From NCBI RefSeq assembly GCF_900114775.1, contig NZ_FOUE01000001.1, positions 372,001 through 436,000 of the forward strand: a stretch of DNA of 64,000 nucleotides. The letters are read 5' to 3'. Position 1 is the stretch's first letter. Each line of letters opens with the position of its first letter. Of the stretch, positions 1 through 64,000 are shown piece by piece. The DNA is from Marinobacter zhejiangensis (GTDB lineage: Bacteria > Pseudomonadota > Gammaproteobacteria > Pseudomonadales > Oleiphilaceae). The translations under genes were made by a program, and so were the position numbers. Under the pieces are notes generated by a model that saw only the letters and a program-made list of their open reading frames with translations, was not told the origin of the DNA and did not search any database.

Positions 1-1985
1 CTGTTTCCAGCCGTCAGCGCGTAGACGATTTTATCGGTTTCCCTCTCATAACTGCTGTTAAACGTCAGCGAATTCCCCTGGTAGTCAGATTCTCCATCGA
101 CCGATATGGAGCAACGTGGATCAAACTCCCGGGGTAATTCAACCGTCAACCGACCGTCCTCGAACAACCGGGCAACAACCTCATCCATACTCATCGGGGG
201 AGCGCTCCTATCGAGACGCGACTGCCCGATCCAATGACGCTCACCGACAACAGCCCCGCCCGCCAAGGCTCGTGACGCATTGGGAACGATAAAGGTGTGC
301 GAGACCTGCAAATACGGATAGGAAAATACCTTCAATGCGTCAATCGGTTGATCGGCCCAAAGCTCAACAACCAGGTCGCCATAGCGCTGCTGAACCGGCA
401 CCGCTATCAGCTGGTCCTGCACAAACTCAGCAAAACCTTCCACACTCCTGCGTTCTCCGGGGACATATTCCGCTGCGAACCGCTCCAGCAAGTCATGACT
501 GATACGAACATTGAACCTGTCTAACGGCTCACCATTGGCACCCGTAGGCATTAATAGGACCCGACCCAGTGGGTCAGAAGGCAGGAATCCCTCACTCTGG
601 CGCAGCTTCAAGAGAACTCGGTTGGCAGACCACTCCTCGACGACAACGTCGAGGTCCGTTTCCTCTACCCTTACGATTGGGGTATCCGGCTTGAGTGAAA
701 CCGTGACCAGATTCCCTGGCACGGCCAGCGTCACATCCAGTTCGAATGCCTGGATATCGGCGGCCAGCTCCGGAGTCATCGCAGAAAGTACAAAGGGAAC
801 CCGAACCACAGGGTATGGACGAGTGCTACCAGCCAAAAGGGCAAAGTCAAAATCCGGATTAACCTGCAGTGTACTGACCTCAGAAGCACCAGGGCCAGAT
901 TTAGCCCTGACCGCATCTACGGTGTAATCAACATACCTGTCTGCCGATGATCGCACGTCCGCATTCAAGCCCCGTGCGCCGGCGTCATTCCGTTCGTCAA
1001 ACCATAACAGGGAGCGATCGAACTGCTCGACCAGATCGTCGATTGCAAACTGCTCTGGTGGCGGCAGGACCCCCCGTGCACGATCACTGGTCATATCGAT
1101 GGGCATGGGCGCCATTGCCAGTTTTAGACGATGGAGAAAGTCGTCGGTCACGGCCAGATTGAGGGCCGGACGCAGCCCACTCTGCTGCAGTGCGACCCTG
1201 CTGGTCATTGGGACTGTCTCGCCCTTGGACTCTACCAGCATCGTGAGACGGGCTTGTGCACGGCGTGGCCAACCGGTGCCAATTTCCAGCTCCAGATAGC
1301 CCTGGCTGCCGTCACCGGCAGTACCCGGCACACCGGTGAATTCGAGGATGACAGATTCTTCCAGCACCTGAGTAACTCGGTACTCCAAGGCAGGAAAAAC
1401 AGCACCGCCGAAACGGGTTTCCTCAGAGATCCAGGTGGCCCCGACGTCCAATGCCTGCTCAGGCAGCTGTGGTTTAAAAACCGCAAACAGACTCATTCCA
1501 CGCTGGAACTCTTCCAGCAACCACTCCGGCTCCCGCCTCGATTCCCTTAACTGCTGCCAGGCGGGCTCATCCACCATGGAAAAGCCCACGACCTCCCCGC
1601 CAGGGGACACCTGCTCAACCGTACCAGTCATGAGCGCCCGCGCCAGAGCCTCAACCGCGGCTAACTCGCCATCGGTGCGCTCCGAATCAAAGACCAACCT
1701 TTGCCGCACTTCCAGTCGGCTGGCCATGCTTGAGGTGGTTAGCGTAACCCCCTCAGGCCCGGTGCCAGAAACCTCCGCTTGCAGCTGCATGGTCAGCAAG
1801 GCTGGAATACGAGTTGGGCGACCGAAAAGGTTCGTTGTCTCCAACTCACTGTGCCGCTGAATCGTATATAAACGTTGATCTCCCAGGCTGGGCTCAACCT
1901 GCAGCGGCTTCTGGGCACAGCCTGTAAGGCCGACGAGAACAGCAATAAGCCAAACCACGCTAGCGAAATGATAGCGGTTCATCAT
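1..1985 (-). CDS. large lipoprotein of unknown function (3' end outside window)
   Basis: An open frame of 661 codons runs leftward off the window edge without a stop, so the C-terminus is missing. The start is ATG at 1985, preceded by GGAGGG at 5-base spacing. A second ATG follows directly. The N-terminus is a lipoprotein signal: basic residues, a hydrophobic stretch (VVWLIAVLVG) and the lipobox LTGC, so the mature protein should be lipidated and sit in the envelope. The rest alternates polar and hydrophobic residues in a pattern typical of beta-rich domains, with segments such as DVGATW and EYRVTQV in the first half. I do not recognise the family. The downstream (left) neighbours are not visible. 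A TATAAT box lies about 40 bases upstream of the start. The coding assignment is secure; no function is claimed. Confidence 0.8.
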   Translation of the reverse strand, partial: MMNRYHFASVVWLIAVLVGLTGCAQKPLQVEPSLGDQRLYTIQRHSELETTNLFGRPTRIPALLTMQLQAEVSGTGPEGVTLTTSSMASRLEVRQRLVFDSERTDGELAAVEALARALMTGTVEQVSPGGEVVGFSMVDEPAWQQLRESRREPEWLLEEFQRGMSLFAVFKPQLPEQALDVGATWISEETRFGGAVFPALEYRVTQVLEESVILEFTGVPGTAGDGSQGYLELEIGTGWPRRAQARLTMLVESKGETVPMTSRVALQQSGLRPALNLAVTDDFLHRLKLAMAPMPIDMTSDRARGVLPPPEQFAIDDLVEQFDRSLLWFDERNDAGARGLNADVRSSADRYVDYTVDAVRAKSGPGASEVSTLQVNPDFDFALLAGSTRPYPVVRVPFVLSAMTPELAADIQAFELDVTLAVPGNLVTVSLKPDTPIVRVEETDLDVVVEEWSANRVLLKLRQSEGFLPSDPLGRVLLMPTGANGEPLDRFNVRISHDLLERFAAEYVPGERRSVEGFAEFVQDQLIAVPVQQRYGDLVVELWADQPIDALKVFSYPYLQVSHTFIVPNASRALAGGAVVGERHWIGQSRLDRSAPPMSMDEVVARLFEDGRLTVELPREFDPRCSISVDGESDYQGNSLTFNSSYERETDKIVYALTAGN

Positions 1986-2024
1986 TATGTCCCTCCATGG
2001 ACATGTATTTTAAAAAGCGCGCCC

Positions 2025-2053
2025 ATTATAGGGAGCCCAGCCTTTACTTCAGC
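2025..2053 (-). promoter_or_regulatory. candidate sigma70 promoter of the lipoprotein gene
   Basis: Read leftward, a perfect TATAAT lies at 2030-2025, with CTGAAG (3 of 6 to TTGACA) about 16 bases upstream. It is about 40 bases before the ATG at 1985. The -35 match is weak, so only the -10 box is convincing. Confidence 0.4.
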
Positions 2054-2184
2054 GTACACAGTCTCGTTTTCACTGGTTGAGTGACTGGTTTCGGAAATCA
2101 GGTGGCTATGGTTTCAAACCGGTTGACCCCACCCACTTGTGGGCCATCATGGAAACGACGGTCCTATATTCCTGGAGGCACACC

Positions 2185-2436
2185 ATGTATCTGTCTGTAC
2201 AACTCAGCTACTACCCGCTAACCGACGACTACAAGCCACCGATCAAGGAGGTGATTGCCCATTTGCAGGCGTCTGGTCTGGAGGTCTACCCGAACCGGAT
2301 GAGTACCCAGGTGTTCGGCGAGTTTGATGAGGTCATGCGGGTGCTTTCGGACACCCTGAAGTGGTCTTTCGAGCGTTATGGCAAGGCGGTGTTCGTGGCG
2401 AACTTTCTGGAAGGGGATCGCCGCCCCAGAAGCTGA
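2185..2436 (+). CDS. YkoF-like thiamine-binding family protein
   Basis: This 83-residue protein starts MYLSVQLSYYPL and matches the single-domain YkoF/MTH1187-type thiamine-binding fold: a ferredoxin-like beta-alpha-beta unit, a central segment GLEVYPNRMSTQVFGEF, and a helix followed by a final strand. Such proteins bind hydroxymethylpyrimidine or thiamine and are thought to act as cytoplasmic carriers or sensors; the exact ligand here is inferred from the family. The open frame extends upstream to 2077. ATG at 2185 is preferred because GGAGG sits 7 bases before it and the upstream residues do not look like the family. No thiamine transport gene or TPP riboswitch is visible nearby. It is divergent from the lipoprotein gene to the left. 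Confidence 0.7.
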   Translation: MYLSVQLSYYPLTDDYKPPIKEVIAHLQASGLEVYPNRMSTQVFGEFDEVMRVLSDTLKWSFERYGKAVFVANFLEGDRRPRS

Positions 2437-2470
2437 AGGGCGGCACCAGCCAGAGGACGGTAGAGCGATG

Positions 2471-2746
2471 TCAGTCCTTGGGCAACGCCTGCTGAGTCAC
2501 CTTGGCCGCAGCGCCTGCAAGCTGGGCAGCGGTACCGTAGCACAGGCGGGAAATGCCATGGTGCAGCGCCCTGACCGGCTCACTCACTGGCCGGGTGACC
2601 GGTATCCGGGCCAGGACATTAAAGGTTTCATCGGCAATGGACAGGTGAACCCGTTGCACCTTGATAGCACCTTCAGCCACCCCATGAGTCACCAGGTGAC
2701 CCACACCCAGCCACCAGTCTTGCGCTGTCTGTGTCTTTTCAGTCAT
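2471..2746 (-). CDS. small lipase-associated helical protein
   Basis: This 91-residue protein starts at ATG 2746. The start codon overlaps the TGA of the upstream esterase gene as ATGA, so translation is probably coupled. An ATG 9 bases further upstream is less likely. Segments such as PVSEPVRALHHGISRLCYGTAAQLAG resemble the short region (VEAMHxTI, then GLVYRSVRGVTRLVG) that I recall preceding the catalytic domain in larger PGAP1-like bacterial lipases. Here it would be a separate polypeptide encoded after the catalytic gene. That homology is from memory of motifs and not tested. A role as partner or lid-like subunit of the esterase is inferred from coupling alone. Confidence 0.6.
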   Translation of the reverse strand: MTEKTQTAQDWWLGVGHLVTHGVAEGAIKVQRVHLSIADETFNVLARIPVTRPVSEPVRALHHGISRLCYGTAAQLAGAAAKVTQQALPKD

Positions 2747-3669
2747 GCCAACCACTCCACCAGTTGTTCGGCAACGGCCCCATGATGGGCCAGCCGGAGA
2801 TGATCCACACCTTCAAACGTTGCGGAGGCGGTCAAAGCCCAACCACCCTCGCTTTCTCTACCCTGGGCGTCGCCCCGAGCGCTGGCTTCATGGACCAGGG
2901 CATCGCCAAACAGGGCGTTGATCGGATTGCGCTGGCGTGCCAGCAAGCCACACACCACATAATGACGGACGTCCGGCACCAAACCCGCCAGCTCCCCTTC
3001 CCCAGCCAGAATGTCCCCCCGAGTCAGGTTGCGGATGCCATCACTGCGCAGGTCAATCACCTCACCGGCAACCCGCAGGTAATCTCTTGGCAGCGCATTC
3101 AATATCCGCGCACCAGCCTGCGCGCCCTTGGCCAGCCAGGAGCCGTCGTGGGGAGAACCTATGTAGACACAGTCCTGCAACGACGATACCCATTGGTGCT
3201 TCTCCAACACACCATAGTGGCAGGCACTGCGGATCACCAGCCCACCCATACTGTGACCAACCAGGATCAGTCGCTCCACCGGCACCGGCCAGTTGCCCAG
3301 CAACCGCTCCATCCGGCCTGCCAAGGCCTGGCCATTGCAATAGATGGGGCGTCCAGTGTTGTAGCGAAGGCACAGGGTTGACGCGCCATCTGCCAGGGCA
3401 TCGGCCACTTCAGTGCCGTAGTTGGCATCCGGCTGTCCGGTGAACTGCCAAACCGACTCCAGCTCCATTAGCCCATGGACCAGCACAATGACGGTCGAGT
3501 GGGGTTTGGTGACGGCCACCGCAGGGTGCGCCTCCGGTACCGACAGCCCCTGACTCAGGAAGGTCATCGGCACCGCCAAGGGGTTGCCCTGATTTTCCAG
3601 CCAGTCGCCGATAAAACCGCTAACAATGGCCGAGGTATGTTGTTGCCAGCTCAAGGGAGACTCCTGCAC
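2743..3669 (-). CDS. alpha/beta-hydrolase esterase/lipase (PGAP1-like)
   Basis: This 308-residue alpha/beta hydrolase has VLVHG at about 62-66, the nucleophile elbow GHSMGG with Ser140, a probable acid Asp256 in FGDALVHE, and a C-terminal His290 in GVDHL. The triad is therefore complete. The N-terminal segment SGFIGDWLENQGNPLAVPM resembles the cap seen in PGAP1-type esterases. It likely hydrolyses esters or acyl lipids in the cytoplasm or at the inner membrane; no signal peptide is seen. The longest frame begins with GTG at 3669, which lacks a ribosome site. A TTG at 3654 has AGGAG 6 bases upstream and may be the true start. The gene is followed by the coupled 91-residue ORF. Confidence 0.85.
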   Translation of the reverse strand: MQESPLSWQQHTSAIVSGFIGDWLENQGNPLAVPMTFLSQGLSVPEAHPAVAVTKPHSTVIVLVHGLMELESVWQFTGQPDANYGTEVADALADGASTLCLRYNTGRPIYCNGQALAGRMERLLGNWPVPVERLILVGHSMGGLVIRSACHYGVLEKHQWVSSLQDCVYIGSPHDGSWLAKGAQAGARILNALPRDYLRVAGEVIDLRSDGIRNLTRGDILAGEGELAGLVPDVRHYVVCGLLARQRNPINALFGDALVHEASARGDAQGRESEGGWALTASATFEGVDHLRLAHHGAVAEQLVEWLA

Positions 3670-3775
3670 AGCAATTGAGGCAGAAGTCAGTGTAACCGGA
3701 GCGGGGCTAGATCGATTGGCCTAACGCCAACTACCGAGCGGCAGAACAATCAATGATGCCTCGGGAATGTCCCGG

Positions 3776-6700
3776 TCAGGTCGGTTGACCCAACCGTTCC
3801 CGCAGGTCGTCAACCACCCGTAGCACACGGCTCATCTCGTTATGGGTCTTGAGATCGAGCCCCAGCTTGCCTTCCATGGTTTCCACCAGCGGCATCAGCG
3901 ACTGCTCAAAGATATCCGCAAACGCCTGCAAGGCTTCGCCAAGACCGGCAGGACTGGCCACATTGACGGTCACCGAAGGCTCAAGGCGGATGTCCTTGAA
4001 ACCATCGCGGAACGACGTTGCCAGCTCACCCATCAGCGCCAGGGAGTCGGCGTGTGACGACGATTCAGAATGCTCGTCCGGCCCTGTTGATACCTCCGGC
4101 ATCAACGCCTGGAGCCGAGTCAATGCCTCAACAATCAGGCCCAGCTGGCGTACGACTTTGATGCCGGTTTCTTCATCCCCACCGGCCTGCTGGCGACGGC
4201 GGAATTCGTCACAGATGGACTGCCAGCGCTGGCCTTCGTCCTCGCTGAGGGTGCCCCGCATCTGCTTAAGCTTGAGCAGGTTTTCCTCGGCACCGTGGGT
4301 CAGCAGCTGGGCTTCACCCAGGTAGTGGTCATCGATCAGGGCATCAAGCTCGGCATCGGTCATCACCGGCGACAGCTTCTCCGCCAGCTTGTTCATGTTG
4401 CGGTAACTGCCCTGAAGTTTGAAAGGCGGCTCGGTGCGATAGGCCTCGGCCTGCGCGCTGGAAGCAATGTAGGCCTGGTTGACCTTGAGTACGACCTCGC
4501 GGACCCGGAACATTTTCCGCAACAGTTCAACGATCTCTTCCCGCTCGGCGCCACTGTAGTCGTGATCAAACTCCGAGCTGGCCACGTCGCGGCCAGCGGC
4601 AATGTCGGCAAAGCGGTAGAAATCATCCATGCCCCGGGTGGCGAGGGGGGCCAGGACGGCATTGGAACTGAGACTGTTCTCAACATAGGACAGCTCAAAC
4701 ACCGACTCCATCCCGCTGAGCACGTCCCCCAGGTTGTAAATGTCGGCACGGTTGGCCAGCATATCCGGCACCTTGAAGACATCACCGCTCTCGGTATAGG
4801 GGTTACCGGCCATCACCACGCAGAAACGTTTGCCACGCATGTCGTAGGTCTTGGTGCGCCCTCGCCAAACCCCTTCAATGCGGCGGCTGCCGTCACACAG
4901 GGAGATGAACTTCTGCAGGAACTCCGGGTGGGTGTGCTGGATATCATCGAGGTACAGCATCACGTTGTTGCCCATTTCCAGCGCCAGGTTGAGCTTGATC
5001 AGCTCGGCCTCGGCGGTGGAATGGGGAGCCTTCTCCGGATCCAGCGAAGCGACATCGTGGCCCAGGCTCGGGCAGTTGATCTTCATGAAGATTAGACCCA
5101 GGCGGCTGGCGACATACTCCATCAGCGTCGTCTTACCGTAGCCCGGCGGCGAGATCATCATCAGCAGGCCCATCAGGTCGGTGCGGCGGTTTTCACCCAC
5201 CGTGCCCATCTGCTTGGCCAGGTTGTCACCAATCAGTGGCAGGTAGCTTTCGCTGATCAGCTTGTTGCGAACGAAGGACGACAGCGGCTTCGGCCGGAAC
5301 TCCTCCAGACGCAGGCGATCTCGCCATGTCGCCAGAACCTGCTGGCGAACTTCCTGGAGCCGGGCCCAGGCCGGGATGACCTGCTCCTGGTGATAGCGCA
5401 GGCGCTGATTGAATTCATCAAGCTGCAGCCGGAACGCCCGCTCCTCGATACGTGGGTGCTGGCCCAGCAGGCCCTCCACGGTAAACGCCAATTCAACATT
5501 GCGGGGATGAGTGGTGATGCGTTCACCGGCATTAAGGATGGCAATGGCCTCCGGCAGGTAGTGACGATCCTGCTCCCGTCCGGCCTTGCTGGCCCAGGCT
5601 TCCAGCCAATGGCCGGTAATCCGCCAGCGGGCACCAGGCTGGTCACTGACCACCACCAACGCTTCCTCGTACTGGCTATAGTGGCCCTCACGCTTCATCT
5701 CGGCGACAAAGCCCTCCACCAACGCCGAGGCATACTGGGTGGTTTCAAAACCGCCGTGCTCTTCCGCCAATTGCAGCACCAGGTAATCGGCCGCATTACG
5801 CACCGTGCTGTCGCCCCCCGGCAGCTGGTGTTCACTGACGAAGGCCTGAAGCGCCGGCTCAATCTCCGCCGTCAGCGCGCTCAGCAATTCCCGTGAATGC
5901 ATCATCCGGCTGAGGATGCCGGCCGACAGGCAACGGGAACGCAAGGTCCGGGCCTTGGACTCGTCCTGGGCGTGGCGGGCCCAGAACAGCATGGCCAAAG
6001 CCCTGGCCTGGGGGCTGAAACGCAGCAGTCCGGCACTCTGGGTGGCCGGCCACAGGGTACCGACAATCAGCGCCGCATCGTGGTCGTGAATGCCTTTTTC
6101 GTACCCTTCCCGATAGCGGGGGGAAGCGAAACGACGGATGTAATCGATCAGCTCGTCCCGGTCCGCGACGTTAACCGGGGTGCTTCCAGCCTTGGCCAGT
6201 TCATCCATCACCAGGTAAGCCAGATATTCACCGCGATACACCTGGTCCGACTCGGACGGCTGGCTGAGCTCCCAATAGGATCGCAGGGCCTCCAGTTCGG
6301 GCTCCTCGATGGCTTCGTAGAACTGGGTTCCGGTCAGGTGCAGCATGACTTTGCCGTCCCGGGGTACCAGCGTCAGGTCCACTTCCTGGTGATTGACCGA
6401 AAAGCGGTGACGAGGCCCCAGGCGAATCACCTGGCCACCATCCTCGTAAATATCGGCACGGTCACGGACACTGCGCAAGGCGGCATCCCGCTGGGAACGC
6501 AGGCGACCTTCACAGTCGTCCGCCTCCATGTTAGCACCCAGCTCCCGCAGCTCCTCGGCCATACTGCGGACCTTGGCCACCATGGCATCGGAGGCAAAGA
6601 AGGCGTGCAGCTCCTCCTGGCTTTCGAAGCGCTCGGTGCGCCGATTAACGTTCTTGAGAATGCGGTTGGCGGCGTCGGTCAGGGTGTTGATCCTGCGCTG

Positions 6701-9019
6701 GCGCTGGTCCTGCAGCTGCTGGCGGCGCGCCTCTATGCTCTCGTGGGCGGTCTCGCGCTGCTCCAGGATAGCGGTCAGGAACTCGTCGTACTCGCCGAAC
6801 TGGCTCTCCAGTTCCTGCAGCTGATCCAGCATCCGGGTCATCAGCCCGTCGCAGGCGCCAGGCTCCGTCAGCGCACCCACGCCGTTGGCAAGGCTCTGCT
6901 CAAACAGGCGCATACGGGCGGCAAACTGGGCCTTGGCTTCTTCGCTGCCGCGGGCCTTCAGGCGAATCTCCGCTTCCGAGCGCTGCTGGTTGATGGTGGC
7001 GTAGATACCGGAAATGTTCTCGGTGATCTGGGTTTCCAGGCTGGCGTTATCGCCAGACAACGACGCCAGCATGCCCTGAATCATATCCAGGCCAGCCGTC
7101 AGTTCCCGATACTCATCCACGCACTTGGCCAACGCTTCGCGGTTGTCGGCCTCTTCGCAGCGTGTGGCCAGTTGCGCCAGGGTCTGACGATAGCCGTCCA
7201 GGGCCGCGGGGGTGGCCAGGAATTTGAACGTACGGTCACTGAGCCGGGCCTCAGCCTGGTCCAGCTCCGCTTCCAGCTCACCAATCTGGGCTTCATCGAT
7301 GTAGCGGCGATCCCTCAGGGTCCGTACCCGGCCGCGGTGATCCCGCAGCTTTTTCAGGTGGGCCACGAAAACGTCGGGCGTTTTCCAGCTGTCGGGCTTG
7401 AGGTCCCGCAGCAGGGTCGCCTGCTGCCGGGCGGTATCCTGCACCGCCGTCGCCGTCTGGGCACGGATACTCTGGACCTTTTCATACTCATCCAGCATCA
7501 GCTCGGCGGTCTTACGCACCTCCGACAGGCGCTCGGTCAGGGCACAGTCGGGCACTTCCTCACCGCCGACCTCACCAATCCAGTAGAACTGGTCCAGTAC
7601 CCGGTCGGTGGTGCGGATCAGTGTGGTGAAATGCTGCTCGGACACTTCGGCCCGCTCGACCAGCGCCACAATGGTGTTGAGCTCGGCAATACCCCGCACC
7701 AATTCCGGGTTGCCGATCCGGCCGAGCAGCGAGTCGTTCCTGACACTGTCACGGGCGTGGAAGCTCTCCGACATAAACGGGGTATTCCACACCTGCAGCG
7801 GATGAACCAGCGTCGGCTCCCGATCAGCGTTGAAGATGGCCAGGTGGCCATTCTCGAACAGCGCGAAACCATGCCCCACCATGGGGGTGTCTGCCTGCTT
7901 GCGGATCAGGTTGTAGCGGTACAGCACCACCTCACCACCGGCTTCGCCATAGAACACAAATAGCACGTCCTCGCCGTTGGGCGAACGGATCATGCGCTTG
8001 AAGCGAAGGTCCGTATCCGGCACCTCGAAGGTTTTCAGTTCTCCGCTGGTGAGGTAATAACCAGAGGGGAAAATCAGGCCGTGGTTTTCCGGCAGCGTCA
8101 CTACCGAGCCGCCCAGGGCATCAATACGCTCCACCTGACGGGTGCTTCGGTTGTAGAGGTAATAGCGCCAATGATCCTCGCCATAGGGCAGGATGCGAAC
8201 CAGGATCACATCCTTGAGGTCAGCGTACTCAAAGGTGGCATCGTCCAGGGACTGGGAATCCGACGTCACCGGGTCGGAGTAGATACCCTCGCCGGTGTTG
8301 GTGTTGTTCTCAATCTTGAAGGTGATGTCGCCACGGAGGTTGTCGATAAACAGAGTATCGGCAATGTTCAGGTGCGGCGCCCGCCCCTGCACCTGGGCGT
8401 CCCGTCCAGCGGAGCGCCACTCAAAACTGAAGCGGTCTGGGAACACCAGATCACGCTCACCGCGATTGTCGATGTAGCGACTGACTGTACCAGCGGCCGT
8501 CAGCTCCCAACGAAACACCCGCTGATCACTAAGCTTCTCGCCAATACGGAAGGCCATCAGCAACATGCCATTGAGCACCACCAGCTGAGCCAGGGTGGCA
8601 TGGCTGTAGTACTGCTGGAGTTCACGGAAATCGGTGCGGAAACGCTCATCCGCCAGGAAACTGTCTGCGACCGATGCCTCCCCGACCTCGAAGCCCTCCT
8701 CAGAGTCCTTGAGGTGGTAAAGGCTGAAGACATCCTCAATGGCCAGAGCCTTACGCAAGCCCAACTGCAGGTTGAAGCCAAACAGCAGCTGGTTACCAAT
8801 GCGCACGACGTCACGGGCGATGGCATTGTTTTCGGTTCGTACCCGACCTCGTCCCAACACGCCCATGCCGGCGCCGCCGAAGACCTCGGAGCGGGCGCTG
8901 TTCAGGGTATCGACATCCGCGCGGAGCTGCTGCCCCTGATCTTTCAGGCGACGCTGGATGGTTTCAAAGGCAGTGCCTTCCTTGACGATGCTTTCGAGTT
9001 GACTGCGGTCCTTCGACAT
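3776..9019 (-). CDS. DUF3686 coiled-coil AAA ATPase (annotated in family as DNA repair ATPase)
   Basis: This giant protein is about 1,747 residues. The N-terminal half carries the DUF3686-type region (FGFNLQLGL, VFSLYHL) followed by long charged coiled-coil stretches from about 480 to 850. A single AAA module lies near the C-terminus: Walker A PPGYGKTT at about 1290, Walker B MLYLDDIQ at about 1351, and a sensor-like VVMAGNPYTESGD. Family members are called DNA repair ATPases in databases, but function is poorly established. Association with flotillin-like genes suggests a membrane-linked remodelling ATPase. ATG at 9019 is chosen over 9028 because AGGA lies 8 bases upstream of 9019. It follows yqiK by about 100 bases in the same direction and probably forms an operon with yqiJ-yqiK. 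Confidence 0.85.
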   Translation of the reverse strand: MSKDRSQLESIVKEGTAFETIQRRLKDQGQQLRADVDTLNSARSEVFGGAGMGVLGRGRVRTENNAIARDVVRIGNQLLFGFNLQLGLRKALAIEDVFSLYHLKDSEEGFEVGEASVADSFLADERFRTDFRELQQYYSHATLAQLVVLNGMLLMAFRIGEKLSDQRVFRWELTAAGTVSRYIDNRGERDLVFPDRFSFEWRSAGRDAQVQGRAPHLNIADTLFIDNLRGDITFKIENNTNTGEGIYSDPVTSDSQSLDDATFEYADLKDVILVRILPYGEDHWRYYLYNRSTRQVERIDALGGSVVTLPENHGLIFPSGYYLTSGELKTFEVPDTDLRFKRMIRSPNGEDVLFVFYGEAGGEVVLYRYNLIRKQADTPMVGHGFALFENGHLAIFNADREPTLVHPLQVWNTPFMSESFHARDSVRNDSLLGRIGNPELVRGIAELNTIVALVERAEVSEQHFTTLIRTTDRVLDQFYWIGEVGGEEVPDCALTERLSEVRKTAELMLDEYEKVQSIRAQTATAVQDTARQQATLLRDLKPDSWKTPDVFVAHLKKLRDHRGRVRTLRDRRYIDEAQIGELEAELDQAEARLSDRTFKFLATPAALDGYRQTLAQLATRCEEADNREALAKCVDEYRELTAGLDMIQGMLASLSGDNASLETQITENISGIYATINQQRSEAEIRLKARGSEEAKAQFAARMRLFEQSLANGVGALTEPGACDGLMTRMLDQLQELESQFGEYDEFLTAILEQRETAHESIEARRQQLQDQRQRRINTLTDAANRILKNVNRRTERFESQEELHAFFASDAMVAKVRSMAEELRELGANMEADDCEGRLRSQRDAALRSVRDRADIYEDGGQVIRLGPRHRFSVNHQEVDLTLVPRDGKVMLHLTGTQFYEAIEEPELEALRSYWELSQPSESDQVYRGEYLAYLVMDELAKAGSTPVNVADRDELIDYIRRFASPRYREGYEKGIHDHDAALIVGTLWPATQSAGLLRFSPQARALAMLFWARHAQDESKARTLRSRCLSAGILSRMMHSRELLSALTAEIEPALQAFVSEHQLPGGDSTVRNAADYLVLQLAEEHGGFETTQYASALVEGFVAEMKREGHYSQYEEALVVVSDQPGARWRITGHWLEAWASKAGREQDRHYLPEAIAILNAGERITTHPRNVELAFTVEGLLGQHPRIEERAFRLQLDEFNQRLRYHQEQVIPAWARLQEVRQQVLATWRDRLRLEEFRPKPLSSFVRNKLISESYLPLIGDNLAKQMGTVGENRRTDLMGLLMMISPPGYGKTTLMEYVASRLGLIFMKINCPSLGHDVASLDPEKAPHSTAEAELIKLNLALEMGNNVMLYLDDIQHTHPEFLQKFISLCDGSRRIEGVWRGRTKTYDMRGKRFCVVMAGNPYTESGDVFKVPDMLANRADIYNLGDVLSGMESVFELSYVENSLSSNAVLAPLATRGMDDFYRFADIAAGRDVASSEFDHDYSGAEREEIVELLRKMFRVREVVLKVNQAYIASSAQAEAYRTEPPFKLQGSYRNMNKLAEKLSPVMTDAELDALIDDHYLGEAQLLTHGAEENLLKLKQMRGTLSEDEGQRWQSICDEFRRRQQAGGDEETGIKVVRQLGLIVEALTRLQALMPEVSTGPDEHSESSSHADSLALMGELATSFRDGFKDIRLEPSVTVNVASPAGLGEALQAFADIFEQSLMPLVETMEGKLGLDLKTHNEMSRVLRVVDDLRERLGQPT

Positions 9020-9075
9020 GGGGTTCATCCTGGCAACAAATCACGAAAATAACGGGAGGGGCATTCAGCTATACC

Positions 9076-9107
9076 GGAACCGGCGACGGGCAGTCGCCAC
9101 CGGTTCC
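9076..9107 (-). other. intercistronic hairpin between yqiK and the AAA gene
   Basis: Inverted arms GGAACCGG/CCGGTTCC at 9076-9083 and 9100-9107 extend through CGAC/GTCG with a 3-base bulge and a GGGCA loop. No T-tract follows in the leftward direction, so it is unlikely to be a strong terminator. It may reduce expression of, or protect transcripts around, the downstream ATPase gene. Confidence 0.5.
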
Positions 9108-9119
9108 CGGCATGGGTCA

Positions 9120-11057
9120 TCAGGCGTTTTCGGTGGAACCCGTCGACTGGCCCTTGAAGGCACGGTCGGTGATGCCCGCCAGTGCGGCCTGCAGGGCAGG
9201 CGACTTGTCCAGCACGCCCTGAACAGTCTTGCCGTAACCCAGTCCCTTGGCGAACTTCTCGAAGATGTCGCCATCGCCACCAATCAGCTCGAACTTGGCA
9301 TCCTTCAGCGCCGCGGCCATGACCTTGCCGTTCTCCAGCATACCGATGCGCTGGGCATCGATGGTGGCCATGGTTTCCTTCTCGTGCACTTCCAGGTTCA
9401 TGCGGAACTGCTCGAAGTGACGGGCTTCCTCGGACATGTTGTCGTAGGCCTTGAGTTTTTCCACCAGGCCGCTGGCTTCCGCCTTGGCCATGGCTTCGCG
9501 AGCCTGGGCCTTGGCCTGGCCGAGTTTCTCTTCACCCATGGCTTCGGTTTCAAGCCGCTGCTCGAGTACCCGAACTTCCGCCATGCCGGCTTCTTCGTCG
9601 GCCTTGGCATTGGCGGTCTTGACCTCGGCGGCCACCAGCCCTTCGGCACGCTGGGCCGTTGCCTGAGCTTCCTTCACCTGGGCCTGGGCCAGGCCACTCG
9701 AGGCCGCCAGGGCCTGCTGACCACGGGCCAGTTTTTCATCGGCCGCGGCTTTCTTCTCAGCCGAATCCAGTTGCGCCTGGGCCCGAACCACGACCTCGTC
9801 AGACTCCAGCTTGGCGCGCTCATACGCCGCTTCCGCCGCTTTCACTTCCTTGAGCTTGCGCTCTTCCGCTTCTGCCTCGGCAGAGATCACGGTCTGAACC
9901 TTGAGACGGTCAGCCTCGGAGCGGTTACGCACGTCTTTGATGTTCTCTTCTTCTTCGGCAACACCGCGTTCAACCGCAATGCGCTCGCTGGTGATCACCG
10001 CAATTTCCTTGCGCTCCCCTTCCAGCGCTTTTTCCATACCGATGCGCTCAACTTCCACCGCACGCTGACGGTTCACATCTTCCAGCTCGCGAGCCTGCTG
10101 AATGCGGACATCCTCAATCTGGATGGCACGTTCGCGGGCCTTGGTGGCCATTTCCACCTGACGCAGCCGGTTCTCTTCGGCGATTTCCACTTCCTCATCG
10201 GTCTTGATGCGGGCCGCTTCCGCCTTGGCACGCTCCTGCTGACGAACCTGCTCGGTTTCAGAAGCCTCACGGGCCTGCAGGGTTTCGATCTCACGACGCT
10301 GACGGGCCTCGGCATCGGCCTCGGTACGTTCCAGTTCCAGAGCGGCCTCCCGAGCGGAGACGTTCTTACGCTGGATTTCCAGCTCCTGGTCACGCTCCAG
10401 GCGGTTGGTCTCTACATTGTGCAGAGCGGTGATCTCGGTGATCCGACGGATACCTTCCGAGTCGAGGATGTTATTGGGGTCCAGGGAGCTCTTCGGCGTC
10501 TGTTCCAGGTAATCAATCGCCACGTCTTCCAGGATGTAACCGTTCAGGTCCTCACCAATGGTCTCAACGATGGCATCGCGAAAACGCTGGCGCTCCTCGA
10601 ACAGCTGCATGAAATCCAGCTTCTTGCCGACGGTCTTCAGCGCTTCACTGAATTTGGCATTGAACAGTTCGTTGACCGCCTCCCGATCCGAGGCACGACC
10701 CACGCCTACCGACTTGGCCACCCGCAGCACGTCTTCAGCGGTTTCGTTAACCCGCAGGTAAAAGGCAACGGTAATGTCTGCACGCAGGTTGTCTTTACAG
10801 ATCAGACCGTCTTTACCCGCGCGGTTCAACTCCAGGGTGATCACGGAAATTTTCATGGTCTCCGCACGGTGGATCACCGGCATGACCATGGCACCCGTAA
10901 AATAGACTTTCGGCGTTACCGACATGTCGTTGACGATCAGGGCCTGGCCCTGATCCACCTTACGGTAGAACGCTTTGAACAATGACAGTAGGGCCAGTAC
11001 CGAAATCACCAGCACGCCAACGGCAATCACGCCCGGCATAATCCACGACAAATCCAT
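9120..11057 (-). CDS. yqiK: YqiK-type flotillin (SPFH/band 7) protein
   Basis: This 645-residue protein has one N-terminal membrane segment (about residues 6-28), then an SPFH/band 7 domain (about 30-220), and then a very long Ala/Glu/Arg-rich coiled coil to about 560, the standard flotillin layout. A short C-terminal region (GDGDIFEKFAKGLGYGK) ends the protein. Flotillins oligomerise on the inner membrane and organise lipid microdomains. ATG at 11057 has AGGAG 9 bases upstream. It sits 29 bases after yqiJ and is probably cotranscribed with it and with the AAA ATPase. The same yqiJ-yqiK pairing is known in E. coli, which supports the names. Confident family call; the physiological role is inferred. 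Confidence 0.93.
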   Translation of the reverse strand: MDLSWIMPGVIAVGVLVISVLALLSLFKAFYRKVDQGQALIVNDMSVTPKVYFTGAMVMPVIHRAETMKISVITLELNRAGKDGLICKDNLRADITVAFYLRVNETAEDVLRVAKSVGVGRASDREAVNELFNAKFSEALKTVGKKLDFMQLFEERQRFRDAIVETIGEDLNGYILEDVAIDYLEQTPKSSLDPNNILDSEGIRRITEITALHNVETNRLERDQELEIQRKNVSAREAALELERTEADAEARQRREIETLQAREASETEQVRQQERAKAEAARIKTDEEVEIAEENRLRQVEMATKARERAIQIEDVRIQQARELEDVNRQRAVEVERIGMEKALEGERKEIAVITSERIAVERGVAEEEENIKDVRNRSEADRLKVQTVISAEAEAEERKLKEVKAAEAAYERAKLESDEVVVRAQAQLDSAEKKAAADEKLARGQQALAASSGLAQAQVKEAQATAQRAEGLVAAEVKTANAKADEEAGMAEVRVLEQRLETEAMGEEKLGQAKAQAREAMAKAEASGLVEKLKAYDNMSEEARHFEQFRMNLEVHEKETMATIDAQRIGMLENGKVMAAALKDAKFELIGGDGDIFEKFAKGLGYGKTVQGVLDKSPALQAALAGITDRAFKGQSTGSTENA

Positions 11058-11086
11058 TTAGTGTGTCTCCTGCGTTGTTGAGCAAA

Positions 11087-11716
11087 TTAACCGGCAGAGC
11101 CGGAAAGAAAGTCGGCTTCCGGGATCACCCAGTAAGCCTGTTGATCGGACAGATACTCCACCAGCACCACGCGGTCACGACGTGCCAGTGGTGCATCACT
11201 GCGAATCTGGAGAATCAGGTGAGCGCCGTCACGATGGGCTTCCGCCCGACCTTTGCCGGAGCTTTCATTGAAGGCCAGCACCACGCAGGCCGTGCCAATC
11301 ACCTGTTTTTGCATCGGGCGCTTGTAGGCTCGGCGGAACAGTGGACGCAACGGCCGCACTAGGACAGAGGTCACCAGCAGCCCCACAAACAACGCTGCCG
11401 GAATCACCAGCAGACCAAACATCACATGGCCCCAGCCACCACCAAACATGGCGCCGAACAGCAAGTCCGCAAAATAGGCCAGTAACCAGCTGGATAGGAA
11501 CAGCAGTGTCAGAACCAATGGTAACGGTACGCCCTGCAAACCCAGGGTAACCATTAACCCGCCAACATCAGCAGACGAGTCGATGTCCATGTCGGCATCA
11601 CCGTCGAGATCAACCAGCCCCAACAGGGAAATCAGCCAATAAATAACCGCGACGGCCAGCAACACCGTGAAGATGACAGTCGGAAATGAGAAGGTAATCG
11701 CAAGAAATGCTTCCAT
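11087..11716 (-). CDS. yqiJ: YqiJ family membrane protein (OB-fold, NfeD-like)
   Basis: This 209-residue protein starts MEAFLAITFSFPTVIF. Three hydrophobic stretches (about 5-30, 60-85 and 95-120) are followed by a soluble C-terminal beta-rich domain that fits an OB-fold (QVIGTACVVLAFNESSGKGRAEA, ending in YWVIPEADF). YqiJ and NfeD proteins partner flotillins in membrane microdomains. The open frame extends to 11974. ATG at 11716 is chosen for its AAGGA 7 bases upstream and because the upstream residues look non-coding. It is the first gene of the yqiJ-yqiK-AAA operon and is divergent from yjfI across 275 bases. Confidence 0.88.
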   Translation of the reverse strand: MEAFLAITFSFPTVIFTVLLAVAVIYWLISLLGLVDLDGDADMDIDSSADVGGLMVTLGLQGVPLPLVLTLLFLSSWLLAYFADLLFGAMFGGGWGHVMFGLLVIPAALFVGLLVTSVLVRPLRPLFRRAYKRPMQKQVIGTACVVLAFNESSGKGRAEAHRDGAHLILQIRSDAPLARRDRVVLVEYLSDQQAYWVIPEADFLSGSAG

Positions 11717-11991
11717 GAACAGTCCTTTTCCACGGTTTGAACTACGCTGTTTTATCAAACCTCCCGTGACAGATGAAGGGAGTTTCGTACCCACTGCATT
11801 TTTCTGACATATTCTGTCACGAGCCTTTGTCTTATACCCCAGCAAACGGACAGTTTGCAAACTCTTTGTTTTACGGTATAGACTGGAACCCATGACATAA
11901 CATGTCAACTCACTGCAATCGGCGCCGACCCTGTTTACGTCTGGGCCACCAAGGCACCGGTGCAGCCGAGCCACTAGAAAAGGAGCTTATT
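11717..11991. promoter_or_regulatory. divergent promoter region yqiJ / yjfI
   Basis: This 275-base non-coding stretch separates the yqiJ operon from yjfI-pspA. For the rightward genes, TTTGCA at 11854-11859 and TATAGA at 11877-11882 (17-base spacer) form a plausible sigma70 promoter about 110 bases before yjfI. The stretch is AT-richer than the flanking genes. I see no clear operator palindrome. Confidence 0.4.
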
Positions 11992-12396
11992 GTGGACACT
12001 CAATCCCTCATCCTTGCACTGGGAGATGCTACACACGCGGGCAGGACATTTAATGTCATGCCAGTCGCCGGAGACGATCCGGTCCTTCAGATCGCGGTCT
12101 CCGGGGCAGATGAAACGCCCGTCTACCTTACGGTAACCGAGTCCCAAATTCTGTGCCTGGTTTATCTTTTCGAGGAGAGCGAAATCCGCACCTCGGCTCT
12201 GCCCGAGCTTCACGAGAGCATGCTCCGCATCAGCGTACCGATGCCACTGAGTGCCCTGGGCAAAGTTGAAAACCACTACGTGGTCTACGGATCCCTCAGC
12301 CCCACCTCCAGCCAGACCGAGGTGATGCAGGAACTGGTCACCCTCGCAGACAATGCGATCGACTTGTTACAGACGTTTGAAGACTTTCTGGAATAA
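11992..12396 (+). CDS. yjfI: YjfI/DUF2170 family protein
   Basis: This 134-residue acidic cytoplasmic protein begins with a GTG at 11992 that has AGGAG 6 bases upstream. The longer frame from 11902 has no such signal. The sequence (VTESQILCLVYLFEESEIR, LHESMLRISVPMPLSALGKV, then a leucine-rich acidic C-terminal helix) fits the DUF2170/YjfI family. In E. coli yjfI precedes the pspA-like yjfJ, as here, with a 15-base gap to pspA. Its role is not well known; an accessory of PspA-like membrane maintenance is inferred from constant neighbourhood. Confidence 0.82.
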   Translation: MDTQSLILALGDATHAGRTFNVMPVAGDDPVLQIAVSGADETPVYLTVTESQILCLVYLFEESEIRTSALPELHESMLRISVPMPLSALGKVENHYVVYGSLSPTSSQTEVMQELVTLADNAIDLLQTFEDFLE

Positions 12397-12411
12397 TCAG
12401 GGGACGATGAC

Positions 12412-13107
12412 ATGAAAGCCGTACTGAAAAAGCTAATGACCGCCATGCGGGGCAGCGTAAATGAGCTGGGTGAAGCTGTGGTCGACAGCCAGGGCAGCCG
12501 CATCCTTGAACAGGAACTTCGTGACTCCGAGCACGAACTGAAACAGGCCAAAAATGAGCTGGCAGCGCTGATGGCCGAAGTCGCCTCCCTGAACCGCCAG
12601 ATCAAGACTGAGTCCGATAGCGCGGAAAGCCGTGAGCAGGACGCCCGTAAAGCGCTGGCCGCCGGTCAGGAAGAGCTGGCCCGGGAAGTGGCCGAACGCA
12701 TTGTTGGCCACGAACGGCGCAAGGTCGAACTGACCCAGGCCCGCGTCCAGCTTGAGGAACGTACCCGCGGGCTTAAAGAGCGGGTTCAGAAAGCCGAAAA
12801 GCAGCTGGCCGAATACCGCCGCGAACTGCAGGTGGTCAAAACCAACGAGCGGGTGCTGCGCACCACCGCCCAGATCGACACCAACATCAACAGCAACCAG
12901 TCGTCGCTGAGCACCGCCCGGGAAACCCTGGAGCGCATCCGCGAGCGTCAGGCCCGTGAGGAAGACCGTCAGGGCGCCCGTGCGCAGCTGGAGAAGGAAC
13001 TCACCGGACAGGACCTGGATGAAAAACTGAAAGCCGCGGGCATTGATGCCGAGCAGGATTCAGTCAACGACGTCCTCGCCCGTCTGAGGGGCGACCAGCC
13101 GTCCTGA
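12412..13107 (+). CDS. pspA: PspA/IM30 family protein (YjfJ-like)
   Basis: This 231-residue, almost entirely helical protein has heptad-rich stretches throughout (for example LEERTRGLKERVQKAEKQLAEYRREL), as expected for PspA/Vipp1 ESCRT-III-like membrane-remodelling proteins. The N-terminal helix MKAVLKKLMTAMRGSVNELG is amphipathic and would bind membrane. The C-terminus ends soon after a charged AGIDAEQDSVNDVLARLRG segment, like YjfJ. It follows yjfI in an operon and ends at a strong hairpin. No pspF, pspB or pspC is visible nearby, so classical Psp regulation is not supported here. Confidence 0.92.
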   Translation: MKAVLKKLMTAMRGSVNELGEAVVDSQGSRILEQELRDSEHELKQAKNELAALMAEVASLNRQIKTESDSAESREQDARKALAAGQEELAREVAERIVGHERRKVELTQARVQLEERTRGLKERVQKAEKQLAEYRRELQVVKTNERVLRTTAQIDTNINSNQSSLSTARETLERIRERQAREEDRQGARAQLEKELTGQDLDEKLKAAGIDAEQDSVNDVLARLRGDQPS

Positions 13108-13140
13108 TCCCCCCCAGGCACCCGTGATGACCTGACCTCA

Positions 13141-13175
13141 GCCCGAAGGCACTCGCCGTGCCTTCGGGCCTTTAT
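13141..13175 (+). terminator. terminator after yjfI-pspA
   Basis: A perfect 12-base stem GCCCGAAGGCAC / GTGCCTTCGGGC (13141-13152 and 13158-13169) with a 5-base loop TCGCC is followed by CTTTATAT. It lies 33 bases after the pspA stop. The T-run is short, so some read-through into the next gene is possible. Confidence 0.8.
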
Positions 13176-13190
13176 ATAAGTAGATCCCAG

Positions 13191-13532
13191 ATGAGCGACA
13201 AGAAAGAATGGTCCAAGGAAGTTGAAGCGCTACAAGCGGTTCAGCTGGCGTTTGACCTGTCCAGCGACATCCAGCGCGCCTTTCGTGTTGCCGCTGCCAT
13301 GCAAGACCTGAACACGTCCTCAATGGTGCGCAAAGTGCTGAACCTGCCCTACCGCAGGAAGCGCATCCGTCCACGGCTCACCGTCACCCTGCACGAGGAA
13401 GACTTCGAACAACTGGCCGCCCGCTACCAGCTGCCCGCCAGCGACCGTGCCGCCATCCGCCAGCGCGTCGCCGAAGAACTCGGGCAGTTTGCCACAGCAT
13501 TCCTGGCAGACCAGGACACTCCAGGTTCGTAA
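13191..13532 (+). CDS. small basic/helical protein, possible ribbon-helix-helix-like
   Basis: This 113-residue protein starts MSDKKEWSKEVEALQ just after the pspA terminator. A central segment (NTSSMVRKVLNLPYRRKRIRP, then LTVTLHEEDFEQLAARYQLP) recalls small DNA-binding ribbon-helix-helix proteins that carry an SxxIRKxLGLP-like helix. This is a resemblance only. No catalytic motif is seen. ATG at 13191 is preferred over an ATG at 13158, which lies inside the terminator hairpin. The gene converges with the MscS gene with only 4 bases between stop codons. Whether it is read through from pspA or has its own promoter is unclear. Confidence 0.7.
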   Translation: MSDKKEWSKEVEALQAVQLAFDLSSDIQRAFRVAAAMQDLNTSSMVRKVLNLPYRRKRIRPRLTVTLHEEDFEQLAARYQLPASDRAAIRQRVAEELGQFATAFLADQDTPGS

Positions 13533-13536
13533 TTGC

Positions 13537-16209
13537 TTACTTCCCGGCGTCGGTACGGATATGGATATCCCGTTGCGGGAACGGAATCTCGATCCCGGCC
13601 TTTGCCAGCTCCCGGGTGATAGTGGCATGGATTTCGTGGGATAACGGCATGATATCGAGCATGCTGTGGACGAATACCCGGACCTCAAAGTTGATGCTGC
13701 TGTCGCCCAACCCCACACAAAATACCGAGGGTGCAGGCTCCGCAACCACCCGTTCGTTACTCGTCGCCACCCCCATCAGCAGCTCCCGCACCTGATCAAC
13801 ATCGGAGCCGTACGCTACCCCAACCCGCACGATTACCCGGGTAATCGAGTCCGTCAACGTCCAGTTGGTTAGATCCTGGGTGACAAAGGTCTTGTTGGGG
13901 ATGATCTGCTCTTTGCGGTCCCAGTCCACCAGCGTGGTGGCCCGAATGCGGATACGGGACACCGTACCGGTGATTCCGCCGATGGTGACCGTATCTCCGA
14001 CCCGGATTGGCCGCTCGAACAGCAGGATGATGCCCGACACGAAGTTGGCAACGATCTCCTGCAGGCCAAAGCCCAGACCGACACCCAGCGCGGCGACCAA
14101 CCATTGCAGCTTCGACCACTCCGCCCCAAGAATATTGAGCGAGGCAATGACTCCCACGATAACGATCAGGTAAGTGACCACCGTGGTGATGGCATAACCA
14201 GTTCCCGGCGCCAACTGCATCCGGCTGAGCACCATAACCTCCAATGTGCCTGGCAAGTTGCGGGTGGCATAGACCGTAATGAACGCCACCAATGCAGATA
14301 GCCCCAGGTCTGCCAGGGTAACGGTCATGGTGGTGTCACCACTGCTGACGCTCCACAAGGCGATTTCATCAAACAGGTGCAAGGCAGGAACGATCGGAGC
14401 CCACAGAATCCAGAGCCCGCCAATCGCCACCGCCAGCGCCACAATCGCCATCAAGGCCTGACTCTGGGCACTGATGTCGTGCAGGTCCATTTCTGGCAAA
14501 TCGAGACTGATCGGACGCCCTTCTCCCGACGTACCGGAGGCCTCTAGCAATGCCTCCTTTTCCTGCTCCTTCGCCCGTTGTGCCCGCAGACGCTCCAGTT
14601 TCAGGCGCCGCTCACGCACCGCCAGCCCGCGCAACCCCACGTACCGCAACAACGTCAGGAACACCAACCAGCACACGCTGATAAACAGCACACCTTCCAG
14701 CTGCAAGGCGGTGTAGTGGTAACCCGCCAACGACCCCAGCGCCAGCAACAACGGCGTTGCGACGGCGATTATGTGGACAAATTTCAAACCCTTGGAATCA
14801 CGTCGGGCCGGAGTTCCGGTCCGGTGCGCCGCCGCCAGGCGATGAACAAACAGAGCCAATGCCAAGGACGCCAGGGTAAAAGCAACCCGCCCGAAACTGT
14901 CCTCATACTCCGCAAAGGCCGCACCCTGGCTAATCGGCAGCAGCGCGGATACCGGCAGCAAGACAACCAATAACTGGGGAATACCCCGGCGGATGGCCGC
15001 CAGCAACGCTGGCCGCCACTTGAAATGCTGCTCAGCCACGCCCCCTGGCCGTGCGATCTGCGACATCACCCCCAGCAGAAACAACAACACCGCCGCGTCC
15101 ACCAAGCCATTGGCCAGCCCCCGCCCCAGCTGCCCCCCTTCCGCGACAGCCAGCGCAGCCAGTAACAGCAGGATCGCACCCGGCAACGCCAGTGTGACGG
15201 AGCACAACAGGGCCGACACCGTCAGGCCAACCCGGTCCTGACCAACTTTGCCGATGAGGCGACTGTCCTCCCACAGGCGCTTTTTCACACGCCGGCGCGT
15301 ATACGCCAGCCCCAGCAACAGCAGGGCTAGAAGAACGAACCATGGCAGCCGGGCCTTGACCGACTGGGGAACCCCTTTGACTAGCTCAACAAGTCCTGCC
15401 GGCTCGAAGATGGCCTTGGCGGCCTGGAACAACCCGGTAAACAGATCCAGCCCCACCGGCTCCATACTCGGCAGCCAGAATAAGCGACGGCGAACCAGCT
15501 CCTGATAGGCTTCCAGGCGCTGTTCCAGCGTGGTAATGGTGTGGAAATACTCGGTCAGTGCTTCGATATGATCATTGACCAGGGTTCGCAACCGGTTCAA
15601 CACCTGAATGCGCTGGTCAATCAAGTGGTCGCTGACCGGTTCATCCGGATCAAGTACCGCGCCAAACTCTTCAAGCTGGAACTGCTCGACCCGGGCGGCC
15701 TCCAGCTGTTCCTTAATGGCGGGCACCAAATTCTTGGCAAGGTGCTGCTGACCCAGACGGTCCAGCCGCCGGCGCAGCAGGTTGGCGTAATTCTCCGACA
15801 GCCCCAGGCCAGCAGACTCCAGCCGCTGCTCGAGGCTTGCAAACTCATCGTCCAGGCGGGTTAACAGGGATTGCGCAAAGGCCTGGCGTTCCCTGGTCTG
15901 CTGGAGTGCTGCCCGGCGTTCGTTCAGGGCACCCTGCAGCGACTCAATTTCCTGCCGGATTCCAGAGTCAGATTCCGAAGGCACCTCAATCGGCAGCGGT
16001 GCTGGCGTCTCCGACTCCGTCGGCGCCTCTATGATTGGCGCCTGAACCACTGGAGTTTGCTCCTGCGGTTCTTCATCCAGAGCGTTCACCTGCACCTGCG
16101 CCCACGCAGGCAGACTTAGCAGCAGGAACGCCCAAACCAACCAGGTGAACCGCCCTCCCACAGAGAAACTGCACCCTCGATCATGCCCACGACCCTGCCT
16201 TCTGCTCAT
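13537..16209 (-). CDS. MscS-family mechanosensitive channel with large periplasmic N-terminus
   Basis: This protein has about 890 residues. A signal sequence (FTWLVWAFLLLSLPAWAQ) is followed by a periplasmic coiled-coil region, a middle section with many membrane helices (about residues 260-600), and a C-terminal MscS core. The pore helix GVGLGFGLQEIVANFVSGIILLFERPIRVGD is followed by the beta domain VGDTVTIGGITGTVSRI. The size and layout fit the MscK/MscM (YjeP) group, which opens under osmotic tension. The longest frame begins with TTG at 16236. I prefer ATG at 16209, though its ribosome site (AGGCAG) is weak. It is convergent with the small helical gene to its left. Confidence 0.88.
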   Translation of the reverse strand: MSRRQGRGHDRGCSFSVGGRFTWLVWAFLLLSLPAWAQVQVNALDEEPQEQTPVVQAPIIEAPTESETPAPLPIEVPSESDSGIRQEIESLQGALNERRAALQQTRERQAFAQSLLTRLDDEFASLEQRLESAGLGLSENYANLLRRRLDRLGQQHLAKNLVPAIKEQLEAARVEQFQLEEFGAVLDPDEPVSDHLIDQRIQVLNRLRTLVNDHIEALTEYFHTITTLEQRLEAYQELVRRRLFWLPSMEPVGLDLFTGLFQAAKAIFEPAGLVELVKGVPQSVKARLPWFVLLALLLLGLAYTRRRVKKRLWEDSRLIGKVGQDRVGLTVSALLCSVTLALPGAILLLLAALAVAEGGQLGRGLANGLVDAAVLLFLLGVMSQIARPGGVAEQHFKWRPALLAAIRRGIPQLLVVLLPVSALLPISQGAAFAEYEDSFGRVAFTLASLALALFVHRLAAAHRTGTPARRDSKGLKFVHIIAVATPLLLALGSLAGYHYTALQLEGVLFISVCWLVFLTLLRYVGLRGLAVRERRLKLERLRAQRAKEQEKEALLEASGTSGEGRPISLDLPEMDLHDISAQSQALMAIVALAVAIGGLWILWAPIVPALHLFDEIALWSVSSGDTTMTVTLADLGLSALVAFITVYATRNLPGTLEVMVLSRMQLAPGTGYAITTVVTYLIVIVGVIASLNILGAEWSKLQWLVAALGVGLGFGLQEIVANFVSGIILLFERPIRVGDTVTIGGITGTVSRIRIRATTLVDWDRKEQIIPNKTFVTQDLTNWTLTDSITRVIVRVGVAYGSDVDQVRELLMGVATSNERVVAEPAPSVFCVGLGDSSINFEVRVFVHSMLDIMPLSHEIHATITRELAKAGIEIPFPQRDIHIRTDAGK

Positions 16210-16363
16210 CTGCCTACGCGCCTGAAATAACGTCAAAAGAGTATGGATTATCAGACCTTATCTGGCGATGACGATCAAGCGTCGTGTCGGCTTTCAGAAT
16301 CCGTGAAGACCGGTACAAGACTCGTAGAGAGCATGGCAAACGAGCCCCGCCGGGCTTTACCTC

Positions 16364-17527
16364 TCAATCCACAATAACGTGCGGCAAAAAGCGAGAGGTG
16401 TCACGGGTGATGACGGTGTTGTCTTCACGGATCCCCATTCCGGCCGCTTCGTTACCGACCACCCAACTACCGATCAGACAATAGTGCCCTTGGAACCTCG
16501 GTGGCGGATACCAGCCCTGTATGATGGTCGCGCCGTCGCCATAAGGGCCCTCGACAGTCATCTCGACACCAGCGGCGGTTTCCACTGAAACATTCGCGCC
16601 TTCACGGGAGAAGAAGGGCTTGCGCACCCAGCGTGCTGGCCTTTCCGCAAGGCCAGCATCGTCCGCAAACCAGGCCGGCAACAGATTAGGGTGATCGGGA
16701 TAACGTTCCCACAACAGGGGCAGAATCCCTTTATTGGAAAGAATCAGCTTCCATGGAGGTTCGATGTACTGGACCGCACTTTTGGTGATGTGGTCAGAGA
16801 AGTCTTCCTGCCACATCCATTCCCATGGGTACAATTTGAACAGCTGATCGATTGACCGTTCCCGAAGATCCGTAAAGCATCCCGTCGGAGCCAGGCCAAT
16901 GTCATCCATATACATGGAAACGGGTGCCAGCCCCGCCTGCTTGGCGCAGTCTGCCAAGTACTCAATGGTTCCGAGATCTTCCGGGTGATCCCGGCAGCAC
17001 GCCAAGTGGAGGGCCTGACCTGCCCGTCCTATAGTGCCAAGACGTTCAACCAAGGCCTCCTGCAGACGGTTGAATTGGTCTGCCCCCGAAGGCAATTGCC
17101 CCCGTTCAATTTGCTGCTCCAACCACAGCCACTGGAAAAAACCGGTTTCATACAACGAGGTGGGGGTGTCAGCATTGTATTCGTAGAACTTGGCGGGCCC
17201 TTGTCCATCGTAGGAAAAGTCCATACGGCCATAGAGGGACGGTTCAGAGAACTTCCAGCTTTCGGCAATCAGGTCCCACGCTTTTTGGGGAATGGCTAAC
17301 CGCGTCATCAGGCGTTCGCTGGTCACCACTTCGCCAACCAACTCCAGACACATGGCATGCAGAAGCTCGGTCGGCGCTCCAATATCCTCTTCAATCTCAC
17401 GAAGCGTGAACTGATAGCAGGCAGATTCATCCCAGTAGGGCTCGCCATTCAGGGTATGAAAACGAAATCCAAAAGCCTCTGCCTGGGAACACCAATCAGG
17501 GCGCGGCTGAACCTGTAGACGTTGCAT
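16364..17527 (-). CDS. glutathionylspermidine synthase-like ATP-grasp protein (YgiC/YjfC)
   Basis: This 387-residue protein matches the C-terminal synthetase domain of glutathionylspermidine synthase: FSYDGQGPAKFYEYNADTP (substrate and metal region), KLILSNKGILPLLWERYPDHPNLLPA, and RWVRKPFFSREGANV followed by GPYGDGATIIQGWYP (ATP-grasp elements). It lacks the amidase half, as YgiC and YjfC do. The reaction is inferred as ATP-dependent amide ligation to an unknown acceptor. ATG 17527 has AAGGA 7 bases upstream. It is divergent from a ygiB-like gene; ygiB-ygiC and yjfM-yjfC pairs occur in E. coli. Together with yjfI and pspA nearby, this recapitulates an E. coli yjf-type cluster. Confidence 0.9.
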   Translation of the reverse strand: MQRLQVQPRPDWCSQAEAFGFRFHTLNGEPYWDESACYQFTLREIEEDIGAPTELLHAMCLELVGEVVTSERLMTRLAIPQKAWDLIAESWKFSEPSLYGRMDFSYDGQGPAKFYEYNADTPTSLYETGFFQWLWLEQQIERGQLPSGADQFNRLQEALVERLGTIGRAGQALHLACCRDHPEDLGTIEYLADCAKQAGLAPVSMYMDDIGLAPTGCFTDLRERSIDQLFKLYPWEWMWQEDFSDHITKSAVQYIEPPWKLILSNKGILPLLWERYPDHPNLLPAWFADDAGLAERPARWVRKPFFSREGANVSVETAAGVEMTVEGPYGDGATIIQGWYPPPRFQGHYCLIGSWVVGNEAAGMGIREDNTVITRDTSRFLPHVIVD

Positions 17528-17689
17528 GGAGCATCCTTCTCCCGACTAATCACTCGTCCGTGTAGCAATACGGGCGCGAGTGTATCAAAACTGAGAACTT
17601 CGTAACTGTTAACTGGTCCCGGCCGTTTGACCTGCCTGACTCGTTGCTATAGATTTTCGCCCGAAGTGCAATCAGGAGAAGGATACTCC

Positions 17690-18412
17690 ATGACAGCCCA
17701 GGAAGGGTTAAGCACTGCCCTAAAAAGCAGAACCCATCGCCAAAAACGCTCCCAGAAGGCCACTCTTGTGCTTATGGGGGCAACGCCGTTTGTTGTATTG
17801 GGCCTTGACCCGCTGCACACCGATGTTCGCATTTTTCGTGACGCCCGCGCCTGCGAGAGCGCATTAACGGCGACGCCCGGGTATTGCGATTCCCTCAGTG
17901 CTGAAGCCCAGGCACGACACCCGGCGCTCGCTCCGAAGTACGAATCGCGAGACCAGTGCGAAGCCGATTTCGCCCACGTCATCAACGATCAGGCCTGCGA
18001 GAATGGCTGGTGCAGCCAGCAATCGGTCATCGGTTGCGAGGCTACGGGTGATGGCCATTATCGCCCCGAGTTTTCTTCATTCCTGGTGGATCAGTCCGTC
18101 GTCAGTGACACCTATTCCGGTGAAACGCCCGCTCCCTCATCACTTGATGATGACCAGCTACAACCCGTATACGGCGTCTCAGAAAACACATTGCAAGAGA
18201 ACAGCGACCGCCCCTACTACGGGCACTCCGTTTTCCTCTGGCACTATGTCACGCCAGGCGGCCAGTACCTGGGGCCGCGCAGCCTCAACACACCGGTAAC
18301 CCTGGCCCGTACCCAACTCGCCTCCGGGTCGGGCCAGACATTCACTGGCAACACCCGGCGAGGCGGGTTCGGGGCAACAGCCCGGCGCACGATGCAAGCC
18401 GCAAGGAGTTGA
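17690..18412 (+). CDS. YgiB/YjfM-like DUF1190 protein
   Basis: This 240-residue protein has a basic N-terminus (RTHRQKRSQK), one hydrophobic stretch (ATLVLMGATPFVVLGLD) and then a Cys-containing extracytoplasmic region (RACESAL, YCDSLSAEAQARHPALAPKYESRDQCEADF, ACENGWC). This matches DUF1190 proteins such as YgiB and YjfM, including the Gly/Ser/Arg-rich C-terminus (TFTGNTRRGGFGATARR). The start at 17690 has AAGGA about 7 bases upstream. The true function is unknown. It is divergent from the ATP-grasp gene and starts a three-gene rightward set (17690-20078) with short gaps. Confidence 0.85.
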   Translation: MTAQEGLSTALKSRTHRQKRSQKATLVLMGATPFVVLGLDPLHTDVRIFRDARACESALTATPGYCDSLSAEAQARHPALAPKYESRDQCEADFAHVINDQACENGWCSQQSVIGCEATGDGHYRPEFSSFLVDQSVVSDTYSGETPAPSSLDDDQLQPVYGVSENTLQENSDRPYYGHSVFLWHYVTPGGQYLGPRSLNTPVTLARTQLASGSGQTFTGNTRRGGFGATARRTMQAARS

Positions 18413-18416
18413 TCCC

Positions 18417-19334
18417 GTGACTCATGTCCACATCACACGTTGCCTCCTGCTCCTGTGCCTCCTGCTTCCTGGGTTTGCCACCGCAGACACATCGTGGGAA
18501 ATGCTTGCAGAGGACCTGCAGCTGCGCCACAGCGAAACGCCCGAGTCCCTGAGCTGGTACCTGCCCAACAAAAGTGACCCAACGCCTTATGACCAGGTGG
18601 GGTTTAAAAGCGAACGATGTGAGCCCCCAATTCCCTCGCGGCAAACGCCGATACCACGATTCCTCGTTCGCTGCAGCACTCCCGCCCTCTCAGCACGGGG
18701 TTTCATCACCATTCGGATGGTCACATCCTGGCCCTATGTCGATGGTAACTGGGGAACAGGTCAAATCATTGCGACCTATGTTTCGGATAAACCGCCAACC
18801 AACCCCTACGCTTACCAACGCGAGATCTATAGGGATATATGGCATTCGGGTGACCTGGTTGGGCCATATCAACGAGCGGTTGCGATGCTATCAGAAATGG
18901 AGGCTGACGAGTTGCGATCGTTCTGGCATACCGCTCCTGAGCTGACGGCAGAAACACGAGAAACACTGGAGGAATGGAAACAACTACCTTGGCCAGACGG
19001 CGTCGTTGGCCTCCGACGCAATGGCGAACTCTTGCTCCAACGAGGCTCACTGGCCGGCACGGGCGCGTTACTGGAAAAACTGAACGAGCCAGACGCTGTT
19101 CCAGCCTTCGCTCAGGGGTTGATCCGGGCTATCGACGCACAACCTCGCTCCTGGAGCACCATCAGCCCCCCCGGCCCTCCGATGTTTATGGTCCATGTCC
19201 TGGAATCCAGTGATGGGCCACACGCCATTGCCCTGTCTGACCCAGCACCTGACGGGCAACTCCCTGGCGTACAGGTGCTCAGCTCCGACGAGCACCAGGA
19301 CATTGTTTTTATACCTTTGGAAAGGAATCTATAG
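18417..19334 (+). CDS. secreted protein of unknown function
   Basis: This 305-residue protein starts with GTG at 18417, with AAGGAG 8 bases upstream and a 4-base gap from the ygiB-like stop. A signal peptide (CLLLLCLLLPGFATA) is cut before DTSWEML. The mature part has two cysteines (RCEPP, VRCSTPAL) that may form a disulphide, and later helical segments. I do not recognise a family. The position between a ygiB-like gene and a membrane protein gene suggests a shared envelope role, inferred only from spacing. Confidence 0.75.
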   Translation: MTHVHITRCLLLLCLLLPGFATADTSWEMLAEDLQLRHSETPESLSWYLPNKSDPTPYDQVGFKSERCEPPIPSRQTPIPRFLVRCSTPALSARGFITIRMVTSWPYVDGNWGTGQIIATYVSDKPPTNPYAYQREIYRDIWHSGDLVGPYQRAVAMLSEMEADELRSFWHTAPELTAETRETLEEWKQLPWPDGVVGLRRNGELLLQRGSLAGTGALLEKLNEPDAVPAFAQGLIRAIDAQPRSWSTISPPGPPMFMVHVLESSDGPHAIALSDPAPDGQLPGVQVLSSDEHQDIVFIPLERNL

Positions 19335-19337
19335 CCC

Positions 19338-20078
19338 ATGACCGCCACGGCAGCTCAAGCAACGCAGGGTTCAACCAAAGAGCTCTACAAACTGAAACGA
19401 GTGCCGGGCAACCCGGGTTCTAATGACCAGGTCATTCTGGTAGGCAGCAACAGCGCCGGCACCACCACTCTGGTGATTTGGTTTCCGGTGATAGCCGCCG
19501 TCTGCTACGGCGCTATCCTGCCGTTCACCTGGACCCCTTGGGGTGAAAACAATCTGGAACTGGTCATGGCTGTCTGGGGTGTACTTTGGCTGGCGCTGAC
19601 AGCCATTACCCTGTCATCGGGCGCCGGTCACCACTTCTACGCTCTGGACATCGGCCAGCGCACGATTACCCATTTGAACACCAGCCAAAGTACGCCGCTA
19701 ATACTTGAGCTTCATGAACAGGAGGGCCTTACATCGCTGGTGCTGAAGGAACCGCTGGACTCGGGCTGGCACCTGGAAGCCAGTGCCCGGAGCGTTTCCG
19801 AAATTGCGCCTGATGATCTAAGCCACATTCCCGAATGGCGGATTCTGGGCCTGGTGGATTATGTTCAGAAAAAAGCCCGGGACGGCTCACTGGTGGTGCT
19901 GTTTGCCTTCGTCAACATTCCCCTCCTTGCCTTCTATCTGGCTTCGGGTGTGTTCGGGCTTTTTCTGCTTCTCCAGGTCTACCTATTTGCCGCCTGGCTT
20001 GTCGCCCAAGCGGTGAGCTGGTTAGTCGAGCGACGAGATCATCGCCTCTTCCGGGAGCAGAAAACCCTGACGCTATAG
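19338..20078 (+). CDS. four-TM membrane protein of unknown function
   Basis: This 246-residue protein has two pairs of membrane helices: TLVIWFPVIAAVCYGAILPF and LVMAVWGVLWLALTAITL, then after a soluble middle domain, LVVLFAFVNIPLLAFYLA and FLLLQVYLFAAWLVAQAV. The soluble middle (about residues 95-175) has alternating strands. It starts 3 bases after the secreted-protein gene, so the two are probably cotranscribed. Family not recognised. It is convergent with the tail-anchored gene to the right. Confidence 0.78.
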   Translation: MTATAAQATQGSTKELYKLKRVPGNPGSNDQVILVGSNSAGTTTLVIWFPVIAAVCYGAILPFTWTPWGENNLELVMAVWGVLWLALTAITLSSGAGHHFYALDIGQRTITHLNTSQSTPLILELHEQEGLTSLVLKEPLDSGWHLEASARSVSEIAPDDLSHIPEWRILGLVDYVQKKARDGSLVVLFAFVNIPLLAFYLASGVFGLFLLLQVYLFAAWLVAQAVSWLVERRDHRLFREQKTLTL

Positions 20079-20098
20079 AGCCAAGGCTCTATCAAGCC

Positions 20099-20125
20099 GG
20101 TGAACGGCCATTATGGCCGCTCACC
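20099..20125. terminator. bidirectional hairpin between convergent genes
   Basis: GGTGAACGGCCA / TGGCCGCTCACC (20099-20110 and 20114-20125) forms a 12-pair stem with one mismatch and a TTA loop, in the 63-base gap between convergent stop codons. T-runs are short on both sides, so it is a moderate candidate. Confidence 0.55.
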
Positions 20126-20141
20126 TTGGCATGCTGTCAAA

Positions 20142-21779
20142 TCAGGTACTTAGCAGCATCGCTGCCATTGCCAACACAACCGTGCCCACCACGATCCCTG
20201 CAAACAACTTCGCAAAACTCGGCTCCTCCTTGGGCTTTGGGGCATCCTCCTTCTGTGAAATCTGCCCCAGCAGGCTAAACGCGGTGCGGGCTTTACTGAT
20301 GAGTTTGAGCGGCGATACACGTCCGCCCTTGTATAACACCTCAGGAAACTCGACGAGCGCCCCTGGAATCAGAAGTGAGCCTGACAAGTCCCAGAGATTC
20401 ATGCAGCCTCCGGCCACCAGATCGGAACGCTCTGGCATGAGCGCTGGAACCTGGGCTTCTGGCACTTCCAGGTCCTTCAGCGGATTGCACACATAGTTAT
20501 CACCCTGCATCCCCAACACCATGACAGGCACGTCCAGATCCCCACAACGGAAGCTGGCGAGAAACGGAAAGCGGGCGTCTTCCGGATTGCAGAAGAAAAG
20601 CTCCTCTGCATTATCCGGCAATGTCGAAAACAGGTTTCTTAACCGGGATTGAATCAGGTAGACCGACTCTTCCACACGGCGACTGGCCTGAAAGATGTCC
20701 CAGCTGACATAACGAATCAACAATGCTCGAAGATCCGCTGAAAGAGGGTGAATTCCCGCACTACGGGGCAGGTGGTATGCCATCTGATCCAACGCCTTCA
20801 AGCTCAGGCTCTCTGAATAAAGCCGGATCGATGTCCCGCCTTCAGTCAAGAGGATCCGGTATTCCAGGTAGTCCACCGACTCCCTCTCATCATCCGGGTC
20901 TTCGGCAGGGTCCGGCTCGACAGTTTTGGCCCGAACCTCAAGCTTCAGGGCGTTCGGGTCAGGAAAGAAAACCTGTTCAACCAGCACCGCAATGTGCCGG
21001 AAGCCTGCCAGGTAGTCCTCCGGTAAAATCGGGCGTGAGGGTGTGCCTTCACCCAGTGCCGCGCTGGTCTCCGGCGACGATTGAAGGGGTGCTGGCTCTA
21101 GCAGGGGCTGGCTCCACCGGTCATATACTTCCCTTTCATTTTCCGTCAACGAAGATCGGGGAACCGCCGCTTCCGGCAACTCTGGCAGCCAGGGGTTGGC
21201 TTGCCAGTCAAAACGGTCGTCATACACAAAGCGCGACTGCCTTTGGTCTGACCCGCCGACGCTCACCTCGGGCGTCACCACCCAGTACTGCAGAGCACAC
21301 TCAGAGGCACCTTCCGGAACAGCCCCCTCCAGCGAATACCGTTCAACCTGGTACAGGTAGTCTTTACCATCGGCTCCCCGCGCCAGCGAGTTAAACCCCA
21401 GCAAGTGCAGGGTTGAAGCTTCAAATATGACCGGCTCCTCCCACCAGGCCATCATGCATTGGTTGGTGGCAGCAACCCTGGCCAGTTGCCGCAAAGGAGC
21501 CTGCCGCACGTATGGAGCTGAAGACGCAGCTTCACTGCTCACCTGTGAGAGCAGCTCCATAGCGTCGCTCTCATTGCGGACAATAGGCATCACGATCGCC
21601 GTTTCCAGCGTCGCCAGTACCGCTTTTTCAACACCCTGCTCATCCTTGACGAAAAGGCCATAGAACGGCTGTTCCGGCCAGGTTGTCAGCAGCGTTCTCC
21701 GGTCAGCTTTTTTTATGGCTTGCTTAAGCATCCCCGGGGTGGCTATTTCTTTCGTAGGCAATTCCTTCGCCGTTTCCAT
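20142..21779 (-). CDS. tail-anchored protein of unknown function at T6SS operon end
   Basis: This 545-residue protein is largely soluble and ends in a single hydrophobic helix (LFAGIVVGTVVLAMAAMLLST), so it may be tail-anchored with the bulk in the cytoplasm. A proline- and glutamate-rich segment at about 215-260 could be a linker. No recognised catalytic motif. It lies at the 3' end of the leftward T6SS effector block, 80 bases after a small membrane protein gene, so it may be cotranscribed. The hairpin at 20099-20125 would end the transcript. Function not assigned. Confidence 0.72.
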   Translation of the reverse strand: METAKELPTKEIATPGMLKQAIKKADRRTLLTTWPEQPFYGLFVKDEQGVEKAVLATLETAIVMPIVRNESDAMELLSQVSSEAASSAPYVRQAPLRQLARVAATNQCMMAWWEEPVIFEASTLHLLGFNSLARGADGKDYLYQVERYSLEGAVPEGASECALQYWVVTPEVSVGGSDQRQSRFVYDDRFDWQANPWLPELPEAAVPRSSLTENEREVYDRWSQPLLEPAPLQSSPETSAALGEGTPSRPILPEDYLAGFRHIAVLVEQVFFPDPNALKLEVRAKTVEPDPAEDPDDERESVDYLEYRILLTEGGTSIRLYSESLSLKALDQMAYHLPRSAGIHPLSADLRALLIRYVSWDIFQASRRVEESVYLIQSRLRNLFSTLPDNAEELFFCNPEDARFPFLASFRCGDLDVPVMVLGMQGDNYVCNPLKDLEVPEAQVPALMPERSDLVAGGCMNLWDLSGSLLIPGALVEFPEVLYKGGRVSPLKLISKARTAFSLLGQISQKEDAPKPKEEPSFAKLFAGIVVGTVVLAMAAMLLST

Positions 21780-21859
21780 TTCCTGCGTCCTGCTATTCCT
21801 GACTTCCTATTGAATCCCGTTTAGCTCCGTCTAGGGTGCTATGGGCTTTGCTTCGGTTG

Positions 21860-22300
21860 TTACCCTGTAAGCTCTGACGCGGGCACAAATACAAGCCTCA
21901 GATGCCCCTCAGGCTCGATTTTGCCTCGAATAATGCCCTGGTTGGACGGCAAGCCATCGTTATCAATCAGCTCAAAGTTTTGGGTGATAAACGCCTCTAT
22001 TTCGCTCAAGACCGGATGGGCCACATGGCTACTGATAAACAACAGAAGAACACCGACGGAGATTATCGGCCCAGGGACCAGAAGCAACATTTCGAAGAAT
22101 GTCGGCCCGCTCCTGCTCACCATGACGGAGTTCGGTCCGAAGATCAGGATCAGGCCCCCGATCACAGCAATGCCGATGCCAATCATCGAGAGAAAATTAC
22201 TGAGCTGTTCGCGGGATTCCAGTTTTTTAATGAGCTGAAAATCCTCAATGAGATAAGGCAATTCAGCGATGGTGAGCTTTTGTTTTTCAGGAGATTCCAT
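21860..22300 (-). CDS. small two-TM membrane protein near T6SS effector
   Basis: This 146-residue protein starts MESPEKQKLTIAELPYLIEDF. Two helices are clear: FLSMIGIGIAVIGGLILIFG and MLLLVPGPIISVGVLLLFIS, followed by a soluble acidic tail. ATG at 22300 is preferred because AAGGA lies 9 bases upstream; an ATG at 22330 lacks a ribosome site. No family recognised. It lies three genes downstream of a VasX-like toxin, so an immunity role is possible. The surrounding DNA is AT-richer than the T6SS core genes. Confidence 0.65.
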   Translation of the reverse strand: MESPEKQKLTIAELPYLIEDFQLIKKLESREQLSNFLSMIGIGIAVIGGLILIFGPNSVMVSRSGPTFFEMLLLVPGPIISVGVLLLFISSHVAHPVLSEIEAFITQNFELIDNDGLPSNQGIIRGKIEPEGHLRLVFVPASELTG

Positions 22301-22392
22301 TCCCTTGAGTCCTTTTCCTTTCAATTCCATGAAGGATAACAATCTAAATAATTTGATACTTACAACCCATGAACTTAAAAATAAACAACCCT

Positions 22393-23031
22393 CTAAACCG
22401 CCGCCCTCCTACGCTCAATGGCTTCATTCAGATCACGAACTATTTCCTCATGGTCTGCCGCATAACTATAAAGATTCGTTGCAACGACACCTCCATCCGA
22501 ATTACGTCGGGAAATACCCCACCGTTTATTCTTCAGAGCGTACTTTTCGCAGCTTCGCAAGTATATAACGAGACTTATCATTCTCCCGAGCTGCGGACTG
22601 TAGGTGTCGGTAACCCTTAACCCTATGATGTCGGACCATGGAATCTCCGGGAAAACACAGTCATCAATTCGCAAAAAATCGCGTGATATTTCAATCGTAT
22701 TTTTTGAGTTTCTATAAACCAGAAACCAACACCCAAATAAAGCCAGCGCGATGGGAGAAAGAAAAGCCAACCTAGAAAGATAGGACCCACTATCGGTGAC
22801 GAAAAAGAACATAAGTACCATCGTTCCGAAAAACATCACTCCCAAGCCGGACACAAACACCTTATCTTTTCCGTATACTCTTTCCCTGATATCGCCAGCA
22901 CTGTCGGAAAGTACATCGGTTTTATTCACTTCCATCCCAATCGCCTTGCCACTCATCCAACTTAAAACACCAGACCTGTCCCTTAGTTTCCATACGCAAG
23001 AGCTAATCCTGCGTACCCTTTCGAGAGTCAC
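22393..23031 (-). CDS. two-TM protein with STM3941/PH-like domain
   Basis: This 212-residue protein has two helices (FVSGLGVMFFGTMVLMFFFV and LAFLSPIALALFGCWFLVY). They are followed by a soluble domain (NTIEISRDFLRIDDCVF, PWSDIIGLRV, then a terminal helix EEIVRDLNEAIERRR) like STM3941-type PH-fold membrane proteins. The GTG at 23031 overlaps the upstream TGA as GTGA, so coupling is likely. Internal ATGs at 22956 and 22935 are alternative starts. The downstream intergenic DNA (about 22330-22400) is strikingly AT-rich. Immunity function for the nearby effector is possible but unproven. Confidence 0.68.
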   Translation of the reverse strand: MTLERVRRISSCVWKLRDRSGVLSWMSGKAIGMEVNKTDVLSDSAGDIRERVYGKDKVFVSGLGVMFFGTMVLMFFFVTDSGSYLSRLAFLSPIALALFGCWFLVYRNSKNTIEISRDFLRIDDCVFPEIPWSDIIGLRVTDTYSPQLGRMISLVIYLRSCEKYALKNKRWGISRRNSDGGVVATNLYSYAADHEEIVRDLNEAIERRRAAV

Positions 23032-24095
23032 ACCGCGTACCGAAGTTTCTCCGCCATCAGATTCGGACGGCTTTCGGTATCGATCCTGTTCACCGCCAGC
23101 CGCATTGCCTCAACCTTGCCCTTGAAGGTCTGGTCGTCCATGTCTCGCCAGTAGCGTTCCGGTCGCGCCACCTTGCCATCGTGCTCGGCGGTCAGAGGAT
23201 CCAGATGGCGGTATTCCTCAAATACGGGGAGGTCTGGCAGGGGCTTGGTGATGTCCATGTAGTTCTGTAGGAAGTCCCAGTGGGCATAGCACGGCTGGGG
23301 CAGGCTCTGATTCCCCAGAAGGTCGCCAACGGGGACCATCAGTTTCTGGTAACGGTGGTACATCACCAGCGAATTCAACACCCCATGACGATCTGCCCGG
23401 GCGTTCACCCAGGCATCAAACTCGTAAAACGGCGCCTGCGTGATGGTGGGGTTACCTTGTTTTCGAAAGGGAACCTTTTTTGGGTATGTCCAGACGGTGA
23501 CCAGGCCGGTGCGGCGATTGATCTCCCATTCAGGCCCCCTGCCGGTTTTCAGGAGCCACTTGGGGAAGAGTCTGAAGGTTAGGGTTGCCAAAAACCAACA
23601 AAGTACGGGTATTCCAAGAATGAGAAGCGCGAAGTCAAAATAACTTATAAAAATCTCTAGCCAAGACTGTTGACTGCTGACCATTGTGAGCTCAAATAGG
23701 TAAGTTAGAATCACAAATGGTAACAACAGCCAAAACCCCACCTTTCCAGCAATCTCCATGAAACTAACAGCATTAAAACGGAACGCCATGCGAGCATGGC
23801 GAATACACTCATGATCCAATTGCCCCTGGTAGCCGACCCCCGCTAGAGGGTCACCATTTCTCTCAATGCGCCGCAAGCTCTTGGGGGGGACCCTCGACAG
23901 GATTGATGCCGGGACCACATCCTGGGCATTCCCCCAGGGCAATCGAATACTGCCTGCCCGGCCAAGTGTTGACCGGTTGGCATCCCCGCGTTGGTCTTGC
24001 TGGCTTGGAATTGAGTCCGGGCGATAGGCTGTGGGGCCATAGTAGCCGCCGGAGGTGGTAGCCAATGTAAATGAATTATTGATAGGGATGACCAT
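23028..24095 (-). CDS. membrane protein, candidate T6SS immunity (paralogue 2)
   Basis: This 355-residue protein has two hydrophobic stretches (FWLLLPFVILTYLFEL and FDFALLILGIPVLCWFLATL) between soluble ends. It shares with its upstream neighbour an N-terminal RLPWG motif, an APFYEFDAW segment, and a C-terminal MDITKPLPDLPVFEEYRHLD block at about residue 280. The two are therefore paralogues. Its position two genes after a VasX-like pore-forming effector suggests it neutralises such a toxin at the inner membrane; this is inferred. The start at 24095 has a weak ribosome site. It is separated by 14 bases from the upstream gene. Confidence 0.72.
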   Translation of the reverse strand: MVIPINNSFTLATTSGGYYGPTAYRPDSIPSQQDQRGDANRSTLGRAGSIRLPWGNAQDVVPASILSRVPPKSLRRIERNGDPLAGVGYQGQLDHECIRHARMAFRFNAVSFMEIAGKVGFWLLLPFVILTYLFELTMVSSQQSWLEIFISYFDFALLILGIPVLCWFLATLTFRLFPKWLLKTGRGPEWEINRRTGLVTVWTYPKKVPFRKQGNPTITQAPFYEFDAWVNARADRHGVLNSLVMYHRYQKLMVPVGDLLGNQSLPQPCYAHWDFLQNYMDITKPLPDLPVFEEYRHLDPLTAEHDGKVARPERYWRDMDDQTFKGKVEAMRLAVNRIDTESRPNLMAEKLRYAV

Positions 24096-24109
24096 GAAAG
24101 CCTACTTAG

Positions 24110-25120
24110 TCACGCTAACATGGCCCCTTGAGGCCCATCGGGTAACGGCAAACCACGACCCTGAATGTGGGCATCCAGGATACAGGAATGGTAGCTGTGC
24201 TCGTTGAAGTCAGCATGCTGCAGCCGCTGCTGGTAATCGCTTTCGTACTCGCCGCGCCATTGATCGTTGCTCATGTTGCGCCAGAAAAACGGATCCCGAC
24301 CGCTTTCACGATCCGCAGCCTCAGTAACCGGGTCGCGCTGTCGAAAAGGTTCAAAAATGGGAACGTCCGGCAGAGGGCCGCTTACATCCATGTACTGTTG
24401 GATCATGCTCCAATAGGCATTGATATCCTTAGGATTCATGGCATCGGTCACCAGCCCCTTCATCCACAACTGGGTGTTGCTGTAGCGGTGCTGCAACAAT
24501 AGGTTGTAATAACGCCCCCCACGACCAGATGGGGTGTGTATGCGGTAGGCATCGAACTCAATGAATGGGGCTTCGAACATGCCGTGTTTCAGTTTGATTC
24601 GGACCAGGCCTTCCCGACGGTAGAGGCCGGTTGGGTCGGAACGTAGGCGTTTTTCATTGAGGGAGGCTAGGAAAAGGCGACCATACTTGCCACCAAAGAA
24701 ACAACCAAAGAGAACAGCGTAGAACCACTTCAACGCGTCAATTAGATTTATAAAATCCTTTAAGGAAGGGTTATCAGATAGTATCGCGAAAACTAAAATC
24801 AACACTCCAAAAGCTGATATCGCAAGACCTAGAGCAGCCATAAGGTACAGCATATACAATGCGCTCTGTAACCGAATAAAGAAGCCCCGACTGATAGTGA
24901 AAACGGCTTCTCCCCACGGAAAGCCGTCCTCGGCATCCTGCTCTTCCTTGAACAAACATGCATAAGCCAATTGGGCCTTCATGGTGTTAGGTACAACCGG
25001 GCTCTGGTAGTGCCCCCAAGGCAAACGCTGGAAGGCTCGGTCCATCTTGGGGTGTCCCCCTGGCGGCAGGGTGGGTATATGGCTAGAGCGGTAGGCGTCG
25101 ATACTGTATAAATTTGTCAT
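24110..25120 (-). CDS. membrane protein, candidate T6SS immunity (paralogue 1)
   Basis: This 336-residue protein follows the VasX-like effector gene by only 10 bases. It has two membrane segments (LYLMAALGLAISAFGVLILVFAIL and a shorter one at WFYAVLFGCFFGG). The soluble C-terminus includes APFIEFDAY and MDVSGPLPDVPIFEPFRQRD, shared with the next gene. ATG 25120 has AGGA 7 bases upstream. Genes directly after T6SS effectors usually encode immunity proteins; the VasX immunity protein of Vibrio is also a small membrane protein. Immunity is therefore the best inference, with no sequence match to the Vibrio protein claimed. Confidence 0.75.
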   Translation of the reverse strand: MTNLYSIDAYRSSHIPTLPPGGHPKMDRAFQRLPWGHYQSPVVPNTMKAQLAYACLFKEEQDAEDGFPWGEAVFTISRGFFIRLQSALYMLYLMAALGLAISAFGVLILVFAILSDNPSLKDFINLIDALKWFYAVLFGCFFGGKYGRLFLASLNEKRLRSDPTGLYRREGLVRIKLKHGMFEAPFIEFDAYRIHTPSGRGGRYYNLLLQHRYSNTQLWMKGLVTDAMNPKDINAYWSMIQQYMDVSGPLPDVPIFEPFRQRDPVTEAADRESGRDPFFWRNMSNDQWRGEYESDYQQRLQHADFNEHSYHSCILDAHIQGRGLPLPDGPQGAMLA

Positions 25121-25130
25121 TTTCCTATCC

Positions 25131-28100
25131 TTAGATTTCCAACCACCTTACCGCATTCCCCCGGAATTCTGGCTCCGGCGCCCTCTCTTTCAATGGTTCA
25201 TCTAATTCTGTCACGGGCAGAAGACCACCGTTATTCAGCACCATTTGGACATAGCCTGTGTAGCTCCTGAAACCAATGGATCTGCGTCCCATCATGACCG
25301 CCTGCCTCTTAGGAAAGTGGAAACGAAGGGAAAAATTCTTGGCATCGTAATAGACATAGTCTGGATCTATTTTCGCTTTGCTGTTGCGGGTTCGGTGTGG
25401 ATGGTGCCAGAAATGTGCCCTGAATTGTTCTTGGGGGTTTCCCATAAGGATGAAAGCGGCAGAGTCCACAGCCAGCACATGACCATCCTGCCGGTTGTTA
25501 CTGCTCATCCAGGCCTTTTCTTCCTCGGAAAGCAAACCTGCCGCCTCAAAGTGGGACAGGTCGCGGTTCAAACCCTTGACCGGGAACAGAGCACCCACCA
25601 GGAACTGGAACGCATCGCCTGGGTTGTCGTGCAGGTGCAGGTATTCCGCCGCAGGTTCCGGCGAACCAAATGGACCATTCTTGATCCAGGTCTCAAGGTC
25701 ATCGTCCGTCGCAAATACTGCCCAAAACAGCCCACCCAAAGCCACGAGTACAGCAATGAAAGCCACCACCGGTGCCATGGATGCAGCTAGGCCTAACCAC
25801 GGTGTGACCACCTGGGAAAACGTGAACACTAGAAATCCGGTCGCGGCCACAAAGTACCCTGCCGCTGCATCATGATCGCTGGCCCTGAGCCGGTCGATGC
25901 CGTTCCAGACGGCCAGCACCACTTCCAGAAGCGCACCGAACCGGCCTGCGATTTTCGCCAAGGAGATCCACCGTTCTGCGAGCACAGCCCTCACCAAGCT
26001 TTTGGTCGCAGGGTTACCTATCTTTTCTACGTCCAGAATCACATCGGTAAGCCAAGCTAATTTCGTTTTCTGCTGAAGATTATAGGCTTCGGTAATATGG
26101 CCAAGCCAATACATCAGATTGCTGACACCATATGTGAGATTTGTCAGTGACTTAACTGCTTGCCCAAAGTTATTTTTGTCGGCATCTTTCAGGGCCTCAA
26201 TTGCACCCACCGTATTCCAAGTAAACAATGCCAACATTCCTGGCGGTGCATAGCGCATCAAGGCTCCTGACGCCTTTGCTCTAAATCCGCGGGACAGTTT
26301 TGCAGCAGGACTTCCCGACTTCACCAAGAACAATTCCGCCTCGAACTTCCCAGGCGGAATCTCTGGAACGGGGCCAGAAAGAGGCGCAGCATTTGCCACC
26401 AGTCGCATATTGGAGCGCCGGATCAGGCTGAAGTCCGTTTGCATGCTAGAAAGCTGACTGACACTTCCGCTACCGGTCGACCGTAACGCCGTATCAATGG
26501 TTTCGTCGGCAAAGCGGGCGATTCCTGTACTCTGGGTACCAAACCGCATCCCTAGTATTTCCAGGTCTGAACTTGCTATCGCTGTAGCCAAACCACGGGG
26601 CCTGAATACCAAGTCGTGCATGAAGGGGTTACCCACTTTGATCAAGCTGGCAGGCATTTCCAGTAGATGGGCAGACTTCATCAAGTCCCCGGAAGTCAGC
26701 GACTGAAGCACGACACGTTGAAACGTATCGTAGAGTTCGCTAATAACGTCAGCCACCAACTGTCCAAGCGTTGTATAGGATGCCTGGGTCCACTGCATCA
26801 GTTCGGAGTCACCCAGGCGCGCGATATTTCTGACGATGTACTGTTTTTCCTCCTTGCTCACCTCGTACTGTGTCCTTAGGGCCTCAGGAATCTCCGAGGC
26901 TTCTAGCGACGAATGGGACAGATGATATAAAAGAGCAGGGCGTAGCTTGCCGGAGCCATCATTGGCTACCTCAGGAAGGGGCTCTGTCAGCTCCCTGTCC
27001 AAGGGGATTGGGCAATCATCATTCTTCAGATACTTACAGAGCCCGACCTTGCTCTCGGCAAGCCCGGTGATGAACCTACTTCCAATCTGATCTCTATAGG
27101 CCTCGTATTCCCTGGTGGCTTTTCCAGCAAGCGAGTCGAACGTGAATGCCGACGCATCCAGGTTTGTCATGACGAGATTCAACGTCGCGAATGCCGTCAG
27201 GTAGTCAACGTCGTTAAGTGAAAACAGGTCATTGAAGGAGTAGAAGGCGCCTGATTGTAACAACCGGACTCTCCGTTCCTGCAGTTCATAGTACGCCCTG
27301 CGACAGGCTTCCCGGTCTCCCTTTCGAAGGGCTTGGTCGAGCAACTCCATATTCACATCACTGCAGTAGTCGTCGAACGGCCCACGCTCCCAAGATTTCT
27401 TATCGAACAGTGACGCATGCAGTAGCATTGCACTTTTGAAGTGTGGGTGTTCCTGAGTCGAGTCCACGATCGCGGACATAAGGTGCAACTGCATGCTGGA
27501 CTGATTGGTCAGCCAGGCAAGTTCATATAGGTCATCACGCAGGGGAACAGCAGCAATAGCTCGTTCCCGAATCGGGGCCAACTGGTCACTGTCTTCGGGC
27601 GCGGGCCGCAAACGTTTGTAAACGGTATCCAAAAGCGTCCGCCGGGCTTGCTCGGCATTATCCGTCCTATCCGACGAGAATATGTTTGACTGATTGCTCC
27701 CGCCGGTGCGATCTGTCCACTCCTTACCCAAGGTATCGTCGATCAAGGTGAATAGACCCTGCACGAAATCCGCTACTTCATTCGCTTTGCACACATGCCC
27801 TTCCAGGCGTTCCAGCTCTGTCTTCAAGCTGTGCAGGATGCAGTCACCGTCGGACTGAAGACCGTTACCATCCAGCGCTTGTGTCACCAAGAACGGATCG
27901 GACGCATCGAACTCCTGAGCCAGGTTTCGTTGACGTGATGGCGATAGTTTAGCCGCTGGAATCCAATCGCTGTTGCCCAGCGAATCAGCTCCAAACCGCT
28001 CCGGAAAGCGATAGCTCTTTAGCCTGGAAAGGTCTTCGCATCGACCACCGCGTTTTTCAAGTGCTTCATTCTCAAGCTCTCTATCCTTGCCATAAGCCGG

Positions 28101-28820
28101 AATTCCGGTTAAAGCCCGGAACTCATCCGGTAGTTTGATCACGTCCCTACCGGACTCGAGGGACTCTATATATTCCCAACTCCACTGTTGCTCTGACCAA
28201 GCAAGTTCGACATCATCAATGGTCCATTTTGTGCCCGCAATTTCCTCAAAGCGCGCCGGCACCCAAAGCGTATCCACCACCACCCCGGCTGCCTCGCGCC
28301 TGCTCAGGCCCGAATGGGCGTTGTCCCTGGCCAGGTGACGCCAATGAGCCAAGTCGATATCCTGCAGCTTGCCATTTTCATCCGTCTTGAGTTCCCGCCA
28401 CAAAACCCCCTTCCAAAAAACATACAAATAGCCGGGACGCAAGAGTGCATGTCCGGGTTCTGTTTGCACCCTGGGCAAACGGGCAAGTGGATAGACAGGA
28501 AACAGAAGGTTGGGCTGAATGCGAGGCGATTGTCGGGTAGCACGCGGTGCATCCTGCAAGGGAAAGCGTAGGGGCTCGCCCTGCAAGCGATCAACGGTCA
28601 GTGTCAAGGTATGGCGTAGTCCATCCCCAGGGCTGACAGCATAGTCGCACTGATAGAGCTGATGGTTTTCCTTTTGCTCCATGGTCAGCTGACTAACAAG
28701 CTCACCGTCCTTTTCCAGAACCAGCCCATAGCCTTCATGAATGTTAGCTCCTGCCACTTCTACATAGAGCTTATCGGGTTCTTTACATGGTGAACCGGCT
28801 GAAATGCATGATTCCGTCAC
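25131..28820 (-). CDS. VasX-like T6SS pore-forming effector
   Basis: This protein has about 1,229 residues. The N-terminal part has HALLRPGYLYVFWKGVLWREL (about 115-140), typical of the VasX N-terminal region. The C-terminal third carries hydrophobic stretches: one near 860 (PPGMLALFTWNTVGAI) and a hairpin at about 985-1040 (YFVAATGFLVFTF, MAPVVAFIAVLVALGGLFW). A colicin-like pore-forming toxin would need these. A soluble tail of about 190 residues follows. GTG at 28820 is chosen because it overlaps the upstream TGA as GTGA and has AAGGAG 8 bases upstream; the longer frame from 28901 reads through the neighbouring gene. Order adaptor-effector-membrane proteins matches vasW-vasX-tsiV2. The family is inferred from motifs. 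Confidence 0.8.
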   Translation of the reverse strand: MTESCISAGSPCKEPDKLYVEVAGANIHEGYGLVLEKDGELVSQLTMEQKENHQLYQCDYAVSPGDGLRHTLTLTVDRLQGEPLRFPLQDAPRATRQSPRIQPNLLFPVYPLARLPRVQTEPGHALLRPGYLYVFWKGVLWRELKTDENGKLQDIDLAHWRHLARDNAHSGLSRREAAGVVVDTLWVPARFEEIAGTKWTIDDVELAWSEQQWSWEYIESLESGRDVIKLPDEFRALTGIPAYGKDRELENEALEKRGGRCEDLSRLKSYRFPERFGADSLGNSDWIPAAKLSPSRQRNLAQEFDASDPFLVTQALDGNGLQSDGDCILHSLKTELERLEGHVCKANEVADFVQGLFTLIDDTLGKEWTDRTGGSNQSNIFSSDRTDNAEQARRTLLDTVYKRLRPAPEDSDQLAPIRERAIAAVPLRDDLYELAWLTNQSSMQLHLMSAIVDSTQEHPHFKSAMLLHASLFDKKSWERGPFDDYCSDVNMELLDQALRKGDREACRRAYYELQERRVRLLQSGAFYSFNDLFSLNDVDYLTAFATLNLVMTNLDASAFTFDSLAGKATREYEAYRDQIGSRFITGLAESKVGLCKYLKNDDCPIPLDRELTEPLPEVANDGSGKLRPALLYHLSHSSLEASEIPEALRTQYEVSKEEKQYIVRNIARLGDSELMQWTQASYTTLGQLVADVISELYDTFQRVVLQSLTSGDLMKSAHLLEMPASLIKVGNPFMHDLVFRPRGLATAIASSDLEILGMRFGTQSTGIARFADETIDTALRSTGSGSVSQLSSMQTDFSLIRRSNMRLVANAAPLSGPVPEIPPGKFEAELFLVKSGSPAAKLSRGFRAKASGALMRYAPPGMLALFTWNTVGAIEALKDADKNNFGQAVKSLTNLTYGVSNLMYWLGHITEAYNLQQKTKLAWLTDVILDVEKIGNPATKSLVRAVLAERWISLAKIAGRFGALLEVVLAVWNGIDRLRASDHDAAAGYFVAATGFLVFTFSQVVTPWLGLAASMAPVVAFIAVLVALGGLFWAVFATDDDLETWIKNGPFGSPEPAAEYLHLHDNPGDAFQFLVGALFPVKGLNRDLSHFEAAGLLSEEEKAWMSSNNRQDGHVLAVDSAAFILMGNPQEQFRAHFWHHPHRTRNSKAKIDPDYVYYDAKNFSLRFHFPKRQAVMMGRRSIGFRSYTGYVQMVLNNGGLLPVTELDEPLKERAPEPEFRGNAVRWLEI

Positions 28821-29437
28821 TGTTGACTCTCCTTCCATGTCCGCTTGGCGACGATTCCTTCGTAGATTGCGTCCTGTTTTTCCCGATCCAGGGTCAGCCA
28901 TCCGGGTTCCAACGAAAGCCCTTCCGTTGGGTTATACCCCCTGTTTTCACTTTCCTCGAAGCGGTTCCCCCGAACCCACAGCCACTTATTGATTGGGCCA
29001 TGGAGCTTACCCCTGTCGGATTCGCTCAACGCAGAATATAGCGAACTCATAATCCAGGAATCGTGAAACCGAAAAATGGCTTCTCCCCCCTTTTCGACGC
29101 CAACCGAGCTCAATGTTTGGAGGTGCTCCGCCACGCATTCCATGCTCTGATTCGTGGCCAGATATGAACTAGAGAGACCAGGAAAAAGGGTCACCCACTT
29201 CACGTGCCAGTCCTGAGGCTCTTCCAGCTTCAACAAAATCGGGCTGACTTTGGTCAGAGCCGCATACTCAGCAGTTTGATAAACAGGTATCCATTCCGGC
29301 ACTGAGATGTATCTGTATATGAGCTCTCGAGTGTCATAACTTGGATGTGCGCCTTCGAGAACGGCGAACCATTGCAATTTTCGATCAAACACAATGCCTT
29401 CATCAGCTCGTAGCTCAGAGCCTTCTAATCTGATCAT
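28817..29437 (-). CDS. DUF4123 T6SS effector adaptor (VasW/Tap-like)
   Basis: This 206-residue protein has the DUF4123 pattern: an early LQWFAVLEGAHPSYDTRELIYRY strand-helix, SPILLKLEEPQDW, hydrophobic middle helices, and the signature GEAIFRFHDSWIMSSL followed by LHGPINKWLW. DUF4123 proteins load specific effectors onto VgrG. The start ATG at 29437 overlaps the vgrG TAA by one base (TAATG) and the stop overlaps the effector GTG. The three genes are therefore translationally chained. It most likely loads the downstream VasX-like toxin. Confidence 0.88.
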   Translation of the reverse strand: MIRLEGSELRADEGIVFDRKLQWFAVLEGAHPSYDTRELIYRYISVPEWIPVYQTAEYAALTKVSPILLKLEEPQDWHVKWVTLFPGLSSSYLATNQSMECVAEHLQTLSSVGVEKGGEAIFRFHDSWIMSSLYSALSESDRGKLHGPINKWLWVRGNRFEESENRGYNPTEGLSLEPGWLTLDREKQDAIYEGIVAKRTWKESQQ

Positions 29438-31542
29438 TAGGCCGTTCCCCTACACGGGCAATCTTCAAGAGGGCAGCTACCATCGGGCTGCTCCATGCAC
29501 TTGTCGACTAAAGCCAAATCCTCTACTGCAGCCAACTCCAGCAGTGCAATGGTTTCATCCGGTTTTCCAATCGGGCGTACTGGCATATTCGCCAAGGCCA
29601 CCGGCACCACCGCCCCGCCATTAACATCCACCAACCCCGGCATTCCCGGCATCTGTACCCCCTGCCCCGACCCACTCCCCGGCGAACCACCGCCGTTGAG
29701 TTTGATCGCTGGGCCGCTGAGGGCGACGCCGCTGGGGTCGATTTTGACGAAGCTGCCACCGGCTTTGAGGGTGATTTCGGCGCCGGCTTCGATGACGGCT
29801 TTCTGGCCGACCTTGATATGGAGTTCGGTGCCGGAGTCGGTGAGCCAGGCGGTGCCGGCTTTTAGATGAAGAGTGCCGGTGACGTTGAAACTGTGATCCT
29901 GGCCGACCTGTTCGCGGCGTTCGCCGTCTATGGTCAGGTGGTCACTGGCTTTGATGTGGCTGATCCGTTCGTTCTCCACCGTCAGGTGGCTGTCGTGTTT
30001 GATGACTTCGGTGCGGTCGTTTTCGGTGAGCAGGTCCAGGTCTTTCTGGGCGTGGAGGTAGATTTGCTCCTGATTGGCTTCGTCTTCAAACCGCAGCTCG
30101 TTGCTGCCCTCGCCCTTGTGGGTCTGGGTTTTCAGCACCGTTCGGGTTTTGTGTTCCGGCAGTGCGTAGGGCGGCGTGTTGGTGGCGTGGTAGGTGCGAC
30201 CGGTGATGATGGGTTGGTCCGGGTCACCGTCGAGGAAGCTGACGATGACTTCGTGGCCGATCCGTGGCAGTGCCATAAAGCCGTACTGGCCACCGGCCCA
30301 ACCCTGGCTGACTCGGAGCCAGGCACTTGAGTGTTCGTCGTTGCCTGAATAGCGGTCCCAGGGGAAACGCACTTTCACCCGGCCGTGTTCGTCGCAGTGG
30401 ATTTCTTCCCCGGCCGGGCCGGTGACGATGGCGATCTGGGGGCCGTCCATCAGCGGTCGGTGGCTGGCTTGTGGCCGCCAGGTGCGATCCGCCGGGATGG
30501 CCTTGAATTCGTTGTGGTAGGTGGTGGGCTCGCTCCCGCCCTCTTCTTCCAGGGCCTGGGGTTGGCGGCCGGTATGCTCGACCCCGGTGATCAGCCAGTC
30601 GCGGTTGAGGTTGTCCTGGCTGTGGCCGGTCAGCGGCAGCTTGGTGCCCGCAGCGACGTCGGGGCGGTTGCTCTTGCCGCTGGCCACGCTGGCGTTGTTA
30701 CGCAGGGCGTCCAGTTTGGCCTGGGTGAAGGCGGTGCCGCTGGCATCGGCCTTGAAGCGGCCCGGGTAGTCGTAATGTTGGTAATCGTCGCGCTGGCCAT
30801 CCAGATTGGTGGCAGCACGTTCGTGCATCAGGGCGTAGGCGGGGTTCTGGAAGGTGTAGTCCTTCATCGCCACCGAGGCGGCGCGAACCCGTCCCCGGTA
30901 GTTGAACGCAAAGACCGCCGGTTGCCGGCTGCTACCGCCGGCGGTGGCGTTGTAGGTGACCTCTGGCAGGGTGAGGGTGTCGCCGTGATGGTCTGAAATC
31001 GTCAGTGGCTGGTTATCGGACTCGATATCAAATCTATAGTGCCAGCCTTCCTCGGCGGCGAGGCGCTGGAGGAACGCCAGGTCGCTTTCCCGGTGCTGGA
31101 CGCAGTATTCCCGTTCTGCGGGGGTGCGTTTGAGGTCGAAGACGGTATCGGCGATACCCCGCTCTTCCAGCAGGGTTTTCAGGATCTGGTCCGGGGTCTG
31201 GGTCTGGAAGATGCGGCTGTTGTGCATCAGCCCCAGCCGCCACAGCGGGGGTTCCACCACCACCTCGTAACGGGTACGGCGGTGGCCGCTGTCGCCGCGG
31301 GCGAATTCGGACACCACACCGGTGAAACGGCGCAGCAACTGGCCGTCCTGCCACACGGCCAGTTCGACCGGTTGTTCCAACACCTCGTTAACCGCAACGG
31401 CGGGGTCAAAGCTGGCCAGTTCCAACTTGCCATGGAATAGCTGGGACAGGGCTTCGGTAAATTCAAAGCCGACCACGGTGAACAGGTCAGCGGGAAGTTC
31501 GCCGACACGCACAGTGAATTGCAGTCCGGTTGCCTGGAGCAT
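29437..31542 (-). CDS. vgrG: VgrG spike protein (TssI) with Cys-rich tail
   Basis: This 701-residue protein has the gp27-like base (residues 1 to about 370), the gp5-like OB domain (HGRVKVRFPWDR; GDPDQPIITGRTYH), and the beta-helix repeats (DHLTIDGERREQVGQDHS). It forms the puncturing tip of the T6SS. After the beta-helix is a Gly/Ser linker (LNGGGSPGSGSGQG), then an extension ending in four cysteines at 682, 690, 695 and 697 (CMEQPDGSCPLEDCPCRGTA). No known catalytic effector domain is recognised in the extension. It lies 61 bases after the PAAR gene and is chained by overlap to the DUF4123 gene. Confidence 0.95.
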   Translation of the reverse strand: MLQATGLQFTVRVGELPADLFTVVGFEFTEALSQLFHGKLELASFDPAVAVNEVLEQPVELAVWQDGQLLRRFTGVVSEFARGDSGHRRTRYEVVVEPPLWRLGLMHNSRIFQTQTPDQILKTLLEERGIADTVFDLKRTPAEREYCVQHRESDLAFLQRLAAEEGWHYRFDIESDNQPLTISDHHGDTLTLPEVTYNATAGGSSRQPAVFAFNYRGRVRAASVAMKDYTFQNPAYALMHERAATNLDGQRDDYQHYDYPGRFKADASGTAFTQAKLDALRNNASVASGKSNRPDVAAGTKLPLTGHSQDNLNRDWLITGVEHTGRQPQALEEEGGSEPTTYHNEFKAIPADRTWRPQASHRPLMDGPQIAIVTGPAGEEIHCDEHGRVKVRFPWDRYSGNDEHSSAWLRVSQGWAGGQYGFMALPRIGHEVIVSFLDGDPDQPIITGRTYHATNTPPYALPEHKTRTVLKTQTHKGEGSNELRFEDEANQEQIYLHAQKDLDLLTENDRTEVIKHDSHLTVENERISHIKASDHLTIDGERREQVGQDHSFNVTGTLHLKAGTAWLTDSGTELHIKVGQKAVIEAGAEITLKAGGSFVKIDPSGVALSGPAIKLNGGGSPGSGSGQGVQMPGMPGLVDVNGGAVVPVALANMPVRPIGKPDETIALLELAAVEDLALVDKCMEQPDGSCPLEDCPCRGTA

Positions 31543-31572
31543 GTCTTCAGTCCTTGAAGAGTTTCTCAGGAT

Positions 31573-31594
31573 GGGGACATTGAATGCTGTCCCC
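31573..31594. other. hairpin between PAAR gene and vgrG
   Basis: GGGGACA and TGTCCCC (31573-31579 and 31588-31594) form a 7-pair stem with an 8-base loop within the 61-base gap. No T-run follows in the leftward direction. It may be a partial attenuator or RNA-processing site inside the operon. Confidence 0.4.
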
Positions 31595-31603
31595 GGCCAT
31601 AGG

Positions 31604-31891
31604 TCAGTTGCTGACGCCGCTGCCGCTGCCGATCAGCACGCCGCCACAGGTCACGGCATCGCCAGTCAGGGCAACGGGTTTGCCTTCAATCAACACGGTG
31701 GGGTTGCCTGCGGCCACAAATCGTGGGTGCGGTGGATGCTTGGGTTTGGAGTGGATCGCCAACGGATCCCCCTGACGGGCAATGGGCTTGCCATCCAGCA
31801 GCACGGTAGCACTGCCGGCAATCACCGGAGTTGGCGGGAAACCTTCGTGGTCGGTACCGATATCGCCCAGCAGGACAATGTTCCTGGCCAT
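31604..31891 (-). CDS. PAAR-repeat protein (VgrG tip cap)
   Basis: This 95-residue protein carries PAAR repeats: TPVIAGSATVLLDGKPIARQGD and later GNPTVLIEGKPVALTGDAVTCGG. PAAR proteins cap the VgrG spike and sharpen it. There is no extra effector domain, so it is a pure cap. ATG 31891 has a strong GGAGG site 7 bases upstream. It lies between tssM and vgrG in the operon. Confidence 0.93.
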   Translation of the reverse strand: MARNIVLLGDIGTDHEGFPPTPVIAGSATVLLDGKPIARQGDPLAIHSKPKHPPHPRFVAAGNPTVLIEGKPVALTGDAVTCGGVLIGSGSGVSN

Positions 31892-31959
31892 GGGATTACC
31901 TCCTTGTTAGCGGCAATGCCCCGACCGTCCTGGCCAGGGCATAAAACGTGCGCACTAGT

Positions 31960-34900
31960 TTAATACAGACTGCGGGGTATCCGGTACCCTGCAAGCAGCT
32001 GCTGTGTGAACGGGTTGGTATTGCTGGCGGCATGAAGCCGGTAGCGCATCTCGCCGTCATCCAGCTGGAACTTCACATCCACAGCGCTTGCGCTAACCCC
32101 GGTAATGTCGGCCCGATCCAGTAGCCGGAACAGGGCCCAGGGTCCGGTGGTCGACAGGCTGCGGGGTGAGCGGTTGAACGCCGTCGGTACCAGGGTGATG
32201 CGACTTTCCACACTGTCACGCAGGGTGTTCGGCCACACCAGCGGGATACTCTGACGGGGGCCGTGGCTGAATTCCACCAGCTGGCCATCAATGTTGACCA
32301 CACTGCGGCGCTTGTTGGACGACAGGTTAACCGGCTCCATGGCGAACTCCACATCCAGGGTTCCGCTGCGAGTGAAGAACGCCTGACGAATCTGCTCCGC
32401 CTGCTCCAGCGCTGCCAATACATCCCGCCGGACCAGAGACGCTCGCCGCGACATCAGCACGTGTTCCGGGTGGTCTTCCAAAAACAGCTTGAGGTTGTCA
32501 TTGTAGAAGCTGTTGAGCACACCATCCGGCCCGAAGAACCGCTCGAAGTCCTGTAACGCCGCGTCTCGGCCGGCTTCCGGGGTGAACGGATAGTGGCGTG
32601 CCAGGGTCTGCTGGAAGGGCTGATAGACATCCCGGTACCACTGCCGCTCCAGCTGGGCGACCGCCCGGTTCAACACCACCCGCCAGCTTTCCGTCGCGAG
32701 CTTCTCCAGCATTCGGTCCAGCGGGGCTGGCTGGTTATCCGCCAGCCGTTGCAGGGTGAAGATGGGGTCGGCGCCCTGCAGTCCCATTCGGGCCCGGGCC
32801 GCGGCCAAGGCGGCCTTGCCCTGATCCGGCGCTTCCTGGATACCCCGCAGGTAGATGTGCAGGCTGGTGAGTACCTCCATGATCTGGTCGAGGCCACTGG
32901 GCTGGTCGCCGTCCTTGTCCAGGAGTTCATTGAGGTCGGTGAACTGGCGTTCGATGCCCTGGGTCATGCGGTAGTGGGAGGATTGGGCCAGCACGGTATC
33001 CCTCAGTTCCCCACCCATCGCAGACTCAGGCATCAGCACGGTGTTCTGGCGAACCTGGGTCAACAACTGTCGCAAAGGCTGGTGACCACTGGTCAGACTT
33101 TCCAGTATCCGTACCCCATGGTTCAGGTCCTCAAACTGGTAGATGTCCAATCGGCTCAGGGCCAGACGCCAGGTGTCGGCGTATTGGCGAGCGTATTGGT
33201 CCTGAAGTTCAGCCAGCAGCTGTTCCTCGTCGGCGGTACTGAAGTCGATGTTATCCCGGCGCCCCAGCACCCAGGCATCGATCAGCGCCAGCTCCGTGGC
33301 CGCCCCTGACTCACGCAGGAAGAAGCGTTCCAGGCCATCGCGGGTCAGCATGCCGGGAATACGCAGCGGATCGACCTCGTCATCGATGTCATCCGGCAGA
33401 GGCCGGCCCACTTCGTCCAAGCGCGCAAACACCGCGCTGAACGCCGGACCAGATTCCCGGCCCAGGTTCATGGGGGTCTGGAACTGCTCCAGCGCATCCT
33501 GTTCCAGTGTCTGGTAGACACGGTCGGAGGTCGCCACCCGGCCGAGTTCATCCTGGGCCCATTGCACGCTGCTGCGGAATGGCGTCAGCGCCATGTCCGC
33601 CGCCCGGTCGCCGGCGGCAACCATGGCCGCCAGGTCGGTATACTGCAGGGCATAGTCGAGGTGACGACGAAGTCGCTGCTGGACACTGCGCTGGCCAGGG
33701 AATCGCTGCTGCCAGAAACCGTCCATATACCCCACCACAATGTCGGTACGTCGCCCACTGCCATCGTAGAGCATCCGCAAGACCCGCAAATGACGCAGGC
33801 GCTCGCTGCTGCTGTCCGGGGCCCGGCTCATCTCTTCACTGACCCCAAGCATCAGCGCCGGCATGAACTGGTACGCCAGCATATCCAGGTAAGAGGCTTC
33901 CACCGCCGGGCCAACCCGGCGGCCCTGGTACAACCCCATATCGGCCACCACCGGCCATTGCTCCCGGTAATCACCAAACGCCAGGGTGGCCTGCCGGAGC
34001 TGGTCCAGCGGGTCCAGCAGGTTACGACCGGTGGTGTCGGGCTCGTAACCTATCGGTTGCCAGTTTGCGAGGAACTGGCGGACATCCTGCTCCACTTTGG
34101 CTGCGGTTTCGGCGTTTTTGAGGAAGTAATGCTGCCAACCGGCGGTCATTCCGAGGCCTGCCGCCAGGGCAACCACGGCGGCCATGGCCACCCGGCGCCG
34201 GCGTTGGCGCACCACCCGCAGATTGTCACCAGCGAGCCCGGCTTCCGGATAGATGACTGACGGGAACAGTGCATCGGTAAAGTAGCTCTGGGACTGGCCA
34301 CCGCGCTGGGCCGGCTGGATCGGGGCAGCCAGGCCGTAGCTGGCCGCCGCTGCCGAGATAAAGGCGTCTTCCGGCACCCCTTCCTGATACACCGAGGTAA
34401 AGAACGTGCCACGCACCAGGGCCGGGGTGGAAAACGCATCCGCGCACAGGGCATCTGTCAGGAACTGGGCCAACGCGGGCTGCAATCCCGCGACCTGGCG
34501 GGTGAAGGAGTAGGCCGCGCTGCGTTCCTCGCTGTCACGAATGGCCATCAGGACGTCCGGCAGACGGTCGTTCAGCTGCTCCACCATGTCCCGGTACTGC
34601 TCGTCAAACTGACTGAGCCACTCGTCCGGATCACGGCTGTCCACCCGGAAGGTAAACCCGAAGGGCTGCTGGCGCTCGTCCTTGCCGATGCCACGAAAAT
34701 AGGCAGAAAAGCCATGGAGCAGGTCCATCTTGGTGAAGCTGATGTACACCGGCAACCGGGCCCCCAGCCGCTCCATCAGTTCCCGCAATCGGGTCCGCAA
34801 CAAGACCGCCTGGGCCTTGCGTTGGTCCGGGGTGCTGACACTCAGACGAGCCAGGTCAACGGCAAGGACCACGCCATTCAGCGGGCGACGGGAGCGATTC

Positions 34901-35550
34901 TGCTCCAGCCACTGGATAAAGTGATGCCAGAGCCGCTCTTCCATCGCACCGCCAGCGCCATCACCACTGCCTTGGCTCAGCAGTTCGCCATCCGGGTCGA
35001 TCAACACACCCTGGTCACCCACCCACCACTCAAAGCCCAGCGGGTTGCGTTCGCTACGGGTGTTACGGGTGACGTTGCTCAGGGTGTAGGTCTGCCCCGA
35101 GCGCTGGATCAGGCTGCTCTTACCCGCGTCCTCCAGGCCCATCACCAGGTACCACGGCAGCCGGTAAATGCCATGCCGGCCCGGCAGGTTGTCTTTCAGC
35201 GATTTGAGCTGGCGATCCAGCAACCGTTGCTGGCGTCGTTCGTACACCAGTACCGGGTCTTCCTGTTCCATTTTCTCCTCGGCCTGGGCCTTGTTGACCC
35301 GGCCCAGGCGCCGGGCGAGCACCGTGCCCCACACTAACACCAGTAGCAGGACCAGCCCCAGACTGACCAGCGCCCGCATCTGCCAGGCCGCCAGCGGGTA
35401 TTCATGGTTGATCTCCCAGCGCGGCCCCAGCCACCAGGTCGCTACCAACAGTCCCAACACACCCAGTACCAGGGTGACCGGGGCCGCGTTCCTGAGGTAA
35501 GGCAGCAGCCAGCGGCCCACGAGTAATGCTTTTCTCCACATGGTTTCCAT
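31960..35550 (-). CDS. tssM: TssM (IcmF) membrane-complex ATPase-like protein
   Basis: This protein has about 1,196 residues. Two N-terminal membrane helices (about 22-42 and 58-80) precede a cytoplasmic domain with Walker A GLEDAGKS at 138-145. A third helix near VAMAAVVALAAGLGMTAGW leads into the large periplasmic part that binds TssJ. TssM, TssL and TssJ form the T6SS trans-envelope complex. ATG 35550 (METMWRK) is chosen with AGGA 9 bases upstream; the longest frame starts at 35598, 8 bases from the tssA stop, without a ribosome site. ATG 35541 is also possible. Confidence 0.95.
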   Translation of the reverse strand: METMWRKALLVGRWLLPYLRNAAPVTLVLGVLGLLVATWWLGPRWEINHEYPLAAWQMRALVSLGLVLLLVLVWGTVLARRLGRVNKAQAEEKMEQEDPVLVYERRQQRLLDRQLKSLKDNLPGRHGIYRLPWYLVMGLEDAGKSSLIQRSGQTYTLSNVTRNTRSERNPLGFEWWVGDQGVLIDPDGELLSQGSGDGAGGAMEERLWHHFIQWLEQNRSRRPLNGVVLAVDLARLSVSTPDQRKAQAVLLRTRLRELMERLGARLPVYISFTKMDLLHGFSAYFRGIGKDERQQPFGFTFRVDSRDPDEWLSQFDEQYRDMVEQLNDRLPDVLMAIRDSEERSAAYSFTRQVAGLQPALAQFLTDALCADAFSTPALVRGTFFTSVYQEGVPEDAFISAAAASYGLAAPIQPAQRGGQSQSYFTDALFPSVIYPEAGLAGDNLRVVRQRRRRVAMAAVVALAAGLGMTAGWQHYFLKNAETAAKVEQDVRQFLANWQPIGYEPDTTGRNLLDPLDQLRQATLAFGDYREQWPVVADMGLYQGRRVGPAVEASYLDMLAYQFMPALMLGVSEEMSRAPDSSSERLRHLRVLRMLYDGSGRRTDIVVGYMDGFWQQRFPGQRSVQQRLRRHLDYALQYTDLAAMVAAGDRAADMALTPFRSSVQWAQDELGRVATSDRVYQTLEQDALEQFQTPMNLGRESGPAFSAVFARLDEVGRPLPDDIDDEVDPLRIPGMLTRDGLERFFLRESGAATELALIDAWVLGRRDNIDFSTADEEQLLAELQDQYARQYADTWRLALSRLDIYQFEDLNHGVRILESLTSGHQPLRQLLTQVRQNTVLMPESAMGGELRDTVLAQSSHYRMTQGIERQFTDLNELLDKDGDQPSGLDQIMEVLTSLHIYLRGIQEAPDQGKAALAAARARMGLQGADPIFTLQRLADNQPAPLDRMLEKLATESWRVVLNRAVAQLERQWYRDVYQPFQQTLARHYPFTPEAGRDAALQDFERFFGPDGVLNSFYNDNLKLFLEDHPEHVLMSRRASLVRRDVLAALEQAEQIRQAFFTRSGTLDVEFAMEPVNLSSNKRRSVVNIDGQLVEFSHGPRQSIPLVWPNTLRDSVESRITLVPTAFNRSPRSLSTTGPWALFRLLDRADITGVSASAVDVKFQLDDGEMRYRLHAASNTNPFTQQLLAGYRIPRSLY

Positions 35551-35605
35551 TCCGCTTTTTCCTATCGTCCGTCTCTGTGCAATTTCGTCTCTGCCCAATT
35601 CCGTA

Positions 35606-37045
35606 CTACATCAACCGTTCCAGGCGAGCGATCAGCCCCGGTTCCCAGTCGTCCAGGGTCAGCGCCCGGGTCTGTTCCTGAAGGTCTCGTACCTGCTGGC
35701 GGGCCAGGGTTTTCATGCCGCTTTCACGAAGCAGCTCGGTACACATCAATCGCCAGTAAAAGCGGTCCCGGGGCTCCTTAGCGTCGGCCAGGCCGTCTTC
35801 CAGCCGCTGCATGGCCGGGCCAAGCCCGTCCCGGGGCAGCAGGTCCGCCGCCTGTTCATAAGCCTGCTGCCAGCCCGCCCCGCTGCTGCCGGATTTGGCC
35901 GGTGATGCCAATAGCCAGTCGGCCACCGCCTTGGGCAAAAACGGCGTACCGTCGTTAAATGTCAGCGCCTCCAGCTTGGGCAAGCGGTCGAGGAAACGAC
36001 GCAACGCCAGGCGGATCGCCTCACTGCAGTCACCATGGCCGAGGGCATCCGCAACCTGCGCACTGAGCCAGTGGCCTTCCAGCCAGAATGGGCTTAATGA
36101 CAGGCTCTGCTCGATTCGTTGCCAAAGCGCCAGGTCCGCCCCCTTGGCCAGGGCTTCGCGATAATCCGCCACCCGGTCGGCGCTCACCGCCGCCAGGTCG
36201 GTCTTGACGCCATCACGGCTGGGCGGCTCGGCACTGATGCCGTTCCAGATTGCGTAGCGGCGCAACTGGTATCCCAAGGTTTCCGTGGGGGACAATTCGG
36301 TCAGCAGATCTGCGACCTTGAGCAGGCTCTGGCGGGTCGCCCGCTCGTTGCCGGCATCCAGGGTCAGGTCGCCAAGGGACGGCGTTGCGGCGGCCACCGG
36401 GGCATCCTTAGCGGCCGCAGTGACCGCCGCCGGGGAGGATGCCGGGCCTGTTACCGTGGGTGCCGATGGTTGCTCACTCGGTGCCTCATTGGCCGCCGGT
36501 AAACGCTCGATCTGCCGCTTCAGGTCATACAAGCCGTCATCCGGCAGACCCTGTGCGGTGGCCTGGGCAATCAGGCGTTCCATCAGCGTCAGGCAATAGC
36601 TGCGGCCGTCCCCCAGGCCGGGATCGAAGCTGAGTTTTTCCACCTCCGCGCTGGCCCGCTGGAGAACCTGTCCGAACAACAGCTTGCGAGCCCGGGCGCC
36701 CTTGGCGGCGGGATAGGGCCAGGCCTCACTCCACCAACCATCCAATACCCGGTGCAACAGGTACAGGGACAGGGCATAGCGCTCGCCATTACCGCCCCGC
36801 TGCAGGCACAGCAGCAGGAACCCCAGCACCTTCAAGTCCTTGCTGCGGTCCGCCAGCAATTGCAGGGACTCCCGTTCGACCCGCCCCCAGTCGATACCGG
36901 TATGGGCCAGGGAGCCGATTTTCATGATCTCGTTTTCCAGGAACTCCAGCACCGGGTCCTCGCCCAATGCGCCTCCCAATGCCTGCTCCCCGATCAGCGG
37001 GTCGAGCACCTGGGTGACATAGGGATGTTGTTCTACTGCCTGCAT
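35606..37045 (-). CDS. tssA: TssA baseplate/sheath-cap protein
   Basis: This 479-residue protein has an N-terminal ImpA-type domain (DPLIGEQALGGALGEDPVLEFLENEI, then WGRVERESLQLLADRSKDLKVLGFLLL) and an Ala/Pro-rich linker at about 190-230. A C-terminal VasJ-like helical domain follows (SLSPFWLEGHWLSAQVADALG). TssA coordinates baseplate priming and sheath elongation. ATG 37045 has AAGGA about 7 bases upstream; the frame to 37111 overlaps vasI and is rejected. It lies directly between vasI and tssM. Confidence 0.93.
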   Translation of the reverse strand: MQAVEQHPYVTQVLDPLIGEQALGGALGEDPVLEFLENEIMKIGSLAHTGIDWGRVERESLQLLADRSKDLKVLGFLLLCLQRGGNGERYALSLYLLHRVLDGWWSEAWPYPAAKGARARKLLFGQVLQRASAEVEKLSFDPGLGDGRSYCLTLMERLIAQATAQGLPDDGLYDLKRQIERLPAANEAPSEQPSAPTVTGPASSPAAVTAAAKDAPVAAATPSLGDLTLDAGNERATRQSLLKVADLLTELSPTETLGYQLRRYAIWNGISAEPPSRDGVKTDLAAVSADRVADYREALAKGADLALWQRIEQSLSLSPFWLEGHWLSAQVADALGHGDCSEAIRLALRRFLDRLPKLEALTFNDGTPFLPKAVADWLLASPAKSGSSGAGWQQAYEQAADLLPRDGLGPAMQRLEDGLADAKEPRDRFYWRLMCTELLRESGMKTLARQQVRDLQEQTRALTLDDWEPGLIARLERLM

Positions 37046-37061
37046 GTGTCCGTCCTTCCCA

Positions 37062-37718
37062 CTACCATCCACAATCCTGACGCAGCGGCTGCAACGCCTG
37101 CGACAAGCCACTCAGGTCAAAGACCAGGCCATCAATGCCGGCCGCATCGGATTCAATCCGGAACTGGTTGGCCCGTCCCAGCGCTTTGAGGGTATGGATG
37201 GCTGGCAGGCCGCGCCCGCCACTGACCGCATACCCACCGTCACGGACCCGCCAAAGCTGGCGTTCGCTCACCCCCTCCGCGACCAGGGTCAGTGCCACCC
37301 GTTCATCGTCGGACGGCCGGGGCAGCATCACCGCCAGCTCGGTGATGTTGTTGTGGCACTGGGCCAGTAACAGCGGACGCGGGGGCGTGACGCCAAGGGC
37401 TGCAATGGTGACCAGGTGACCCGCCACTGAGCCGGTATCGCGATACAGGGCTCCGGTTTCCGGTGTACGCCCCTGCTCCTGAGCAAAGGCTTCCCGCCAG
37501 CGGGGGGAACGCGGGACTTCCGGCGTTGCCACCTGCTGGATTGACACCGGTGTGTTGAACACCGCATCGAAACAGGCCAGCCGGACCAGGCGCTGGGGCT
37601 CATCGGTGCAGGCCAGGGCCGCCTCCAAGCGGTTCTGGTCCTCGGCCCAGGCCGGAACCGCCTGCAGGGCAAGACAAAGACCCAATGACGCCAGCCCAAG
37701 GCGCAGATTGATCACCAT
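37062..37718 (-). CDS. vasI: T6SS-associated periplasmic protein VasI (TagO)
   Basis: This 218-residue protein has a signal peptide (LGLASLGLCLALQAVPAWA) and then EDQNRLEAALACTDEPQRLVRLACFDAVF, the VasI/TagO signature with two cysteines. The remainder is beta-rich (ITELAVMLPRPSDDERVALTLVAEG). VasI is a conserved T6SS accessory in vibrios and relatives; its exact role is unclear. ATG 37718 overlaps the vasH TGA (TGATG), indicating coupling. Confidence 0.88.
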   Translation of the reverse strand: MVINLRLGLASLGLCLALQAVPAWAEDQNRLEAALACTDEPQRLVRLACFDAVFNTPVSIQQVATPEVPRSPRWREAFAQEQGRTPETGALYRDTGSVAGHLVTIAALGVTPPRPLLLAQCHNNITELAVMLPRPSDDERVALTLVAEGVSERQLWRVRDGGYAVSGGRGLPAIHTLKALGRANQFRIESDAAGIDGLVFDLSGLSQALQPLRQDCGW

Positions 37719-39313
37719 CACCCAGCCTCCGACACGTTGTACTTCTGGCACTTGTGCGCCAGGGTGCGCTTGGGTAGCCCCAGGCTCTCTGCGGCCTGGG
37801 CACGATTGCCGTTGTAGTGCCGCAAACGTTCAGCGATCACCGCCGCCTCAAACGCTTGGGAAGCCTCCCGCAGGTTGTCGATATCACGGGTTGGCGGCAC
37901 CCCCGAGGCAACCGCCACGGCCGCCGCCTGGCCAGCCTCTTCATGCTCCGGCTCCACCACCGCCAGCGGGTCTAGCCAAAGTGTTTCGGGCTGGATATCG
38001 TCCCCGGCCGGGGTTTGCAGGCAGGCAAACTCAACGACGTTCCGCAACTCCCGGACATTGCCAGGGAACGGGTGACCCGCCAGGACTTGCAGAGCCTGAC
38101 TGCTGATGCCCATGGGCCCCTGCCCTTCCCGTTGCTGGTACTGACGGATAAAGTGCCGGCACAGGGGTTCCAGGTCATCTGAACGCTCCCGCAACGGCGT
38201 CACAGTCAGTGGAACCTGGTTGAGCCGGTAAAACAGGTCCCGGCGGAACCCGCCATCGCGGATGCAGGCTTGCAACGGCTGGTGGGTGGCCGCCACCAGG
38301 CGGAAATCCGAGTGCTGCTCCTGCTGGGCACCCAGCGGCCTGAACTGCCGGGTTTCCAGTACCCGCAGCAACTTTGATTGCAGGCTCATCGGCATATCAC
38401 CAATTTCATCGAGGAACAGGGTGCCCCCATCCGCCTGGGCCAGTAGCCCCTGTTTGGCCCGGTCCGCGCCCGAAAACGCGCCCTTGGTGTGGCCGAACAG
38501 CTCGTTTTCCAACAGCGAGTCCGGGATCGCCGCGCAGTTGACCACCACAAAGGGGCCGTCGGCCCGATTGGAAAACTGGTGCAGCCCCCTCGCCACCAGA
38601 TCCTTGCCGCAACCGGTTTCCCCCTGGATCAGCACCGACAGCTGGCTGCCGGCAGCGCGGATGACCTGGGCCCGGAGGTCCGCCATAGCGACGGAGCCAC
38701 CCACCAGGGTCGTGGCCAGCTGTTCGCTGCGACTACGGATGCTTTCACTGGAATGCAGCTGGTCGAGGGAGCGTTTCAGCAGACGCCGCTGCCAGACCTG
38801 GTCATTCCGTTGCAGTTCCGCCGCCCACTGGAACGCCAGCAGGGTCAGCACACCCTGGAACAAGGGCTGCGAGACAATGCCCGGCCACACTGTGGTCCGG
38901 TGGCACATCACCAGTATGCCGAGCACCTTGCCAGTCTCGGCGCATACCGGCTGCAGCCACAGGGAATCCGCATTGCCACTGGCCTCCAGCAGCGCCTGGA
39001 AGCCCGGGTGGTCAAGTCGGTAACCGGCCGCCCGCGACAGCTCCCGGGGCTGGCCCTGCTGCAGAACATGGGCAAACGGGTGGCTGAAATCCCGGCAATC
39101 AAAGGTCGCCTCAACCGCACTGACGGCGGCCAGGGCCTCGCAGCGCAGCGCCCGGCCGCTGTGTTCCAGTTCCAGCAGCCAGCAATGGTCCACCGCAAAC
39201 AGCCGCTCTACCTGCGTGGTTGCTTCCCGGAACAGCGACGGCAGGTCGCCCTGGCGAATCAGCGCAACCGCCAGCTCAATACCGGTGTGCAGTTCCTTCT
39301 GCATCTGTCCCAT
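37718..39313 (-). CDS. vasH: VasH sigma54-dependent T6SS activator
   Basis: This 531-residue protein has an N-terminal GAF-like sensing domain (about 20-180), then a sigma54 AAA+ activator domain: Walker A GETGCGKD, the sigma54-contact loop GAFSGA, Walker B GGTLFLDEIGDMP, and an arginine-finger region FRRDLFYRLN. A Fis-type helix-turn-helix (NRAQAAESLGLPKRTLAHKCQKY) closes it. The loop reads GAFSGA rather than GAFTGA, a conservative change. VasH turns on T6SS genes such as hcp through sigma54. It sits inside the operon between tssH and vasI. Confidence 0.95.
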   Translation of the reverse strand: MGQMQKELHTGIELAVALIRQGDLPSLFREATTQVERLFAVDHCWLLELEHSGRALRCEALAAVSAVEATFDCRDFSHPFAHVLQQGQPRELSRAAGYRLDHPGFQALLEASGNADSLWLQPVCAETGKVLGILVMCHRTTVWPGIVSQPLFQGVLTLLAFQWAAELQRNDQVWQRRLLKRSLDQLHSSESIRSRSEQLATTLVGGSVAMADLRAQVIRAAGSQLSVLIQGETGCGKDLVARGLHQFSNRADGPFVVVNCAAIPDSLLENELFGHTKGAFSGADRAKQGLLAQADGGTLFLDEIGDMPMSLQSKLLRVLETRQFRPLGAQQEQHSDFRLVAATHQPLQACIRDGGFRRDLFYRLNQVPLTVTPLRERSDDLEPLCRHFIRQYQQREGQGPMGISSQALQVLAGHPFPGNVRELRNVVEFACLQTPAGDDIQPETLWLDPLAVVEPEHEEAGQAAAVAVASGVPPTRDIDNLREASQAFEAAVIAERLRHYNGNRAQAAESLGLPKRTLAHKCQKYNVSEAG

Positions 39314-39326
39314 GATGTTGTCCCAA

Positions 39327-41939
39327 TCAGTTCACGGTGCCGCTAAAGCGGCCATCCAAGACCCCCAGACGGACCTCGCTGACCGGCTCGCGGCTGGCGA
39401 GTTTCTCCAGCAGGGCCAGAGACACCGGCGGCAGCAGTTCGCCCTCAATAATCGATTCCAGCATCCGCGCCCCGTTTTCGCTGCGGGTGGCGCGACTGCG
39501 GATCGCGGTGACCAGGCCGTCTTCCAGCACCACCTCGGTGTGGTAGCGGTCGCGGATCTGGTCGGCCAGGCGGCCCAGTTTGTCGGCCACGATGCGGTCC
39601 AGAGTGTCTTCACCCAGCGGCAGGTAGGGCACCACTTCCATCCGCGCCAGCAGCGCCGGTTTGAAGAACCGGGCCAGTTCCGGGTAGAGCGCCTCCTCAA
39701 TGGCTTCCGGGGTCTGTGCCTGGTCGACGATGGTCTGGTAGCCAAGGTTGGAGGTGAGGAAGAACACCACGTTCTTGCAGTCGATCAGGCGCCCTTCGCC
39801 GTCGGCCAGCTCACCCTTGTCGAAGGCCTGATAGAACAGGTTGAGAACCTCGGGGTGGGCTTTTTCCACCTCGTCCAGCAACACCACCGAATAGGGTTTC
39901 TGGCGAATAGCCTCGGTCAGGACACCGCCCTCGCCAAAGCCGACGTAGCCAGGCGGCGAGCCGATCAGCCGTGATACCGTGTGTTTCTCCTGGTACTCCG
40001 ACATGTTGATGGTGGTGAGGAACTGACGGCCGCCGTAGAGGAGTTCGGCCAGCTGCACCACCGTCTCGGTTTTGCCGACGCCACTGGGGCCGACCAACAG
40101 GAAGGCACCCAGGGGACGGCCAGGACGACGAAGGTCGGCGCGGGCAGTCAGCAGGTGCTGGTGCAAGCAGTGTATGGCCAGGTCCTGGCCCTTGATGTGT
40201 GCTTCCAGGTACTGGGGCAAATGGGTGATCTTTTCCAGCTCGTCCGCGGTCATGCGGTTCACCGGAATTCCGGTCCAGTCCGCAATCACTTCCGCCACCT
40301 GGCGGGCATCGACACGGGCATGCACCAGGGGCTCGTCCTGTTGCAGGGCGTCCAGCTCCTGCTCCAGGGCCGCCGCGGTGTGTTGCAGGGTCACCAGGTC
40401 GTCGCCGTCTTCCGCCTCGTTGTCGTCACTGCCCGCTAACAGGCGCTGGCGAACGTCCACCAGCTGTGACACCAGCGACCGTTGGGTGTCCCAGCGCTGT
40501 TCCAAATCCCCGGCTTCGGATTCCAGGGCCGTCAGCTGATGGGTGAGCGCCTCACTGCGGTCGTTATCGGTCGCCTGTCCAAGACGGCTTTCCCGTGCCA
40601 GCAGGTCACGCTCCATCTGCAGCTGATGCAACTCGCTGCGCACGTGACTGAGGCGACGGGGCGGAGTGGTCAGGTTGAGGCTGACCCGGGCACAGGCGGT
40701 GTCGAGTACGTCGATGGCCTTGTCCGGCAACTGGCGCCCGGCCAGGTAGCGGGCCGACAGGTTGGCCGCAGCCTGGAGGGCGTCGTCGGCAATCAGCACC
40801 GCGTGAGCTTCTTCGTACACCGTTCGCAGGCCCCTGAGGATATGGACCGCCTGCGTCGGGGTCGGCTCGTCCAGAGCCACTGGCTGGAAGCGACGGCTCA
40901 GCGCCGGGTCTTTCTCGAAATACTTCTTGTACTCGCGCCAGGTGGTGGCGGCGATGGTACGCAGCTCTCCCCGCGCCAGCGCTGGTTTCAGCAGGTTGGC
41001 CGCATCAGAGCCCCCTTCGCTGTTGCCCGCACCCACCAGGGTATGCGCTTCATCAATAAACAGGATGATCGGCGTCGCGGATGCCTTCACCGCCTCGATC
41101 ACGCCTTTCAGGCGTTTCTCGAATTCCCCCTTTACCGAGGCGCCGGCTTGCAGGGCGCCCAGATCGAGGGTCCACAATTCGACCTTCTGCAACCGCTCTG
41201 GCACATTACCTTCCACAATGCGCCGGGCCAGACCTTCCACCACGGCACTTTTCCCTACTCCGGCGTCACCCACCACGATGGGGTTGTTCTTCCGGCGGCG
41301 GCAGAGGATGTCGATCATCTGGTCGATCTCGCTGTCGCGGCACACCACCGGGTCCAGCCGCCCCTCCCGCGCCAGACGGGTGAAATCCGTGGCGTAACGG
41401 CTCAGGACATCGAGGTCGGCCGGTGCGGAAGGCGCGGCTCCGCCAGCTCCGGTCTCCTGGGGCTGCTCCACCGAGCCTTCAGTGAGCCGGTTGAACTGCT
41501 TGCGCAGCTGTTCACGATTGATGTCCACCAGGGGCTGGCTGATGACCGGCGCGAGGTAACGGTCGGCATTCAACAGCAACGCCAGCAGTACCGCACCGGA
41601 ACGCAGCTGGGTATGGCCCAGCTCGGTGGACGCCAGTAGCCAGGCGTCCTGCAGCAGCTCAATCAGCAGTGGTGAAAACGAAGGGTAAGGCTCGGCCGTC
41701 CGAGGCTCGCCAGACAGGCTGTCGCCGACCACCGGTTGCAGGGCCAGGGCATCCACTCCGGTGTGCTCAAGGATCTGGCGCACATCGGAAAACGGGGTTT
41801 CCAGCAATTTGAACAGCAGGTGGGCCGGGGTGATCTCCGCACCCTGTCGGCTGATGCACAGCGCCGCAGAGGCTTCCAGCCCCTCACGGCAAAACTCGTT
41901 CAGGCGCCCGATCAGCGCCGGCAGTTCTACCCGAATCAC
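39327..41939 (-). CDS. tssH: TssH (ClpV) sheath disassembly ATPase
   Basis: This 870-residue Clp/Hsp100 protein has an N-terminal repeat domain (about 1-165), then AAA1 with VVGDAGVGKSAVVEGLA and IILFIDEAHTLVGAG. A middle coiled-coil and AAA2 with LLVGPSGVGKTETVVQLAEL and VVLLDEVEKAHPEVLN follow. It recycles contracted TssBC sheath. The start is GTG at 41939 with AAGGAG 7 bases upstream. It lies between tssL and vasH. Confidence 0.97.
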   Translation of the reverse strand: MIRVELPALIGRLNEFCREGLEASAALCISRQGAEITPAHLLFKLLETPFSDVRQILEHTGVDALALQPVVGDSLSGEPRTAEPYPSFSPLLIELLQDAWLLASTELGHTQLRSGAVLLALLLNADRYLAPVISQPLVDINREQLRKQFNRLTEGSVEQPQETGAGGAAPSAPADLDVLSRYATDFTRLAREGRLDPVVCRDSEIDQMIDILCRRRKNNPIVVGDAGVGKSAVVEGLARRIVEGNVPERLQKVELWTLDLGALQAGASVKGEFEKRLKGVIEAVKASATPIILFIDEAHTLVGAGNSEGGSDAANLLKPALARGELRTIAATTWREYKKYFEKDPALSRRFQPVALDEPTPTQAVHILRGLRTVYEEAHAVLIADDALQAAANLSARYLAGRQLPDKAIDVLDTACARVSLNLTTPPRRLSHVRSELHQLQMERDLLARESRLGQATDNDRSEALTHQLTALESEAGDLEQRWDTQRSLVSQLVDVRQRLLAGSDDNEAEDGDDLVTLQHTAAALEQELDALQQDEPLVHARVDARQVAEVIADWTGIPVNRMTADELEKITHLPQYLEAHIKGQDLAIHCLHQHLLTARADLRRPGRPLGAFLLVGPSGVGKTETVVQLAELLYGGRQFLTTINMSEYQEKHTVSRLIGSPPGYVGFGEGGVLTEAIRQKPYSVVLLDEVEKAHPEVLNLFYQAFDKGELADGEGRLIDCKNVVFFLTSNLGYQTIVDQAQTPEAIEEALYPELARFFKPALLARMEVVPYLPLGEDTLDRIVADKLGRLADQIRDRYHTEVVLEDGLVTAIRSRATRSENGARMLESIIEGELLPPVSLALLEKLASREPVSEVRLGVLDGRFSGTVN

Positions 41940-41949
41940 AGTGATCTCC

Positions 41950-42756
41950 TTATTTCGGGAGTTGTTCCAGTACGCTGAGCACGTCCTTGATGCGTTCGTT
42001 CAGCGCCATGTTGTAGAGGTGGTAGACACCCGCCATCGCGGCCGCAAACAGCCCCCCCATCACCCACAACGGCAGGCCACGGCGAATACGGTTGCGGGCC
42101 GGGGCGACGTTATCCAGCGGCTGGCTCAACGGCGCCGCTTCAGCACCGGCCAGTTCCTTCAGCTGGTCGTAGAGCCCGCGAATGACCTGGTCGTATTCGT
42201 CGCGACCATTGGTCATCACCTTGTAACGCCCCTCGAACCCCAGGCAGAGACACAGGTAGATAAACTCCAGCATGTCGCGGTAGCGCGAGGGCTCCTGTTC
42301 CATTCGCGACAGGATGGCAAACACCTTTTCGCCGCCCCAGGTTTCGTTGTGGAAGCGCGACAGCAGGGACTGCTGTGACCAGACGCTGTGGGCACCCCAG
42401 TCGGTCCCCAGCACCGCCTCGTCGATAAACGCGCAAAGCACATAGCGATAGGCCACCACCGTCGGCCGTTCGTAGCCCTGCTCCACCAGTTCCCGGTCGA
42501 TATCCGCGATCTCGTCCACCACCTGCTGGTAGAGGGCGGGCACACGCTGGAAATCCGCCAGCCGGCGGACCCGCACCACCAGCCCCAGCAGTGGGTTGGC
42601 AGCATCGATCAGACGGTTATCCTCGCGCCCCCGTAGCAGGAAACCGTCGTCGGCGAGCGCCGGCGACTCAGCGCGACTGTCGGCGAACAGCAACTCGCTG
42701 AATCCGCTGTCCTTGCGATATCCATTGGGTGCATCCATCACCGCTGCATCTGCCAT
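41950..42756 (-). CDS. tssL: TssL (DotU) without OmpA-like domain
   Basis: This 268-residue protein has the DotU helical cytoplasmic domain (LVVRVRRLADFQRVPALYQQVVDEI, RYVLCAFIDEAVLGTDWG, YLCLCLGFEGRYKV). One C-terminal membrane helix (LPLWVMGGLFAAAMAGVYHLY) and a short tail follow. It lacks the C-terminal OmpA-like peptidoglycan-binding domain present in some TssL proteins, so anchoring to the wall may need another factor. The start at 42756 has AGGAG 7 bases upstream, and the tssK stop lies only 3 bases away. Confidence 0.95.
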   Translation of the reverse strand: MADAAVMDAPNGYRKDSGFSELLFADSRAESPALADDGFLLRGREDNRLIDAANPLLGLVVRVRRLADFQRVPALYQQVVDEIADIDRELVEQGYERPTVVAYRYVLCAFIDEAVLGTDWGAHSVWSQQSLLSRFHNETWGGEKVFAILSRMEQEPSRYRDMLEFIYLCLCLGFEGRYKVMTNGRDEYDQVIRGLYDQLKELAGAEAAPLSQPLDNVAPARNRIRRGLPLWVMGGLFAAAMAGVYHLYNMALNERIKDVLSVLEQLPK

Positions 42757-42759
42757 GGC

Positions 42760-44094
42760 TTAACTCCTGATTGCCCAGAATTGCATTTCCATGCCCGGGA
42801 AATCCCCGGCCACGTGGAAGGCGAATCCGCTGGCGTTGTCCAGCATCTGCCAAGCCTGGCTCTGTTCGTCCAGACGGAAGTAGATAAAGCCGGCGTGGTA
42901 AGGCAACTGCCGCGGAGCCACCGGCAACGGCGCCAGGGGTACACCGGGCAATTGCAGGCTGATGAGGTCGCGAATTTTCTCGACCGACGCCACCTTGCAC
43001 TGCTGCACAAACTGCTTGCGCAAGTCGTCCAGCGGCATGTCCGCCTTCACCGCCAGAATGAACTCGGCGTTGCCGATCAGCTGGCGATCCTGGATGGGTG
43101 CCACAGTCAGGCCGTACTGCCGCTGCTGGAGCTGGATCGACAGGGCACGGGGCTCCAGCACCGTACTGAGGGCCTGCCTCAGTACCTGCATCAACGGGGT
43201 AAACGTCGGCTCCGGAAGGTCGTGATCGTAAGCGGCATACTCCTGCGGCAGCCGGCTCTCGTCGGTGAAAGTCACCAGTTCACCACACAGCTCCAGCAGT
43301 GCCTCGAACAGCCGCTCCGGGTGGAGCTGGCGCAGCCGGGCCAGGTGCATGAGGCGGGGGTGAGCCCGATTCAGCAGCTGCAGCAACATGAAGTCGGCGA
43401 CATCGGCCACGCCCCCTTGCCCCGGTGCACCAACCCGGTCGGCGATGTTACGGGCCCGCTCCCGCATCAGCCCCGCCATCTCGCCCACGAAGCGCTGCAG
43501 CCGCGGCGCCGCACGGACACTGAGCATGGTGGGCAGGAAGTTGGTGTCCATCACCAGACTGCCGTCGGGGCGTTTTTCCAGGATACGGCCAATCGCCAGG
43601 GCGGCGTAGGCGCTCATGTCCTCTCGTTCCAGCATCAGTCGCGGAGCCACTTTCGCCACATCGATGGTGTGGCTGTCGCCATCAATGGAATGGAGGTCAC
43701 GGATTTCGGCACCCTGAGCCCGGAAGCGCCCGCTCACCGCCGACTCCGGCCAGGCCACTTCCGCCAGGTTGTCGCTACCCAGTGGCAGCGCCAGGTACAC
43801 CACCTGATTGGCCACTGAGTCGTCGGTGATTTCCAGCGGCTCCGGCATCACATCGTCCTGGGGCAGGCTGAAGCGCGTGCCGTCAGGGAACAGGCCATTG
43901 GCCCTTACCAGACCAATGCGACCAAAGCTCAGGTACTCGGCGTTAAGCTCCAGACTGCTGAAGCCGTAGAGGTAGTCAGAGAGCGCCAGACCCCGTTCAT
44001 GGATCTGATGCTCCAGGTATCGTTGCTGCTGCTGGAAATGCTGGGGCTTGATGAACAGCCCGTCGCTCCAGATTACCCGGTTATTCATGGTCAT
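42760..44094 (-). CDS. tssK: TssK baseplate-membrane connector
   Basis: This 444-residue protein is a canonical TssK: VIWSDGLFIKPQHFQQQQRYLE at the N-terminus, RAPRLQRFVGEMAGLMRERARNIADR in the middle, and a C-terminal domain with YHAGFIYFRLDEQSQAWQML that contacts TssM/TssL. Its ATG overlaps the tssJ TGA (TGATG). Confidence 0.97.
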   Translation of the reverse strand: MTMNNRVIWSDGLFIKPQHFQQQQRYLEHQIHERGLALSDYLYGFSSLELNAEYLSFGRIGLVRANGLFPDGTRFSLPQDDVMPEPLEITDDSVANQVVYLALPLGSDNLAEVAWPESAVSGRFRAQGAEIRDLHSIDGDSHTIDVAKVAPRLMLEREDMSAYAALAIGRILEKRPDGSLVMDTNFLPTMLSVRAAPRLQRFVGEMAGLMRERARNIADRVGAPGQGGVADVADFMLLQLLNRAHPRLMHLARLRQLHPERLFEALLELCGELVTFTDESRLPQEYAAYDHDLPEPTFTPLMQVLRQALSTVLEPRALSIQLQQRQYGLTVAPIQDRQLIGNAEFILAVKADMPLDDLRKQFVQQCKVASVEKIRDLISLQLPGVPLAPLPVAPRQLPYHAGFIYFRLDEQSQAWQMLDNASGFAFHVAGDFPGMEMQFWAIRS

Positions 44095-44627
44095 CAGGAT
44101 TCATCCGAACGCGTCAGTTGCACTTCCCGCTCACGCAGGTTCACCAGCAGGTGATAACGACCGCCCATGGGGTCCACCCGCACCACCTTCTTCCACTGGG
44201 ACATGTTGGGGTAGGCGTAGAAGGCAATAACCCCGATAAAGCGGGTTTCATCGCTGATTTCAAAAGGTTCAACAAACTTGAACTGGCCCGGCACCAGGGT
44301 GTAGTCGGCGTGATCGACGTAGTTGCGGCCCAGGGAGTCTTCCAGCTCCGTCAGCAACTGGTCGAAATCTGCCGCCATAATTCGCGAACTGTCCCTAAGC
44401 TCCACAATCTGGAAGGCAATAGGAGTGGGCGCCAGGGATTCGTTGGGGTTCACGTCCGGCTCCGCCAGCATGGTCAGGTCAACCCGGCTAGGCAGGTCCT
44501 CGGGATAGCCCACCGGAATGTCGGGGTCCCACAGCACCTGGGCGGTCTTGGTCACGGCGTTGTAGGGCGTGCTGCACCCGGCCAGGGCCAGCACAGCGAC
44601 GAGCAAACTCCATTTGCAGTACTTCAC
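44094..44627 (-). CDS. tssJ: TssJ outer-membrane lipoprotein
   Basis: This 177-residue lipoprotein has signal and lipobox LALAGC at the N-terminus. The beta-sandwich body contains SRVDLTMLAEPDVNPN and IGVIAFYAYPNMSQWKKVV. It anchors TssM at the outer membrane. Its ATG overlaps the stop of the FHA gene (ATGA). Confidence 0.95.
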   Translation of the reverse strand: MKYCKWSLLVAVLALAGCSTPYNAVTKTAQVLWDPDIPVGYPEDLPSRVDLTMLAEPDVNPNESLAPTPIAFQIVELRDSSRIMAADFDQLLTELEDSLGRNYVDHADYTLVPGQFKFVEPFEISDETRFIGVIAFYAYPNMSQWKKVVRVDPMGGRYHLLVNLREREVQLTRSDES

Positions 44628-45973
44628 GACAGGTTCTCCCTTTGCAGTTGTCGCAGGTGTTGGTCGTAAGCCTGTTCAAACACCTCCTGAAACAGGCGTT
44701 CAAACCCTTGCTGACGACTGGAGCTAAGCTCCCGGTAGTAGTGTTGATACATCTGCCAGGCCCACTCCGCCTCGTTCTCGTCCGCCTGCAAGCCCCGGCG
44801 ATAGCCGTGAAACCGGCGCAGCAGCGCAGCAGGCGAGAACGCATGAAGGATGGCCTCAAGGGCCTCGGCAATGGCGGCCTGTGTCGCCTGTTGGTGTTGC
44901 CGCAGGCCTTCCAGGCTCTCCGCCACCGCAGCCGGGGCCGACAGGTGAACCGGGCTACGCTCGCCGGCAAACAGCGTCTGTATGGTGCCGTTGTAGTCCT
45001 GCGGCAGGCGTAGCGGGTTGTCCTCAATAGGCTGCAGCCGCGTCCGCAAGGCACGGTGACGACTGTCTTCCTGCTGATGCAGGGACAACAGCCCGTTGAT
45101 GGTGGCTTTCAGGGTGGCGCCGGCCTCCTCCAGGAACAGCCGCATATCGTCGCTGTCGGCGAAACTCAGTTCGGCCGCCATGCCTTTCAGCAACGGCGCA
45201 CCGCTGATGTGCTGGCGACTGGCATCACCCGGACTGTCCGTCGTGGTGGGCTCCTGGCCCGGTGTTGGTTCTGACATCCTGTCATTCCTGTTCAGTTGTT
45301 GCGGGTTTACCGGCAGGCCCAGCGCGACGTCACGGTTATCCCGGTACTCATCCGTCACCGGGCTGGCATCGGCAAACCAGCTGGCCTGGTGGGCGAGCAT
45401 GGTGCCGCCCTCCAGCGACCCTGCTGACGCGGGCTCATCCCCACGCGTCAGGCCGGCCAGGGGGTCATCGCTGACCGTTTGGGCCGGGGCCGTCGGCAGG
45501 CCCGACAGGGGCTCGCGTCCTGCCCCTCCAAACTCGTTGGCAGACAATGGCCGGCGCAGCGCACCTTCCGGGCCATCCACCAGCGATTCACCCATACCGG
45601 CGGAGGCATCCAGTGCCGGCATCTCGATGGCAGGTCCAGTGACCAGCTCGGCCTTAAGCTGGTAGCGGCCAATACTGATCACATCACCGCTGGTCAGCCG
45701 TGCCCGCCGCCCGCGACCAACCGGCTGGCTGGCGCTGTTAATGTAGGTACGGCCGCTGCGATCAATCAGGCAATACCCGCCATCGATGAAGCGAATCTCG
45801 GCATGACCGGCCATCGCTCCGGTGCGATGCCCCGACAGCTGCCAGCTGTCACTGGGTGCGGTGCCGATCGAGCCACCCTGGGGTGTGAACAGGTAGTCAC
45901 TGCCGACCCCACTGGCCACCGCCGCCGAATTGGCGATGATGAGCCGTAAGTTGGTTGCTGCTGTCTCTGCCAT
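44624..45973 (-). CDS. tagH: FHA-domain T6SS protein (TagH/Fha)
   Basis: This 449-residue protein starts MAETAATNLRLIIANSAA. An N-terminal FHA domain (about 10-105) has GSIGTAPSDSWQLS and the STYINSAS-like phosphopeptide loop, followed by a low-complexity linker. A C-terminal VasC-type helical domain (LLRRFHGYRRGLQADENEAEWAWQMYQHYYRELSS) closes it. FHA proteins sense Thr phosphorylation in T6SS, but no ppkA or pppA is visible in the window. The start at 45973 has AAAGG 5 bases upstream; the longer frame overlaps tssG. Confidence 0.92.
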   Translation of the reverse strand: MAETAATNLRLIIANSAAVASGVGSDYLFTPQGGSIGTAPSDSWQLSGHRTGAMAGHAEIRFIDGGYCLIDRSGRTYINSASQPVGRGRRARLTSGDVISIGRYQLKAELVTGPAIEMPALDASAGMGESLVDGPEGALRRPLSANEFGGAGREPLSGLPTAPAQTVSDDPLAGLTRGDEPASAGSLEGGTMLAHQASWFADASPVTDEYRDNRDVALGLPVNPQQLNRNDRMSEPTPGQEPTTTDSPGDASRQHISGAPLLKGMAAELSFADSDDMRLFLEEAGATLKATINGLLSLHQQEDSRHRALRTRLQPIEDNPLRLPQDYNGTIQTLFAGERSPVHLSAPAAVAESLEGLRQHQQATQAAIAEALEAILHAFSPAALLRRFHGYRRGLQADENEAEWAWQMYQHYYRELSSSRQQGFERLFQEVFEQAYDQHLRQLQRENLS

Positions 45974-46001
45974 GGTTGCCTTTCCCTGCCTGGTATGGCC
46001 G

Positions 46002-47018
46002 TTATCGTCGGATCTGGATCCGCACTGCGGGCGTTTCCCGCGCTTTGTCCGGTTCCACAAAGGAGTTCCAGCCCAGACGCATCTCCTGCCCGAGTTTCAT
46101 CGGTCGCACGTCCTGGTTACGCATGACCAGTTCCAGGTCATAGGCCAGCTGGTCGCGGGTGCAGAATTCCACCAGCTTCACCAGACGCTGGTGATCGCGG
46201 CCGTTGGGCAGAAAATCGGCAAAGCGTTCCTTGCTGAGATCCTGCAACCGCAGCACAAATTTGCCACTGCGATCCCGCACCGACCTCCCCGCCAGGGTAT
46301 CCACACCCAGGCTGGCGTTGCTGCGGCCGAGCGCGGTCTGCTGGTCACGGGGAATAGCAACCTTGCGCAGCACCCACTGCTCGATGTCCACCCGTTCCAG
46401 GTCGAAACAATGGGCCACGATGCCACTCACCACATCGGGAGACCGGCTGCGCCCGGCCATCAGCCCGGCGTAGGCCAGCATCTTCGACCAGGGCACCGGG
46501 GTTTCACCGCGCAAATGACGGTCACCCAGTCCCACCAACGCAAAAATGTGGTCGGAAAAGCCATCACTGGCGCCCGGCTGGTAGCGGACGTAATAGCGGT
46601 ACTTGCGCCAGCTGCGGTGAAACAGCGTCAGCAGGCGGTGATTGAAGAAGTCCAGGAAATGCCGGCGGATGCCGGTCTGCTGGCCCGCCTCCCAGGCCAG
46701 ATCTTCCAGGTAATAGCCCGGCAACGGCGACTGCGATCCGTGCAGGCCAAGGAAGCTCACTTCCATCTGGTAGGGCGCGTGCTCATGTTCCGGCGACAGC
46801 GCCGACACCACATCACTGCCCGGAAACCCTAGGCCAGCAGACGCGGAAAAGCGGATACGCTCCTGACTGGGGCGCTGGTCCACGCCACGTTCCAGATCAT
46901 CGCCATGGTGCCGGTGGATCAGGTCCACCAGCTGGAAAAAGCTGTAACGCCGTGCATTGCCCAGAACGGGCTGCAGTTCGGCTACATCAGCGGCTGTTGC
47001 CCTTGCTGTAACGTCCAT
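46002..47018 (-). CDS. tssG: TssG baseplate protein
   Basis: This 338-residue protein carries TssG features: RRYSFFQLVDLIHRHHGDD, IRFSASAGLGFPGSDV, VSFLGLHGSQSPLPGYYLEDL, and FLDFFNHRLLTLFHRSWRKYR. It forms the baseplate wedge with TssF and TssE. Its start lies inside tssF, with a 37-base overlap. Confidence 0.96.
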   Translation of the reverse strand: MDVTARATAADVAELQPVLGNARRYSFFQLVDLIHRHHGDDLERGVDQRPSQERIRFSASAGLGFPGSDVVSALSPEHEHAPYQMEVSFLGLHGSQSPLPGYYLEDLAWEAGQQTGIRRHFLDFFNHRLLTLFHRSWRKYRYYVRYQPGASDGFSDHIFALVGLGDRHLRGETPVPWSKMLAYAGLMAGRSRSPDVVSGIVAHCFDLERVDIEQWVLRKVAIPRDQQTALGRSNASLGVDTLAGRSVRDRSGKFVLRLQDLSKERFADFLPNGRDHQRLVKLVEFCTRDQLAYDLELVMRNQDVRPMKLGQEMRLGWNSFVEPDKARETPAVRIQIRR

Positions 47019-48754
47019 GTGTACCGTTCCTGGTTATCGGTATTCACCACGTCCAGGTGGTGAAAGGCATTGATACTTGCGTACAGGGAAAAGAACCGGC
47101 TCAGCACCGTGCCAAACAGGTACAGGTCGCCTTCACTGGCGAACGCCTGCTGGTCCAGCTGCAGCACCGACCGGATCCCTCTCACCGGCAGCCCACGGAC
47201 CATCCGGTCCACCGGCTTGGTCTCGATGCCACGAATACCCGCCAGCCGCTTCTGTGAAATCCGCTCGGCCTGGCGATCGGCCAGCGCCCGGAAGTCATAC
47301 ACCCGCAGAACCGTGCGCAAGGCGTCTTCATCCAGCAGTGACAGGTAATTCAGCGACAGGTTGGAGATCAACGTCCACAACAGGCTGCCATCCAGCGATG
47401 GCCGTAACGACCTTGACGGCCGGGTCACGTTGCTGAAGGTGGCAAACGCCGGTGTACTTTCCGACGCCATGCAGACCTCCCCCACCGCCAGTTGCTCCGG
47501 TAACTGGCGATTGCTGCAGGTCAGGGTCAGCGACACGGCTTCCTGGCGACTGAGGCAGTCCGACTCATCGCCGCGAACGAAGGCAATGTAATGATCGAAA
47601 CCATCGCCCCGGACACTCTCACGCACCCGGCTCCGGTAATACAGCGCGTTACGGCCATGCTCCCGTTCCACCTCGTGCTGGAAACTCTCAAAGGCGGTGT
47701 AGAGGCGTCGCTCCCCTCGCCCAGAGCGGCCCTCCAGCCAGCCTTCCACCTGATCGACACTGAACACTTCGTAGTGCTCCGGTGAACGGCTCGACGGCGA
47801 AATCCGGTACTCGGTCTGGCGACCATTGAGATCCACCGGATCGGCCTCATGGCTGAACAGGTTGATGGCCGGGGTGCAATAGAGCTGAAAGCTGTCGTTA
47901 TGGATCTTGGCTTCCGGCGGCAACAACCGGCTAAAGCGAAAACGCAGGCTGATCTCATCCACCTGCGCCGCTGGCAACCGCCCTTTCAGGCCGGCCACAT
48001 CAACAAAGCGAAACGCGTCCGGAAAACTCAGGTACTCCTGGATAATCCGATAACCCGGATAGGCATTCTTGGGGTATGGCAACAGCGCTTCGTCTTCGGC
48101 AAAACCCACGGGGGTCAGTCCGCTGACCGGCAGGTTAATCACCTGATCGCCCACCACCAACTCCATGCCCTGCAGGTAATGGTTGAGCCACAGGTACAGC
48201 GTCTCGCCTACATGGCTGTCGCCCCCCAGGAAAAACCGCAACCGTTCGAGCCCAAGCTGGGACAGCGGCTGGTCGGTGTGCAATGCCAGCGCCAGGGTCA
48301 CTACCGACATCTCGCGGGTGTGCTCGGCACGGGCCTCGGCCAGCGTCAGCGGAAACACTTCGACATCACGGCAGGTACGGAACCGGCACTGGACCTGGCG
48401 CTGATGATCCCCCACCGGACGGCTACGAACCTCGGTATGGCGCGGCACGCCCTGACGTTCGCTGATGGCATGGAGCTGCGGATCAAACCGCATGATGGTG
48501 CAGCTCGGTACCGGCCGCAGGTAGTTGGGCCACAGCATGTTCAGCAGCGAGTGGGTAATTTCCGGGAACTCGTCCTCGACCTTCTCCCGCAGCTTGCCGG
48601 TCAGGAAGGCAAAGCCCTCCAGTAACCGTTCCACATCCGGATCGGTGCTCTGTTCCGACAGGAACCGGCTCAGTTGTGGGTGGGCCTCGGCAAACTCCCG
48701 CCCCTGAAGCCGGAGGAAGCTCAGTTCATCCCGATAGAATCTGTTTAACTTCAC
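46982..48754 (-). CDS. tssF: TssF baseplate protein
   Basis: This protein of about 590 residues begins KLNRFYRDELSFLRLQGREFAEAHP, with LLEGFAFLTGKLREKVEDEFPEIT, the standard TssF N-terminus. Late in the protein is LGTVLSRFF-like sequence (LYLFGTVLSRFFSLYASINAF). The start is GTG at 48754, 4 bases after the tssE stop; the longer frame to 48832 runs through tssE and has no family match. The ribosome site is poor, so coupling to tssE is likely. Confidence 0.95.
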   Translation of the reverse strand: MKLNRFYRDELSFLRLQGREFAEAHPQLSRFLSEQSTDPDVERLLEGFAFLTGKLREKVEDEFPEITHSLLNMLWPNYLRPVPSCTIMRFDPQLHAISERQGVPRHTEVRSRPVGDHQRQVQCRFRTCRDVEVFPLTLAEARAEHTREMSVVTLALALHTDQPLSQLGLERLRFFLGGDSHVGETLYLWLNHYLQGMELVVGDQVINLPVSGLTPVGFAEDEALLPYPKNAYPGYRIIQEYLSFPDAFRFVDVAGLKGRLPAAQVDEISLRFRFSRLLPPEAKIHNDSFQLYCTPAINLFSHEADPVDLNGRQTEYRISPSSRSPEHYEVFSVDQVEGWLEGRSGRGERRLYTAFESFQHEVEREHGRNALYYRSRVRESVRGDGFDHYIAFVRGDESDCLSRQEAVSLTLTCSNRQLPEQLAVGEVCMASESTPAFATFSNVTRPSRSLRPSLDGSLLWTLISNLSLNYLSLLDEDALRTVLRVYDFRALADRQAERISQKRLAGIRGIETKPVDRMVRGLPVRGIRSVLQLDQQAFASEGDLYLFGTVLSRFFSLYASINAFHHLDVVNTDNQERYTWTLQQGQQPLM

Positions 48755-48758
48755 GACG

Positions 48759-49196
48759 TTACACCACGCGATAATAGCGTTTGTCGTCCAACAGCAGGTC
48801 AATGGTGGTCTTATCGTCAGCGGAGCCCACACGCAGGTACACCGTCACCTGGAACCGCAGCTGAAGTGGATCCGGCCCTTGCGGCAAAGCAACCACATCG
48901 ACCCGGTTAACCCTGGGTTCGAAGCGTTCAATGCACTGGCGGATCGCGCTGCGGATCTGGATATTCAGGTCGTGGGTACCCAGGGTAGCGTCATTGAAAT
49001 CCAGCAAGCCCAAGTCCGGCGCGCTGGCACTGTTACCCGGATGGGCATTCAGCAGCCGCACCAGGTGACGCTTGATGGATTCCACCACATGGGCCATTTC
49101 CCCCATGCCCTGCCCGGCGGGATCGGCGGCCCGTTCGAGACGTTCGAACAGGCTGCCGCCCATGACCTGAACACCCTCAGCGGTGTCCCTGGCCAT
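48759..49196 (-). CDS. tssE: TssE (gp25-like) baseplate protein
   Basis: This 145-residue gp25-like protein contains LFERLERA, then ESIKRHLVRLLNAHPGN, LGLLDFND and IRQCIERFEPRV. TssE links sheath and baseplate. It lies 3 bases after tssC, with GGAG in that junction. Confidence 0.96.
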   Translation of the reverse strand: MARDTAEGVQVMGGSLFERLERAADPAGQGMGEMAHVVESIKRHLVRLLNAHPGNSASAPDLGLLDFNDATLGTHDLNIQIRSAIRQCIERFEPRVNRVDVVALPQGPDPLQLRFQVTVYLRVGSADDKTTIDLLLDDKRYYRVV

Positions 49197-49199
49197 GGT

Positions 49200-50681
49200 T
49201 TACTCCTTGTCGAGACGACCGACCAATGACAGCTCGAAGTTGGCTCCCATGTACTTGAAGTGCGGACGCACCGCCAGCGAGACCTGGTACCAGCCCGGAT
49301 CGCCTTCCACGTCAGAAACGATAACCTTGGCGGCCCGCAGTGGGCGACGGCTACGAACGTCCGCAGGCGGGTTTTCCTGGTCGGCTACATACTGGCGAAT
49401 CCAGGTGTTCAGTTCCCGCTCAAGATCCTGACGCTCCTTCCAGGAGCCAATCTGCTCGCGCTGCAGCACCTTGATGTAGTGCGCCAGGCGGTTCACGATC
49501 ATCATGTACGGCAACTGGGTGCCCAACTTGTAGTTGGTTTCCGCTTCCTTGCCTTCCTTGGTGTTCGGGAACTGTTTGGGCTTCTGCACCGAGTTGGCGG
49601 AGAAGAAGGCCGCGTTGTCGCTACCCTTGCGCATGGTCAGGGCAATAAAGCCCTCGTCCGCCATTTCATACTCACGGCGGTCGGTGATCAGCACTTCGGT
49701 GGGAATCTTGGCTTCGAGCTGGCCAAAGGACTCGAACAGGTGCACCGGCAGGTCTTCCACCGCACCGCCGCTCTGCGGCCCAATGATGTTCGGACACCAG
49801 CGATACTTGGCGAAGCTTTCGGTCAGGCGGGTCGCCAGCAGGTAGGCGGTATTGCCCCACAGGTAGTGCTCGTGGTCAGCGCTGACATCTTCCTTGTAAT
49901 TGAAGCTGCGCACCGGGTTCTCGGACGGATCGTAGGGCGTACGCAGCAGGAAGCGCGGCGCTGTCAGCCCCAGGTAACGGGCATCTTCCGACTCCCGCAG
50001 GGAGCGCCACTTGGCATACCGGGGGCCTTCGAATACCGCCTTCAGTTCCTTGATGGCCGGCAGCTCCTGATAGCTGTCGACCCCGAAGAAAGACGGCGCC
50101 ACAGATGACAGGAACGGCGCATGAGCCATGGCGCCAACCGATGACACAAACTGCAGCAGCTTCATGTCCGGGGACGATGGGCTGAAGGCGTAGTTGCCCA
50201 CCACAGCACCCACCGGCTCACCACCAAACTGGCCGTACTCGGTCGAGTAAACGTGCTTGTAGAATCCGGTCTGAGTGACATCAGGGGCGAATTCGAAGTC
50301 TTCCAGCAACTCTTCCTTGGTGGCGTGCAGGATGTCCACCTTGATGTTTTCGCGGAAGTCGGTGCGGTCAACCATCAGCTTCAGGCCGCGCCAGGATGAT
50401 TCCAGTTCCTGCAGCTTGGTCGCGTGCAGAACTTCATCCATCTGGGCGCTGATCTTGCGGTCAAGCTCAACCACCATCTGGTCCACCAGCGCCTTGTTGA
50501 CCGGCTGGCCTTTTTCGTCGCTCTTCAGCAGGTTGGCGATGAACGTGGCAACACCACGGCGGGCGACGTCATAGCCCTCATCGGCCGGCGCCATACGGCT
50601 GTTGGCCATCACCTGGTCGAGCAGAGATCCTTCGGTTACGGATTCGGAGGCAGCGGATTGCTGCACAGCAGTATCAGACAT
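49200..50681 (-). CDS. tssC: TssC sheath protein (VipB)
   Basis: This 493-residue protein has VMVELDRKISAQMDEVLH-like sequence, LQELESSWRGLKLMVDRTDF and PRFLLRTPYDPSENPVRSFNYKE. It ends in VSLAVRPHFKYMGANFELSLVGRLDKE. Together with TssB it forms the contractile sheath. AAGGGATGTGGT precedes the ATG. The 77-base gap from tssB has no visible terminator. Confidence 0.97.
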   Translation of the reverse strand: MSDTAVQQSAASESVTEGSLLDQVMANSRMAPADEGYDVARRGVATFIANLLKSDEKGQPVNKALVDQMVVELDRKISAQMDEVLHATKLQELESSWRGLKLMVDRTDFRENIKVDILHATKEELLEDFEFAPDVTQTGFYKHVYSTEYGQFGGEPVGAVVGNYAFSPSSPDMKLLQFVSSVGAMAHAPFLSSVAPSFFGVDSYQELPAIKELKAVFEGPRYAKWRSLRESEDARYLGLTAPRFLLRTPYDPSENPVRSFNYKEDVSADHEHYLWGNTAYLLATRLTESFAKYRWCPNIIGPQSGGAVEDLPVHLFESFGQLEAKIPTEVLITDRREYEMADEGFIALTMRKGSDNAAFFSANSVQKPKQFPNTKEGKEAETNYKLGTQLPYMMIVNRLAHYIKVLQREQIGSWKERQDLERELNTWIRQYVADQENPPADVRSRRPLRAAKVIVSDVEGDPGWYQVSLAVRPHFKYMGANFELSLVGRLDKE

Positions 50682-50757
50682 ACCACATCCCTTCAGTACG
50701 TTGTGTCAGATAAAATCAGAGAACTGCCACCACCCTGGCGGCAGATATCGCTACCGG

Positions 50758-51252
50758 TCAGCCGGCATCGCCGGTGGCCAGGTCCAGCTCACCAAGCAGC
50801 TGCTCACGCGCGGTTTCGTTGTCGAGCAGTTCCTGCAGCTTGCTGCGGAACGCCGGCACATTACCCAGCGGGCCTTTCAGTGCCACCAGCGCTTCACGGA
50901 GTTCGATCAGCTTGCGCAGCTCAGGCACCTGGCGGGCAATGCTGTCAGGAGAAAAGTCTTCCAGGCTCTGGAATTCGAGATTGACGGGGAGTTCTTCGGC
51001 GTCATCTTCCAGCTTGTTGGCAACGGTGGTGGTCAGGGTCAGGCCCGCCTCTTTCATCACCGACTGGAAGTTGTTCTTATCGACGGAAATCGCCTTGCGG
51101 TCTTCGATGGGGGTTTCTTCAGGCTGTCCCTTGAAGTCGCCAACAACAAACATTTTCAGCGGCAGTTCCATTTCTGCCTGCTGATCACCGGTGGCGGGGA
51201 CATACTTGATATTGATGCGCTCTTTAGGCGCGACGGAACCGTCCTTAGACAT
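50758..51252 (-). CDS. tssB: TssB sheath protein (VipA)
   Basis: This 164-residue protein matches TssB: SVAPKERINIKYVPATGDQQAEMELPLKMFVVGDF near the N-terminus and FQSLEDFSPDSIARQVPELRKLIELREAL in the middle. It is the first gene of the leftward T6SS operon. GGGAGC lies about 7 bases before the ATG. A 206-base non-coding region with palindromes lies upstream. Confidence 0.97.
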   Translation of the reverse strand: MSKDGSVAPKERINIKYVPATGDQQAEMELPLKMFVVGDFKGQPEETPIEDRKAISVDKNNFQSVMKEAGLTLTTTVANKLEDDAEELPVNLEFQSLEDFSPDSIARQVPELRKLIELREALVALKGPLGNVPAFRSKLQELLDNETAREQLLGELDLATGDAG

Positions 51253-51296
51253 GGCCTTTGCTCCCTTGATCCTTTAGGGTTGATTCGATCCTTCGG

Positions 51297-51315
51297 GCGT
51301 ACCCTCCCGGTACGC
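51297..51315. other. stem-loop in tssB leader
   Basis: GCGTACC and GGTACGC arms with a 5-base loop (CTCCC on +). The hairpin would lie in the tssB 5' leader, about 45 bases before the ATG, and may tune expression. Confidence 0.4.
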
Positions 51316-51390
51316 GACGGCCAAACTCTACACAGGTCTCTGGCCCTACTCAAGCAACAAATCGCCAGTTTTATGAACTCAGGCGCATTC

Positions 51391-51410
51391 TGGGGCAAAA
51401 TTTTGCCCCA
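51391..51410. promoter_or_regulatory. perfect 20-bp palindrome upstream of T6SS operon
   Basis: TGGGGCAAAATTTTGCCCCA is a perfect palindrome about 140 bases before tssB. Within it, GG and GC are 10 bases apart on both strands, the spacing of sigma54 -24/-12 elements, although the -24 match beyond GG is poor. It could be a VasH-linked promoter, an operator for another regulator, or a short hairpin after the upstream hotdog gene. No T-run follows. Confidence 0.45.
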
Positions 51411-51458
51411 GTCATATCGCTTAAACAGTGCACTGGCAGCCGGCCAGAGTCTGGCCTG

Positions 51459-51950
51459 TTAACGCTTCTTCGGCGTCCAGGCCCACACCATCTCAACCTC
51501 GATGGGCTCTTTCGCCTCGCTGTCGTGGATGGTGACTGCAACGGCGGTATCGCCTTTTTCTTCAGAACGCATGCGCTGCTTCTGCTCGTCTGTCAGGTGA
51601 GCTTCCACCCGCATGTCGCCTTTGGCGCGCTTGGTGTACTCAGCCTTAACGGTCTTGATCACCGGTACTTTGTCATCCGGCACGTTCAGGCCAACCAGGA
51701 AGCCGGTGGCCGACTCTGCCAGCAACAGTGATGCCACAGCGTGGACGCCGCCGATATGGTTCTGGACCCGGCGCTTGTTGGCGATGCTGATGACGCAACG
51801 GCTATCGTCCAGGGATTCGATACGAATGCCTGCGGTTCCGGTAAACGGCACCGCCTTGCCAAAAAACAGCGACAAGGCACGGGACCGGGCAAATTCTGGC
51901 AATTGATTAATTTTGCTGACAATTCCAGCAAGTCGATTGGTTGCGGCCAC
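51459..51950 (-). CDS. DUF4442 hotdog-fold thioesterase-like protein
   Basis: This 163-residue protein has a single hotdog domain: GTAGIRIESLDDSRCVISIANKRRVQNHIGGVHAVASLLLAESATGFLVGLNV, then VIKTVKAEYTKRAKGDMRVEA. This fits DUF4442/YiiD-C type acyl-thioester-binding proteins. The start is GTG at 51950 with AAGG about 6 bases upstream. It is divergent from the acyl-CoA-binding protein gene, fitting a fatty-acid role. The substrate is unknown. Confidence 0.85.
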   Translation of the reverse strand: MAATNRLAGIVSKINQLPEFARSRALSLFFGKAVPFTGTAGIRIESLDDSRCVISIANKRRVQNHIGGVHAVASLLLAESATGFLVGLNVPDDKVPVIKTVKAEYTKRAKGDMRVEAHLTDEQKQRMRSEEKGDTAVAVTIHDSEAKEPIEVEMVWAWTPKKR

Positions 51951-52125
51951 GGGACCTTCCCTCCATAATTTCAGTTGGCTAGCTTATAATCCGGCGCGGG
52001 ACAATAACCCATTCGTCCAAGGAAAGAAATGAAAGGACAATGACGCTCCGGACCCGACTGACCTAGAATGCCAGTCACGCTGACTAGCGGCGCAAGAGAC
52101 ACCTGACAATCAAAGGGATAAGAAC

Positions 52126-52389
52126 ATGAGTGACCTGAAAGCCAAATTCGAAGAAGCCGTCAATTTCATCCAGACAGCGGAAGGCGACACCAAGCCGTCC
52201 AACGAACTGAAACTGGAATTCTACGCCCTGTACAAGCAAGCCACCGAAGGCGATGTAAACGGCAAGCGCCCCGGCATGATGGACTTTGTTGGCCGCGCCA
52301 AGTATGACGCTTGGGAAAAGGTCAAAGGCATGTCCGCTGACGACGCCATGCAGAAGTACATCGACCGCCTGGGTGCCCTGAAAGGCTGA
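52126..52389 (+). CDS. acyl-CoA-binding protein
   Basis: This 87-residue four-helix protein matches ACBP throughout: FEEAVNFIQTAEG, PSNELKLEFYALYKQATEGDVNGKRPGMMDFVGRAKYDAWEKVKGMS. The residues YALYKQ and KYDAWEK are the acyl-CoA-contact motifs. It carries and buffers long-chain acyl-CoAs in the cytoplasm. AGGGA lies upstream of ATG 52126. A hairpin follows the stop. Confidence 0.95.
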   Translation: MSDLKAKFEEAVNFIQTAEGDTKPSNELKLEFYALYKQATEGDVNGKRPGMMDFVGRAKYDAWEKVKGMSADDAMQKYIDRLGALKG

Positions 52390-52401
52390 TCAGCGCCTTG
52401 C

Positions 52402-52436
52402 TGATGGCGGACCGCAATCGGGGCGATCCGCCATCA
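52402..52436 (+). terminator. hairpin after acyl-CoA-binding protein gene
   Basis: TGATGGCGGA / TCCGCCATCA (52402-52411 and 52427-52436), a perfect 10-pair stem with a 15-base loop, 12 bases after the stop. No good T-run follows, so termination is uncertain. Confidence 0.5.
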
Positions 52437-52523
52437 CCTTGCCCATCGACCTTTGCGACGTTCAAACGTTTGTCATATGATGCGGCGAATATAACAACAA
52501 CAATGTACCCGGAAGAACTCACC

Positions 52524-52835
52524 ATGCATCCGATCGAAGCGTTGGAACACACGCAGCCAGGCCTGTTCCAGCGAGTTACCCTGGCCATTCACAAGCATCA
52601 GTTGAATCAGCGAACCGAACAGACTTACCTGCACTGGATTACCCGCTTTGTGCTGTTCCACGAGCAGAAAGACGTCACCGCGCTGGAAAACGATGACCGC
52701 CAGCAGTTCCTCCATTACCTGAGTGACCGTATCCAGCTGTCGCGGGCGCGACTGAACCAGGCCCGCCAGGCCCTGACATTTTTCTACGAAGATGTGCTGG
52801 AAAAACCGCAAGTGGCCACAACGGCTGCAGCCTGA
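52524..52835 (+). CDS. stand-alone integrase-type core-binding (SAM-like) domain protein
   Basis: This 103-residue protein contains FQRVTLAIHKHQLNQRTEQTYLHWITRFVLFH and LEN..DRQQFLHYLSDRIQLSRARLNQARQALTFFYEDVL. This is the N-terminal core-binding domain of tyrosine recombinases, especially integron-type integrases. No catalytic Arg-His-Arg-Tyr domain follows: the frame ends and the next gene is on the other strand. ATG 52524 has GGAAG 8 bases upstream. It may be a remnant or an independent DNA-binding protein. The intact frame and ribosome site favour expression. Confidence 0.75.
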   Translation: MHPIEALEHTQPGLFQRVTLAIHKHQLNQRTEQTYLHWITRFVLFHEQKDVTALENDDRQQFLHYLSDRIQLSRARLNQARQALTFFYEDVLEKPQVATTAAA

Positions 52836-52850
52836 TCAGGACTGCAGCCG

Positions 52851-53291
52851 TCAGCGTTCGGATACGCTGGCGCCGAAGCTCCCATAGGTTCGGTTGGTTG
52901 GCGGCTGGATAGCGTAGTTATTCCCATGCACCTGGCCGGGAATGTTTCTGGGGTTACTGAAGCGAATGTCGGCAGGAATCTCGGAACGCCCCAGGTCGGT
53001 GCGGCTGTCATTGGGCTGCAGCGCCAGCGGATCAAGGTAGAAATTCTCCTCGCTGGTGGCCACCGGCACCCCGGCCGCGGGTGCAGACAGCCCCCCTTCA
53101 ATAACGGTATCGGACAGTGAATCCTCCGCCATCGACGTCAGGCCAATGGTATGCACCGTGGTTCTTTCCTGATAGCGAAACGCAGGATCACCTACTGGCT
53201 GTCCCGCCCCATCCTGGGCCCAGACGTTCCACGGCCCGGCCAGACAGACCATCACCAAGCCACACCCGATTGATTTGTACACGCGATCCAT
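52851..53291 (-). CDS. small periplasmic protein of unknown function
   Basis: This 146-residue protein has a signal peptide (SIGCGLVMVCLAGPWNVWAQ) and a mature part rich in Asp, Pro and Ser with no recognised domain (NFYLDPLALQPNDSRTDLG, NNYAIQPPTNRTYGSFGASV). It may be largely disordered. ATG 53291 is chosen because the signal follows directly; the frame to 53360 adds an unrelated stretch. It converges on the core-binding gene with 15 bases between. Confidence 0.68.
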   Translation of the reverse strand: MDRVYKSIGCGLVMVCLAGPWNVWAQDGAGQPVGDPAFRYQERTTVHTIGLTSMAEDSLSDTVIEGGLSAPAAGVPVATSEENFYLDPLALQPNDSRTDLGRSEIPADIRFSNPRNIPGQVHGNNYAIQPPTNRTYGSFGASVSER

Positions 53292-53501
53292 ACCCGTAAC
53301 CCCAGCGCACCGTTCACCAGACTTTGACACAAGCAACCGGACATCGACACAAACCAGCAAGCGTCAAGTCCGGGTGTCATTTTTTGAACAGTTTATCGGC
53401 AAATCTAACAGGGTGTTTGGTTTGTCGCCAAATTTGTGACGATATTCACTGGACATTTTGGGCCAATGTATCGTTTTAATGCCCACAGCGTTTACCCAAA
53501 A

Positions 53502-54770
53502 TCACCAACTGAGCATCGCACCGATGTAAATCCGGCTGCTGTCATGGAAGCGACCAAAGGTGCCGGACCGGTCGCCACTGAAGACATCCCCCCCAGCCGA
53601 CAACTCCCAGCGAGAGCTGACCCGATAGTTGGCAGACAACTGGCTCAGGGCCTCCTGATCCTGAACATCGTAAATGGTCAACAGCTCCATGATCAGGGCA
53701 TCGTTCATCAGCTCCTGCCGCGCCAGGAACGTCAGTTGTTCCCGGTGCCGCTCCAGATCAGCGTCAGCCTGGTGACGCCATCTCTGGAATAGCTGGGCGC
53801 TAAGCAGCAAATCACCGGAGACACTGTAATCCAGCCCCACGACATAGCTGGTCTCGCGGGTGCTCTGCCAACCCTGGTAACCAGCCTGGGCGTAACGCCT
53901 CTGGCTCTCGCTGCCGATCTCTCCCCGCAGTGTCAGGCTGCCAAAAGCGCGGGCCGCCGTGGCGCCAAACAGGTGGGAACGGTTGTAGTTGAACGTCGTG
54001 ACCATAGCCACCGGGTCAACCTGAACCAGCGGATCATCCACCGTATGGAACAGGTAGTTCAGAGTCAGGTCCCAGCCGCCAGCAAACGCGCTGGCCCGCA
54101 GCCCACCATCACCCTGCCGGCCCGATTCGGGCCGATTAACCCGGAACTCACCCTGGCCGTCAAACGGATCCTCGAACAGGGCATAGGTCGCCCCAGGCAA
54201 CATAGACTCTGTGACAGACCCATCCGGCACCCAGACCAACTGCACAGTCCATCCCGACACCGGGATTTCTGCCTGGGCCGACCACAGGGGAACTCGCCGT
54301 TCTTCCAGATCCGGCATAATGAACTCCCGGTAGGTCAGCGGGTTGATGACGTCCAGCACCCTCAGGCCGTCGGCCTGCCCCCAGACAATCTGCTGCCGCC
54401 CAATCCGGATAAACGCTGAGCCGAGGTAGTGATCCAGATACAGCTCGCGCAACTCCAGATCCGTCAGATCATTGGGAAAGTAGGCGCGAGAATCCCGCGC
54501 CCGAAATGGCTGTGATGGCTGGCCCGGATCGAGGTTGTCCTCTACATCCACCCGAACCAGGCCTTCCGCGGTTACCTTAGTGCCGTAGCCCAGACGACCA
54601 ACAATCTGCGGCCGCCATGTGACACTGTTCTTTTGCCAGTCGCCGGATTCATAGCTGTAGGCCGACTCCAGCGCCAGGGTCGACGACCAGTCGAGGGCCT
54701 GGACCGGCCCCAGCCAGCCCAGCCCGCTCAACAACGCCACCAGCCCGCAGGCTCGCACCTTGGTACCCAT
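53502..54770 (-). CDS. DUF1302-like outer-membrane beta-barrel protein
   Basis: This 422-residue protein has a signal peptide ending near GPVQALDW. Amphipathic strands follow throughout, including the DUF1302-like ELRELYLDHYLGSAFIRIGRQQIVWGQADGLRVLDVINPL, and it ends in IYIGAMLSW with a C-terminal aromatic typical of barrel insertion. Such proteins often accompany MMPL transporters and lipid or hydrocarbon import and export. It lies 2 bases after the MMPL gene, so they form an operon and probably a trans-envelope pair. Confidence 0.82.
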   Translation of the reverse strand: MGTKVRACGLVALLSGLGWLGPVQALDWSSTLALESAYSYESGDWQKNSVTWRPQIVGRLGYGTKVTAEGLVRVDVEDNLDPGQPSQPFRARDSRAYFPNDLTDLELRELYLDHYLGSAFIRIGRQQIVWGQADGLRVLDVINPLTYREFIMPDLEERRVPLWSAQAEIPVSGWTVQLVWVPDGSVTESMLPGATYALFEDPFDGQGEFRVNRPESGRQGDGGLRASAFAGGWDLTLNYLFHTVDDPLVQVDPVAMVTTFNYNRSHLFGATAARAFGSLTLRGEIGSESQRRYAQAGYQGWQSTRETSYVVGLDYSVSGDLLLSAQLFQRWRHQADADLERHREQLTFLARQELMNDALIMELLTIYDVQDQEALSQLSANYRVSSRWELSAGGDVFSGDRSGTFGRFHDSSRIYIGAMLSW

Positions 54771-54772
54771 AA

Positions 54773-57700
54773 TCAGTACCCCCGCGTCAGGGCGTGGGTT
54801 TCAAACAGGCGTGGCGGCACCTCGGCATGATAATCAGTGTCTACAAACTGCATACGGGTGGTATGGCCGGTCTTGTGGTTCTCTGCCCGCACCTCCAGCA
54901 CTGACCAGATACCGTCAATCTGCTCGATACCCATGGCATGAACCGTCTTGAGGAAGTTTCCACCTTCATCCCAGAATTCCCACAGGCGTGGCATCCAGAT
55001 GGTGGAATCAATGCGCATCAGGACCCGGCTATAACCCAGGGCTTCGGCAATTTCGGGCGTGCGCGGCAACGCCTCCACCACCCAGGTATGATACCCATCC
55101 ACCTGGGCCTCGCCCTCCAGGGAGAACACATAGTCGGCCGCCTCGATCTTGCTTTCCTTCTTGATTTCCTCGTAAGTGAAATCAGTACCCAGGAAGTAGT
55201 CACCGCGGTCAGACGCAGAGATTCGACGCACCTTGCGCAGGGCCGGCAGGTACAGCCACTGGTCATCGTCCTGATTGGCATCCGGGTAGTCCCAGGTGAG
55301 AAACCCGGTGCCGCTGACACTGGCCGGTTCGGTATAGAAGATGATGGTTTTTTTGGTATCCCCGTCATAGCGGCGGAAAGCCCGGGTCTGCTCCACCCGC
55401 TCATTGCCGTGGCGGTCTGTCAGTGTGAGGATCATGTCCCGCTGGACCGATTCACCATCGTCACGGGCGTTCATTCGTTCGATGATCGCCATCACCTCGG
55501 GAGGCTCTTCACTGGCGCTGGCCAGCTGGATCGAGCCCGCGATTGCGACCAACAAGGCCACCCAGGCCGCGGTTTTCCACAGACTGCCGGAGCGGCCAAA
55601 CAGGAACGCCGGACGAAACACCACCGCCAGCGCCGGCAACAACACCAGGCTCGCCACAAAGGCGATGGACACGGACAACGCCACCAGCAAGCCAAAGTTC
55701 ACCAGCGGCGGCACCTGGCTGGTCATCAGCACACCGAAGCCCAGAGCCACAGCCAGCAGGTTGTACCAGAGCGCCCGGCCGGTGGAGGCAAATACAGTAC
55801 CGATGCGGTCCGCCAGCGATGCCTTACCTTGAGCCGACAGTTCCTGACGCAGCCTGTCCAGCGTATGGATAGCGAAATCCACACCCAGCCCGATGGCGAT
55901 AGCAGCGAACATGGAAGTACCCACACCCAGCCAGATTCCCCGGATCGCCATCACCGCATAGATCACCAGGATGGCCAGTCCTACCGGCAAGGCAGCCATA
56001 ACCCCGGCAGCAAACGAACGAAACAGCAACGCCGCCATGGTCAACACGGCCAGGAATGAGATCAGCACACTGTTAAGGTGGCTGGCAGCAATCCCGCCAA
56101 TCCAGTGGTAGTCAACGTTGACCCGGCCACTCAGGTTCGCCCGTACTGCACCATCGAAGCGGTCGTTCAAGTACGCCTCGACCTGTGGCACCAGTTCGCG
56201 GGACACCAGATATGAACCACTCTGCAGGGTGGCCCGCACCAGTGCGGTCTGACGGGGGGAGTCGATCCGGTTCTCGAAGTCGGTGGGATCGGCCGATGCG
56301 CTGTAGAGCAGGAACAGCTGGGCGATCAGGTTAGGGTCATCCGGAATCCGGTAAAAACGGCTGTCATCTTCGTTGACCGCCTTGTTCATCTGCTTGATGT
56401 AATCAACGATGGACGTGGTGCCCTGTACCGCTGACAACGACGCCAGGAACACCTGGAGGTCTTCAATCTGGCGCAGAACGCCCGGATCGTAGAGACCTTC
56501 CGGGGCCGTCGTCTCAATCACCACATCCAGGTAATGACTGCCGTCCATACGCTGGTTGATCAGCTTATCCGCCTGATAGATCGGCTCATGGTGCTGGAAG
56601 TTTTCAATTCGCTCCTCGTTCACCACCACCAGGCTGGTACCGGCTCCCGCCGCCAGTGCCAACACTAAACCAACGCAGAGGGTCCAACCCGGGCGACGCA
56701 GGCTGGCAAACGACAAAGCACGCACTAACAGAGACGACGCTGGCCGGATAACGCCCTCAGCCCGCAGGCGCCGGCTGGGCCGGAAGCGCAGCACCGCCAG
56801 CAGCGCCGGAATGACCAGCAGGGTCAGCAGCCAGGCAGCCACCACCGCCAGCGCGCCGAACACGCCAAAATACTGCAACGGCGGCATGTCATTGCTGGGG
56901 TAAAGCGCAAGGAAACCAGCAGCCGTGGTCAGGGTGGTCAAGGTCACCGGTCGCCACATCCGCACCATGGTTTGGACGATGAGGGCATGGTGGTCAGGGC
57001 TCTCGCCGGCGGCCACGGCTCGCGCCCCAGCTTCGTAGTAGTCTGAAAAGATATGCACCGAATCCGCGACCGCGACCCCGATCATGCAGACAATCAGGCC
57101 GTTGGTGATCACGTAGAATTCCACACCAGCACCGGCCATTACCCCCAACGTAACCGCAACCGTTCCGGCCACAACCAGGTTGGGTATCAACGCCGCCCGG
57201 GGCGTGAGGAAGGCCAGGATCAGGACAACCGTGATGATCAACCCGGCCAGCGGGTTGAGCCTGCGAGCGTCCTGGTCCACATAGGATGACAGGTAACCCG
57301 CAACCGCGCCCTCCCCTGCCACATGGAGCTGAACGCCATCCGGGACCGGAGCCTGCCCGACCAGCGCCATCACCCGCTGATAGGTAGCCTCGGCATCGTT
57401 TTCATCCAGCAACTCCGCAACAATCAGGGTGGTCGAACGGTCGCGGGCGACCAGGGTGCCCTGATACAGCGGGAAGTCACCAATACCCTCCCTTATCCAG
57501 TTAACCCTGGCCGCGTCCAGATCACCATCAAGGAACTTCTCTACCGCCATCCCGGCAGCATCACCCTCAATATTGGATTCCGTCGCCAGACTGGTGATGC
57601 CATCCGGGTCAATGTTCTCCACCAACTTCAGCCGCGCCGAGAGCCACTGCACCAACGCGAGGGTTTCACTGCGATAAACGCCGGACTCGCCGCCATCCGC

Positions 57701-57931
57701 TACCGCGATGACGATGGGGTCTTTCAGATTGAAGCGCTCCTCCACCGCTTTCCGGTAGATCAGTGCAGGGTTGTTCTCGTCAATGAACGCATCCGCCTGG
57801 GTGTTCTTCTGCAACTGCCCCAGCTGGCTCGCGGCACCCGCTATCAGCAGGAGCGACAGCCCCAGTACAAGCCAGCGCCACCGGACCACTTGCCGAAAGA
57901 ACCTTGAAGCAAATTCATTGGCTGGTTTCAT
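54773..57931 (-). CDS. MMPL/RND transporter fused to a LolA-like lipoprotein-sorting domain
   Basis: This protein of about 1,052 residues has two MMPL halves with 12 expected helices (for example NPLAGLIITVVLILAFLTPRAALIPNLVVAGTVAVTLGV and SFLAVLTMAALLFRSFAAGVMAALPVGLAILVIYAVM), covering residues 1 to about 800. From about 815 a soluble domain follows that matches outer-membrane lipoprotein-sorting (LolA-like) proteins: TGFLTWDYPDANQDDDQWLYLPALRKVRRISASDRGDYFLGTDFTYEEI. These are usually separate adjacent genes. ATG 57931 has AGGAG 6 bases upstream. A MarR-type palindrome lies at 57959-57974. Substrate unknown; hydrophobic lipids are likely by family. Confidence 0.88.
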   Translation of the reverse strand: MKPANEFASRFFRQVVRWRWLVLGLSLLLIAGAASQLGQLQKNTQADAFIDENNPALIYRKAVEERFNLKDPIVIAVADGGESGVYRSETLALVQWLSARLKLVENIDPDGITSLATESNIEGDAAGMAVEKFLDGDLDAARVNWIREGIGDFPLYQGTLVARDRSTTLIVAELLDENDAEATYQRVMALVGQAPVPDGVQLHVAGEGAVAGYLSSYVDQDARRLNPLAGLIITVVLILAFLTPRAALIPNLVVAGTVAVTLGVMAGAGVEFYVITNGLIVCMIGVAVADSVHIFSDYYEAGARAVAAGESPDHHALIVQTMVRMWRPVTLTTLTTAAGFLALYPSNDMPPLQYFGVFGALAVVAAWLLTLLVIPALLAVLRFRPSRRLRAEGVIRPASSLLVRALSFASLRRPGWTLCVGLVLALAAGAGTSLVVVNEERIENFQHHEPIYQADKLINQRMDGSHYLDVVIETTAPEGLYDPGVLRQIEDLQVFLASLSAVQGTTSIVDYIKQMNKAVNEDDSRFYRIPDDPNLIAQLFLLYSASADPTDFENRIDSPRQTALVRATLQSGSYLVSRELVPQVEAYLNDRFDGAVRANLSGRVNVDYHWIGGIAASHLNSVLISFLAVLTMAALLFRSFAAGVMAALPVGLAILVIYAVMAIRGIWLGVGTSMFAAIAIGLGVDFAIHTLDRLRQELSAQGKASLADRIGTVFASTGRALWYNLLAVALGFGVLMTSQVPPLVNFGLLVALSVSIAFVASLVLLPALAVVFRPAFLFGRSGSLWKTAAWVALLVAIAGSIQLASASEEPPEVMAIIERMNARDDGESVQRDMILTLTDRHGNERVEQTRAFRRYDGDTKKTIIFYTEPASVSGTGFLTWDYPDANQDDDQWLYLPALRKVRRISASDRGDYFLGTDFTYEEIKKESKIEAADYVFSLEGEAQVDGYHTWVVEALPRTPEIAEALGYSRVLMRIDSTIWMPRLWEFWDEGGNFLKTVHAMGIEQIDGIWSVLEVRAENHKTGHTTRMQFVDTDYHAEVPPRLFETHALTRGY

Positions 57932-57958
57932 GTTGATCTCCTGTTTCAACTCCAATTA

Positions 57959-57974
57959 AGTGTATTTACACTTT
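57959..57974. promoter_or_regulatory. MarR-type operator 1 (MMPL gene)
   Basis: AAGTGTATTTACACTT, a 16-base palindrome with 7-base arms about a TT centre, 28 bases before the MMPL start codon. Confidence 0.75.
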
Positions 57975-58028
57975 AATGGGTGATTAAAATTATTTGCGGC
58001 TGGACAGCGCCAACCTTGTCTCCGATAA

Positions 58029-58044
58029 TTGTGTATATACACTT
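58029..58044. promoter_or_regulatory. MarR-type operator 2 (marR gene)
   Basis: A perfect GTGTATATACAC core (58031-58042) sits within TTGTGTATATACACTT, 24 bases before the marR ATG. It suggests autoregulation. Confidence 0.75.
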
Positions 58045-58067
58045 ATTGTTCGACAGAGCGCCCCGCC

Positions 58068-58529
58068 ATGACCGATACCGCCGACACCTCCCCCCAACCG
58101 ATGGACATTGCCCGCCAGTGTGCGGCACTCCATTCCCGGGTGTTTTCGCGTCTGATCACTCGCCACTACAACAGCCGTTTGGCCGACCTGGGGCTGCGCA
58201 TTACCCAGTTTACTGTGCTCAATGCCATCAAGGTCTGCCCCCCCGAGTCCATCCACCAGCTGGCGGACACCCTGGGCATGGAACGCACCTCGCTCCAGCG
58301 AACCGTGGAGATGCTGATCAAAAAGGGACTGGTCCGGTCCGAACCCAGTGGCCATAAACGCTCGCTGGGCCTTTCCCTGACACCGGAAGGTGACGAGATC
58401 TACCGGCTGGCGGTCCTGCGCTGGCAAAAGGCCCACGACGAGTTCACCGATCTGGTCGGGCAAGACAACTGGGACGCTGTGGCTGGACAACTTCACCACC
58501 TCAGCAAACAGGTCAAGACGACGCTGTAG
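58068..58529 (+). CDS. MarR-family transcriptional regulator
   Basis: This 153-residue protein has the MarR winged-helix pattern: ALHSRVFSRLITRHYNSRLADLGLRITQFTVLNAI, then SIHQLADTLGMERTSLQRTVEMLIKKGLVRSEPSGHKRSLGLSLTPEGDEI, the recognition helix and wing. ATG 58068 is chosen; the frame to 58029 begins inside the operator. It is divergent from the MMPL operon with shared palindromes, and similar palindromes flank the nearby hydrolase. It likely represses these in response to an unknown small molecule. Its 3' end overlaps the convergent hydrolase by 17 bases. Confidence 0.9.
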   Translation: MTDTADTSPQPMDIARQCAALHSRVFSRLITRHYNSRLADLGLRITQFTVLNAIKVCPPESIHQLADTLGMERTSLQRTVEMLIKKGLVRSEPSGHKRSLGLSLTPEGDEIYRLAVLRWQKAHDEFTDLVGQDNWDAVAGQLHHLSKQVKTTL

Positions 58530-59397
58530 CATACCGCCCCTCCGGATCCTGCCCAGCCGATGGCTCATCAATGGAAGAGCCATCGGCAAACTCGGCAATA
58601 CGAAGAACCACCTCGGCGTCACGCAGAATGCGGTTGTGCCCCAGTCCGTCCGTTGGAAACACCTCAGACCTCGACAACGATTGCGCCAGGCGCCCGGCAC
58701 ACTCAAAGGGCACTTCTCGGTCGTTACGATCATGAATCACCAGCGTCGGGACATGGATCAGCTTTGCCCGCTCGGTGATATCCAGCGCCGACAACGGCAG
58801 CCCCACCGTACGCTCCATTTGCGACAGGAACCGCTGTTCCGCCCGGGATGACATCCGCATCAGGCGGGCAAACCGCCGCAGCAACCCTTCGAACGTAGCG
58901 GGGCCTGATACCAGCGCCAGGCGGTGGATTCGTTCTGTTCCTGCCACCACGTAAGCCAACGTTCCCGCCCCCATGGAATGGCCCACCGCCAGGTCAACGG
59001 GACCATCGATATACGCCAGCGCTGCTTCGATGGCCTCGATAAACCGCCCCGGGTGGGAACTGGGTTCAGTGGACGGGCCATGCCCGGCGGGGTGAACCGA
59101 GTACAGGGTGTAGCCCCGCTGTGATAGCGCCTGCGCCACTCCTTCAAACATGCCTGCCCCTGACGACCAGCCATGCACCAACAGGGCATTACGTGCGCCT
59201 CCGGGGCGCACCGAAAGATACCCGCCACCCGCCAGCGCCACCACATCCTCGCCAGCAACTACACTGCGTTTGCGCAACTGATCCGGTACCCGTGGCTTGG
59301 TCATCAAACGGGTCGCCGTGCCGGCGGCCAGGGTCGGTAACGCCTGGCTATAGGTGGAAAAGGCCCACTGAAACGCTCGCATTCCAATCGTCATCAT
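58513..59397 (-). CDS. alpha/beta hydrolase
   Basis: This 294-residue hydrolase has the oxyanion motif HGWSSG, nucleophile elbow GHSMGAG with Ser141, acid Asp226 in HDRNDREVP, and base His254 in GLGHNR. The triad is complete. No clear signal peptide, though the N-terminus (FQWAFSTYSQALPTLAAG) is mildly hydrophobic. AGGAGG lies just before ATG 59397, and a 16-base palindrome begins at 59405, overlapping the edge of the ribosome-site sequence. It is convergent with marR. A hydrolytic step on a lipid or ester handled by the MMPL system is inferred only from shared operators. Confidence 0.87.
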   Translation of the reverse strand: MMTIGMRAFQWAFSTYSQALPTLAAGTATRLMTKPRVPDQLRKRSVVAGEDVVALAGGGYLSVRPGGARNALLVHGWSSGAGMFEGVAQALSQRGYTLYSVHPAGHGPSTEPSSHPGRFIEAIEAALAYIDGPVDLAVGHSMGAGTLAYVVAGTERIHRLALVSGPATFEGLLRRFARLMRMSSRAEQRFLSQMERTVGLPLSALDITERAKLIHVPTLVIHDRNDREVPFECAGRLAQSLSRSEVFPTDGLGHNRILRDAEVVLRIAEFADGSSIDEPSAGQDPEGRYATASS

Positions 59398-59404
59398 TGC
59401 CTCC

Positions 59405-59420
59405 TAGTGTATATACACTA
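59405..59420. promoter_or_regulatory. MarR-type operator 3 (hydrolase gene)
   Basis: TAGTGTATATACACTA, a perfect 16-base palindrome, 7 bases upstream of the hydrolase start, adjoining its AGGAGG. Confidence 0.75.
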
Positions 59421-59505
59421 TTTGAGTTACAAAGGAACATCATGGGATTGCCGTACGAGGAACCACCAGTGTTCTACAAACACTCCCGGTACGAAACATA
59501 CCATT

Positions 59506-59521
59506 AAGTGTATATGCACTT
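59506..59521. promoter_or_regulatory. MarR-type operator 4 (between hydrolase and greB)
   Basis: AAGTGTATATGCACTT, matching the other three with one change in an arm. It is about 109 bases before the hydrolase ATG and 78 bases before greB, so it may serve either. Confidence 0.7.
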
Positions 59522-59598
59522 TTATATTTCAACAAGCCTGGATTCTGACTCTGATACACTGGCCGCCAATCCATCGAGCTATTTGGTATTCCGGTCTC

Positions 59599-60108
59599 AT
59601 GCGCGCAAAACTGATTACCCGTGACGGCTTCGAAGCCCTAAAAAAAGAGCTGGACTACCTGTGGCGCGAACATCGTCCCGAGATCACCAAGAAGGTGCAA
59701 TGGGCCGCCAGCCTGGGGGATCGCAGCGAAAATGCCGACTACCAGTACAACAAAAAGCTGCTGCGGCAAATCGACCGACGGGTACGTTACCTGCGCCGGG
59801 TCCTCAGTGAACTGACAGTCGTAGACTATGCCCCGGAACAGGAAGGCCGCGTGTTTTTTGGCGCCTGGGTAGAAGTTGAGAATGACGAGGGTGACATCAA
59901 GCATTTCCGCATCGTCGGTTACGACGAGATCTTTGACCGCAAGGACTACATTTCCATTGACACGCCAATGGCCCGAGCCCTGCTAAAGAAACAACTGGAT
60001 GATGAGGTCGAGGTTCAAACCCCGAATGGGCCGGCGTACTGGGTGGTCACCGACATTGAATACCCCAAGGACAGCGGGGCCAATGACGACCACAAAAAAA
60101 CCCCGTAA
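59599..60108 (+). CDS. greB: GreB transcript cleavage factor
   Basis: This 169-residue protein starts MRAKLITRDGFEALKKELDYLWREHRPEITKKVQWAASLGDRSENADYQYNKKLLRQIDRRVRYL, the GreA/GreB coiled coil with the catalytic acidic tip GDRSENADY. The C-terminal FKBP-like domain has FGAWVEVENDEGDIKHFRIVGYDEIFD. It rescues backtracked RNA polymerase. The start is ATG 59599; the longer frame to 59407 crosses operator 4. Its stop codon lies at the base of a hairpin that would terminate leftward transcription. Confidence 0.96.
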   Translation: MRAKLITRDGFEALKKELDYLWREHRPEITKKVQWAASLGDRSENADYQYNKKLLRQIDRRVRYLRRVLSELTVVDYAPEQEGRVFFGAWVEVENDEGDIKHFRIVGYDEIFDRKDYISIDTPMARALLKKQLDDEVEVQTPNGPAYWVVTDIEYPKDSGANDDHKKTP

Positions 60109-60117
60109 AAACGGGGT
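60094..60117 (-). terminator. leftward Rho-independent terminator overlapping the greB stop
   Basis: On the minus strand, ACCCCGT-TTTT-ACGGGGT is followed by seven Ts, a classic intrinsic terminator. On the plus strand the same bases encode the greB C-terminus (its Lys-Thr-Pro end and TAA). It would stop antisense transcripts coming from the right. Confidence 0.8.
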
Positions 60118-60353
60118 AAGGCTAGCGCTTTGCTGGAGGGCACCACAACACCGGCAAGATCCGGTGCTTGGTTATAGCCATTATCTCCCCTCGCCGTTAC
60201 TGGCAGGTGGCCAAGGCATTAACGATTGGACAGGGATTGGTCTGGGGTTGGCCATAGCGCCCCGGAATTAGGTTGCGCACTCTAGAGTTTCTCACTAACG
60301 TTGGCCACCCTCAGACTATGAACCGTTTGCAAACACAGTGACAGGTATCTGAC
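60118..60353. other. intergenic region between greB and small helical gene
   Basis: 236 bases without an open reading frame of note. A 6-pair stem CACCGG/CCGGTG at 60149-60166 is present but lacks a T-run. I see no clear promoter for the next gene. Confidence 0.5.
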
Positions 60354-60641
60354 ATGAACACCAAGAAGCTCATCGACACCGCCCTGAATGGCCTCGACAC
60401 CCTGGGTTTCCAGCTCGACCAGCTGGGCATCACCGGCAAGGTCAACCGTCACAACCTGGCGGCCTTCGTTATGAACGAGCAGAAGCATCTGGAAGGTGAG
60501 TGGGACAGCATTCAGGCCCGTATCGACCGTCGTCGCTCCCAGGTAGAAGCGCTGGTGAGCAGCGTTGAAGAGCGCGCTGATGCGGTACTTCGCCCAGTGC
60601 TGAGCCGCATCGAGCAGCTGCGAGGCGCAGTTCGCGGCTGA
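60354..60641 (+). CDS. small helical protein of unknown function
   Basis: This 95-residue protein is nearly all helical: KKLIDTALNGLDTLGFQLDQLG, then NLAAFVMNEQKHLEGEWDSIQARIDRRRSQVEALVSSVEERADAVLRPVLSRIEQL. It looks like a small phasin-like or coiled-coil protein, but no family is assigned. Its stop codon directly abuts the stop of the convergent sensor kinase gene with no gap. Confidence 0.75.
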   Translation: MNTKKLIDTALNGLDTLGFQLDQLGITGKVNRHNLAAFVMNEQKHLEGEWDSIQARIDRRRSQVEALVSSVEERADAVLRPVLSRIEQLRGAVRG

Positions 60642-62129
60642 TCAGGCCTGCTGGCGGGACAGCGGCGAGCTGGTATCGCCACTGCCCGCTGCTCCCTCCG
60701 GCTCCGGTCGGGCCGGCGCCGATTTCAGCCGCCGGCTCCCGGGCTGATAGGTCGGCAGCACGACTCTCACCGTCAATCCCGGCTGTTCCGCACCCGGATT
60801 CCGATCGCTAAGCTCGATCGTCCCCTGATGAATTTCAGCGACCGCGCTGACCAGACTCAGCCCGAGTCCGTTACCCGGCAATGAACGGCTTTTGCCAACC
60901 CGGTAGAACCGCTGGAACACGTTTTCCTTCTCTTCATCGGGTATGCCAATACCGCTGTCACTGACCTCAAACACGGTATTTCCATCGCGACCGTACACCG
61001 CCACCCGAATATCACCATGCTCCGGGGTGTACTTGATGGCATTGTCGATCAGGTTGCTGACCATCTGGAACAACAGATCACGATCCCCTTCGATGACCGC
61101 CTCATTGTCCAGCGCCTGCTCAAACGACTGGGATTTGTCCTCTGCCACCGCTTCATAAAGCTCACAGGCATCACTGGCGAGTACGCCCAGCGATACCGGC
61201 TGCATATCTGCCGTGTTGCCCCGGGTCTCCAGTCTGGCAATCCGCAGCAGCGCATTGAACGTAGCCAGCAGCTGGTCGGCCTCAGCAACCGCCCTTCCCG
61301 CCTGCTCCCGGGCCTCATCGTTGTCCACCGACATCAGGGTGTTTTCAAGCTGGTTACGAAGCCGGGTTAACGGCGTGCGAAGGTCGTGGGCGATGCTGTC
61401 TGACACATGTCGGATCCCCTCCATGAGGTAAACGATCCGATCCAGCATCTGGTTGAGGTTTTCCGCCAGCTGGTCAAAGTCGTCACCGGTGCCCCGCGTC
61501 GGAATGCGCTGGGACAGGTGACCATTCATGATCTTGCGGGAGGTATTGTTGATCACTTCGATGCGGCGGGTGGTGCTGCGGCTGATCATGAAACCGCCCA
61601 GCAATGCCAACCCCAGGGTAATACCCATACCCCAGTTGATGGCTATTTCGATGACTCGCTTGAGTGCCGCCAGGTCGTCAATGTCCCGTCCCACCAGCAG
61701 CCTCAACCCTCCCTGAACCTCAAAGATCCGGGCACGCGCCAGGCGAGGCTGCCCCACCCAGCCAACCCGATCATCCAGGGTAAAGTTGATCCAGCCACTC
61801 TGAGACTGACTGCCCTCAGGCCAGGCCGTCAGGTTACCCGCCAGCTTCATGTAATCTTCGGTGGTGACCAGGTACAGGGACTTGGCGTTGGGCTCTCGAG
61901 CCACCCGCTCGCGGATGATGGTGATCAGGCCGTTGATACCACGGCCGCGATACTGCTCAGCCAGACCCGCGATTTCCGCCTCAATGGTTTCATCGGTCTG
62001 GGCCGCCATGAAGCCCGCCGTCCGCCAATAGATAAATGCCAGCAACAGAAAAACCGAGGTCGCAAACACCACCATGTACAACAGGGCGAGCTGGAAGGTG
62101 GATGTTCTGAGCTGGCTGATCAGTTTCAC
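60642..62129 (-). CDS. sensor histidine kinase
   Basis: This 495-residue kinase has TM1 at 13-35, a periplasmic sensor region (about 36-160), TM2 at about 163-183, and HAMP. The H-box is SIAHDLRTPLTRLRNQLE with phospho-acceptor His248. The ATPase domain has NLIDNAIKYTP (N-box), VSDSGIGIPDEEKENVFQRFYR (G1/F) and GNGLGLSLV (G2). It forms an operon with the response regulator, starting 3 bases after it. The signal is unknown. Confidence 0.95.
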   Translation of the reverse strand: MKLISQLRTSTFQLALLYMVVFATSVFLLLAFIYWRTAGFMAAQTDETIEAEIAGLAEQYRGRGINGLITIIRERVAREPNAKSLYLVTTEDYMKLAGNLTAWPEGSQSQSGWINFTLDDRVGWVGQPRLARARIFEVQGGLRLLVGRDIDDLAALKRVIEIAINWGMGITLGLALLGGFMISRSTTRRIEVINNTSRKIMNGHLSQRIPTRGTGDDFDQLAENLNQMLDRIVYLMEGIRHVSDSIAHDLRTPLTRLRNQLENTLMSVDNDEAREQAGRAVAEADQLLATFNALLRIARLETRGNTADMQPVSLGVLASDACELYEAVAEDKSQSFEQALDNEAVIEGDRDLLFQMVSNLIDNAIKYTPEHGDIRVAVYGRDGNTVFEVSDSGIGIPDEEKENVFQRFYRVGKSRSLPGNGLGLSLVSAVAEIHQGTIELSDRNPGAEQPGLTVRVVLPTYQPGSRRLKSAPARPEPEGAAGSGDTSSPLSRQQA

Positions 62130-62132
62130 GGG

Positions 62133-62813
62133 TCAGGCGGACTCACGAAGCATGTAACCGGCACCCCGGATGGTTTGCAGCAGTGGGGTTTCGAACTCTT
62201 TGTCGATCTTGGCACGCAACCGGCTGATATGAACATCGATCACGTTGGTCTGGGGATCAAAATGGTAATCCCACACTTTCTCCAGCAGCATGGTGCGGGT
62301 CACCACCTGGCCGGCATTACGCATCAGGTACTCCAGCAGGCGAAACTCCCGCGGCTGGACGTCGATGTTCTGGCCAGCACGTTTAACGGTACGCGCCAGC
62401 AGATCCATTTCCAGGTCGGCCACCCGCAGTACGGTTTCGGTTTCTGCAGTCTGGCGATTGCGGCGGATCAGTGACTCGATACGCGCCAACAGTTCGGTGA
62501 ACGAAAACGGCTTGGTCAGGTAATCATCACCACCGCCCCGCAGCCCTTCCACCCGGTCATCAACATCGCCCAGGGCGCTGAGGATCAGCACCGGGACCTG
62601 GTTTCCGGTCGCCCGAACCGTTTTGATGATCGACAGGCCATCCATACCCGGTAGCATCCTGTCCACGATCATGATGTCGTAGTCTTCGCTGGCCGCCATC
62701 ATCATGCCTTCCTTGCCCTCCGCCGCATGATCCACGACGAAGTCGGACTCCTTCAGCCCTTTGATCAGGTAATTTGCAACATCCTGATCGTCTTCAATTA
62801 CCAGAGCTTTCAC
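62133..62813 (-). CDS. OmpR-family response regulator
   Basis: This 226-residue regulator has a receiver domain with acidic pair EDD at 7-9, phospho-acceptor Asp51 (MIVDRMLPGMDG) and later LTKPFSFTELLARI. A C-terminal winged helix follows (VQPREFRLLEYLMRNAGQVVTRTMLLEKVWDYHFDPQTNVIDVHISRLRAKID). The pairing with the kinase is direct. Targets are not visible; none of the nearby genes shows an obvious direct repeat. Confidence 0.96.
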   Translation of the reverse strand: MKALVIEDDQDVANYLIKGLKESDFVVDHAAEGKEGMMMAASEDYDIMIVDRMLPGMDGLSIIKTVRATGNQVPVLILSALGDVDDRVEGLRGGGDDYLTKPFSFTELLARIESLIRRNRQTAETETVLRVADLEMDLLARTVKRAGQNIDVQPREFRLLEYLMRNAGQVVTRTMLLEKVWDYHFDPQTNVIDVHISRLRAKIDKEFETPLLQTIRGAGYMLRESA

Positions 62814-62914
62814 TCACAGCCTCCAGGTTCAGGGATTTCTGAAAAACAGAGTACGGCCTACCTACGGCAACAGCCAGTTACGATCTTGTAAGAGGGTGTC
62901 GCCATTGGCGACGG

Positions 62915-63703
62915 TCAGCGATCGCCGCGCCATTCCTGCAGCCACCCTAACCCCGCCGTGGTTTCCGTCGCCGGTCGGTACTCGGCACTGACCCACCCTT
63001 TATAGGATAGGCGATCCAGCGCTGCGAAGACGTTGGCAAAATGGATTTCACCGGTTCCCGGCTCGTGTCGGCCCGGGTTATCGGCGAACTGGATATGGCC
63101 AATCCGGGGCATCAGCCGCTCCAGGGTCCGGATCAGGTCACCTTCCATGATCTGCATGTGGTACAGGTCATACTGCAGCCGGACGTTGTCCGATCCCACC
63201 GCCTCTATCAGCTCAATAACCTTGGCGGAGGTATCCAGCAGGAACCCCGGCATATCGACTCGGGAGTTGATCGCCTCAACACACAGGGCAATGCCTTCCC
63301 GCTGCAGTTGTTCATTCGCCCAGGTCACATTGGCCACCAGGGTATCCCAACCCTGCTGCCAGGGCACCGACGCTGGCAGCAGCCCAGCCAGACAGTTCAA
63401 CTGGCGGCAATCAAGCGCCTGGGCATAGCCAATGGCCTGCTCCACGCCGCGGCGAAACTCATCCACCCGGTCGGGCAGGCAGGCAATGCCCCGCTCCCCT
63501 CCATCCCAGTCGCCTGGCGGCAGGTTAAACAACACCTGGGTCAGCCCCTGGTCCTGCAGCCTGTCTTTCAGCTCGTTCCGGCGCCAAGCATAGGGAAACA
63601 GGTATTCCACCCCTTCAAAGCCAGCCGCCCTGGCCGCCGCGAAGCGATCGAGGAAATCGTGTTCGTTGAACAGCATGGTGAGGTTGGCAGCAAACTTCGG
63701 CAT
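62915..63703 (-). CDS. hyi: hydroxypyruvate isomerase
   Basis: This 262-residue TIM-barrel protein matches hydroxypyruvate isomerase: MPKFAANLTMLFNEHDFLDRFAAARAAGFEGVEYLFPY, FNLPPGDWDGGERGIACLP, EAINSRVDMPGFLL, LQYDLYHMQIMEGDL, and HIQFADNPGRHEPGTGEI. The metal and active-site residues Glu, Asp, His and Glu are present in these motifs. It interconverts hydroxypyruvate and tartronate semialdehyde in glyoxylate use. ATG 63703 has AGGAG 8 bases upstream and follows the reductase stop by 4 bases. Confidence 0.93.
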   Translation of the reverse strand: MPKFAANLTMLFNEHDFLDRFAAARAAGFEGVEYLFPYAWRRNELKDRLQDQGLTQVLFNLPPGDWDGGERGIACLPDRVDEFRRGVEQAIGYAQALDCRQLNCLAGLLPASVPWQQGWDTLVANVTWANEQLQREGIALCVEAINSRVDMPGFLLDTSAKVIELIEAVGSDNVRLQYDLYHMQIMEGDLIRTLERLMPRIGHIQFADNPGRHEPGTGEIHFANVFAALDRLSYKGWVSAEYRPATETTAGLGWLQEWRGDR

Positions 63704-63707
63704 GGCA

Positions 63708-64000
63708 TCACTCCTTCGGTCCGGGGCCCACAGAGCCCAGGCGGGTTCCATTGAGATGTTCCAGCTCCAGTAACAGACCACTGTGGTCTACTTCGCTGTG
63801 CCCGTTGGCCACCAGCGACAGGTATTCATTGTGCACCTGTTGCGCCAGGGGCAGGGTCAGCCCCTCGGCCCGCGCTTCATCCAGGATCATCCGCATGTCC
63901 TTGAGCTGGATTCGGGCCGGCGCACCAGGGGCAAAGTCCCGATCAATCATCCGCTGGCCGTGTTGTTCCAGAATCTTGCTTCCGGCAAAGCCTCCCAGCA
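63708..64000 (-). CDS. glxR: tartronate semialdehyde reductase, C-terminal part (5' end outside window)
   Basis: 97 residues are visible; the frame remains open to the window edge. The segment GGFAGSKILEQHGQRMIDRDFAPGAPARIQLKDMRMILDEARAEGLTLPLAQQVHNEYLSLVANGHSEVDHSGLLLELEHLNG matches the C-terminal domain of 2-hydroxy-3-oxopropionate reductase (GlxR/GarR), including the lysine helix and the late DHSGLL motif. It makes glycerate from tartronate semialdehyde. It is cotranscribed with hyi. Confidence 0.85.
   Translation of the reverse strand, partial: LGGFAGSKILEQHGQRMIDRDFAPGAPARIQLKDMRMILDEARAEGLTLPLAQQVHNEYLSLVANGHSEVDHSGLLLELEHLNGTRLGSVGPGPKE

Follow-up and report, generated by a model that had tools for sequence, protein, structure and literature searches.

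The window, i.e., the whole 64 kb stretch of Marinobacter zhejiangensis DNA analyzed here, carries a cassette made of a regulator, a hydrolase and a transporter operon, next to the core gene greB. The regulator gene marR (58068..58529, plus strand) encodes a 153-residue protein of the MarR family (Pfam MarR_2). Its winged helix domain exceeds the cut-offs of PF12802 (37.1 bits versus 27) and PF01047 (27.1 versus 24.6), and its structure model (mean pLDDT 91.8) has its best fold matches among MarR proteins. In this model, the recognition helix (residues 73–85) starts with Arg73. None of the named NCBIfam MarR equivalogs (Saro_0803, SlyA, BilQ, MarR, HpaR) is passed, the best being Saro_0803 with 37.0 bits against a cut-off of 200. 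The closely similar MarR of Marinobacter mobilis is 88% identical, and eight residues (Cys18, Arg28, Tyr34, Gln47, Phe48, Arg78, Gly108, and Trp119) are invariant in all 51 homologues aligned.

Convergent with marR, and overlapping its 3′ end by 17 bases, is a gene for an alpha/beta hydrolase of 294 residues (58513..59397, minus strand). The protein passes a curated Pfam/NCBIfam cut-off, and its Ser141, Asp226, and His254 are invariant in 19 aligned sequences. The transporter (54773..57931, minus strand) is an MMPL protein of 1052 residues, HAE3-like within the RND superfamily, with a fused C-terminal LolA-like domain (PF03176, PF17131). It clearly matches PF03176 (82.8 bits, cut-off 20.5) and falls below the curated cut-off of the HAE3 transporter model TIGR00921 (201.2 versus 351.9 bits). 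It shares its operon with a DUF1302 protein (53502..54770, minus strand; Pfam DUF1302, 43.0 bits, cut-off 23.2), its probable outer-membrane partner. No gene lies between the two, and the next open reading frame (ORF), at 52851–53360, has no Pfam match. Further along, between an acyl-CoA binding protein gene (52126–52389) and the cassette, an ORF at 52398–52835 encodes a stand-alone phage-integrase N-terminal SAM-like domain (PF13495, 70.4 bits); by eye, the DNA 5′ of greB in another locus (L094) resembles this region. On the other side of the hydrolase stands greB itself (59599..60108, plus strand), which passes the GreB equivalog NF002506 (242.6 versus 188 bits).

A sequence-only reading of this DNA had placed four near-identical palindromes before the MMPL operon, before marR, before the hydrolase, and between the hydrolase and greB, and all four were found as written. 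Each is 16 bp long and is given without strand. Site 1, AAGTGTATTTACACTT (57958..57973), stands 26 bp upstream of the MMPL start and is the predicted operator of the MMPL-DUF1302 operon, while site 2, TTGTGTATATACACTT (58029..58044), is the predicted autoregulatory operator of marR. Site 3, TAGTGTATATACACTA (59405..59420), the predicted proximal hydrolase operator, lies beside the Shine-Dalgarno sequence of the hydrolase, 7 bp 5′ of its start codon. Site 4, AAGTGTATATGCACTT (59506..59521), is the predicted distal hydrolase operator. Chance alone can give rise to short palindromes whose core is AT-rich, and the four sites might conceivably be accidental, or copies of a repeat element, with no regulatory meaning. 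This can practically be dismissed: with up to three mismatches, AGTGTATATACACT has six matches in the window against a mean of 0.50 in shuffled sequence, a count reached by none of 100 shuffles, and sites 1–4 are the only matches with no or one mismatch. The same promoters, moreover, keep their sites after rearrangement of the locus and outside the genus, as described below.

A motif search of the genome, one of the checks that the sequence-only reading had suggested, also bears out its idea of a local regulon. In the 4.03 Mb genome (12 contigs), exact GTGTAWWTACAC occurs three times, each time at the MarR locus and nowhere else, with site 4 one mismatch away. The 14-mer AGTGTAWWTACACT occurs with at most one mismatch at six places, four of which are sites 1–4. 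Two candidate targets in trans, C4:72892 and C11:263661, lie within ORFs of 734 and 137 residues, respectively, and were rejected; a copy of the C11:263661 sequence is present at C10:52231 in another genome of the genus, G037. A further sequence with two mismatches, AGAGTATATACTCT at C2:263700, is found 5′ of a TetR-like ORF. At three mismatches there is no signal of a wider regulon: the genome has 93 matches, fewer than the 153 of a reversed control pattern, so the motif is local.

How are the sites placed with respect to transcription? The predicted marR promoter, TGGACA-17-GATAAT (58001..58029, plus strand), ranks first among the promoter-like matches of a 2 kb scan. Site 2 is directly 3′ of its −10 box, which ends at the base just before the 14-mer. 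Of the 20 marR genes listed, 15 show this abutting layout in one of their two best promoter matches; in a further three (G101, G029, and G093) the −10 box is within three bases of it, and two genes (G149 and G087) differ. For the hydrolase, a promoter TTGTTG-17-TACACT (59507..59535, minus strand) can be read by eye, with its −10 box covered by site 4; it is a weak consensus match listed by neither promoter scan. Its CTTG block stands, again by eye, at a similar distance from the hydrolase site in most relatives. No promoter was found for MMPL. Palindromes at a regulator's own promoter and at those of its neighbors, as expected of the MarR family, are thus seen here as far as the sequence can tell, and the position of sites 2 and 4, on top of predicted −10 or start regions, would suit repression. 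The predicted hydrolase promoter is a better assignment for site 4 than greB, and site 3 counts, by its position, as a second hydrolase site. Between sites 3 and 4, a 21-codon ORF (59442–59507) has a Shine-Dalgarno-like AAAGGA; it was rejected as a gene, as it is not kept in G037, where this stretch differs.

Comparison across the genus (124 genomes, that of the window included) indicates that the genes of the cassette are inherited together. At E ≤ 1e-10, marR is present in 18 genomes, in 16 of them as a close homologue (E ≤ 1e-37); the hydrolase is also found in 18 (19 matches), and MMPL in 12, of which nine have at least 64% identity. The hydrolase accompanies close marR in 15 of 16 genomes (Fisher p 1.6e-15), the exception being G029, in which it has no match, and marR accompanies all nine MMPL genes with at least 64% identity (Fisher p 8e-10); both p values are descriptive, as they ignore the relatedness of the genomes. 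The sites follow the same pattern. In close-marR genomes, all 15 hydrolase genes that can be assessed, i.e., those with a full 5′ flank (the G093 hydrolase, cut by a contig end, is uncounted), are preceded by a site with up to two mismatches, and a site lies 5′ of MMPL in all nine genomes with at least 64% identity. The hydrolases of the three genomes without close marR (G056, G109, and G105) have none, even when the sister form of the operator described below is sought; in G105, that sister operator lies between marR and MMPL. Exact AGTGTAWATRCACT occurs at 14 places in the 17 other marR-bearing genomes of the genus, all of them beside regulon genes. Relatives have a single hydrolase operator, to which site 4 corresponds, and a hydrolase site as close as site 3 is seen, among the 19 hydrolase matches, only in the window and in G037.

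These sites are kept while the genes around them are reshuffled. The order MMPL-marR-hydrolase-greB is that of the window and G037, MMPL-hydrolase-marR that of G055, G049, and G101; in G034, marR is followed by DUF1302-MMPL-hydrolase, and in G029 the order is marR-MMPL-DUF1302. In G003, both MMPL and the hydrolase are about 13–14 kb away from marR. The hydrolase is about 13–15 kb from marR in seven genomes (G038, G055 for its first copy, G058, G070, G001, G019, and G108), and in G080 the two are on different contigs. All these distant hydrolases still have the site. G055 carries two marR-hydrolase sets (L060 and L033), with MMPL-DUF1302 near one of them only. In G055, G038, G070, G003, G058, G001, G108, and others, the site nearest to marR, on its 5′ side, is a hybrid, CATGCATATACACTT, with one half from each operator form.

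Does greB belong to this regulon? The sequence-only reading had suggested that the control by MarR might touch it, and one could imagine a single regulon in which MarR tunes transcript cleavage together with transport. Only 77 bp separate site 4 from the greB start codon downstream, and the window and G037 resemble each other over much of the DNA between the site and the likely greB −10 box. Among the loci examined, however, these are the only two genomes in which the cassette adjoins greB. The gene was sought in 15 genomes and found in seven at E ≤ 1e-60; at the six loci other than that of G037, all without the cassette there, no exact-core site lies within 300 nt 5′ of greB. These six loci share their neighbors with the window (a relative of the acyl-CoA binding protein in five, of orf60354 and of the histidine kinase in all six), and the same three genes flank the window cassette, which marks greB as a core locus with the cassette beside it; greB would then adjoin site 4 by location alone. 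Relatives in which greB is not a neighbor, furthermore, have a hydrolase operator that site 4 matches. Most simply, the cassette entered, or was lost beside, the core greB locus. Membership of greB thus appears quite improbable and the earlier suggestion finds no support; greB is probably a bystander.

The module extends well beyond the genus. Searches with MMPL at E ≤ 1e-180 retrieved it in 27 of 390 genomes of the order, 7 of 369 of the class, and 14 of 200 of the G430 family. A MarR of the window type lies near MMPL in 16 of the 20 order loci first read, and in the four without marR no operator occurs within 350 nt of MMPL. The operators of these MarR-MMPL-DUF1302 modules come either in the GTGTATATACAC form or in a sister form, CATGCATATRCATG. 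Residue 73 of the MarR is Arg in all 22 rows assigned to the former and Gln in all 14 assigned to the latter. Arg often reads guanine, and Gln adenine. The pairing of Arg73 with GTG and of Gln73 with ATG was noted as a prediction before 24 further loci were read. Eleven of these have marR, and all 11 have an operator: the nine Arg73 loci show mainly GTG-type sites and the two Gln73 loci ATG-type sites, in agreement with the prediction in every case. The other 13 lack marR in the stretch as well as any operator up to 250 nt from MMPL, although only ten of them have the full 5′ flank: in L190, L194, and L196 the flank is 175, 14, and 57 nt long, and marR might lie beyond the contig end. At one of the marR-bearing loci of the clade (L138, from G407), two MarR genes (5356–5862 and 7505–7999), with another ORF between them, lie 5′ of a single MMPL-DUF1302 operon.

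Overall, operator form and residue 73 agree in 42 of 42 scorable rows out of 51, the nine left out comprising five with tied counts and four without an exact-core site. One of these last four, G696, agrees in the second set through one exact and some one-mismatch sites. Some irregularities are seen at the level of single sites: two one-mismatch look-alikes near marR in G402 misfit the ATG form, and two of the three sites in G901 are mixed. Among the scored half-sites, the ratio of G to A is 112:17 in Arg73 loci and 0:56 in Gln73 loci; the 17 of 129 half-sites with A in Arg73 loci are mostly at the marR-proximal hybrid sites. In a tree from which the recognition-helix columns were left out, one branch splits the Arg and Gln states (support 100/99), and an independent-pairs test finds only one differing pair, too few for statistics. 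A single switch on the tree amounts to one evolutionary event and is no proof of causation, so other residues could carry the specificity.

Could the palindromes instead be the operators of another regulator of the cell, with the neighboring marR merely one of its targets? MarR proteins are diverse, which leaves some room for the idea. The sites, on the other hand, are missing where marR is missing, both for the hydrolase (0 of 3) and for MMPL (0 of 4 and 0 of 13, three of the 13 being cut by contig ends), and the recognition helix of MarR is tracked by the form of the operator. Such an arrangement is therefore very unlikely. Comparison lends strong support to the proposal that had been made from the window, in which one MarR controls transport and hydrolysis as well as itself: the genes are co-inherited, the sites survive rearrangement, they are absent without marR, and their form follows the recognition helix.

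The reading that we favor, at a probability of about 0.87, is that the four palindromes are operators of a dimer of the adjacent MarR, which would repress marR, the MMPL-LolA/DUF1302 operon, and the hydrolase until released by a hydrophobic ligand. The sites, their positions, their co-inheritance with the genes, their conservation through rearrangement, and the coupling of operator form to residue 73 come from sequence comparison; from these we infer binding by MarR, repression as the sign of regulation, and the type of ligand. The ligand-free dimer would sit on site 2, at the start of marR transcription, and repress it; on site 1 it would repress the MMPL-LolA/DUF1302 operon, and on sites 4 and 3 the hydrolase. 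A small hydrophobic ligand would then loosen MarR from the DNA, and envelope transporter and hydrolase would be made together. As a rule, MarR proteins come off DNA once they bind a ligand. Ligand-triggered release has been described, for instance, for the MarR protein Rv2887 (PMC5526998).

By sequence and fold, the closest solved relative of the window MarR is MosR (Rv1049; PDB 4fx0/4fx4), with 29–30% identity in the fold search; in 4fx4 it is bound to DNA. The two proteins share the ERT(S/T)L start of the recognition helix and an Arg at the place of residue 73. MosR reportedly senses oxidation through a CxC pair near its N terminus. The window MarR might accordingly be a redox switch of this type, or else an activator, rather than a repressor released by a ligand, and all 51 homologues aligned keep its Cys18, which corresponds to the leading Cys of the MosR pair. 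The second Cys is, however, replaced by Ala20 in the window MarR, which lacks the CxC pair, and this position varies in the family; sites 2 and 4, over predicted −10 or start regions, fit repression. An activator or a MosR-type switch is thus unlikely, though a redox input is conceivable in view of the invariant Cys18.

What might the ligand and the cargo be? In Castellaniella defragrans, the AmeABCD system combines an HAE3-type RND pump, a DUF1302 outer-membrane protein, and a LolA-superfamily periplasmic protein, and it is needed for full tolerance to hydrophobic monoterpenes (PMC6394551). The window likewise encodes together an RND pump, a DUF1302 protein, and a LolA/DUF1329-type partner, and is alike by architecture; it differs in that pump and LolA-like domain form one fused protein and that no counterpart of AmeC was recognized. 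In five loci (L153, L154, and L161–L163), the MMPL part and the C-terminal part, LolA-like by position, are separate genes, as are AmeD and AmeB. The main text of that article uses neither the word "regulator" nor the word "hydrolase," and describes no MarR or hydrolase partner of AmeABCD (PMC6394551). In Thalassolituus oleivorans, TOL_3187 has two MMPL domains and a LolA-like domain and is followed by a porin-like gene, TOL_3188; on the n-C28 alkane, TOL_3187 is 42-fold up and TOL_3188 is exclusively expressed (PMC6304351). The resemblance to the window (MMPL and LolA-like domains with a porin-like neighbor) is one of architecture alone; the main text does not contain the word "MarR," and no named regulator of this pair was seen there (PMC6304351). 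Their likeness to both systems leads us to infer a hydrophobic cargo for the window proteins, the likeliest guess by analogy being a long-chain hydrocarbon, a terpene, or a lipid-like compound. The hydrolase may then act on an ester of this cargo or of a related compound.

Classical local MarR regulons, such as that of MexR, control RND pumps and their own gene. As in these, the window marR is beside the transporter operon that it would control through promoter palindromes; the differences are that the pump is of the HAE3/MMPL-LolA type with DUF1302, and that the regulon also takes in a hydrolase, which in some genomes is about 13–15 kb away. In the literature listings searched, no paper on this regulon or its motif was found by title or by the opening of its abstract.

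A conserved, autoregulated MarR regulon of a transporter and a hydrolase is ordinary in kind, and here it is well supported by comparison of sequences. A more tentative proposal, which we consider possible, is that this MarR clade is a dedicated switch of MMPL-LolA/DUF1302 transporters across many Gammaproteobacteria, hydrocarbon degraders included, that it senses hydrophobic cargo, and that a single swap between Arg73 and Gln73, in either direction, rewrote the operator between GTGTATATACAC and CATGCATATRCATG while leaving the regulon intact. The finding offers a candidate regulator and operator for a type of transporter linked to the handling of alkanes and monoterpenes, for which no named regulator was seen in the articles on these two systems (PMC6304351; PMC6394551). 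The pairing of Arg or Gln with GTG or ATG would be a testable one-residue switch of specificity. The regulon, finally, predicts that its genes act together, hydrolase included, so that the cargo may be found through the compound that releases MarR.
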